Shown in pieces: positions 1 to 41,477 of a stretch of DNA of 41,477 nt. Every line of letters starts with the position of its first letter. Positions within the stretch are counted from its first letter, which is position 1. This stretch comes from Bacteroidales bacterium (GTDB lineage Bacteria; Bacteroidota; Bacteroidia; Bacteroidales; UBA7960), in assembly GCA_003560165.1 (NCBI GenBank), contig PWJC01000160.1, positions 1-41,477 on the forward strand. The letters run 5' to 3'. The notes beneath the pieces were generated by a model, which was not told the origin of the DNA, did no database searches, and was given only the letters and a program-made list of their open reading frames with translations. The position numbers were made by a program, and so were the translations under genes.

Positions 1-5
1 AATAT

Positions 6-1532
6 ATGGCCATACTCGGAAACATCATCAAGGCGGCCCTGGAGATCACCGACAGGGTAATGCCCGAGGCAACGCCCGTTAAATCGCAAAAGGAGGAACT
101 CAAAAACCTGCTCGAAAAAGCCGCAAACACCCGTTTCGGCCGGCACTACGGATTTTCCGGCATACTCAGGCAAAACGACCTGGCCGGGGCCTTTGCCGAA
201 GCCGTTCCCTTCCACGATTACAACGCCATGCATTCGGGCTGGTGGAAAGAGCAAATGGAAGAGGGCACCCCCGATATCACCTGGCCCGGGAAGGTAACCT
301 ACTATGCCATGAGCGCCGGCACCACAGGGAAGGAAAGCAAGCGCATCCCCGTTACCGAAAACATGCTGGAAGCCGTGCGCAAAACCAGCATAATGCAGAT
401 ACTCTCGACGGCTAACTTCGATTTCCCGGCCGCGTTTTACGAAAAGGAGATCATGATGCTGGGCAGCAGTACCAAGTTGAAAAAAGTACGGCATTACCGC
501 GAAGGTGAGATCAGCGGCATTGCCGCCGGCAACATACCCCCCTGGTTTGAGCGCTTTTACCGTCCGGGAAAAGAAATTGCCGCCATCACCGACTGGGACA
601 AAAGGGTGGATGCCATTGCCAGGGAAGCAAAAAACTGGGATATCGGCGCCATGGCGGGCATTCCCTCATGGAACGAACTGATGATGAAACGGGTCATCGA
701 AGCCAACAGGGCAGAAAGCATTCACGACATATGGCCCAACCTGAGGGTATTTGTTTCGGGGGGGGTGGCCTTCGATCCCTACCGCAAGTCGTTCGAATCC
801 CTTACCCGTTATCCACTGACCTTTATCGATACCTACCTGGCCAGTGAGGGATTCCTGGCCTACCAGTCGCGTCCTAACAAGGACATGGCCATGACCCTGT
901 CGACCAACAGCGGGATCTACTTCGAATTTGTGCCTTTCAGGGAAGAATACATCGACGAGGACGGCAGCCTTGTTCAGGGGGCCGAATCATTCGGGCTGGA
1001 GGAAGTGGAAACCGGGCAGGATTATGTGCTGGTGATCTCTACGGTAGCCGGTACCTGGAGGTATATGATCGGCGATACCATCCGTTTTACCGACAAGGAA
1101 AAAGCCGAGATCGTCATTACCGGACGCACAAAGCATTTCCTGAACGTGGTGGGCTCCCAGTTGAGCGTCATCCAGATGAACCAGGCCATGCGGCAGCTCG
1201 AGGACCGCTTTGGGCTGAAGATCCCCGAATTTACGGTGGCAGCCGTCAGGCCCGAGGACGAATACATCCACCAGTGGTACCTTGGCGTTTAAGGAGAGGC
1301 CGGTGAACAGGAAGTAACCGACTATCTCGACCAGATACTCAAGGAAACGAACAAAGCCTACAAAATGGCCAGGGAGCAGGCCTTGCGCGATGTCAGGGTG
1401 AAGATGGTCCCTCCACGTGTCTTTTACGAATGGATTGAACGGCAAAAGGCAAAGGGGGGGCAGGTGAAGTTTCCCCGGGTCATGACGCAGAAAAAGTTCA
1501 GGGAGTGGCAGGAATATGCCGACAAGGCCTGA
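6..1532 (+). pseudogene. GH3 auxin-responsive promoter family protein (acyl-adenylating superfamily), interrupted by in-frame TAA at 1290-1292; same frame continues to TGA at 1530-1532
   Basis: 428-aa ORF with GH3-like motifs (YYAMSAGTTGKESKRIPVT, YLASEGFLAYQ, VVGSQLSVIQMNQAM). After the TAA the frame reads GEAGEQEVTDYLDQILKETNKAYKMAREQALRDVRVKMVPPRVFYEWIERQKAKGGQVKFPRVMTQKKFREWQEYADKA*, consistent with a GH3 C-terminus. Confidence 0.8.
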
Positions 1533-1665
1533 TCAGGCCACTTGGGGCTGTCTGAACCGTTCAGGAGTAAAAAGTAGCCGGAAAAATTACTTTACGCAGC
1601 AGGTGTTTTGTTTTTTCTTCGCATATTTATACTTTTATGTCGAAAAAAAACCAAAATACAGCTAC

Positions 1666-2013
1666 ATGAATACACATTTTCTAAAAAAAGGACTATGGGT
1701 GCGCGACCGCAGCCGTATCCGCCTGATCCCTTTTCATGAGATCACCCACATCCATCACAGCGACGGCATCTCTGAGGTGCGCATGGGCAGGGAGCTGCTG
1801 AAAAAGCTTCACATTCCCCTGCGGGGATTGGAGCAAATGATGCCTCCCCAGGTTTTTGTACGCACTCACCGGAATTACATCATCAACACAAGTTTCATTG
1901 ACCGCTACCTCTGCGGGAGAAAGCTGTCCGTTCAATTAGGCGGGGAGTCCATTCCCGTATCCAGGCGCAGGAAGAAACAACTGGAAAAAATATTGATGCA
2001 GCAGCACTCATAA
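1666..2013 (+). CDS. Stand-alone LytTR DNA-binding domain protein (115 aa from ATG 1666; the ORF track extends upstream to 1516)
   Basis: IRLIPFHEITHIHHSDG...VFVRTHRNYIINTSFIDRYLCGRKLSVQLGGESIPVSRRRKKQLEKIL matches LytTR pattern; no receiver domain. Confidence 0.8.
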   Translation: MNTHFLKKGLWVRDRSRIRLIPFHEITHIHHSDGISEVRMGRELLKKLHIPLRGLEQMMPPQVFVRTHRNYIINTSFIDRYLCGRKLSVQLGGESIPVSRRRKKQLEKILMQQHS

Positions 2014-2028
2014 ACCTTTCCTGTCACC

Positions 2029-2349
2029 ATGGAGGAGCATGCCCTTCTTTCCCAGAAAGTATCCCATAAAGAAGACATTGACTATGTGTTCTTGTTTCAC
2101 GGATACACCATCGTGGTGCTAAAAAACGGCACCAACGAAGTGATCGACCTTCCCATGACGGCCATTGAACGCCTGCTGCGCGGACAGCCCTTTTTCAGGA
2201 TCCACCGTTCTTACCTGGTAAACCTGGACCGTGTCAGTGAACTCTCCCTTAAAAAGAACAAACTCATGATCCGCATGCGTGGGCAGGAACTCCCCGTATC
2301 GCGGCGAAAAAAACGAGAGTTGCTGGCCCTGCTGGGGGCCGTGAACTGA
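2029..2349 (+). CDS. Second stand-alone LytTR DNA-binding domain protein
   Basis: DIDYVFLFHGYTIVVLKNGTNEVIDLPMTAIERLL...FFRIHRSYLVNLDRV...ELPVSRRKKRELLALL; 15 nt after the previous stop. Confidence 0.8.
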   Translation: MEEHALLSQKVSHKEDIDYVFLFHGYTIVVLKNGTNEVIDLPMTAIERLLRGQPFFRIHRSYLVNLDRVSELSLKKNKLMIRMRGQELPVSRRKKRELLALLGAVN

Positions 2350-2385
2350 ACGCGACAGCCCTTTTCCCGCTTTGCTCTGCCCGGA

Positions 2386-2417
2386 TTTGCCCCTTATCAA
2401 ATAAATGAATATATTTA
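2386..2417 (+). promoter_or_regulatory. Candidate Bacteroidota-type promoter (TTTG-20 nt-TATATTTA) upstream of the double-Cache gene
   Basis: TTTG at 2386-2389 and TATATTTA at 2410-2417, close to the TTTG/TAnnTTTG consensus; SD-like aggagg about 9 nt before the ATG at 2519. Confidence 0.4.
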
Positions 2418-2518
2418 GGGTGGGAAAAGCCGGTTAGGCATTCTGTTGATTCTTGTGCTTCCTTCCCCTGGTTTTGAACAAGCGATTTTGTTAACCAACT
2501 ATATAGGAGGGCCATCTG

Positions 2519-4075
2519 ATGAATCCACGATCTTTATTTTATGTGTTACCAAAGTACAAAACCCGGTATGCCTTGCCTATGGCAGCTTTACTGCTACTGC
2601 TGCTGATACAGCCCGGCCGGCTTGCTGCCGGCCATCATCATTTCGACATCGACGCAAGAACCACCCTGGGGGCCACCACCACCCTGATGGACAGATACCT
2701 CTCGCAGGCACTGACCTCGCTGCGGCTGATCGCACACACCCCCACAGCCCGCAGCGGTATCTGGCCCGAGATCAAACCGAAGCTCGAACTGCTTCAGGCT
2801 GCCGTACCCGGTGCCGCTCTCTATATCGAACCCGATGGCGGTTACTACAGCGTCGAACAGGGGTATACCGGGCTGAACCTGGCCGACAGGGAATACTTCC
2901 CACGCCTCTTTGCCGGAGAAGAGATCCATGGCTCCCTGATCTACAGCCGGTCTACCGGCAAACAGTCGGTGATCATGGCCGTGCCGGTCAGCGAAGGTGA
3001 TCAGGTGACGGGTGCCGTGGCCCTTTCCATATTCCTGGATGAATTTCAGCAGCTGATCAGCCAATCCCTGAATCTGCCATCCGGCTACCTCTGGTATGTG
3101 ATCAACGAAGAGGGCAATACCGTACTCCATCCCAGGACAGATTTCGTGTTCATGAACCCGGCACAGCAGGGAGGGCCTTCACTGAGTAAGGCCGTGGAAA
3201 CCATTGTTTCGCAAGAGCAGGGGGCCACTACCTACCAATTTGCAGGCAGAAACACCCATGTGCTGTTTTCCCGGCTCTCCTTCAACAACTGGCGGCTGGT
3301 TATCGGGAAGATCGGGGAGGAACAGGAAGACGCCCACATGCCCATGGCCTACGAAATATTACAGGAACTCCAGACCACCCTCAGCGGCAAACTGCGCGAG
3401 ATGGACCGCCACCTTCAGCAGACAGTGGACGGCTTCGGTGGCCGGTTGCCCAGGGAACTCGTTGCCAGAAATGCCCTAAAAAAGTTGTACGACCAGAACC
3501 CTTATGTTATCAGCTGCGCCCTGATCGATACCAACGGCGAAATGATGTTTCTCGAGCCCCCGGATTACCGGCCGATGGAAGGGGGGCATATCAGAGACCA
3601 CGAAGACCATTTCATCATGCAGAAAAACCAAATGCCCATGCTCAGCAATTCTTACCTTGCCGGCGAAGGTTTTGATGCTGTCAGCCTGAAGCACCCCATT
3701 ATCGACGAAAAGGGCAATTTCCACGGGTCGGTGAGCCTGCTCATCAGGCCCGAAGTGATGATTGAAGAACTGGCAACCCCCCATATTGCGGAAACCATAT
3801 ACCAGCCATGGGTAATGGAGCCCGAAGGGCGTATTCTGTTCGACAAGGCCTTCGGGGGTACAGGAAGGATGCTGTTTCTCGATTACCGCTTCGAGGGCTA
3901 CGAAACCCTGCTCGAACTGGGCGACCGCATGGCCGAAGAAAAATCCGGACAGGGCGATTATGTGTACATCGATCCCGAAAACAATGAAAGGGTAATCCAG
4001 ATAGCCCTGTGGGATACCATCGAACTGCACAATACCCAGTGGCGGCTCGTCATCTCTTATCCGCCCTATGAGTAG
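2519..4075 (+). CDS. Extracytoplasmic double Cache-domain protein lacking an evident signalling output domain
   Basis: N-terminal hydrophobic segment (YALPMAALLLLLLIQPG), two Cache/PAS-like segments (GLNLADREYFPRLFAGEEIHGSLIYSRSTGKQSVIMAVPV; ISCALIDTNGEMMFLEP...); ends without HAMP, kinase, GGDEF or MCP region. Confidence 0.65.
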   Translation: MNPRSLFYVLPKYKTRYALPMAALLLLLLIQPGRLAAGHHHFDIDARTTLGATTTLMDRYLSQALTSLRLIAHTPTARSGIWPEIKPKLELLQAAVPGAALYIEPDGGYYSVEQGYTGLNLADREYFPRLFAGEEIHGSLIYSRSTGKQSVIMAVPVSEGDQVTGAVALSIFLDEFQQLISQSLNLPSGYLWYVINEEGNTVLHPRTDFVFMNPAQQGGPSLSKAVETIVSQEQGATTYQFAGRNTHVLFSRLSFNNWRLVIGKIGEEQEDAHMPMAYEILQELQTTLSGKLREMDRHLQQTVDGFGGRLPRELVARNALKKLYDQNPYVISCALIDTNGEMMFLEPPDYRPMEGGHIRDHEDHFIMQKNQMPMLSNSYLAGEGFDAVSLKHPIIDEKGNFHGSVSLLIRPEVMIEELATPHIAETIYQPWVMEPEGRILFDKAFGGTGRMLFLDYRFEGYETLLELGDRMAEEKSGQGDYVYIDPENNERVIQIALWDTIELHNTQWRLVISYPPYE

Positions 4076-4178
4076 GGCCCGCAAGCAGACAAATCATTCA
4101 CAATTTTTTGGGCATGCTTGGTGATTAGTAAAAAATGAAGTATTTTTAGCTTACCGAATCAGTCACCAACAAGACCCG

Positions 4179-5009
4179 ATGATAGTGCTTGTTCACGGGG
4201 CATTGAAGCCTGTTTTTTCTTTCATCAGGATCATACTACCAGCCGTTATCGGGTTGTTTGTTGCCCTGCTCCTGAGTGCCTGTTCCCTGCTCTTCCCCAC
4301 GGTGGACACTACACTGGCCAGCGAGATGCTGGCAGGCGACCCGGGTTTGAGTAACGAGGAGTATTCCAGGCGGATCGGGCAAGACCAGTGGCCGGTAGAC
4401 CGGCTGAATACGGCCATTGACGCCGATTACCTGAATGATGACGAAAAGAACCTGATCCTTGCCCACAACCTTGTCAGGTACGACCCCGAAAAATTTGCCC
4501 TGCTGTACGTTGCCGAGTTCATTACCTATTTCCGGGGCACGGAATTCTATTACCCCAACCTGGGCACCATCATGCTGACCACCGAAGGGGCTACCCCCGC
4601 CATTGACCTTTACCACGAACTGCTGAAAACCGAGCCCATGGGGTTGCTCTATCCTACGCAGGGCCTGTCGCTGGCGGCCAGTTCGCATGCTACCTACCTA
4701 AGGCAGCGCCGCACCAGGGGACACGGCGGACAGGGAGGGTTGCGGGCCCGCATCGAGAGGTTCGGCAACTGGCAGGGGAAGATTGGTGAAAACATCTCTT
4801 ATGGGAATTTCTCTGCCCACGATGCCCTGATCTACCTGCTGATCGACGATGATGTATACGACAGAAGCCACCGGGCGAATATCCTTAACCCGGGTTTCCG
4901 GTATATCGGGGTGGCCAGGGAGTTCCATCCGGGATTTCCCCTGGGCGATACCTATGTGATCAACTACGCCCAGGAGTTCAGCGACCACCCCGTAAACAGC
5001 CTTCAGTAA
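4179..5009 (+). CDS. CAP/SCP (PR-1-like) domain lipoprotein
   Basis: Lipobox-like LLLSACS; CAP motifs SHATYL, GENISYG, SHRANILNPGFRYIGVA, YVINYAQEF. Confidence 0.8.
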   Translation: MIVLVHGALKPVFSFIRIILPAVIGLFVALLLSACSLLFPTVDTTLASEMLAGDPGLSNEEYSRRIGQDQWPVDRLNTAIDADYLNDDEKNLILAHNLVRYDPEKFALLYVAEFITYFRGTEFYYPNLGTIMLTTEGATPAIDLYHELLKTEPMGLLYPTQGLSLAASSHATYLRQRRTRGHGGQGGLRARIERFGNWQGKIGENISYGNFSAHDALIYLLIDDDVYDRSHRANILNPGFRYIGVAREFHPGFPLGDTYVINYAQEFSDHPVNSLQ

Positions 5010-5042
5010 ATTTCGGGCCGGGCTGGCCCTGATGCCGGCACC

Positions 5043-7178
5043 CTAATACGACATGAGATTTTCGGCGGCTGCCACGATCTTTTTTGCCGACGGCAAAATG
5101 GCCTCCTCCAGATTCCTGTGGAATCCGACCGGGGTAAAGGTCGAACCCACGCGCTTTACCGGGGCATCGAGGTGTTCAAATGCCATATCGGCAATCCTCG
5201 CGGCCAGTTCTCCCCCAAAACCTCCAAACACCTTGTCTTCGTGGACAACCAGCGCCCGCCCGGTTTTTTTCACCGATGCCATGACGGCATCGGTATCCAG
5301 GGGAATGAGAGAACGTAAATCGAGTACCTCAATGTCCCTTCCGGAGTCTTTGGCAATTTGTTCGGCCGCCTGCATACAAAGGTGGGTCGTATTCCCATAG
5401 GTAATGATACTCAGATCCTTGCCAAAACGCCTGATCCGGGCTTTGCCGAAAGGCACTTCAAAGTCGGCGGGCACGACCGTTTCTGCCGCCCTGGCATTGT
5501 ACAGGGCCTTGGGTTCGAGAAAGAGGGTCGGCCCCCTCGAACGCATGGAGGTGCGCAACAAGCCGGCGGCATCGTCGGCAAAGGAAGGATAGACGAGGCG
5601 GATACCCGGAAAAGTGGCCAGGGCCCCTTCGGTGGTCTGCGAATGATACAAGCCCCCCCCGATATATCCGCCCGAAGCCAGCCGGATGGTTACGTTGGGG
5701 CTGAACTTCCCGTTGCTTCTCCAGTATTCGTGGGTCATTTCCACATACTGCTCCATGGCGGGCCAGAAATAATCGGCAAATTCGGCACCTTCGATCACAA
5801 TGCGGATCTTTTCATCAAACCGGCTCATCCCATTGGCCGTTCCCACAATGAAGTCTTCGGCAATGGGAGCGTTGAACACCCGGCCGGCACCAAACTCCTT
5901 CTGCATCCCCTTGGTTACATTGAATATGCCGCCCTTTTCGCGGTAAGCCACATCCTGCCCCCAGATGAAGGTATCCGGATTGTGGCGGAACTCAGCCTTC
6001 AGGGTCTCATTCAGGGCAGTGATCATCTTAATTTTCTCCCCTTCTTCGTTGTGGATGCCATCGGGGTATCTTTCAGAGCTGTAAGCCTCGGGGATGACAA
6101 AATCGTGGATGGAGGCAGGGTCGGGGTCGGGAGCTTTCAACGCCTTCCTGTGGGCTTCTGCGATCGCTTCAGTTGCCTCCTGGTCGAGGGCATCCAGGTT
6201 TTCCCCGTCCAGGATGTCGTTGCTGATCAGCAGCCGGCGGATCTTCAGCATGGGGTCGTGCGCCCTGACACAGGCCAATTCGCGTTCATCCCGATAAAGG
6301 TCGTGACGGTCGCTGTTTGAGTGCGATCCGATGCGCACCACACTGGCATGGACAATCACAGGTTCACTCGATTCAAGGGCGTGTTGCCTGGCCTGGTACA
6401 TGGCATTCATTGAACTGAAAACGTCTTTTCCGTCGCAATAAATGATCCTCAGGTTTTTGAAACCCCGGAAATTGTCCGCTACCTTGCGGTTGGCCGTCTG
6501 GTCCTTCCTGGGGACCGAAATCCCATAGCCGTTGTCCTGGAAAACAAAAATCACCGGGAGCTTTTCGTTGCTCGCCCCGTTGATGGCTTCGTAAACATAA
6601 CCTTCGGAAACCGACGACTCACCCTGTGAACTGATGGCTACGCCTTTGTGCCCGTACCGCTTCATGGCGCGGGCAACGCCAACCGCGTGCAGGGTATGGT
6701 TGCCCGTGGCAGAAGAAACATTGTGGATGTTCCATTCGGGCTTGGCAAAATGGTTCGACATATGCCTCCCCCCGCTGGCAATGTCTGTGGCTTTGGAGAT
6801 GCCGTTGAGGATGATCTCCCCGGCAGTGATTCCCGCCGACAGGGCAGTCAGCATATCGCGGTAATAGGGGAACAGATGGTCTGTTTCCCGTTCAAACACC
6901 TGCCCGATGGCCAGCTGAATGGCATCGTGCCCGGCATAGGGGGCATGATAAGACCAGCCCAGGGCCTGTTTGAGGTAATTGGGTGCTTTTTCGTCAAGCT
7001 TTCTGCCCATTGTCATCAGGAGATACCACTTCCTGAATGTAGCGGCATCCACCGTATCGAGAGCATACTTCGGACGCTGGATCACCTCATCCTTTAATTC
7101 GCCGGGCAATTGTTTGTTGTTATGTCCTTTTTCTTTTTTGATGGCTTCCATACCTGGGATTTTTAACATTTCCGGCAA
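5043..7178 (-). CDS. Fused alpha/beta E1 component of a 2-oxoacid (branched-chain-type) dehydrogenase, TPP-dependent
   Basis: E1-alpha features (GRHMSNHF, QGESSVSEGYVYEAINGASNEKLPVIFVFQDNGYGIS) followed by E1-beta (FIWGQDVAYREKGGIFNVTKGMQKEFGAGRVFNAPIAEDFIVGTANGMS, VVHEDKVFGGFGGELAARI). Confidence 0.88.
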   Translation of the reverse strand: MPEMLKIPGMEAIKKEKGHNNKQLPGELKDEVIQRPKYALDTVDAATFRKWYLLMTMGRKLDEKAPNYLKQALGWSYHAPYAGHDAIQLAIGQVFERETDHLFPYYRDMLTALSAGITAGEIILNGISKATDIASGGRHMSNHFAKPEWNIHNVSSATGNHTLHAVGVARAMKRYGHKGVAISSQGESSVSEGYVYEAINGASNEKLPVIFVFQDNGYGISVPRKDQTANRKVADNFRGFKNLRIIYCDGKDVFSSMNAMYQARQHALESSEPVIVHASVVRIGSHSNSDRHDLYRDERELACVRAHDPMLKIRRLLISNDILDGENLDALDQEATEAIAEAHRKALKAPDPDPASIHDFVIPEAYSSERYPDGIHNEEGEKIKMITALNETLKAEFRHNPDTFIWGQDVAYREKGGIFNVTKGMQKEFGAGRVFNAPIAEDFIVGTANGMSRFDEKIRIVIEGAEFADYFWPAMEQYVEMTHEYWRSNGKFSPNVTIRLASGGYIGGGLYHSQTTEGALATFPGIRLVYPSFADDAAGLLRTSMRSRGPTLFLEPKALYNARAAETVVPADFEVPFGKARIRRFGKDLSIITYGNTTHLCMQAAEQIAKDSGRDIEVLDLRSLIPLDTDAVMASVKKTGRALVVHEDKVFGGFGGELAARIADMAFEHLDAPVKRVGSTFTPVGFHRNLEEAILPSAKKIVAAAENLMSY

Positions 7179-7324
7179 GGTGCCGGACTCTCACTAAACA
7201 GCGGGGCCATGATTTTGTTTAGCCTGCACGGGGACTCCCCGAAAGGGGCAAAAAAACCAGACAGCTGTCACCGGCTGCAGGAATCGCCGGCAACCCAAAG
7301 CAAAACAGAAATGGAATGCGGGCC

Positions 7325-8839
7325 TTATCCACGCATGGTGGTTTTGATGGCCCTGGGCAGGAGTTCGACCACATCGCTGGCAATAAGGCCCTCCTGCCCC
7401 AGCCTGGCTGATGCCAGATCGGCCGCGCGGCCGTGAAGGTATACCCCAAGCAGGCAGGCGTGCAACGGAGAGTAATTCTGGGCGAGCCAGCCAAGGATCA
7501 CGCCGGTAAGCACATCGCCTGTGCCCCCGGTGGCCAATCCGGGATTTCCTGTCGAATTGAAGAAAGCACGTCCGTCGGGACAGACCACGGCCGTGTGCCC
7601 GCCTTTCAGCACCACGTATACCTGAAAGCGGTGGGCCAGTTCAAGGGCTTTTTCAAAACGGTCGAGGTCGTCGGTAGTTTTTCCTGCCATGCGATCAAAC
7701 TCTCCGGGATGGGGGGTAAAAATCGAACCCTTGGGCAGGAACCCACACCAGGTGAGGTTTTCTGACAGTATATTCAGGGCATCGGCATCCAGCACCATGG
7801 GCACCGTGGCGTTCTGGATGAGCAGTTTGAGGGCCCTTGCGGTTTGCTCGTGCGTGCCGATGCCCGGACCGACGGCAATCGCATTGAATCCGTCAAGCGA
7901 GCTAATACCCGACAGTATACGGGGATTCTCGTCGGCCACGCACATGGCCTCGGGCACACAGGTCTGCATGATCTCATAGGCGCAACCCGGCAGGTGAACC
8001 GTCATCAAGCCGGCTCCGCTGCGCAGGGCAGCCCTGGCTGCCAACACCCCGGCACCTGCCTTTCCGTGGCTGCCGGCCAGCAGCAGCCCGTGGCCGAAGT
8101 GTCCCTTGTGGGAAAATTTTTTCCGAGGCCGGTACAGCCCCCGGACTTCCGATGCCTGCAAGTAATGGTAGCGGGTCTCGGCCTGGGCAATGCCCTTTGG
8201 GTGCAGACCGATGTCCAACAAATACCATTCGCCCAGGAAGCGGTCGTTCGAGGGGAACATAAAGGCCAGTTTGGGCGATTGGAAACTCAGGGTATAATCG
8301 GCCCGGACAATCCGTTGGGGGTCGTTGTTGCGGTTGTCCTCGCAAAACAGCCCGGTTGGAAAATCGATGGCCACCACCACGGCCGAAGAGGCATTGATAT
8401 GCTGTACAACTTTGGCCAACAAGCCCTCCAGGGGGCGGTCGAGCCCACTGCCCAGCAGCGCATCAACAATCACTTCCCCGGGGTCGATCGCCGGCATTTC
8501 CGCTTCGCCAGTCAGGTTGTGCTGCCGCAGATTGCGCAAACCCACCAGCCGTTCTTCGTTCAAAAGAAAATCCTCCGAAGCTCGGTCGGAATGCCTGACA
8601 ATATGGACCACTACCTGATGACCGGAATCAGCCAGCAGCCGGGCGATCACCAGCCCGTCTCCACCGTTGTTGCCCATTCCGCAAAAAATCCTGACAGGCC
8701 TTTTTTCCGGCATGCGCCGCCTGATCCACTCAAAGCACCGGCCTGCCGCCCTTTCCATAAGACCGGCAGAGCTAATGGGTTCCTGATCAATGGTGTAAGC
8801 GTCGATCCTGCGTATCTGGGAAGCTTTCAGTATTTTCAT
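7325..8839 (-). CDS. nnr: Bifunctional NAD(P)H-hydrate epimerase / ADP-dependent NAD(P)H-hydrate dehydratase
   Basis: N-terminal YjeF_N (FCGMGNNGGDGLVIARLL) and C-terminal carbohydrate-kinase-like domain (VLDADALNIL, FTPHPGEFDRM, GNPGLATGGTGDVLTG). Confidence 0.93.
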   Translation of the reverse strand: MKILKASQIRRIDAYTIDQEPISSAGLMERAAGRCFEWIRRRMPEKRPVRIFCGMGNNGGDGLVIARLLADSGHQVVVHIVRHSDRASEDFLLNEERLVGLRNLRQHNLTGEAEMPAIDPGEVIVDALLGSGLDRPLEGLLAKVVQHINASSAVVVAIDFPTGLFCEDNRNNDPQRIVRADYTLSFQSPKLAFMFPSNDRFLGEWYLLDIGLHPKGIAQAETRYHYLQASEVRGLYRPRKKFSHKGHFGHGLLLAGSHGKAGAGVLAARAALRSGAGLMTVHLPGCAYEIMQTCVPEAMCVADENPRILSGISSLDGFNAIAVGPGIGTHEQTARALKLLIQNATVPMVLDADALNILSENLTWCGFLPKGSIFTPHPGEFDRMAGKTTDDLDRFEKALELAHRFQVYVVLKGGHTAVVCPDGRAFFNSTGNPGLATGGTGDVLTGVILGWLAQNYSPLHACLLGVYLHGRAADLASARLGQEGLIASDVVELLPRAIKTTMRG

Positions 8840-8883
8840 CTGCTCATAATTTTATGTTTCGGTAAGGTCGAAAGGTCTGAAAA

Positions 8884-8980
8884 GCAATGAGTAATGAGTG
8901 ATGAGGCAAAAAGTCGTTCCGCCTTCTGTCTTCCGTTTTCTGTCTCCTAACCTTTTCAACCCTTCAACTTTTCACCTCAC
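8884..8980. repeat. Intergenic modular short-repeat patch, locus A
   Basis: aatgagtaatgagtgatgag, aaaagtcgttccgcc, ttctgtcttccgttttctgtctcc, cttttcaacccttcaacttttc; shares exact words with loci B and C. Confidence 0.75.
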
Positions 8981-9041
8981 TTCTATAAATTTTACCGACA
9001 TTCGCATACAACAAAAATAACGGCTTATTTCCGGAATTCCA

Positions 9042-9737
9042 ATGAGGGAAACTGAAAATCCCAAACCGGTCCACGCCCCCGGGGTGTTGCTTCCGACAGC
9101 CTATTTGCCGCCGCTGGAGTATATGGTCTGTATTGCAAAAACAGGCACTGCCCTGATCGAATGGCATGAAACCTACTCCAGGCAGACCTGGAGAAACCGT
9201 TGCAGCATCGCTACGGCCAACGGCAGGCTCGACCTCAGCATACCTGTCAACAGGCCGCAGGGAAGGGCTACCAAAACAAAGGAGGTGCTGATCAGCACAC
9301 ACCGGAACTGGGAGCAAGGCCATTGGAGGGCCATACAAACCGCCTATGGGAAGGCCCCCTTTTTCCTGTTTTACCGCGATCTTTTTGAACCATTTTACAG
9401 GGAAAGGAAGGCCCGTTACCTATGGGATTTCAACACCGGACTGCTGCAAGTATTGCTCGGCCAGCTTCAATTAAAGCCCCGGTTGGGATATACCTCTTAT
9501 TACACCAGGCAGCCCGGCGACATCCTTGATCTGAGAGAGCGCATCAGCCCGAAAACAGGCCGGCCTGAAGGTAGCCTGCTTAGCTATTGGCCCCCTTATT
9601 ACCAGTCATTTTCAGAGCGCAACGGCTTCATGCCCAACCTGAGCGTCATCGACCTGTTGTTCCATTTGGGTCCCGAATCGGCCGCTTATTTGCGCAAAGC
9701 CGCAGTTTATCTGCAGGATCAGGAGGCTGAGGGGTAG
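9042..9737 (+). CDS. WbqC family protein
   Basis: TAYLPPLEYMVCIAKTG...ETYSRQTWRNRCSIATANGRLDLSIPV, HRNWEQGHWRAIQTAYGKAPFF...YRDLFEP, SVIDLLFHLGPES. Confidence 0.85.
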   Translation: MRETENPKPVHAPGVLLPTAYLPPLEYMVCIAKTGTALIEWHETYSRQTWRNRCSIATANGRLDLSIPVNRPQGRATKTKEVLISTHRNWEQGHWRAIQTAYGKAPFFLFYRDLFEPFYRERKARYLWDFNTGLLQVLLGQLQLKPRLGYTSYYTRQPGDILDLRERISPKTGRPEGSLLSYWPPYYQSFSERNGFMPNLSVIDLLFHLGPESAAYLRKAAVYLQDQEAEG

Positions 9738-11797
9738 GCTATGCGCACGTGGTAGATATTCAGCAGCATCCGTTTAAAGATGTCCTTTACCGTACTGATG
9801 TCCCTGAAGGTGATATCGGCGTTGTCGAACTGCTTCTCCAGCACCTGCAGGTCGATGATCTCATCCACCAGCCTGTTGATCCGGTTTTCATCGGGTTTTC
9901 CCAGGCTCCTGGAAGCGGCCTCTACCGCATCGGCCATCATCACCACGGCGGTCTCCTTGCTGAAGGGTGGGGGGCCGGGATAGGCAAAGTCGGCCTTGTT
10001 GACCTGCTCCCGGGCATTTTCCTTCAGTTGCATGGTATAGAAGTAACGTGCGGTGGTGGTGCCGTGGTGGGTGCGGATGAAATCGATAACGTACTCGGGG
10101 AGGTTGTGTTTGCTGCCCATTTCGATGCCATCGATCACATGCCTGATGATGATGCGTGCGCTCTCCCTGAATGTGATCTCCTGATGGGGGTTATGGCCTG
10201 AGCTTTGGTTTTCGGTAAAATACAGGGGGTTCTCCATTTTTCCGATGTCGTGATACAGGGCCCCGGTGCGCGTAAGAAGGCTGTTGCCGCCGATGGCGAT
10301 GATGGCCTCTTCCGATAAATTGGCCACCTGCAGCGAATGCTGGAAGCTGCCCGGGGCTTTCATACCCAGCTGCCGCAGCAGCGAATTGTTCGTATCGGCC
10401 AGTTCGAGCAGCGAAAAGTCGGTGGGCAGGCCAAAGATCCGCTCAAAAAGAAAGAGCAGCGGATAGGCAAAGAGGGTAAGGAAAGCACTGCCGGCAAAAT
10501 AGGCAAAATCGGTCCAATACAGGTTCTCAAGCGAGCCCGTATGGGCCAGGGAAAGCCCGAAATACACCGCCGAATAGGTGGCAAATATCAACACCACGGT
10601 AACAAACAACTGAGACCTTCGCCGAAGGCTGGCCATGTTCAGTATGGCCACAATGCCGGCGACGAATTGCAAAAACACAAATTCAAAACTCCGGGGCACC
10701 AAAAAGCCAATGAGGATGATGGTGATGATGTGTACGTACAGGGCCAGGCGGTTGTCGAAAAAAGCCCTGATCAGCACGGGCACCAGGCATACCGGCACCA
10801 GGTAGAGGTAATCGATGTTGTACCTGATCACCAGGCCTGTCGAAAAGACCATCAGCAAAACAGACAGCAACACAAGGAGAATGCGGCGGTTGTCGTTAAA
10901 AACATCCCGTCGGAAATAATACAGAAACAGCAAAAGGACAATCATGGAGATGCTCACCAGCAAAAACTGTCCGGCGTAAAACAGGACCTGCCTGGCCGAA
11001 TCCCCTACCTGCCGCTGGAACTCCATCTTGAAGGATTCCAGCACCTGGTAGGTGGCGGGAGTCATCAGTTCTCCCTTCGACACAATCTTTTCGCCCTCCT
11101 GAACCATGCCACGGGTCAGAGGAATGGCCTCCATTTCTGCTTCCAGGGTACGGCTGCTGATCTCTTCGTTGTAGAATACATTCTGATTTAAGGACACTTC
11201 CAACAGTGGACGCAGCAGATCGGCATCCACCCGGTCTTCTCTTTCTTCCATAAAGCCGATCACTTCCAGATAAGCCTGCTGTATGGTGTAGAGGTCGCGA
11301 AGAACGGTTGTCCGGGCAATGTTGCCATCGAGTACCCGGATCTCAAAATCTCCGGGCTTTCCCCTGTGGTCTATGCCCAGGTAGATGATCCCGGTCTGGT
11401 AAAGGTTGTCGAGCAGCTGCAGACCGGTTTCCAGAGACCTTTGTCTCAATGCCTGCCGCTCTTCCCGGCCATGCTTCTGCTCCCAGGCCTGCTCAAACTC
11501 CACCTGGAAAACCTCCATCATCGATTGGGCCACCACCTGGCTGCGGGAAAAAAAAGGCCTGAAATTTTCCTTCACCCTTTCCCTCTCCTCTTCCAGCTGG
11601 GCAGGGGTTTTGAGAATGGCAAAACTGATTGGGGCGATCAGATCGTCGTGGAGCCATGGCCTTCCCATCTGGTATTCGTAATCGAAACCGGGTTGACGGG
11701 GAAACAACTGAACCAGCAGAATAATGGTCAGCAATACCAGGAACCCCTTGTACAGGCTTGGGTAATGACGCTGGAACCAGTGAAGGATCTGTTGCAT
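9719..11797 (-). CDS. 7TM-7TMR_HD / HD-domain membrane phosphohydrolase (PgpH-like; candidate c-di-AMP phosphodiesterase)
   Basis: N-terminal TM plus extracellular region, multi-TM block, HD domain (FQHSLQVANLSEEAIIAIGGNSLLTRTGALYHDIGKMENPLYFTENQ, IRTHHGTTTARYFY). Start placed at MQQILHWFQRHYPS (cat at 11795-11797); the ORF track extends to 11911. Confidence 0.85.
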   Translation of the reverse strand: MQQILHWFQRHYPSLYKGFLVLLTIILLVQLFPRQPGFDYEYQMGRPWLHDDLIAPISFAILKTPAQLEEERERVKENFRPFFSRSQVVAQSMMEVFQVEFEQAWEQKHGREERQALRQRSLETGLQLLDNLYQTGIIYLGIDHRGKPGDFEIRVLDGNIARTTVLRDLYTIQQAYLEVIGFMEEREDRVDADLLRPLLEVSLNQNVFYNEEISSRTLEAEMEAIPLTRGMVQEGEKIVSKGELMTPATYQVLESFKMEFQRQVGDSARQVLFYAGQFLLVSISMIVLLLFLYYFRRDVFNDNRRILLVLLSVLLMVFSTGLVIRYNIDYLYLVPVCLVPVLIRAFFDNRLALYVHIITIILIGFLVPRSFEFVFLQFVAGIVAILNMASLRRRSQLFVTVVLIFATYSAVYFGLSLAHTGSLENLYWTDFAYFAGSAFLTLFAYPLLFLFERIFGLPTDFSLLELADTNNSLLRQLGMKAPGSFQHSLQVANLSEEAIIAIGGNSLLTRTGALYHDIGKMENPLYFTENQSSGHNPHQEITFRESARIIIRHVIDGIEMGSKHNLPEYVIDFIRTHHGTTTARYFYTMQLKENAREQVNKADFAYPGPPPFSKETAVVMMADAVEAASRSLGKPDENRINRLVDEIIDLQVLEKQFDNADITFRDISTVKDIFKRMLLNIYHVRIAYPSAS

Positions 11798-11913
11798 AAG
11801 ACAGAGAACTGTTGCAGCGAAATTAACAATTAATTCAGGAAAAACCAGCTTATCCGGGGCGGCAGTGCAGGAAAAATAGCTACTTTTATTCACTGCAAAC
11901 CAATCCGCCACTT

Positions 11914-12723
11914 ATGAGCACAGGTATCTGCCCCCTAGGTATGGCTGCCGTCAGGTCGGCCCCCGGGCACAAGAACGAAATGGTCAGCCAGCTTTTGTTT
12001 GGCGAGAGTTTTGATGTCATTGAAGCTGCCGGCGACTGGCTCCATATTGCCATGGGGCATGACCAGTACCGCGGCTGGGTGGCTGCAAACCAGGTTGAGT
12101 TACTGGATGAGGAAAACCTGAAACGGTTGCGCTCCTGTCAGATTGTTGTAACGGCAGGATATATGACGGAGGTAGTGGAAGAACTGTCTGGCAGGAGATT
12201 CCCGGTAAGCGCCGGAAGCACCCTGTACATGGAGGCCGGTGGACGTTTCGTGCTCAATGGGATAAGCTGGGGCTATCACGGAGAGGTGCTCGGCCGGCAA
12301 CGACCCTCCCTGGAACACATCACCCTTCATGCCCGGCTGTTTTTGGGCACACCCTATCTCTGGGGCGGTCGTTCGGCTTTTGGGACGGACTGCTCCGGAT
12401 TTGTCCAGACGGTATTCCATATGGCCGGGATCAAACTGCCCAGGGATGCGTCCGTACAGGCCAATCTGGGCGAAAGCGTCCATCTGGTGCATGAGGCCCG
12501 GGCGGGCGATCTTCTGTTTTTCGACGACCCGGCGGGAGACATCAACCACGTGGGGATCTATCTGGGAGAAGGAGAGGTGATCCATGCCCACGGCCGGGTC
12601 CGCACAGACCGGATCGATCACCAGGGCATTTTCAATACCGGCACCCGGAGATACACCCATCCCTTGCGCCTGATCCGGCGGATTTCCCCTTTTAAGCGCC
12701 CGGGTCCCCACCAATTGATTTAA
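11914..12723 (+). CDS. NlpC/P60 cysteine peptidase with N-terminal SH3-like domains
   Basis: FLGTPYLWGGRSAFGTDCSGFVQTVFHMAGIKLPRDASVQ...AGDLLFFDDPAGDINHVGIYLGEGEVIHAHGRV; no clear signal peptide. Confidence 0.88.
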   Translation: MSTGICPLGMAAVRSAPGHKNEMVSQLLFGESFDVIEAAGDWLHIAMGHDQYRGWVAANQVELLDEENLKRLRSCQIVVTAGYMTEVVEELSGRRFPVSAGSTLYMEAGGRFVLNGISWGYHGEVLGRQRPSLEHITLHARLFLGTPYLWGGRSAFGTDCSGFVQTVFHMAGIKLPRDASVQANLGESVHLVHEARAGDLLFFDDPAGDINHVGIYLGEGEVIHAHGRVRTDRIDHQGIFNTGTRRYTHPLRLIRRISPFKRPGPHQLI

Positions 12724-12733
12724 TGCGGGGCGA

Positions 12734-12765
12734 TTGAAGGAAAGGGGATATTTTTCTTACCTTTG
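12734..12765 (+). promoter_or_regulatory. Candidate Bacteroidota-type promoter for thrS-infC-rpmI-rplT
   Basis: TTG at 12734-12736, 21 nt, then TACCTTTG at 12758-12765 (fits TAnnTTTG), 22 nt before ATG 12788. Confidence 0.55.
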
Positions 12766-12787
12766 CAGGCTGATAAAGACTTATTGA

Positions 12788-14728
12788 ATGATTAAGATAA
12801 CTTTACCTGATAAATCCGTCAAAGAGTTCCCAAAAGGGGTCACCGGTCTTGAAATTGCCAGGAGCATTTCGGAAGGACTGGCCCGCAATGTATTGTCGAT
12901 CGAGGTAAACGGTGAGACATGGGATCTCGACAGACCCATCCACCACGATGCGAGAGTTAAGCTCAACACCTGGGACGACAGTGAAGGGAAAGCCACCATG
13001 TGGCATTCATCGGCCCACCTGATGGCCGCAGCCATTGAAGAGCTATACCCCGGCACAAAATTCGGGATCGGTCCGGATATCGAAAACGGCTTTTATTACG
13101 ATATTGACCTGGGCGAAAAGACCATTTCCAGCAAGGATTTCGAGCAGATAGAACAGAAAATGCTGGAGATCGCCAGGCGCAAAGAGGTCTTTGTGCGCAC
13201 CGAAGTACCCAAAGAAGAAGCCCTGGCTTTTTACCAGGACAAGGGCGACGAATACAAGGTAGACCTGATCTCCGACCTGGAAGACGGCACCATCAGCTTT
13301 TACAAATCGGGGAAATTCACCGACCTGTGCAAGGGTCCCCACCTGATCGATACAGGCCCCATCAAGGCAGTCAAGCTCCTGAACACGGCCGGGGCCTACT
13401 GGAGGGGCGACGAAAGCAGAAAACAGCTGACAAGGGTGTATGGCATCAGTTTCCCGAAGCAAAAAATGCTCAGGGAATACCTCGAGATGCTGGAAGAGGC
13501 AAAAAAACGCGACCACCGGAAAATCGGCCGCGAACTGGAACTGTTTACCTTCTCGGCCCGGGTGGGGCAGGGCCTTCCGCTGTGGTTGCCCAAGGGAGCC
13601 GAACTGCGCGAAAACCTGGAAAAGTTCCTGAAGCAGCTGCAGCGCAAGGCAGGCTACCAGCCGGTGATCACTCCCCACATCGGCAACAGGAACCTTTACG
13701 AGATCAGCGGCCACTACGAAAAATACGGCGAAGACTCCTTCCGGCCGATCAAAACCCCTTCGGAGGGGGAGGAGTTTTTCCTGAAACCCATGAACTGCCC
13801 CCACCATTGCGAAATCTTTAAATCCAGGCAGTATTCGTACAGGGAACTTCCCATTCGTTTTGCTGAATTTGGCACCGTTTACCGCTACGAACAAAGCGGT
13901 GAACTGCACGGGCTGACACGGGTGCGCGGTTTTACCCAGGACGACGCCCATATCTTTTGCCGCCCCGATCAGGTAAAGGAAGAGTTCACGGCCGTAATCG
14001 ATATTGTGTTGCACATTTTCAGGGCACTCGACTTCATGGATTACAGCGTGCAGATATCCCTGCGGGATCCCGACGATATGAGCAGGTACATCGGCACGGA
14101 AGCAAACTGGGAAAAAGCTGAAAAAGCCATCATCGAGGCCACCGCAGAAAAAGGGCTGAAAGCAGACATTGTTACCGGTGAGGCGGCTTTTTACGGGCCC
14201 AAGCTCGACTTCATGGTGAAGGATGCCCTGGGGCGCAAATGGCAGCTGGGCACCATACAGGTCGACTACAACCTGCCTGAGAGGTTTGAGCTGGAGTACA
14301 TCGGAAGCGACAACCAGAAACACCGGCCGGTAATGATCCACAGGGCACCGTTTGGCTCGATGGAACGCTTCGTAGCGGTATTAATCGAACATTGTGGCGG
14401 GAACTTCCCCCTGTGGCTCATTCCGGACCAGGCTATCATATTGCCAATCAGCGAGAAGTACGAAGAATATGCAAAAAAAGTTTTACATTTGCTGAAAAAT
14501 TACGAAATTCGCACCCTGCTTGATGAGCGCAATGAAAAAACAGGGAAGAAAATCCGTGACGCAGAAACGCGCAAGATCCCATACATGCTGATCGTAGGAG
14601 AGAAAGAGGAAGCCGGGGGGACCATTTCCGTGCGCAAACACGGGGAAGGGGATCTGGGCACTTACAGCATCGATGAATTCGCACAAATGATCCACCGTGA
14701 AATCGACCGGATGATCTCAGCCCGGTAA
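12788..14728 (+). CDS. thrS: Threonyl-tRNA synthetase
   Basis: TGS domain, [81 protein letters not shown]. Confidence 0.98.
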
Positions 14729-14765
14729 GGATCGATTGTTAAACAAAATATAGGAGAAACCAGGT

Positions 14766-15332
14766 ATAGCTACACCATTCAAACCCAGAGGAAGGCGGCG
14801 CTTTGTCAAAAAAGAGGACCCACACCGCATCAATAACCGTATCACTGCCCCTGTTGTCAGGGTAGTGGGCGATAATGTCGAACCGGCAATACACCCCATC
14901 CGCGATGCAATCGACATGGCGGATAAAATGGGGCTTGACCTTGTGGAAATTGCCCCTACGGCCAACCCCCCGGTTTGCAAGATCATGAATTACAAAAAGT
15001 TTCTTTACGAGCAAAAAAAGAAACAGAAGGAGATCAAGGCAAACGCCGCCAGGATCGTTGTAAAGGAGATCAGGATGGGCCCCAATACCGACGACCATGA
15101 CTTCAATTTTAAACTGAAGCATGCGATCAAGTTTCTGCAGGAAGGGTCGAAATTAAAGGTCTATGTATTTTTTAAGGGACGGTCGATCATCTACAAGGAA
15201 AAGGGGGAGCTGATACTGTTGCGGTTTGCCCAGGAGATTGAAGAATACGGAAAGGTGGAGCAAATGCCCAAGATGGAGGGAAAGCGTATGATCATGCTGG
15301 TTTCGCCCAGGAAAGCTCCAAAAAAGAATTAA
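14766..15332 (+). CDS. infC: Translation initiation factor IF-3, apparent AUA start codon
   Basis: Extending the ORF-track frame upstream from GTG 14865 gives (ATA)-ATPFKPRGRRRFVKKEDPHRINNRITAPVVRVVGDNVEPAI, then an in-frame TAG at 14751-14753; SD-like AGGAG at 14752-14756. Confidence 0.88.
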   Translation: MATPFKPRGRRRFVKKEDPHRINNRITAPVVRVVGDNVEPAIHPIRDAIDMADKMGLDLVEIAPTANPPVCKIMNYKKFLYEQKKKQKEIKANAARIVVKEIRMGPNTDDHDFNFKLKHAIKFLQEGSKLKVYVFFKGRSIIYKEKGELILLRFAQEIEEYGKVEQMPKMEGKRMIMLVSPRKAPKKN

Positions 15333-15368
15333 TATTCGTTTCATATCAACCTGTAAATTGAATTTGTA

Positions 15369-15563
15369 ATGCCGAAAATGAAGACCAAATCCGGAGCCAA
15401 GAAACGGTTCTCTCTTACCGCCTCCGGAAGGATAAAGCGCAAGCACGCGTACAAAAGCCATATTATGACCAAGAAAAGCAAAAAGAGAAAGAGGAATCTG
15501 ACCAATACCACCCTGGTGCACAAGTCGGATGAAAAAAACATCAAGGCCATGCTGGCCATGTAA
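15369..15563 (+). CDS. rpmI: 50S ribosomal protein L35
   Basis: [44 protein letters not shown]. Confidence 0.97.
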
Positions 15564-15651
15564 ACACAAGCTATTTTTAAACCTTTGTTAATGCCAGACA
15601 AGACTTTCACCAATCATGGATGAAAGCGCTTAACAAACAAAAACCAGAAAC

Positions 15652-15996
15652 ATGCCAAGAGCAGCAAACAAAGTCGCCACCAGGCGCAAACGCAAAAAGC
15701 TGTTGAAGCTCACCAAAGGTTATTTTGGTGCCAGAAAGAATGTATACAGTGTCGCCAGGAACACCTGGGAAAAGGGGCTCACATACGCCTACCGCGACAG
15801 GCGAAACAAAAAAAGGGAGTTCAGGAAGCTGTGGATACAGCGTATCAATGCAGGTGTGAGACAGTACGGTATGAACTACTCTCAATTTATAGGTAAACTC
15901 GGCGAGAAGAACATCCAGATCAACCGCAAGGTACTTGCCGATCTGGCCATGAACAATCCCGATGCCTTCAAGGCCATCGTCGACTCGCTGAAATAA
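15652..15996 (+). CDS. rplT: 50S ribosomal protein L20
   Basis: [80 protein letters not shown]. Confidence 0.98.
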
Positions 15997-16017
15997 CGCA
16001 AGTGAACCGATAAAGAA

Positions 16018-16045
16018 GGGGGCCGGTACCGGCCCTTTTTTTTTT
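16018..16045 (+). terminator. Rho-independent terminator after rplT
   Basis: GGGCCGGTACCGGCCC perfect palindrome followed by 10 T. Confidence 0.92.
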
Positions 16046-16056
16046 GTCGCAGGCAA

Positions 16057-17142
16057 TCAGGGTATCCGCCATATTTCTTCGGTCAGCAGCCCGTTGCCGT
16101 CATAGGCATAGCGGCGCTGCCATTCCAGGTTTCCATCGCCGTCGTACCAGGTCCAGGCGGTGCGATGCCCTCCCCTGCAGTAGGTGTTAGCATACCTGAG
16201 TTCGATCTGCCCATCGGGCCCATACCATATGTAATCGGTAAGCCTGCCGCCGGTGTCGTAACGGTAGACCCGGTTCCACATCAGCCTGCCGTTGCGGTCA
16301 AAGGCTTTTTCGTCGACCTGGTTGCCATCGCTGTCGTATGCGAAGACAAAACGGTACATCATCCGGTAGCGGACCTCCCTTGAAAACAATCGCCTGTATG
16401 CGTTGTAACGCCTCTCCCCCACCCTGTTGCCATCCTGATCATAGCGATAGGTCCTGACCCAGTCGAGCCTTCCGTCGGCCCGGTACCATTTGACCGCTGT
16501 GCGCCGGCCCTGTTCATCGTATTCATAAACATACCTCCACTGCAACTCCTGACCGGGGCCGTAAACGCTCTGCCCTGTCATATTCCCCCACCCATCGTAT
16601 TCGAATACAAGGTGGTTGATCAGATCGCGGCCGGGCCCGTACCACTTCTCTGCGACCCTGTCGCCCCGGCTATTGTAAGTATACACCCTGGTCCACTCCG
16701 GCTTTCCGCCCTGTCTGTATGAACTCCACCGGCTGAGTTTCATGGATTCGTCGTAGGTATATACCAGCCTGGAGATCGTGTCCTTGTCCGCACCCAGTGA
16801 CAGGTGCTCGGTGAGCATCCCCGAAGGGTTGTAACACATGAGCTGTTCTTCCTGCAATACTCCGCCCGGGCCGTATTGCCTGTCGCCGGTAAGCCGGCCT
16901 TTGTCGTCGTATATAAACACATTCCACTGCATCATGATGCCACCCGGGCCGTATTCCGCGCTTTCCAGCCGCCTTCCCTCCCGGTCGTACTCGTGGGTGA
17001 TGCGGCGGTCGTACTCAGCCTGGCCTGAGGTCACTTCCATCCTGCCGAACACTTCCCCGCCTATGCCCACCTCTCCTGAAAACAGGGGCGCAGCCACCGG
17101 GGTGTTGATGCACATAAGCAGGACAAAAACGAATCGGCACAT
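16057..17142 (-). CDS. Secreted YD/RHS-like short tandem-repeat protein without a toxin or core domain
   Basis: Signal-peptide-like MCRFVFVLLMCINTPVAA and about 11 degenerate ~25-30-aa units of the form YxYDxxGrxtxxxxYgpdGxlxWrxvY (ORF track start 17175). Confidence 0.7.
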   Translation of the reverse strand: MCRFVFVLLMCINTPVAAPLFSGEVGIGGEVFGRMEVTSGQAEYDRRITHEYDREGRRLESAEYGPGGIMMQWNVFIYDDKGRLTGDRQYGPGGVLQEEQLMCYNPSGMLTEHLSLGADKDTISRLVYTYDESMKLSRWSSYRQGGKPEWTRVYTYNSRGDRVAEKWYGPGRDLINHLVFEYDGWGNMTGQSVYGPGQELQWRYVYEYDEQGRRTAVKWYRADGRLDWVRTYRYDQDGNRVGERRYNAYRRLFSREVRYRMMYRFVFAYDSDGNQVDEKAFDRNGRLMWNRVYRYDTGGRLTDYIWYGPDGQIELRYANTYCRGGHRTAWTWYDGDGNLEWQRRYAYDGNGLLTEEIWRIP

Positions 17143-17204
17143 GCTGATTTGTGTTTTGATCAACAGCAATGTCAACCCCTAAATATAAAAAAAACCGGGG
17201 AGTT

Positions 17205-17882
17205 TTAAAAACCTTTCGAACCCGTGGGGCAACACCTCCTGATCAGTTCGACAAACTCCGAGACCATCATGGCGGTGGCCCCCCAAATAATATGCCCGTT
17301 GATGCTGTAGCAGGGCGTTTGCAGGCATTGCCCCCCGGCCAGGGTAATGGGCAGGCGGCGTATGCTGCCCGGATCGAAAAAGGCCGCAAGCCCGATCTCC
17401 AGCACCATCTCCACCTCCCTGGGGTCGGGAACAAAGCCCGGTCTACAGTCCAATAAACCGATGTATGGGCTCACCAGGTGGTTACTGGGGGGGATGTACA
17501 GATCGGAGAGTTTCCCTGCCACCTCCACCTTTTCGGGTTCTATTCCGATCTCTTCATGGGTTTCCCGAAGCGCGGTGTGCAGCAGGCTGGGATCGCCGGT
17601 CTCATTCCTTCCGCCGGGCAGGGAGATCTGCCCGCTGTGCACACCGTCGTAGGTAGCACGTTGAATAAATACCGCCGTTGCCCTGCCCCTGCTGTCAGGG
17701 TATACCAGCAGCAGCACACTGCTTATGACCGGCTGCCGGCCCCGGGCCTGGCTGGGGATATCTTCCGGCCGTATGGCAGGGGCCATTTGCAACTGCGATT
17801 CGGCACCAGGCAGGCTGGAGTAGTCAAGGCTGCGCAAACAGCCGGCAAATGCATTGTAACGGAATAAATCAGCTTGTACCAT
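17205..17882 (-). CDS. Nudix hydrolase (CoA pyrophosphatase-like)
   Basis: GQISLPGGRNETGDPSLLHTALRETHEEIGIEPEKVEV matches Nudix box context. Confidence 0.88.
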   Translation of the reverse strand: MVQADLFRYNAFAGCLRSLDYSSLPGAESQLQMAPAIRPEDIPSQARGRQPVISSVLLLVYPDSRGRATAVFIQRATYDGVHSGQISLPGGRNETGDPSLLHTALRETHEEIGIEPEKVEVAGKLSDLYIPPSNHLVSPYIGLLDCRPGFVPDPREVEMVLEIGLAAFFDPGSIRRLPITLAGGQCLQTPCYSINGHIIWGATAMMVSEFVELIRRCCPTGSKGF

Positions 17883-19200
17883 CTTCAGTCTGTTCTTTCA
17901 GGGCCCTCCGGTAAACCTTCAGGCAGCGCTCCCGGGCAAGCGCATGGTCAACCATCGGAGGCGGATAATCCCCACTGTCCAGCCCGGGGATCCACTCACG
18001 AACGAATTCCTGCCGGGGGTCAAATTTTTTTTGTTGTGCCATGGGATTAAAAATACGAAAATAAGGAGCTGCATCGCAACCGGTTCCCGCACTCCATTGC
18101 CAGCCCCCATTGTTTGATGACAATTCGTAATCAAACAGCTTTTGGGCAAAGTAAGCCTCGCCCAGGCGCCAGTCGGCAAGCAGGTGCTTTGACAAAAAAC
18201 TGGCGGTGATCATGCGCAGGCGGTTGTGCATATACCCCGTGGCGTTCAGCTGCCGCATGCCCGCGTCCACCATCGGGAAGCCGGTGTTCCCCTCCTTCCA
18301 GCGCTCAAACTCATTTTCGCGGTTGCGCCACAGGATCAGGTCGTAGGCCGGTTTGAATGCGCGGTCGGTTACTTTGGGAAAATGCCATAATATCATCGCA
18401 TAAAACTCCCGCCACAAAAGCTCGTTCAGAAAGGATTCGCTGAGCTCCAATGCCCCGGCCACCAGTCGACGGATGCTCAGGGTGCCAAATCTGAGGTGGA
18501 CCCCCAGCCTGGTGGTGGCATCGGCGGCCGGAAAATCGCGTTTCTGCCCATATCCGGCAATTTTCTGACGGTCAATGTGCAATGGGGGGACCTTGAGTCC
18601 GGATGGGCGCAAGCCCAGGGTGGTCAGTGAGGGGAACTCTGCTTTTTGCAGACCGGTGATGTGCGAAAGCAGGTTTTCTGATGAAAAACTTTCCGGGGCC
18701 CTGCCGCCCAGCCGTTCCCTGCACTTTTTGCTGTAGGGGGTAAACACCCGGTAAGGGCTTTGGTCGTCCTTGAGTACCTGGTCTTTGTCAAACAGCAAAT
18801 GATCCAGGTGGGTGTGGAAGCCCACCCCCCTCGCTTCCAGCATCCGCGCAAGCTGTTCATCGCGTTTTTGGCCATAGGGCTCGTGGTCTTTGTTGCAGTA
18901 CACCGCCTCCACCCTGTACTCTCCAAGCAAAGACTCAAACACATTCAGGGGCCTCCCCCTTCTTACCAGCATTCCCCCGCCCTGTTTTCTGAGTTCCTGA
19001 TGCATCCCCAACAGGCTGTCGTAAATAAAACCCAGGCGGTGGTCATGGGGGGGCAGGGATATCAGGATGTCGTCGTCAAAAATGAACAGGGGCAGCACCC
19101 GGAAGCCGCTCTTCAGGGCATGGAACAAACCCTTATTGTCGCTAAGGCGCAAATCGCGGCGGAACCAGAATACCACGCAAGCTGTCTTTTGGGAAGCCAT
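17869..19200 (-). CDS. Deoxyribodipyrimidine photolyase / cryptochrome family
   Basis: VVFWFRRDLRLSDNKGLFHAL, FPMVDAGMRQLNATGYMHNRLRMITASFLSKHLLADWRLGEAYF, NNGGWQWSAGTGCDAAPYFRIFNP. Confidence 0.93.
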   Translation of the reverse strand: MASQKTACVVFWFRRDLRLSDNKGLFHALKSGFRVLPLFIFDDDILISLPPHDHRLGFIYDSLLGMHQELRKQGGGMLVRRGRPLNVFESLLGEYRVEAVYCNKDHEPYGQKRDEQLARMLEARGVGFHTHLDHLLFDKDQVLKDDQSPYRVFTPYSKKCRERLGGRAPESFSSENLLSHITGLQKAEFPSLTTLGLRPSGLKVPPLHIDRQKIAGYGQKRDFPAADATTRLGVHLRFGTLSIRRLVAGALELSESFLNELLWREFYAMILWHFPKVTDRAFKPAYDLILWRNRENEFERWKEGNTGFPMVDAGMRQLNATGYMHNRLRMITASFLSKHLLADWRLGEAYFAQKLFDYELSSNNGGWQWSAGTGCDAAPYFRIFNPMAQQKKFDPRQEFVREWIPGLDSGDYPPPMVDHALARERCLKVYRRALKEQTEDGTS

Positions 19201-19301
19201 AAAATAAACAGATAAGGTGTTTCAAAATTAAAGAAGGTTTACCTTTGTAATCCCAATAGGGTTAACTTTATTTGTTTTTTAATGTTCAATGCCCCGATCC
19301 A

Positions 19302-20891
19302 ATGACCGAGCTGATCTACGAGGGGTATTTTGCGCTGTTTCTGATCATCACCGGGGGGATCATGCTGGGCAACATAAGGTTCAGGGGGTTCTCACTCGAT
19401 CTGTCTGCGGTTGTCTTTGTGGCCCTGATCATGGGCCATTATGGCATCATGGTACCAGAGGCCTTCCAGACCATTGGCCTGGTGTTTTTTATTTTTACCG
19501 TAGGCATACAGGCGGGCCCCGGTTTTTTTGAGGCATTCAAGAAAACGGGGCGGCAGTTTCTCAGCATCAGCTTCTTTCTGGTGGCCCTGGCAGCCATGCT
19601 GAGTTTTACCCTCAGCCGGGCCTTTGGGCTGGATCCTTTTCTGGGCGTGGGCATTTTTAACGGCGCCCTTACCAGCACCTCGGGTCTTGCGGCTGCCATC
19701 GACATCTCGGGTTCCACCCTGCCTTCGATCGGCTACGGAGTGGTGTATCCCGCAGGCGCCATCATGGCCATTTTGACCATTCACTTGCTGCCCCTGCTTC
19801 TGGGCGTAAACATGAAGCAACAGGCAGCGGACTACCTGAAGCAGGCGCACGAAGAACATCCGGAGGTGAGCGAACGCAACTTTGTGGTGGAGAACAAGAA
19901 CATCGACGGCAAAACCCTGAAAGAGCTGGGGGTAGGCAGCATGACCCGTGCCGTGGTCAGCCGCATTAAGCACGGCGACACGGTGTATACCCCGGGAAAG
20001 GATGCCCGTTTACATCTGGGCGACATTGTGAAATGCGCCGGCACCCGCGATGCCCTGGACAAGGTGGAGCTGATGATCGGTCCGCCAACCGATGCAAGGG
20101 TGCCACAACCTGCAGGCTATAAGGTACATTGGGTACTGGTCACCAACAAGGATGTGGTCAACACAAGCCTGAACTCCTTAAACCTTACGGCCTACTACAA
20201 TGCCACCATCACCCGCATCCGCCGCAGCGGCATCGACATATCCCCCCGCGGCAATTCGCAGCTGCGCTTTGGCGACAAGGTCATGGTAGCCTGCGATGAG
20301 GAAAACATGAAGCAGGTGATGAAGCTTTTGGGTAACAACGAAAAACGCCTGAGCGAGACCAATTTTTTGCCCATCAGCCTGGGGATCATCATCGGGGTAT
20401 TGCTCGGGGCCATCACCTTCCCGTTTTTCGGCCTCTTCGAATTCTCCCTGGGCATTACCGGCGGAGTGCTGACAGCCGCTTTGGTCCTCAGCAAGATCGG
20501 CAAGACCGGACCAGTGATCTGGTCGATGTCGGGTGGGGCGAACAACCTGCTGCGCAAACTCGGGCTGCTGATGTTTCTGGCCACGGTGGGCACCCATGCA
20601 GGCGCCCATATTGCCGACGCCCTGGCCGAATACGGCTGGACCCTGCTTTGGGTCGGAATGATGATCACCGTGATCCCCATGGTATTGACCACCCTGATCG
20701 GGCATTATGCATTGAAGATCAATTTTGCGACCTTGCTGGGGGTGGTGGCCGGGAGCATGACCAGCACCCCGGGGCTTGCCGCGGCGGATTCAAAAACCGA
20801 ATCCGATGCCGCCTCGGTGGGCTATGCCACCGTTTACCCCCTGGCGCTGGTCTTGATGATCGTGTTCTCTCAAATCCTCAGTGTGGTCTGA
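19302..20891 (+). CDS. AAE-type (YidE/YbjL, aspartate:alanine exchanger) transporter with duplicated membrane domains and TrkA-C/RCK regions
   Basis: FFIFTVGIQAGPGFFEAFKKTG...NGALTSTSGLAAAIDIS...GYGVVYPAGAI and LMFLATVGTHAGAHI...GSMTSTPGLAAADSKTESDAASVGYATVYPLALV; ORF track start 19272. Confidence 0.85.
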   Translation: MTELIYEGYFALFLIITGGIMLGNIRFRGFSLDLSAVVFVALIMGHYGIMVPEAFQTIGLVFFIFTVGIQAGPGFFEAFKKTGRQFLSISFFLVALAAMLSFTLSRAFGLDPFLGVGIFNGALTSTSGLAAAIDISGSTLPSIGYGVVYPAGAIMAILTIHLLPLLLGVNMKQQAADYLKQAHEEHPEVSERNFVVENKNIDGKTLKELGVGSMTRAVVSRIKHGDTVYTPGKDARLHLGDIVKCAGTRDALDKVELMIGPPTDARVPQPAGYKVHWVLVTNKDVVNTSLNSLNLTAYYNATITRIRRSGIDISPRGNSQLRFGDKVMVACDEENMKQVMKLLGNNEKRLSETNFLPISLGIIIGVLLGAITFPFFGLFEFSLGITGGVLTAALVLSKIGKTGPVIWSMSGGANNLLRKLGLLMFLATVGTHAGAHIADALAEYGWTLLWVGMMITVIPMVLTTLIGHYALKINFATLLGVVAGSMTSTPGLAAADSKTESDAASVGYATVYPLALVLMIVFSQILSVV

Positions 20892-20898
20892 ATGCACG

Positions 20899-22170
20899 CT
20901 AATCCAGGCGAAAGCGTATGGGCATGTTGAAGCGGACGCTTACCGGCTCGTCGCGGCGAATTGCCGGCTCCCAGTCGGGCATGAGGTTGACCACCCTGAT
21001 GGCTTCCTCATCAATTTCGGGGCTCACACCCCTCAGCACCTCCGCATCGGTAATCCGGCCGTCGTACCTTACCACAAAGGCGACAAAAACAGTTCCCTGC
21101 AGGCCCTCCTGCATGGCCTCAAGGGGATATCTGAGGTGTTCACTCATAAACTGCTGCCGGGCCGTTTCTCCTCCCGGAAATACAGGAAATTCATCGGCTA
21201 CGGTATAGATCACATCATAGGTGTAATCGACCTCGGCCTGCATCGCATCGGGCCCCGTTTCGCCCTTGGGCTGTTCGCTGCACGATTGCACGAAAAAGGC
21301 AACGGCAAACAGCGGGACAATGGTCAGCATACTGATCATCGTTCTCGCAAGAGAAGCTTTTTTGGTTGTGTTCATCATCATAAAACGTTTTTTTAAGGGT
21401 GGATAATTAAGGGTGGTTGTTATGGGGATATGCATCCCATGAGCCGATACTTCGAGCAATAGTTTCTGGTATGAGCGCTTATCGGAATGCCGGTCGATAA
21501 CCGCCCGGTCGGCCTCGAATTCATGCTGCATCTTCAACTCCCGCCTGAACAGCCATACTGCCGGATGGAACCAAAAGACAACCGTCATGAACTCAACCAA
21601 CAGCAAGTCGAGCGAATGCCATTGTGTAATGTGTGCCCGCTCATGTTCAATGATCTCTTTCAGCCCCGGATGTTCAAGCATATCGATGGGCAGGAATACG
21701 AAGTGAAAGAAGGAGAAGGGCGCAAGCTGCCCCCTGACGGGCAACACGGTGACCCCCATCAGAAACGTCCTCCTGCTGTAGCGGATCCTGGCCAGCAGAT
21801 AGATCAAACTGCCCGCCACCCTGAAAAACAGCAGTGCGGTCACGAGCAATACGGCGTTGAGCAGCAATTGCCTTGCGCTCAGGGCTTCCAGGATACCTTT
21901 TCCCGCCTGCTCAAGGTTCGCATGAGCCCCGCTGCTCGCCTGCACCACCACCTCGGGCAGCCACAATACCTGTGGTGCCGCGGCGCTGCGAAGCCCGGGG
22001 CCGGCCCACATCCCGATGCCGCTGAGCAGGCAGGACAAAAGCAAGGCGAACACTATGAAGAACCTGCTTTGGGCCGGATTCGCCTGCGGCCTGACCAGGA
22101 AATGATACACCAGGGCGGAAAAGCCCAGGTAGAGTGAAGTCCAGAAGAAATACATTCCAATAGGTTCCAT
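20899..22170 (-). CDS. BlaR1/MecR1-type M56 metallopeptidase with C-terminal TonB domain
   Basis: M56 HExxH (EIIEHERAHITQWHSLDLLLVEFMTVVFWFHPAVWLFRRELKMQHEFEADRAVI) and TonB_C (YPLEAMQEGLQGTVFVAFVVRYDGRITDAEVLRGVSPEIDEEAIRVVNLMPDWEPA). Confidence 0.88.
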   Translation of the reverse strand: MEPIGMYFFWTSLYLGFSALVYHFLVRPQANPAQSRFFIVFALLLSCLLSGIGMWAGPGLRSAAAPQVLWLPEVVVQASSGAHANLEQAGKGILEALSARQLLLNAVLLVTALLFFRVAGSLIYLLARIRYSRRTFLMGVTVLPVRGQLAPFSFFHFVFLPIDMLEHPGLKEIIEHERAHITQWHSLDLLLVEFMTVVFWFHPAVWLFRRELKMQHEFEADRAVIDRHSDKRSYQKLLLEVSAHGMHIPITTTLNYPPLKKRFMMMNTTKKASLARTMISMLTIVPLFAVAFFVQSCSEQPKGETGPDAMQAEVDYTYDVIYTVADEFPVFPGGETARQQFMSEHLRYPLEAMQEGLQGTVFVAFVVRYDGRITDAEVLRGVSPEIDEEAIRVVNLMPDWEPAIRRDEPVSVRFNMPIRFRLD

Positions 22171-22189
22171 GTCCTGATTTATTTATTGT

Positions 22190-22567
22190 TTAGGATTCCT
22201 GTTTGTTGTCGATCTCCTCATCGATGATGCGTTTGAGCTCTTCGAGCTCAGACACCGTCATCCCGCGCTCGCTGGAAAAAAAGGACACCATCTGCCGCAG
22301 CGAATTGCCGAAATATTTGTGCATCACCCCCTTCATCATGGCCCGCGTGTATGCTGACTTTTCCACCAGGGGATAATACTCGTGGGCCTTGCCGAAGGCC
22401 CTGTGGCCAACAAACCCCTTTTCTTCCAGTATGCGCACAATGGTCGAAACTGTGGTATAGGCAGGTTTGGGCTCGGGGAAATGTTCGAGGATGTCCCTGA
22501 CGAACCCCGATTCGATGTCCCAGAGGATCTGCATCACCTGCTCTTCAGCTTTTGTAAGTTCCTTCAT
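22190..22567 (-). CDS. BlaI/MecI/CopY family transcriptional repressor
   Basis: LTKAEEQVMQILWDIESGFVRDILEHFPEPKPAYTTVSTIVRILEEKGFVGHRAFGKAHEYYPLV. Confidence 0.92.
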   Translation of the reverse strand: MKELTKAEEQVMQILWDIESGFVRDILEHFPEPKPAYTTVSTIVRILEEKGFVGHRAFGKAHEYYPLVEKSAYTRAMMKGVMHKYFGNSLRQMVSFFSSERGMTVSELEELKRIIDEEIDNKQES

Positions 22568-22610
22568 CTTGATTAGGCTTTATTTGGTCAACGTTCATGT
22601 GTTCCCTGCC

Positions 22611-24104
22611 TCAGTCCAGCAACAGATCAATGGCTTCAAGTGTCAGGGGTTTCATGGGCGTCAGGTAATATCCCCTGTGGACAATAAAGCCGTTGTTATC
22701 CGCAAGCATGTAATAAGGGTGCCCGCCTATCTGCAACTCCCTGTACAGGCTTTGTGTCTGTTCGGGGGTACAATATATGTGCCCGGCTTCCAGGCCGGCC
22801 TCTTCAACAAGGGTGGCCCATTGTTCCTCCTGAGTGCCCATGCAGATGAATACAAACGCAATGTCCCGGTCATGATAGTTCCTGATCATTTCCTGCGCAC
22901 TTGGGAACAGGGCAATGCAAGGGCCGCACCAGGTGGTCCAGAAGTCCATGTAGATCACCTTCCCCTCATGGGCATTGAATATGGAATCAAGCAGTTGATG
23001 CGCCAGGGTGCCTTCCATTCCCTGCATCAATTCCCGGTGGCTGAGGTGCGGATTGCTTAAATGATCGCGCACATCCCGGTAGTGTTCCAACAAGGGTATA
23101 CGGATCCGGTCTTCGGCAATAAGACGGTCAAACAACCCGGGGTCTTGTTCATAGAAGCCGGTCCGGTTCTGCGAAAAATCCCTGTAATAAACATAAGCCG
23201 TAAGCATTTGCCTGAACAGGTCACTGCCGGCACTGTCTTCAATGCGTTCAATCATCGAGCGGTTAAACTCATCGGGCCGCACATCACCGATTTCAGGCAG
23301 TGTGACCGATAATCCAGATAAAAAGGTGTTCATCAGGCCAAAAACACCGCTATGCAACTGATCATTCCTGAACAAAGACTCCATATCCGTGAATATCCCC
23401 CGGTGGGTTTCGGGCAAACCCAGCTTCATTTCACCCGGCATTCCGCCGGAAGAAAGCCGGCGGAATATCGCTGCATAATACCGGATATCCATATGGTCGG
23501 AAATCCATTGCCGCACCTCAGGACCCGGCTCCCTCAGTTCGCTGAACTCAGCATATTTTTCCTGAATGCGCATGTAAACGCTGTCACAGAACCGGAGATA
23601 CTCCTCAAGCCCCATATTCATGTCCGCCCGGTGATAATAGTCCAACAGGTAATAACTGTTCACATATGCATGATAATCCCTGTTCTGCCGGTCAAAGTCT
23701 CCCGTAAAGACAATCTCGGACAAGCGTTTGAAATCAAGCTCAATATGGATGCTGTCTCCCGGCCTTGCCAATACATTCCTGACAATTGGGGAAACACTTA
23801 TATCCTGTGTGTGATGCAAGTCAAACTCAATATGGAAACTTCCATCGGGTGCAATGGAGTCAGCATACACTTTATGGCTCCCCCTGAAGTCTTTAACCTG
23901 GACGCTCATGGTGGCGTAATCAGGATACACATCCATATTGGCCACCCTGCCGGAGATCACGGTCCTGGTCGTTTCGGGATAGCCGCCACCGCTTTCGGAG
24001 CAAGCCACACACATGAGCAACACCAAGGCCGGCAGGCAGCCCAAAAAGCCTTTTCGGGAAAAATAAAGGTTGACTGCATCATCGCCCGGCACTTGCATCA
24101 ACAT
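22611..24104 (-). CDS. TlpA-like thioredoxin-fold lipoprotein
   Basis: Lipobox-like LMCVACSES; C-terminal VIYMDFWTTWCGPCIALFPSAQEMIRNYHDRDIAFVFICM. Confidence 0.85.
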   Translation of the reverse strand: MLMQVPGDDAVNLYFSRKGFLGCLPALVLLMCVACSESGGGYPETTRTVISGRVANMDVYPDYATMSVQVKDFRGSHKVYADSIAPDGSFHIEFDLHHTQDISVSPIVRNVLARPGDSIHIELDFKRLSEIVFTGDFDRQNRDYHAYVNSYYLLDYYHRADMNMGLEEYLRFCDSVYMRIQEKYAEFSELREPGPEVRQWISDHMDIRYYAAIFRRLSSGGMPGEMKLGLPETHRGIFTDMESLFRNDQLHSGVFGLMNTFLSGLSVTLPEIGDVRPDEFNRSMIERIEDSAGSDLFRQMLTAYVYYRDFSQNRTGFYEQDPGLFDRLIAEDRIRIPLLEHYRDVRDHLSNPHLSHRELMQGMEGTLAHQLLDSIFNAHEGKVIYMDFWTTWCGPCIALFPSAQEMIRNYHDRDIAFVFICMGTQEEQWATLVEEAGLEAGHIYCTPEQTQSLYRELQIGGHPYYMLADNNGFIVHRGYYLTPMKPLTLEAIDLLLD

Positions 24105-24144
24105 GGTTTTTCGGATTGGAACAAAACTGTGAAGGCAAACTTAT

Positions 24145-24180
24145 AACTAATTTTTTAGTTATTCAACTATTTTGTTAGTT
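24145..24180. promoter_or_regulatory. Two tandem dyads (AACTAATTTTTTAGTT and AACTATTTTGTTAGTT), candidate operator
   Basis: Copies at 24145-24160 and 24165-24180, centres 20 bp apart, 41 bp upstream of the TlpA-BlaI-BlaR1 operon start. Confidence 0.55.
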
Positions 24181-24274
24181 TTTAAGAAAAAAATGATCAA
24201 ATATCCTGCCACATCGTCGAATGAGCGCCGTTTTTTTTCCTTTGTCCTGGAAATTCCGGGCAAAAAAAACCATG

Positions 24275-24282
24275 TATATTTG
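24275..24282 (+). promoter_or_regulatory. Candidate -7 element TATATTTG upstream of the PPOX-family gene
   Basis: Exact TAnnTTTG match 22 nt before ATG 24304; no convincing -33 element. Confidence 0.35.
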
Positions 24283-24303
24283 AACCTTTAAACCAGGCGC
24301 AGC

Positions 24304-24768
24304 ATGGCAACCAACATGATCAGCAACCCGGCCAAGATCCGGGCCATTATCGACAAATGCGAAGTATGTTATGTGGGGATGACCGGCATGGACGGCGGGC
24401 CCTATGTACTGCCCTTCAATTTCGGCTACGAAGACGGAAGCATTTACCTGCACATGGGCCCGCAGGGGAAAAAACTCGGGATCCTTCGAAACAACCCCGA
24501 GGTATGCGTGGCCTTCAGCACCGACCATCAGTTATTCCACCGCAACGAAGAGGTTGCCTGCAGCTATGGCATGAAATACCGAAGCGTGCTCGCCCATGGC
24601 AAGGCATCCTTTGTGGACGACTACGACGAAAAAGTCCGCATCATGAACGTGACGATGAAAAAATACACGGGCAGGGATTTTCCCTACAACGCTCCCGCCA
24701 TCCACAATGTGGTGGTGGTGCATATAAGGGTGCACCGGATCGAAGGGAAACTGTCGGGGTATTTCTAG
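24304..24768 (+). CDS. Pyridoxamine 5'-phosphate oxidase family (FMN-binding split barrel) protein
   Basis: CEVCYVGMTGMDGGPYVLPFNFGYEDGSIYLHMGPQGKKLGILRNNPEVCVAFSTDH. Confidence 0.85.
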   Translation: MATNMISNPAKIRAIIDKCEVCYVGMTGMDGGPYVLPFNFGYEDGSIYLHMGPQGKKLGILRNNPEVCVAFSTDHQLFHRNEEVACSYGMKYRSVLAHGKASFVDDYDEKVRIMNVTMKKYTGRDFPYNAPAIHNVVVVHIRVHRIEGKLSGYF

Positions 24769-25367
24769 GAAGGGCCAGGATGCAGCGAGGCGCCGCAGCG
24801 GTCAGGGTAAACCCGCAACATCAACCAGGCATGGAGGCGGTACACAACCCAGGCCCAAAAAAGGCCCAGCATGGCCCCCGCCAGCACATCGGCCGGATAA
24901 TGCACCCCCAGGTAAATGCGGCTGTAGCTCTTCAATACCGCCCAAAAGACCATCAGGGGGAGGATCCAGGCAAACCTGTCCCTGAGCGACCAGATCATGA
25001 AGGCGGCCAGGGCAAATGAATTGCTTGCATGGCCCGACACAAAGCCAAACCGCCCTCCCCTTCTGTCCCTGACCAGATGCACCAGGTCGGCGATCTCCGG
25101 TTCATGACCCGGCCGTAACCGGGCGAAATAGTCCTTGACCAGGTTGGCCGACTGGTCGCTGAGGGTGATCAGCAAGCCTGTGAAAAGAAAGATCCACAAT
25201 CCGCGCAGCCGGTATTTCATCCACACCAACACCCCCAGAAAGGCATAGAAAGGGACCCAGTTATAGCGGTAACTGATCTGGTACATGGGCTCGTCGAGCC
25301 AGGGGGCGTTCAGTCCGTTGAGGAACAGAAACAACTGAGTATCCAGCTCATTTAATACGTCGATCAT
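24765..25367 (-). CDS. PAP2-family membrane phosphatase
   Basis: KDYFARLRPGHEP, FGFVSGHASNSFALAAF, YSRIYLGVHYPADVLAGAMLG (three PAP2 motifs). Confidence 0.9.
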   Translation of the reverse strand: MIDVLNELDTQLFLFLNGLNAPWLDEPMYQISYRYNWVPFYAFLGVLVWMKYRLRGLWIFLFTGLLITLSDQSANLVKDYFARLRPGHEPEIADLVHLVRDRRGGRFGFVSGHASNSFALAAFMIWSLRDRFAWILPLMVFWAVLKSYSRIYLGVHYPADVLAGAMLGLFWAWVVYRLHAWLMLRVYPDRCGASLHPGPS

Positions 25368-25427
25368 GATCTGTCACAGCATTACGGAAGATCCTTTGAT
25401 CCGTTCATAATCCAACCTTCCCGGCAA

Positions 25428-25500
25428 GACGAAGGCAGAGGACAGAAGGCAGAAAGCTGACAAGGTTGAAATGCCTGAAAAGTCGTTCCATCGTTCATTC
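25428..25500. repeat. Intergenic modular short-repeat patch, locus B
   Basis: gacgaaggcagaggacagaaggcagaaag ... gaaaagtcgttccatcgttcattc; shares a 12-mer with locus A and a 13-mer (reverse strand) with locus D; edge overlaps the obg stop codon. Confidence 0.65.
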
Positions 25501-26505
25501 ATCTTCGACCGGATTCATTAATTGCCAAAGCAGGTCTTTAAGCCGGCTTATCCCCTGGTTGGTATGCGACGAGATCATCACATGGTCCAGCCCGGGCAGA
25601 TCCGCCTTTAACCCTTCCTGTATTTCGGACAGGGCCTGCTCATCCAGCAGGTCGCATTTGCTGACGGCAAGCAGCCGCTGCTTGTCGAGCAGCTCCGGAT
25701 TGAAGAGACTGAGCTCCTGAAGCAACACCGAATATTCGGCGGCAAGATCGGCGCTGTCGGCAGGTATCAGAAACAGCAGCAGGGCATTGCGCTCAATGTG
25801 GCGAAGAAAGCGGTGCCCCAGGCCCTTTCCCCTGTGGGCTCCTTCGATAATTCCCGGAATATCGGCCATGACAAAGGAACGTCCGTCCCTGTATGGCACC
25901 ATGCCCAGATTGGGCACCAGGGTGGTAAAAGGATAATCGGCAATTTCGGGTTTGGCGGCACTCACTACCGACAATAGTGTCGATTTGCCGGCGTTGGGAA
26001 AGCCCACCAGGCCGACATCGGCCAGTATCTTCAACTCCAGGACAAACCATTTCTCTTTACCCGGCTCGCCGGGCTGGGCATAACGGGGGGTTTGCCGGGT
26101 GCTTGACTTAAAATGCACATTGCCAAGGCCACCACGCCCGCCCTCCAGCAAAACATCCTGCTGCTCGTGGGTGGTGATCTCGGCAACCACTTCCCCGCTT
26201 TCGGCGTCCTTTACTACCGTACCCAGGGGCACTTCGACCACCACGTCCTTTCCGGCAGCTCCGCTTCGCTGCTGCCTGCCCCCGGGTTCGCCGGGTTTGG
26301 CAATCAAATGACGGGTGTATTTGAGGTGAAGTAGGGTCCACAACTGGCTGTTGCCTCTGAGGATCACATGCCCCCCCCTTCCGCCGTCGCCTCCGTCGGG
26401 GCCTCCCTTCGGGACAAACTTCTCACGCCTCAGATGGGCAGAACCTGCTCCGCCCTTTCCGGAGCGGCAGTTGATCTTTACATAGTCAATGAAGTTGCCG
26501 TTCAT
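25495..26505 (-). CDS. obg: GTPase Obg/CgtA
   Basis: Glycine-rich Obg fold ([40 protein letters not shown]), G1 [45 protein letters not shown]. Confidence 0.97.
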
Positions 26506-27101
26506 GCAAGTGGAAGGATCTTGTTCTCTTTCTTGTAAGTATCGATAGCCAGGCTAATCCGCTTAAAAACATCGTCTACGGGAGCCATGCCATTAACGGC
26601 AACGATCTTTCCCTGCTCCTTGTAATAATGAATCAACGGCATGGTCTGCTGTTTGTAGACATTCAGCCGGCGGCGTATGATCTCGCTGCTGTCGTCGCTT
26701 CGACCCGAATCCTGGGCCCTGCCACGCAAACGTTCGAACAGCTCCTGTTCGTCCACCTCCACCGAAATGACGAGGTTGATGCTGAAGCCTTTCTTTTTCA
26801 GCATGCGGTCGAGCACTTCGGCCTGCACAATGGTACGGGGGAAGCCGTCGAAAATAAAGCCGGGCGAATCCAGATGCTCCATGGCCCGGCAGTACAATTC
26901 GCGCAGAACGATTTCATCGGGCACCAGCAAGCCCTTGTCGATGAATTTCTTCACCCTGTTCCCAAGGGGGGTGTCGTTCTCTATTTCCTCCCTCAACAGG
27001 TCGCCGGTAGAGAGGTGTATCAGCTTGTACTTCTGAACAATTTTCACTGACTGGGTGCCTTTACCCGAACCCGGGGGGCCAAAAATCACGAGGTTTAACA
27101 T
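26502..27101 (-). CDS. adk: Adenylate kinase
   Basis: [55 protein letters not shown]; 4-nt overlap with obg. Confidence 0.97.
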
Positions 27102-27145
27102 AACGTGGTCATTAAACGGGAGAAAAACATCAGAGAGAGCCCTGA

Positions 27146-27682
27146 CTATCCGACAATCTTGTATATGTCCTTGTGGTTCCTTCCAAAACCATTGTAATCG
27201 AGCCCATAACCCACAATAAAATCGTTGGGGATCTCCATGCCGATGTAATCGGGGCGTACATTCTCCCTCAAGGCATCGGGTTTCAGCAGCAAAGTGGCCA
27301 CCCTAATGCTTTGCGGATTGCAGGTATTCAGGTCCCTGACCAGGTGAGACACCGTAATGCCACTGTCGACGATGTCTTCGAGGATGATCACGTCGCGTCC
27401 GCCAATGTCCTCAGTCAGGCCAATAACCGACTTCACCTCGCCCGTGGTGGTGGTACCGGCATAGGACGAAAGCTTGATGAAACTGATCTCACATTCTCCG
27501 CGGTAAACCTTGAACAGATCGGCGGCAAACATAAAGGAGCCATTCAGTACGCACAGGAACAAAGGCATGCTGTTGCGGTAATCGGCATAAATGCTGCCGG
27601 CCATTTCTGCAACCACCTCCTGAATTTTCTCGTAAGGAATGTTCTTTTCAAACTCCTTGTCCAGTATCCTGATTTTCTCCAT
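27146..27682 (-). CDS. hpt: Hypoxanthine phosphoribosyltransferase
   Basis: KLSSYAGTTTTGEVKSVIGLTEDIGGRDVIILEDIVDSGITVSHLV, DFIVGYGLDYNGFGRN; start set at MEKIRILDKEF (ORF track 27757). Confidence 0.93.
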   Translation of the reverse strand: MEKIRILDKEFEKNIPYEKIQEVVAEMAGSIYADYRNSMPLFLCVLNGSFMFAADLFKVYRGECEISFIKLSSYAGTTTTGEVKSVIGLTEDIGGRDVIILEDIVDSGITVSHLVRDLNTCNPQSIRVATLLLKPDALRENVRPDYIGMEIPNDFIVGYGLDYNGFGRNHKDIYKIVG

Positions 27683-27926
27683 GCCTGACTCGGTTTTTTC
27701 GGTCTGAGGGTCGTCCCTAAACTGCAAAATTAGCCAATGCCGGTTGCCCACCGGCAATATTCAGCGAAAATAATGAACAATTTGTGAATAAATAAAATTA
27801 TTTCGTGCTTTTTGCCGCCATCATCAGCATGCAGGAATCACAACCCAAGGTATTATTTGGGTATATTTTAATTATTTTTGACCTTTTTGTTGAATGGCCG
27901 CCCCGTAACAGCCGAAACAATTCCTT

Positions 27927-28418
27927 ATGAAGTGCATCGGACTGCTCTCCGACACCCATGGCTACCTGCACCCCGAAATCCCCCGCGTTTTTGCCCAATG
28001 CGACGAGATCTGGCATGCCGGCGATTTCGGAGACATTTCGGTGGCACACAGGCTCAGGGCCCTGAAACCCCTCAGGGGGGTCTTTGGTAATATCGACGGA
28101 AGGGAAATACGCTGGGAGTTCCCCGAAATGCTCCGCTTCGATTACGGGGGGCTGCAGGTAATAATGACCCATACCGGCGGGTATCCGGGCAATTACGCCC
28201 CCGGCATCGCAAACATGCTGAAAAACCATTCTCCCGCACTGTTCATCAGCGGGCATTCACACATCCTGAAGGTGATGTACGACAAAAAACTGGGGCTGCT
28301 ACACATCAATCCGGGCGCAGCGGGCCGATCGGGCTTCCACAAGACGATCACCATGATGCGGCTTTTCATCAGCGGACCGGTGATGAAAGACCTGGAGATC
28401 ATCGAATTTAAAAGATAG
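27927..28418 (+). CDS. YfcE-type metallophosphoesterase
   Basis: IGLLSDTHGYLHPEI...CDEIWHAGDFGD...GVFGNIDGREIR...ISGHSHILKVMYDKKLGLLHINPGAAGRSG. Confidence 0.9.
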   Translation: MKCIGLLSDTHGYLHPEIPRVFAQCDEIWHAGDFGDISVAHRLRALKPLRGVFGNIDGREIRWEFPEMLRFDYGGLQVIMTHTGGYPGNYAPGIANMLKNHSPALFISGHSHILKVMYDKKLGLLHINPGAAGRSGFHKTITMMRLFISGPVMKDLEIIEFKR

Positions 28419-28424
28419 GCCGTT

Positions 28425-30248
28425 TTGCAAACCCTGCTTCATACCCCCTTGCGCATGGTCTGGCTCAAAGCGGCCGTCATGGGCAGCTTCTGGGCATCCA
28501 TGGAGATCATCATGGGCAGCTTCCTTCACAACCTGAGGATCCCCTTTGCCGGCACCATACTGGCCTGCGTTGCCGTATGGCTCATGGTGGCCTTTGTGCA
28601 GGTATGGAAGGAAGACGGGCTTCTGTGGAGAGCCGGGCTGGTGGCAGCGCTGATGAAATCGCTGTCGCCCAGTGCCGTGATCCTCGGACCCATGTTGGGT
28701 ATCTTCACCGAGGCCCTGCTGATGAACCTGGCGGTAGTTCTTCTGGGAAGAAGGCCGCTCGCCTACCTGATAGGTGGCGGGTTGGCCGTATTGAGCACCC
28801 TGGGGCATAAAATACTGAACCTGATCGTACTCTATGGCTTTGACCTGATCAGGGTGGCAGATGCAGTGTTCCGGGTTTCGGCCGAAGCGGAATTCCTTCC
28901 CCGCACAAGCCTGAGGGACGCCGTCTTCCTGCTCGCAGGCCTGTATATTGCAGCCGGCCTGGTAGCAGCCCTGGCCGGTTATGCTTCGGGCAAAGGCTTT
29001 TGGAGGCGGGGCAAAAAAACGGAAGCCGGGTTTGGGGGCTTCCACCGCCTGGATACTGCAAGTGTTTCGGAACAAAAGACCAGTGAATTGTTTCGACGCA
29101 GCCGGGCAGACAACTATGCAGCTCCCTTGCTTTTTCTCAACCTGGGAGCCGTTGTGCTGGCCCTGTTACTGATCAATGGTCCTTATCCACTTGCTGCCGC
29201 CCTGTTTTCGGCTGCCTACCTGGTTTTCTGTTTTTTCAGGTACCGCCGGGCCGTGCACAGGATCAGGAAATGGTCTTTCTGGATCCCTTTTGTGTTGATC
29301 ACCCTTGCTGCAGCCTTGCTGCTGGATGGCATCGGCAATGGCTGGTCGTTGAGTACCACCGGCTTACTCACCGGTTTGCGGATGAACGCCAGGGCGCTAA
29401 TTGTCCTTACCGGGTTTACCGCCATCAGCACCGAAATGAAAAACCCTGCCATCAAACTCATCCTCTACAACAAGGGATTTGCCAGTTTGTACCAGGCACT
29501 CAGGCTTTCCTTCTCTGCCCTGCCCGCCTTGCTCGATTACCTGTCGGATCAAAAAGGAAAAATCCGGACGTGGAGGCCCGATTTCGCCGGCATCGCCGCG
29601 GCCGCCGAAACCATGCTGGAGGCCTTTAAAAAAGAGGATGTACAGAAATCGCCTCTGATCATTGTCAGCGGCCACATCGGACAGGGAAAAACAAGTTTTG
29701 CCCGCAGCATGGCAGAACATCTGAACAAAATGGAGTTACCCACCGGAGGCTTCCTTTCGCCGGGCAAACACAACGAGAAAGGGGAGCGGACCGGATTCTG
29801 CCTTCAACCCCTGAACGGGGAAAAACCCGTTTTGCTTTGCAGCATTCACGGAAAAAGGGAGTGGCCAAAGGGAGGAAAGTATTACTTCAATCCATCGGCG
29901 CTCCAAAAGGGAAGGCAGTTGCTGCTGCCCGGCAGCCTGGCCGGGAAGTCCGTTGTGGTCATCGATGAAGTGGGGCCACTGGAGATCAACGACAGGGGCT
30001 GGGCCCCCGCAATCGAAACATTGTTGCGTAGCAGGCAAATGGTCCATTGCTGGGTGGTCCGCCTCTCCCTGGCCAGGAAAATGGCCAGAAAATGGGATGT
30101 GGGAAGCGTGTACCTTTTCGATGCCGGGAACGACCACCCGGAAGAAGCAGCCCGCCTGGCAGCGCTCCTTGCACGGACAACTGACCGGCCCCCTGGAAAA
30201 TATCCGGCAACGGGGGTTACGGAAACCCATCAGGCGGAAGGATGGTGA
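28425..30248 (+). CDS. Multi-domain membrane protein: ECF S-component-like region + EcfT/CbiQ-like region + C-terminal THEP1/DUF2478-like P-loop NTPase
   Basis: Residues ~10-190 and ~225-375 are TM-rich; C-terminus has Walker A IIVSGHIGQGKTSFARSMAEHL and Walker B VVVIDEVGPLEI with no ABC signature. Starts at TTG 28425 or ATG 28455. Confidence 0.65.
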   Translation: MQTLLHTPLRMVWLKAAVMGSFWASMEIIMGSFLHNLRIPFAGTILACVAVWLMVAFVQVWKEDGLLWRAGLVAALMKSLSPSAVILGPMLGIFTEALLMNLAVVLLGRRPLAYLIGGGLAVLSTLGHKILNLIVLYGFDLIRVADAVFRVSAEAEFLPRTSLRDAVFLLAGLYIAAGLVAALAGYASGKGFWRRGKKTEAGFGGFHRLDTASVSEQKTSELFRRSRADNYAAPLLFLNLGAVVLALLLINGPYPLAAALFSAAYLVFCFFRYRRAVHRIRKWSFWIPFVLITLAAALLLDGIGNGWSLSTTGLLTGLRMNARALIVLTGFTAISTEMKNPAIKLILYNKGFASLYQALRLSFSALPALLDYLSDQKGKIRTWRPDFAGIAAAAETMLEAFKKEDVQKSPLIIVSGHIGQGKTSFARSMAEHLNKMELPTGGFLSPGKHNEKGERTGFCLQPLNGEKPVLLCSIHGKREWPKGGKYYFNPSALQKGRQLLLPGSLAGKSVVVIDEVGPLEINDRGWAPAIETLLRSRQMVHCWVVRLSLARKMARKWDVGSVYLFDAGNDHPEEAARLAALLARTTDRPPGKYPATGVTETHQAEGW

Positions 30249-31032
30249 TCTTTTGTGCGCAATAACGGAACAGGTGATATCCCGACCCCCCTTCGGCCAC
30301 AAGATCGAGCAGCCGTCCGGGGTCGGTGATCCTGGTGGCACCGATCATGTGCACGCCCCGGCTAAAAAGCACATCGGGCACCACACCGGCCGAAGGCCCT
30401 GCAACAAGCAGCTCCTGCACGGCTTTGGTCAGGGTTAACAAACGATCGAGGCTGTGGTTGGCCAGGGTCATTCCCGTAAAGATGACCGCGTCGGCTTTGG
30501 AGATCACTGCCGATTCCTGTCCGGCAGGCACGTACAGCGAAGCATATTCGGGGGCAAGGGCGGATTTGTCGAGCTCCACCACCGACAAGTGCTGACCGGC
30601 CGAAAGCAAAACCGGTATATAGGAATGAAAGGCGCCGACCATGGCAATATGCCTGGGCCGGCTGAGGTCGAGCAGGGAGATGGGGTCGGTGTTTTCCAGC
30701 ACCTTATGCCCGGTATGTTCCAGCAGGCCTGCAGAAAGCGCATTGATCACCGCCAGCCTCAGGGGTGCTTTCAGGCGGCTGCCGCCGCTGGTTTCTAAAA
30801 GTTCATCAAGCCCGATGCCTCTGATGTTCAGCGGGCTGAACCTCCCATAATCCCTGCCTTCCCTGGGTTTTGGCCCTGGCTGGGGCAATGTGGTGCTGCA
30901 AACCCCGGCCGAGCCGTCCGAGAGGACCACCGCAGTGAGGTGGATGCCGATGCGCAGCCCGGCAATGCTCAGCTCATGCAGCCTCACACCCAGCCGGGCA
31001 CGCAGATAGCCGATGGTTTCTTCAATGAGCAT
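30217..31032 (-). CDS. DUF364/DUF4213 family protein (putative heavy-metal chelation, Rossmann-like)
   Basis: Two-part layout: N-term LRIGIHLTAVVLSDGSAGVCSTT..., C-term ISLLDLSRPRHIAMVGAFHSYIPVL...LSVVELDKS...ADAVIFTGMTLANHSLDRLL...AGPSAGVVPDVLFSRGVHMIGATRITDP. Confidence 0.75.
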   Translation of the reverse strand: MLIEETIGYLRARLGVRLHELSIAGLRIGIHLTAVVLSDGSAGVCSTTLPQPGPKPREGRDYGRFSPLNIRGIGLDELLETSGGSRLKAPLRLAVINALSAGLLEHTGHKVLENTDPISLLDLSRPRHIAMVGAFHSYIPVLLSAGQHLSVVELDKSALAPEYASLYVPAGQESAVISKADAVIFTGMTLANHSLDRLLTLTKAVQELLVAGPSAGVVPDVLFSRGVHMIGATRITDPGRLLDLVAEGGSGYHLFRYCAQKITILPPDGFP

Positions 31033-31038
31033 GGCCGC

Positions 31039-31257
31039 TGTTTGTTTTCCGTTTTCCTTCCGCTTTCCTGTTTCTTCCTTTTCCCTTGGTTGTACTTTTT
31101 CTTTTGGCGATTGGCTTTTGGCTTTTGGCTTTTGGCTTTTGGCTTTTCAACCCTTCAACTCTTCAACTTTTAAACTTACTTCTTTCTGTCTTCCGTCTTC
31201 TGTCCTCTGTCTTCTGTCTTCTGTCTTCTACTTTCTATCTTCTATCTTCTATCTTCC
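31039..31257. repeat. Intergenic modular short-repeat array, locus C
   Basis: (ttttggc)n at ~31102-31147, cttttcaacccttcaactcttcaacttttaaac 31144-31175, (cttctgt)n and (cttctat)n at 31176-31257. Confidence 0.92.
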
Positions 31258-31294
31258 AAAAAAAAGCATCGCCGTGCATGAAGCACAACGATGC
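31258..31294 (-). terminator. Rho-independent terminator downstream of the M28 peptidase
   Basis: On minus strand GCATCG-TT-GTGC-TTCAT-GCAC-GG-CGATGC followed by 8 T. Confidence 0.85.
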
Positions 31295-31334
31295 CCAAGG
31301 TACTATTTTTTTCATACGGTCAGGATACCGTTGC

Positions 31335-32999
31335 TTAACGGCGCTTGTGGGCAGAGGCGTCCCTGATCTGCCGGAACTCGTTCCCTTCGTACCAGTTAGG
31401 CCAGTCGTCGGAGTTGGCAAGTTCGCTGCCCACATAATAGAACAGCCACATGTCCTGGTGCATGCCATCCCATACCCATCCGTCGTGTACCACATCGGTG
31501 GGGGCGTGGTATCGGGCGGCCATGTCGGCGGCTACCATTTTGGCATATTCCTGATCCCGGCCAATGTAATCGTCGCCTCCCTGGGCATAGATCATCGGAA
31601 CGCCCTGCCTGGCCAGGCTGATGTGGTCAGAGCGGTAGAAATACCCCCGTTCGGGATGGGGCTCGGGCACCAGGTGGCGACGCTGGTTGGCGGCATGCCG
31701 CCGCAGATAATCCTCCATTTCCGAATTGCCATAGCCCACCACCGACACATCCCAGGTGGGGCCGTATACATTCAGGGCATCGATATTGATCCCTCCAACG
31801 GTGGTTTCCAAAGGAAATACGGGATTTTCAGCATAAAAGCGGGAACCGAGCAGTCCGGATTCCTCAGCCGTTAAGGCCATGAACACCACCGAACGCCGCG
31901 GGGCCTCTTCGGCTGCGGCAAAACGCCCGGCAATCGACAAAATAGCCCCAACGCCCGTGGCATTGTCAACCGCCCCGTTATAGATCTCCACCCCTTCGGG
32001 AGTCTCAACCATGCCCAGGTGGTCCCAGTGCCCCATGTATATGACGGTTTCTTCGGGATATTCGCTCCCCTCGATGTAGCCGATCACATTATAGCTCTCA
32101 GCATGCTCGAAGGTATTGCTGAAATCCACGCTGGCATGCACATCCATCGGAACGGCACTGAAGCCGGGGCTGAGGGCCGAACGGAAGGCTTCCTCGATAT
32201 CCATTCCCGCAAGCTCAAAGACCTGCCTGGCCACGTCGAGCTGAATCCAGCCTTCTGCTTCGAGCCTGGGCCCTCCACCTTCGGTGCCGATGCCATACTG
32301 AGTTCCCGACCAGGAGTTTCTGACCACGTCCCAGCCATAACTGGCGGGCTCTGTCTGATGAACGATCAGGGCCCCGGCGGCACCCTGCCGGGCGGCCTCT
32401 TCAAATTTATAAGTCCACCTCCCGTAGTAGGTCATGGCAATGCCCGTAAACAACTCTTCGTCTTGCAGCATGAAACCGGGGTCGTTGATCATCACCACAA
32501 CGGTCTTGCCCTCTACATCGACCCCCTCGTAATCGTCCCAGCCGAATTCGGGGGCAACGATCCCATAACCGACAAAAACCAGTTCGCTGTTGTCCAGCAC
32601 GGAACGGTCCTGCAAGCGGGTGGTCCCGATCACCATATCGTCAAGGTAAGAAAAAGCAAGCTGCTCTTCCCCTTTTCTGACCAGCAGATCGGAGAAATCG
32701 TAGCCTGTGATTTCAACCAGGGGAACGGCCTGGCGATAACTGCCGTTTACGGCGGGTTTCAGTCCGAGGCGTTCGAATTCGTTCTCAATATACTCGACCG
32801 TCATCCTGCCGCCCCGGGTGGCCGGGGCACGGCCTTCGAACTCGTCGGAAGCCAGTGTTTCCACATGGGTGCGGAAGTTTTCGCTGAATGTGGGAATCTC
32901 TACCCTGTCGGGGGTCCTGCAGGCATGCCCGATCAGTATCACCGCAAGCAAAAACACGGTCAAAGCCGGGTAAGTGAAGCCATTATTTTGGATGCTCAT
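31335..32999 (-). CDS. M28 family metallopeptidase with PA-like insert, lipoprotein
   Basis: IGHACRTPD lipobox-like; ETVIYMGHWDHLGMV, NGAVDNATGVGAILSIA, FMALTAEESGLLGSRFYAENP, DHISLARQGVPMIYAQGG. Confidence 0.92.
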   Translation of the reverse strand: MSIQNNGFTYPALTVFLLAVILIGHACRTPDRVEIPTFSENFRTHVETLASDEFEGRAPATRGGRMTVEYIENEFERLGLKPAVNGSYRQAVPLVEITGYDFSDLLVRKGEEQLAFSYLDDMVIGTTRLQDRSVLDNSELVFVGYGIVAPEFGWDDYEGVDVEGKTVVVMINDPGFMLQDEELFTGIAMTYYGRWTYKFEEAARQGAAGALIVHQTEPASYGWDVVRNSWSGTQYGIGTEGGGPRLEAEGWIQLDVARQVFELAGMDIEEAFRSALSPGFSAVPMDVHASVDFSNTFEHAESYNVIGYIEGSEYPEETVIYMGHWDHLGMVETPEGVEIYNGAVDNATGVGAILSIAGRFAAAEEAPRRSVVFMALTAEESGLLGSRFYAENPVFPLETTVGGINIDALNVYGPTWDVSVVGYGNSEMEDYLRRHAANQRRHLVPEPHPERGYFYRSDHISLARQGVPMIYAQGGDDYIGRDQEYAKMVAADMAARYHAPTDVVHDGWVWDGMHQDMWLFYYVGSELANSDDWPNWYEGNEFRQIRDASAHKRR

Positions 33000-33025
33000 A
33001 ATATAACCTCCTGATTTTAAATGGT

Positions 33026-36000
33026 TTATTTCTTTTTGAGCTTATTCTTGTCCTTCATGGTCAGCAAGTCGTAGGCAATGGGTGCGGAGTTGAACAGGGA
33101 TGAATAAGTCCCAACGGCCACACCGATCATCAGGGCGAATGCGAAGCCCCTGATCACTTCGCCCCCAAACAGGAAGATGATCAGCAACACGGCAATGGTG
33201 GTTCCCGAGGTGTTGAATGTACGCGAAAGCGTGGAATTCAGTGCGGTGTTGATGTTGGTCTTTAGGTCGCGCCTGGGATACAGTTTAACGTTCTCCCGGA
33301 TCCTGTCGAAGATCACTACTGTGTCGTTCACCGAATATCCGATGATGGTCAAAATTGCGGCAATGAAGGCCTGATCAATCTCCATGGTCCAGGTCACCAC
33401 ATTGTAGAGCAGGGAGTACAACGACACCACAATAATGGCATCGTGGAAAAGGGTGGTCAGACTGCCCAGCCCGAATTGCCATTTTTTGAAACGCATGGCG
33501 ATGTATCCGAAAATGATGATCAGTGCAATGCTCACACTCAGCAAGGCACCCACCTGTATGTCGCGGGCCACGGCGGGCCCTACTTTCTGTGAACTCAGCC
33601 TGCCAATGACCTTGTCATCGTCGTCAGACACATAGGCCTCGTAAGCGACCGGCTCGATGAAAAAGCCACTGATGCCTTCATAAATGGCCCTTTCTGCCAG
33701 GGAGTCGGCCTCTGCCGTATCGTCGTCAATCAGGTAGCTGGTGGTGATTCTTACCTGGTTGGAGGGGCCGAAAGTGATGACTTCGGCGGGTTCGTTCAGG
33801 TGATCCATCAGCTGGGCGCGCATGTCCACGGTATTGATGTCCTGATCAAAACGCACCACATAGGAACGCCCCCCCGAAAAATCGATGCCGTAGCTGAGGC
33901 CACGTACGGCAAAAGAGCCCAGGCCAAGCAGGATCACAATGGCCGAGATCGTGTAAAAACGTTTCCTTACGCCGAGGAAGTCGAAATTGACCTTGGTCAG
34001 CATGTCTTTGGTAATCCGGGTGTCGAACCGGATGTTCACGTTCTTGTCGAGCCAGTAGGTAAATACCAGCCTCGAAAGGAAGATGGCGGTAAACAGGGAG
34101 CAAACGATCCCGATGATCAGGGTGGTGGCGAAGCCCTGCACCGGGCCGGTACCGAAAATATAGAGAACAACACCGGTAAGCAGGGTGGTGATGTTCCCGT
34201 CGACAATGGCCGAATAGGCATTCTTGTACCCGTCGGCAATGGCCAGCCGCTGTCCCTTGCCGGCCCGCAGTTCCTCGAGTATCCTTTCGTAAATGATCAC
34301 ATTGGCATCGACGGCCATACCCAGGGTGAGCACGATGCCGGCGATCCCCGGAAGGGTAAGCACGGCCCCGAGTGAAGCCAGCACACCCAAAATAAAGAAA
34401 ATATTGGCCACCAGGGCCATGTCGGCCACCATGCCTGCCCTGCTGTAGTAAAAGGCCATATAGATTAGCACCACGATAAAGGCGATCAAAAAGGAAGTGA
34501 AGCCCGCATTGATGGCCTCACGGCCCAGCGAAGGCCCGACAATGGCCTCTTCCACTATCCTGGCAGGAGCTGGCAGTGAGCCGGCACGCAGGATATTGGC
34601 CAGGTCCTGCGCCTCGGCAACGCTGAACTGCCCGGATATCTGGGAACGTCCGCCGGGGATCTCACTTTGAACGGTGGGAAAGGAATACACATAATCGTCG
34701 AGAACAATGGCGATGGAGCGGCCAATGTTGTCGGCGGTCAGCCTGCGCCACACCCTGGCCCCTTCGGTATTCATCGACATATTGATCTCTACACGGCCGG
34801 TGGCATCAAAGTCCTGGCGGGCATCAGTAATCACCTCCCCGGTAAGGGGGGCCCTGCCGTCGCGTGAGGTCACCCGGATGGCGACCAGTTCGTGCACATT
34901 GTCGGTGCCACGGGCCGGTTTTACATTCCAGTACAACCTGAGGTTGCGGGGGAAGATATTGCGGATCTGGGGTTGTGCCAGCATGCGGTTCACCCTGGCC
35001 GTATCCTGGACGGCGGCATAGCCCACCACCGGCCCCTGGGCAGGGAACATGTTGCCGGCCTGGTCCTGGGTGAAGGCCGGGTTCAGGTAAGCAAACAAAG
35101 GGTTCTGAAGGGCAAAGTCCTGAAACTCATCCAGGTCGTCAAAGTCATCGGCCAGCATTTCGGCAATGCTCAGGCTGTCTTCGGGCGACATGGCTTCCCA
35201 GTCGATATCGGGTTCATCGAGCAGGGGCTCTCCTTCAAATTCGGTGATCTCCTCGTCCACTAACTCCGGAGCAACATCAACGATGGCCTCCATCTCGCGG
35301 AGCCTTTCGTTGGCATCCCAGAAATATTCGTAGATCTCGGAAAATTCGTGGGTTTCCCAGAATTCAAGCTTAGCGGTACCCTGCAACAGGCGGCGCACCC
35401 GGTCGGGCTCCTTGATGCCGGGCAGTTCCACCAGTATCCGGCCGGTGGCGGCCAAACGCTGGATGTTGGGCTGGGCAACGCCAAAACGGTCGATGCGGGT
35501 GCGCAGGATTTGGAATGACCTGTCTACCGCCAGGTCTACTTCCCTGCGAAGCATGCGGAGCACTTCCTCGTTGGAGGAGGTCACAGTAATGCGGTCGCGC
35601 ATTTCGGGTGTGCTGAAAAAATACGCCAGGCTGGCACCCGGGTCTACTTCCTGGAAGGCCTGACCAAAAAGGGTAATGAAGTCTTCGCGGCTCACCCGTT
35701 GCATTTCGGTGGCGCGCTCCATGGCAGCAACAAAGGTCTGATCGGTGGTATGTCCTGCCAGGGCCCTGATGATTTCGGGCACGGAGATCTCCAGTGTCAC
35801 GTTCATCCCCCCCCGCAGGTCCAGCCCGAGGTTCAGCTCCCGTTCCTTGACCTCGCGAAAGGTATACTGGTGAAAACCCAGGTTAAATACCGGCAAATTC
35901 ATCATCGAGTCGAGGTAAAACCTTTCCTCAACCCTGGCAATTGAATCCATCAGGTAATTTTCCAGCAACTCATCGCTTTCGGCCATTGTACGGGCCTTTT

Positions 36001-36136
36001 CGCGAAACTGCTCGCTGCGTGCATAGCTCCTCGCATCACGTTCGACCTTGCGGGCGAAATAGGTGAAGGAAAGCTGGTAAAGACATACCAGTGCAAAGGC
36101 AATGGCAAAAAATCTGATCAAACCTTTATTTTGCAT
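33026..36136 (-). CDS. secDF: Fused protein translocase SecDF
   Basis: LNLGLDLRGGMNVTLEI, RILVELPGIKEPDRVRRLLQGTAKLEFWE, TLGMAVDANVIIYERILEELRAGK, YGIDFSGGRSYVVRF, IGYSVNDTVVIFDRIREN. Confidence 0.97.
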   Translation of the reverse strand: MQNKGLIRFFAIAFALVCLYQLSFTYFARKVERDARSYARSEQFREKARTMAESDELLENYLMDSIARVEERFYLDSMMNLPVFNLGFHQYTFREVKERELNLGLDLRGGMNVTLEISVPEIIRALAGHTTDQTFVAAMERATEMQRVSREDFITLFGQAFQEVDPGASLAYFFSTPEMRDRITVTSSNEEVLRMLRREVDLAVDRSFQILRTRIDRFGVAQPNIQRLAATGRILVELPGIKEPDRVRRLLQGTAKLEFWETHEFSEIYEYFWDANERLREMEAIVDVAPELVDEEITEFEGEPLLDEPDIDWEAMSPEDSLSIAEMLADDFDDLDEFQDFALQNPLFAYLNPAFTQDQAGNMFPAQGPVVGYAAVQDTARVNRMLAQPQIRNIFPRNLRLYWNVKPARGTDNVHELVAIRVTSRDGRAPLTGEVITDARQDFDATGRVEINMSMNTEGARVWRRLTADNIGRSIAIVLDDYVYSFPTVQSEIPGGRSQISGQFSVAEAQDLANILRAGSLPAPARIVEEAIVGPSLGREAINAGFTSFLIAFIVVLIYMAFYYSRAGMVADMALVANIFFILGVLASLGAVLTLPGIAGIVLTLGMAVDANVIIYERILEELRAGKGQRLAIADGYKNAYSAIVDGNITTLLTGVVLYIFGTGPVQGFATTLIIGIVCSLFTAIFLSRLVFTYWLDKNVNIRFDTRITKDMLTKVNFDFLGVRKRFYTISAIVILLGLGSFAVRGLSYGIDFSGGRSYVVRFDQDINTVDMRAQLMDHLNEPAEVITFGPSNQVRITTSYLIDDDTAEADSLAERAIYEGISGFFIEPVAYEAYVSDDDDKVIGRLSSQKVGPAVARDIQVGALLSVSIALIIIFGYIAMRFKKWQFGLGSLTTLFHDAIIVVSLYSLLYNVVTWTMEIDQAFIAAILTIIGYSVNDTVVIFDRIRENVKLYPRRDLKTNINTALNSTLSRTFNTSGTTIAVLLIIFLFGGEVIRGFAFALMIGVAVGTYSSLFNSAPIAYDLLTMKDKNKLKKK

Positions 36137-36237
36137 TGTTTGGTGTTTTGTTATCTTATCTGCTAAAAAACGCCCGCAAAGTTAATTCTTTTTTTTCTTA
36201 ATGGGAAATAACGGCCGGGGAATTTGGTTAGCCCGTG

Positions 36238-36657
36238 TTAGGGGTCGATCCGCAGGATCCGGTTGGGGAAGTCGATCACTGCCTTCATCCTGACCAGCAT
36301 ATCTCCCCCGAGCACCATATCGATGCGGGGAAGGTCGTACACGGCATAGGAATCGTTGATCGGTTTCATGTCGATCAGGATGATGTCCAGTTTCTCCAGT
36401 TCATACCCGCCCAGGCTCAGTTTTGACAGCCGGGTCACATAGGTCCTGATCTTGCCGGTACCCATGCCGGTAAAGAATTTGTTGACGCAGCGTATGTCGG
36501 GATTTCTGAAGTATTTCGATGCCCTGGACAGGTCCATGATGGTTTTCGAAGCCCCGGTATCAATGAGCACATTGGCTTTCAAGCCATTGATGCTGGCATG
36601 CATCAACAGGTGGAAGCCATCGCTGTTGATAGGGATCAGGTTCAGTGGAATAACCAT
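36238..36657 (-). CDS. Single-domain retropepsin-like (clan AA) aspartyl protease family protein
   Basis: LKANVLIDTGASKTIMDLSRASKY ... PRIDMVLGGDMLVRMKAVIDFPNRILRI. Confidence 0.8.
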   Translation of the reverse strand: MVIPLNLIPINSDGFHLLMHASINGLKANVLIDTGASKTIMDLSRASKYFRNPDIRCVNKFFTGMGTGKIRTYVTRLSKLSLGGYELEKLDIILIDMKPINDSYAVYDLPRIDMVLGGDMLVRMKAVIDFPNRILRIDP

Positions 36658-36745
36658 GGAACGAAGCTTGATAACGGATTAAAAAAGGGGCGCACAGTAC
36701 ATGAACCATACCGCAGCCCCATCTTCCCTGTCTTAAAGGCGGGTA

Positions 36746-37300
36746 TCAGTCAACCTGATGCTGTGTTTTGATGATCTCCATGCCTCGGTGGATGGCTTCC
36801 TCGTTCAGGGGGATCAGGTGATGGTAACGCTCGGGCAACACCTTTTTCAGCCCCCTGATGACATTTTCCAGCTCCAGTATGGGCCTGACCTTCAACACAC
36901 CTCCGATCACGATCATATTAAACACCTTGGTGTTGTTCATCTTAACCGACTCATCGTAGGCGGCGATCGAACAGATATTGATGTCGGTGCGCCTGGGTTT
37001 GCGGGTCATCCCGTTCTCCTCATAAATGAGCAGACCCCCGGGTTTGACCGCATCTTCGAACTTGTCCATGGAGGGTTGGTTGAGCACAATGGCGGTGTCA
37101 AAGCGGGTCAGCACCGGAGAACTGATTTCGGTATCGCTGATAATGGCCGTGCAATTGGCCGTGCCACCTCGCATCTCGGGCCCGTACGAGGGCATCCAGC
37201 TCACCTCCTTGTCCTGCATGACCCCGCCGTAGCAGAGTATCTGGCCCATGGAAAGGACCCCCTGTCCGCCGAATCCGGCAATGATAATTTCTTCAGTCAT
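36746..37300 (-). CDS. 2-oxoacid:acceptor oxidoreductase gamma subunit
   Basis: EEIIIAGFGGQGVLSMGQILCYGGVMQDKEVSWMPSYGPEMRGGTANCTAIISDTEI. Confidence 0.93.
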   Translation of the reverse strand: MTEEIIIAGFGGQGVLSMGQILCYGGVMQDKEVSWMPSYGPEMRGGTANCTAIISDTEISSPVLTRFDTAIVLNQPSMDKFEDAVKPGGLLIYEENGMTRKPRRTDINICSIAAYDESVKMNNTKVFNMIVIGGVLKVRPILELENVIRGLKKVLPERYHHLIPLNEEAIHRGMEIIKTQHQVD

Positions 37301-37314
37301 GGTATCGGGTGTTT

Positions 37315-38082
37315 TTATTTTTCAGGTACTTTAATATCTCCCAACGGATAGAAGGGGAACATATGCTCCTCCATCCACTTGTTCGACTCAACCGGAGTCA
37401 TCTTCCATCCCGATGGACAGTTGGACACGATCTCAACAAAGCAGGTTCCCTTGTTCAGCTTTTGATACTCCAGGGCTTTTTTAAGCGCTCTTTTGGCCTT
37501 TCTTGCATTGGCCGGGGTATGGACCGATTGACGGGTAACATAGTAAGTGCCTTCAAGTTGGGCTACCAGCTCGGTCATTTTCAGAGGGTTGCCCATTGTT
37601 CTCACGTCCCGCCCACGGGGCGATGTGGAGCTCTTCATCCCGGGAAGGGTGGTGGGGGCCATCTGCCCCCCGGTCATGCCATAGATCCCGTTGTTGATAA
37701 AGACCATCAGGATGTTTTCGCCGCGGTTACAGGCGTGGATGGTCTCGGCCGTCCCGATGGCTGCCAGGTCGCCATCGCCCTGGTAGGTGAACACATATTT
37801 TTCGGGCAACACCCGCTTGATACCAGTGGCCACGGCAGGTGCCCGGCCATGAGCCGCCTCCTGCATGTCTACGTCAAAATAGTAATAGGCCAATACCGAA
37901 CATCCTACCGGCGCCACCCCAATGGTGTAGCCCTGGATGCCAAGCTCATCGATTACATCGGCCAGCAGCCGGTGGGCCGTTCCATGACCACAACCCGGAC
38001 AATAGTGCAGGACCTTGTCGGTCATGACCTTTGTTTTTTCGTAAACCAGGTTTTCGGGGTTGATGATGTCTTTTTCTGCCAT
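37315..38082 (-). CDS. 2-oxoacid:ferredoxin oxidoreductase beta subunit (TPP-binding)
   Basis: HYCPGCGHGTAHRLLADVIDELGI, FTYQGDGDLAAIGTAETIHACNRGENILMVFINNGIYGMTGGQMAPTTLPGMK. Confidence 0.94.
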   Translation of the reverse strand: MAEKDIINPENLVYEKTKVMTDKVLHYCPGCGHGTAHRLLADVIDELGIQGYTIGVAPVGCSVLAYYYFDVDMQEAAHGRAPAVATGIKRVLPEKYVFTYQGDGDLAAIGTAETIHACNRGENILMVFINNGIYGMTGGQMAPTTLPGMKSSTSPRGRDVRTMGNPLKMTELVAQLEGTYYVTRQSVHTPANARKAKRALKKALEYQKLNKGTCFVEIVSNCPSGWKMTPVESNKWMEEHMFPFYPLGDIKVPEK

Positions 38083-38084
38083 GA

Positions 38085-39152
38085 TTATCCTCCAATAAAT
38101 TGTTTTTCCAACGCATTCAATATTTCATCGGGGCTGGGGATCATGCCGCCGAAACGGCCGAAATGCCCCACTCCGGTCACACCGTTCACTGCCAGGCGGA
38201 CGTCTTCCACCATTTGCCCGGCATTCATTTCGACGGTGAGTATTCCCCTGACCTGACCGGCCAGGCGGTGCAGCTCTTCTGCCGGAAAGGGATAGAGGGT
38301 TTGCGGTCTCATCAATCCGACCCTGATGCCTTTGTTGCGGGCCATTTCCATGGCCTTACGGGTGATCCGGGCACAGGAACCAAAGGCAACGAACAGGTAT
38401 TCAGCGTCCTCACACTGATAGGTCTCGAAGCGGACCTCATTTTTTTCGACTTCGCGGTACTTGGCCTGCAATCTCAGGTTCACCTTCTCCTGTTCTTCCG
38501 ACTGCAGTTGCAGTGAAGTGACGATCACGCTGTCTTTGCCGGGTTTCTTACCAACAGTGGCCCATTCTTCAGCCTCTGCAATGCGGGGCTGTTGTTCGAA
38601 CAATTCGACCTTTTCCATCATTTGCCCGATAATACCGTCAGACAGTATCATTACCGGGTTGCGGTATTTGAAAGCCAGATCGAAGGCGAGCCGGACAAAG
38701 TCGACGCTTTCCTGCACGGTGGCCGGGGCCAGGACGATGAGCTTATAATCTCCGTGTCCGCCACCCTTGACAGCCTGAAAATAATCCGATTGCGAGGGCT
38801 GTATGGTGCCCAGGCCGGGGCCGGCACGCACCACGTTGACGATTACGCAGGGCAGTTCGGCTCCGGCCAGATAAGAGATGCCTTCCATTTTCAGGCTGAT
38901 ACCCGGACTCGAAGACGAGGTGATGGCACGTTTGCCGCAACCGGCTGCCCCATATACCATGTTGATGGCAGCCACTTCACTTTCGGCCTGAAGCACCTGC
39001 ATCCCGGTGCGATCGACCGGATTCTCCCGCATCAGGTATTCAATAACTTCCGACTGCGGGGTGATCGGATATCCAAAATAAGCATCGGCACCGGCACGAA
39101 TGGCCGCTTCCGCCAGGGCCTCATTGCCTTTCATTAATCGTAATTCCTTCAT
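38085..39152 (-). CDS. 2-oxoacid:ferredoxin oxidoreductase alpha subunit, VorB-like
   Basis: LRLMKGNEALAEAAIRAGADAYFGYPITPQSEVIEYLM, AITSSSSPGISLKMEGISYLAGAELPCVIVNVVRAGPGLGTIQPSQSDYFQAVKGGGHGDY. Confidence 0.93.
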   Translation of the reverse strand: MKELRLMKGNEALAEAAIRAGADAYFGYPITPQSEVIEYLMRENPVDRTGMQVLQAESEVAAINMVYGAAGCGKRAITSSSSPGISLKMEGISYLAGAELPCVIVNVVRAGPGLGTIQPSQSDYFQAVKGGGHGDYKLIVLAPATVQESVDFVRLAFDLAFKYRNPVMILSDGIIGQMMEKVELFEQQPRIAEAEEWATVGKKPGKDSVIVTSLQLQSEEQEKVNLRLQAKYREVEKNEVRFETYQCEDAEYLFVAFGSCARITRKAMEMARNKGIRVGLMRPQTLYPFPAEELHRLAGQVRGILTVEMNAGQMVEDVRLAVNGVTGVGHFGRFGGMIPSPDEILNALEKQFIGG

Positions 39153-39188
39153 GGGTTCTTGTTTTAAATCAGTCAGCAGACCTGCTAT

Positions 39189-39407
39189 TTACTTCTTTTC
39201 CCTGTATACCGTGATCACGGCATCCGGACAAACAATGGCGCAGTTGGCACAACCTATGCACTCGGCATTAACCTTGACCGCATAATGATAGCCTTTGCTG
39301 TTCACTTCATTGCTTAATGCCAGTACCTGATTCGGACAGGCCGAAAGGCAGACCTCACAGCCCTTGCATTTTTCTATTTCGATGACAACATCTCCTTTTC
39401 TTGCCAT
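39189..39407 (-). CDS. 2x[4Fe-4S] ferredoxin subunit of the 2-oxoacid oxidoreductase
   Basis: CKGCEVCLSACP and CIGCANCAIVCPD motifs. Confidence 0.95.
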   Translation of the reverse strand: MARKGDVVIEIEKCKGCEVCLSACPNQVLALSNEVNSKGYHYAVKVNAECIGCANCAIVCPDAVITVYREKK

Positions 39408-39724
39408 TGTCGTAATAATTTATGTGTGAAGTATCTGTTTTGTATTGAAAATTGACGCGCATTATGATGATATTGGACAAAACTATAATTTATTATTCAA
39501 AGAGAAAGTATAAAGTTGGAATAATTTTTGCCGATGCAAATTAAGTCATTTGATGTGACGCTTTCAGAAAATAAATCAGCCACATTCCGGCCCGTTCGCC
39601 CCTCATGGCAACAAACCTCATAATCCCTTAAAAACAGACAGTTGCACCCGAATTCACTACACAATCCCGGCTTGGGAAAATCAGCACCCCCGTTCTTTGC
39701 AAAATTGATTAGTTTTACACACCA

Positions 39725-40402
39725 ATGGACAGAAAGTATACAGGCATTGCCAGATGGACAAAACGGGGCCTCCTTGCAGCAGAGGTCCTGGTCCTGCTGC
39801 CCATTGTGATCCTGCTGGTCACCAACCAGGTGATCCGCATTTCGGCCGATAGCCAGCTCTACGATGCGGTCGGCGATATTCCTTACAGCAAAGTGGGCCT
39901 GGTGCTGGGTACCTCCCACCGTGTGCGCAACGGCGGTCCCAACCCCTATTTTCATAACCGGATGGAGGCCGCGGCCACCCTCTACCACCATGGAAAGATA
40001 AGTTACCTGATCGCCAGCGGGGACAACCGCAGCATCTACTACAACGAGCCCGAGCAAATGCGGCAGGCCCTCATTAGGCTGGGGGTGCCCGACGAGGTCA
40101 TCTATCCCGATCAGGCCGGTTTGCGTACCCTCGATTCGGTGATCCGCGCCAAAGAAGTATTCGGGCAAACCAAACTCACCATCATTTCGCAACGCTTCCA
40201 CAACCAGCGGGCAGTTTACATCGCCAACCGTCACGGGATGGAGGTCTATGCCTTCAATGCCGAAGACGTACCGCCCGCCAAAACCGACAGGACAGTGGTC
40301 AGGGAATGGTTTGCCAAGGCCAATGTGTTTTGGGACCTGTTGACCAATAAACAACCGCTTCACCTGGGCGAAATCATACCCATCGGCGATCCCGCCAACT
40401 AA
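39725..40402 (+). CDS. SanA/YdcF-type (DUF218) membrane-associated protein
   Basis: GLVLGTSHRVRNGGPNPYFHNRMEAAATLYHHGKISYLIASGDN...DEVIYPDQAGLRTLDSVIRAKEVFGQTKLTIISQRFHNQRAVYIA. Confidence 0.88.
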   Translation: MDRKYTGIARWTKRGLLAAEVLVLLPIVILLVTNQVIRISADSQLYDAVGDIPYSKVGLVLGTSHRVRNGGPNPYFHNRMEAAATLYHHGKISYLIASGDNRSIYYNEPEQMRQALIRLGVPDEVIYPDQAGLRTLDSVIRAKEVFGQTKLTIISQRFHNQRAVYIANRHGMEVYAFNAEDVPPAKTDRTVVREWFAKANVFWDLLTNKQPLHLGEIIPIGDPAN

Positions 40403-40419
40403 GGGGCCTTCCGGCTGCC

Positions 40420-41097
40420 TCAGTATGCGTAGTCGACCACCCGGCCCAGGTATTCTCCCCTGCTGATGATCCAGGTCACCTCGTACAAGCTGGGAATTCG
40501 TCCGTTGCGCATATAGATATAGATCCGCTCACCGTCGGCCGACATAAACGCCTTGCTGTGGCATTCGCGGGAGCCCAACAGGCTGGTCCTGAAACAGAAA
40601 TTGGGTTCGAAGATATCCCTGAATGCCCGGGTGGGCAGATCCACCCTTCGGTCGCCGTAATAGATACGCACGGCAACCACCTGCCGGCTGGGGACCTGGC
40701 CGTCGATGCCCCAGAAATGCCGGCCATTGATCTTGTATACATACCCCCTGTGCCCGAAATATTCGAAGCTGTGGCGCCCAGGCACAAAATGTGCGGTACC
40801 GATGTATACTTTCACCTGTTCGTGGGCCAGGGTGATGTTCGACTCTGTTTGGGCATATACCCCGAAGGGGGTCAGCTCTGTTTCGCCGTGAAGCCCGGCC
40901 AGGGATCCGGCAAAGCTGAAACTGCCGGCCTCCCTGCGAATCAGGCTGTCGCTGATGCTAAAAAAACTCTCGGCCGAACCCTTATAATCGGGCACCACGT
41001 ATTCGCCGCTCTGCCCGTAGAGCATACAAGGTACAAACACCAGGAAGCAATACAGAAGCATGTTTCGCATAACACCGCGTTTGCAAGGGTTTCGCAA
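40420..41097 (-). CDS. Secreted hypothetical protein
   Basis: N-terminal signal peptide (MLLYCFLVFVPCMLYGQS); no family recognised. Confidence 0.6.
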   Translation of the reverse strand: MRNPCKRGVMRNMLLYCFLVFVPCMLYGQSGEYVVPDYKGSAESFFSISDSLIRREAGSFSFAGSLAGLHGETELTPFGVYAQTESNITLAHEQVKVYIGTAHFVPGRHSFEYFGHRGYVYKINGRHFWGIDGQVPSRQVVAVRIYYGDRRVDLPTRAFRDIFEPNFCFRTSLLGSRECHSKAFMSADGERIYIYMRNGRIPSLYEVTWIISRGEYLGRVVDYAY

Positions 41098-41170
41098 TAA
41101 GGAAACGGAGCATCTGCCCGTGGCATAAAATTAAGAAAAATACTTCTGCCGGGCAAATTTCGGAGGGAAG

Positions 41171-41395
41171 GAGGAAGGTAGTAAGTAGTAAGTAGTAAGT
41201 AGTAGGTAGGAAGAAGAAAGTTGAAAAGTTGAAGAGTTGAAAAGTTTAGAAGACGGAAGACGGAAGACAGAAGACAGAAGACGGAAGACAGAGGACAGAG
41301 GACGGAGGACAGAAAGACGATGGAACGACAGAACGAATGAACGAATGAACGAAAAAGTTTAAGAGTTGAAAAGTTGAAAAGTTTAAAAACTGAAT
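41171..41395. repeat. Intergenic modular short-repeat array, locus D
   Basis: (gtagtaa)n 41178-41207; (gttgaaaa)n 41219-41247; (gaagacg/gaagaca)n 41248-41318; (gaacgaat)n 41323-41352; (gttgaaaa)n 41356-41389. Confidence 0.93.
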
Positions 41396-41477
41396 AATAA
41401 ACACTTAAACCATTAAACTTTTAAACCTGTTTGGATTTTGCCGGGTTTTAACTGACGCACTGCCTTCGGACAGTGGA

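Follow-up and report, generated by a model that had tools for sequence, protein, structure and literature searches.

The window analysed here is a stretch of 41,477 nucleotides (contig PWJC01000160.1, assembly GCA_003560165.1) from a Bacteroidales bacterium, referred to below as G000. It encodes a protein in which two membrane blocks are followed by an NTPase domain in one chain. We wanted to know whether such a protein is a transporter, what it could carry and what its NTPase could contribute. A first-pass annotation, made from the DNA letters, had read it as a single-chain transporter composed of an ECF S-component-like block, an EcfT-like block and a THEP1-like NTPase.

The fused reading frame and its NTPase domain

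The 607-aa ORF and the two Walker motifs described in the first-pass annotation were confirmed, and the ORF contains no internal stop. The features of the locus are as follows.

27927–28418, + strand: YfcE/Metallophos_2 phosphoesterase, 6 bp upstream of the ORF
28425–30248, + strand: complete ORF of 607 aa with a TTG start, comprising an S-like membrane block, a second membrane block and a THEP1 NTPase; the fusion is conserved in relatives
28449–29033, + strand: Block 1 (residues 9–203), ECF S-component-like, predicted six to seven helices (AF2 models, fold match to 5edl, conservation)
29106–29648, + strand: Block 2 (residues 228–408), second membrane domain, weakly EcfT/CbiQ-like (AF2 model, conservation, profile comparisons)
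29649–30194, + strand: THEP1-type P-loop NTPase domain (residues 409–590; Pfam PF03266, Foldseek 2i3b)
29670–29696, + strand: Walker A, GHIGQGKTS (residues 416–424; pattern present in 50/51 fused relatives)
29964–29987, + strand: Walker B, DEVGPLEI (residues 514–521; DExG present in 51/51 fused relatives)
30217–31032, − strand: DUF4213/DUF364 protein (PF04016, E = 4.2e-36), convergent with the ORF, the 3' ends overlapping by 32 bp

A frameshift, which the first-pass annotation had named as a possible artefact, was ruled out, as was a chance fusion. In a set made up of G000 and 60 related genomes, 37 of the 61 contain a match to the window protein, and we confirmed 408 encoded relatives in contigs of the GTDB species set. 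Among 295 genomes of the order Bacteroidales with completeness of at least 90%, the membrane block was present in 94. Close relatives could be aligned with the window protein from the first residues onward, and a non-ATG start codon was also observed in two of them (L052 and L053). Of the best 80 relatives listed, most were from Bacteroidales and a few from Saprospiraceae or Chlorobiota. Most of the genomes analysed are MAGs; near-complete and single-contig cases agree with the rest. A scan for promoters and terminators gave no signals above those of shuffled sequences.

The fusion was found across Bacteroidales, and in many genomes the same parts are encoded by separate genes, one for a membrane protein of ~400 aa and one for an NTPase of ~190 aa. 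In several genomes, for example G227, the two genes overlap or touch. That the parts are naturally both split and fused supports their functional partnership. The single-chain transporter proposed by the first-pass annotation is plausible; in many genomes, however, there are two chains.

We also observed a shorter arrangement, in which an S-block-only relative of 229 aa and an NTPase_1 gene share an operon with XdhC-MobA, CoxS and CoxL (L064:5225-6564 and L239; G050). This operon of G050 has no second membrane block, and the same S-like gene together with an XDH operon is present in G157.

The C-terminal domain of the window protein was assigned to NTPase_1 (PF03266, E = 9.2e-16; 58.6 bits, curated cut-off 23.9) and was matched by Foldseek to human NTPCR (2i3b, E = 2.1e-5, probability 1.00), which supports the earlier reading of this domain as THEP1-type. 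It shares the fold of the THEP1/NTPase_1 proteins, such as human NTPCR and Aquifex aq_1292 (1ye8), and, as in those, both Walker motifs are intact. The THEP1 proteins described so far are soluble and stand alone, whereas the present NTPase is either part of one chain with a membrane protein or the product of a neighbouring gene. We know of no transport role for THEP1.

A stand-alone THEP1 relative (L048:5953-6546) matched DUF2478 (E = 1.2e-5) and, weakly, MobB (E = 0.008), a hint that a single group of NTPases linked to molybdenum may comprise NTPase_1, DUF2478 and MobB.

The membrane blocks compared with ECF transporters

We used AF2 models of the window protein (pLDDT 86.4) and of a natural membrane-only homologue from G227 (pLDDT 91.8). 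Among the best 50 Foldseek matches of the membrane-only model, the ECF S component 5edl, which we take to be YkoE, was the sole one to combine a high probability with a TM-score above 0.5. Because the Foldseek E-value of this match was weak (0.68), the claim of an S-like fold rests on its TM-score (TMt 0.52 over ~190 alignment columns) and probability (0.98). MFS alignments that ranked above 5edl had TM-scores near 0.15 and were regarded as noise. When the whole protein was searched against the PDB, the matches beyond the NTPase were ABC and MFS alignments at TM about 0.1–0.15, which we judged spurious. Neither membrane block gave a match when its sequence profile was searched against the PDB. 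The S-component-like character that the first-pass annotation gave to the first block is tentatively supported, by the predicted fold only.

Block 1 has thirteen invariant residues (W13, W23, E27, G31, H35, N36, P40, K78, P82, S83, P89, M90 and G178). Mean column identity was 54% in the S block versus 38% in block 2, and this higher conservation is consistent with one substrate. The invariant E27, H35, N36, K78, P82 and S83 are what would be expected if there were one anionic substrate.

In the model of block 2 a long bent helix, in which R323 is invariant and P367 nearly so, runs into the NTPase. Of the proposed EcfT-like nature of this block there was a hint, the CbiQ profile matching 6 of 56 members with a best E of 0.006. 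Comparison of block 2 by hhalign with seven local EcfT sequences gave no significant match (0.7%), and the EcfT coupling motif AR[GSE] was present in 4 of 68 relatives. We did not find CbiQ in the host genome G000.

The family may resemble ECF transporters in its first block, whose model superposes on an S component, and in a possible T block fused behind it; variation between split and fused genes is a further likeness. It differs from the ECF vitamin transporters in having no detectable sequence relation to the S component, and from ECF transporters in general in lacking the EcfT coupling motif and in having a single THEP1 NTPase instead of ABC ATPases. As the first-pass annotation had noted for the window protein, the ABC signature is absent; LSGG was found neither in this protein nor in any of the 68 relatives, and no ABC gene adjoins the ORF in the window.

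Co-occurrence with molybdoenzymes and cofactor synthesis

We observed a strong functional association of the family with the use of molybdenum cofactor (Moco). Across the 295 genomes, 66 had both the family and MoaC, 28 the family only, 64 MoaC only and 137 neither, so that the two co-occurred above expectation (odds ratio = 5.0, p = 8e-10). As 66 carriers also have MoaC, the family protein does not serve only organisms that lack synthesis of the cofactor.

The family is also a marker of genomes in which XDH-type molybdoenzymes occur without cofactor synthesis. XDH-family enzymes were present in 16 of the 28 MoaC-negative genomes with the family and in 3 of the 137 without it (p = 3.4e-12). 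The exceptions were G075, in which a contig end cuts off the membrane block after its first residues, with the NTPase and MobA alongside; G157, with the 229-aa S-like variant in its XDH operon, as in G050; and G250, which has a weak XDH-family match, 5% contamination and neither MoaC nor the family. The 28 MoaC-negative carriers span about 20 families, and in the tree of the protein family their members are intermixed with those from MoaC-positive genomes, with at least 13 changes of state.

Other steps of the pathway were missing as well. MoaA was absent in 27 of the 28 MoaC-negative carriers and present in all MoaC-positive controls tested except G189, while MoeA was absent in 22 of the 28. 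Carriers with MoeA and without MoaC include G056, G067, G160, G230 and G277. G253 had counted as MoaC-negative, but MoaA and MoeA lie on a single contig there, and the absence of MoaC probably reflects a gap in the assembly. MobA remains adjacent to the family gene in several MoaC-negative carriers. The G227 genome is a single contig estimated to be 99% complete; a stretch of 15 kb holds its membrane gene, its NTPase gene and two XDH loci, and no MoaC, MoeA or MoaA was found in the genome.

The orphan XDH enzymes sampled have an intact GGxFG motif and an intact KA[VI]GEPP or related GxGE motif, of which the GEPP type is presumably the carrier of the catalytic glutamate; in one XDH-family enzyme of G075, GGxFG alone was found. 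Twelve of the 28 MoaC-negative carriers had no XDH-family match. A DMSO-reductase-type enzyme is known in three of these twelve, G043, G056 and G241, and the others may contradict the idea of an importer set out below.

Of seven MoaC-positive Bacteroidales tested, six (G000, G041, G060, G189, G298 and G306) gave no match to MoaE (PF02391). The same search detects MoaE in 11 control genomes, and most of the MoaE-negative genomes have MoaA and MoeA; either the MPT synthase is very divergent, or a different enzyme performs this step. As MoaE escaped detection even in MoaC-positive Bacteroidales, it could not be used to separate import of cPMP from import of MPT.

The window's own organism has MoaA, MoaC, MoeA and WtpBC. 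In G000 we observed a cluster (L139, G000:C10:20000-36000) that encodes a short MoaA (266 aa), MoaC, a MOSC-MogA fusion and MoeA, as well as a ThiF/MoeB-like protein and a WtpBC-like transporter.

Gene surroundings and the candidate substrate

Flanks of 5 kb or more were available for 111 loci, some duplicate records included. In 48 of these loci a molybdenum gene lay within 4 kb of the family gene. The commonest neighbour was MobA, which in many loci overlaps the family gene or lies within ~300 bp of it. In the window's genus a DmsABC-like operon with MobA is found near the family gene; MoeA and MogA are neighbours in G056, and XDH and XdhC-MobA in G213, G227 and G050. TonB receptors and DUF364 were also among the neighbours. 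The YfcE/Metallophos_2 gene is a neighbour in 5 loci, all from the clade of the window, and its position is probably incidental.

These surroundings bear on several readings of the protein. An ordinary vitamin transporter of ECF type, for example for a thiamin precursor, would account for 5edl, an ECF S component, being the closest fold, and would make the molybdenum genes a coincidence. We consider this very improbable, as the association with molybdenum is strong, we did not notice vitamin genes nearby, and no Rfam riboswitch family matched in the window region or in the loci of 11 relatives.

The frequency of MobA, often overlapping, together with the XdhC-MobA operons and the matches of the stand-alone NTPase to MobB and DUF2478, could also be explained if the protein were not a transporter at all. 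It would then be a membrane-anchored maturation or insertion factor that acts after Mo-MPT has formed, with a MobB-like NTPase beside MobA. We regard this as rather unlikely. It leaves unexplained where genomes lacking MoaA, MoaC and MoeA would obtain their cofactor, and an S-component-like fold with invariant polar residues both within and close to its helices would be odd for a pure anchor.

In many relatives DUF364 is a same-strand operon partner whose gene overlaps that of the family. Because of its structure and gene surroundings, DUF364 was suggested to make or act on a flavin or pterin derivative, or else to chelate metals (PMC2954201). The family could accordingly belong, with DUF364, to an alternative route of Moco synthesis, so that the seemingly orphan genomes would make the cofactor de novo; unrecognised Moco genes in such organisms were considered in PMC6147048. 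We find this improbable, since an S-like membrane protein is not obvious as an enzyme, many orphan loci have no DUF364, and many carriers have normal MoaA and MoaC.

The substrate could instead be molybdate or tungstate, with the family as an ECF-like alternative to ModABC/WtpABC. Like those systems, the family is tied to molybdenum use; its gene surroundings fit such a role, relatives of DUF364 occur near metal ABC transporters (PMC2954201), and some carriers have no other recognised molybdenum uptake, no strong match to ModB/WtpB being found in the five MoaC-negative carriers searched. The family is, however, unrelated to them in sequence, with no Pfam or NCBIfam match for parts of the ModABC/WtpABC type (BPD-type permease, ABC ATPase or binding protein), and G000 and many relatives have both the family protein and WtpBC. 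Import of molybdate also does not explain why XDH carriers lack MoaA, MoaC and often MoeA, and the adjacent TonB receptors suggest a substrate too big for porins. We hold this reading to be unlikely.

Taken together, the genomic evidence points to molybdenum cofactor, rather than a vitamin or bare molybdate, as the substrate. From it we infer transport, its direction, the substrate and the energising role of the NTPase. Our best explanation, to which we give about an even chance, is that the window protein is an inner-membrane importer of Mo-molybdopterin (Moco) or molybdopterin that is energised or gated by its THEP1 domain. Since MobA and XdhC are kept while MoaA, MoaC, MoeA and the molybdenum ABC transporter are lost, the imported compound should be one that MoeA produces and MobA uses, namely Mo-molybdopterin. 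Points against an importer include the high lability of free Moco (PMC9793310), the 66 carriers that also have MoaC, the MoaC-negative carriers without an XDH-family match, the weak XDH-family match of G250 and the weak likeness of block 2 to EcfT.

The importer would work as follows. Passage of the large substrate through the outer membrane would, in some loci, be the task of an adjacent TonB receptor. The S-like first block would bind it, and the second membrane block would serve as a scaffold for transport or coupling. The THEP1 NTPase, whether in the same chain or as a separate partner, would hydrolyse NTP to power or gate uptake, a task that in ECF transporters falls to the pair of ABC ATPases. 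The substrate would most likely be Mo-molybdopterin, or metal-free molybdopterin where MoeA/MogA are kept. MobA would then add the nucleotide, and the cofactor would pass to enzymes of the DMSO-reductase or xanthine-dehydrogenase type. The organism of the window would use the importer to scavenge cofactor alongside de novo synthesis.

Several hundred sequenced prokaryotes are reported to have molybdoenzymes with no complete route to Moco and mostly no molybdenum transporter, an unexplained class for which new synthesis genes or Mo-free enzymes were suggested (PMC6147048). The MoaC-negative carriers with XDH belong to this class; unlike that study, we propose an importer for salvage and name a candidate gene. 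C. elegans obtains Moco from the bacteria on which it feeds, by a membrane-crossing step that is unknown (PMC9793310). Neither this fusion family nor an importer of Moco in bacteria was found described in the literature searched, from which most subscription papers are absent. More tentatively, and somewhat short of an even chance, this would be the first dedicated bacterial importer of Moco or MPT, with an ECF-like substrate-binding domain and a THEP1 NTPase instead of ABC ATPases, and bacteria with orphan molybdoenzymes would live on the cofactor of their neighbours.

Such an importer, if true, would explain how molybdenum enzymes occur in some bacteria without genes for cofactor synthesis. 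A gene family that accompanies orphan molybdoenzymes makes salvage and cross-feeding of Moco directly testable. If a THEP1 NTPase does act as the motor or gate of a membrane transporter, uptake would be energised in a new way, and the THEP1 family would gain a physiological role.
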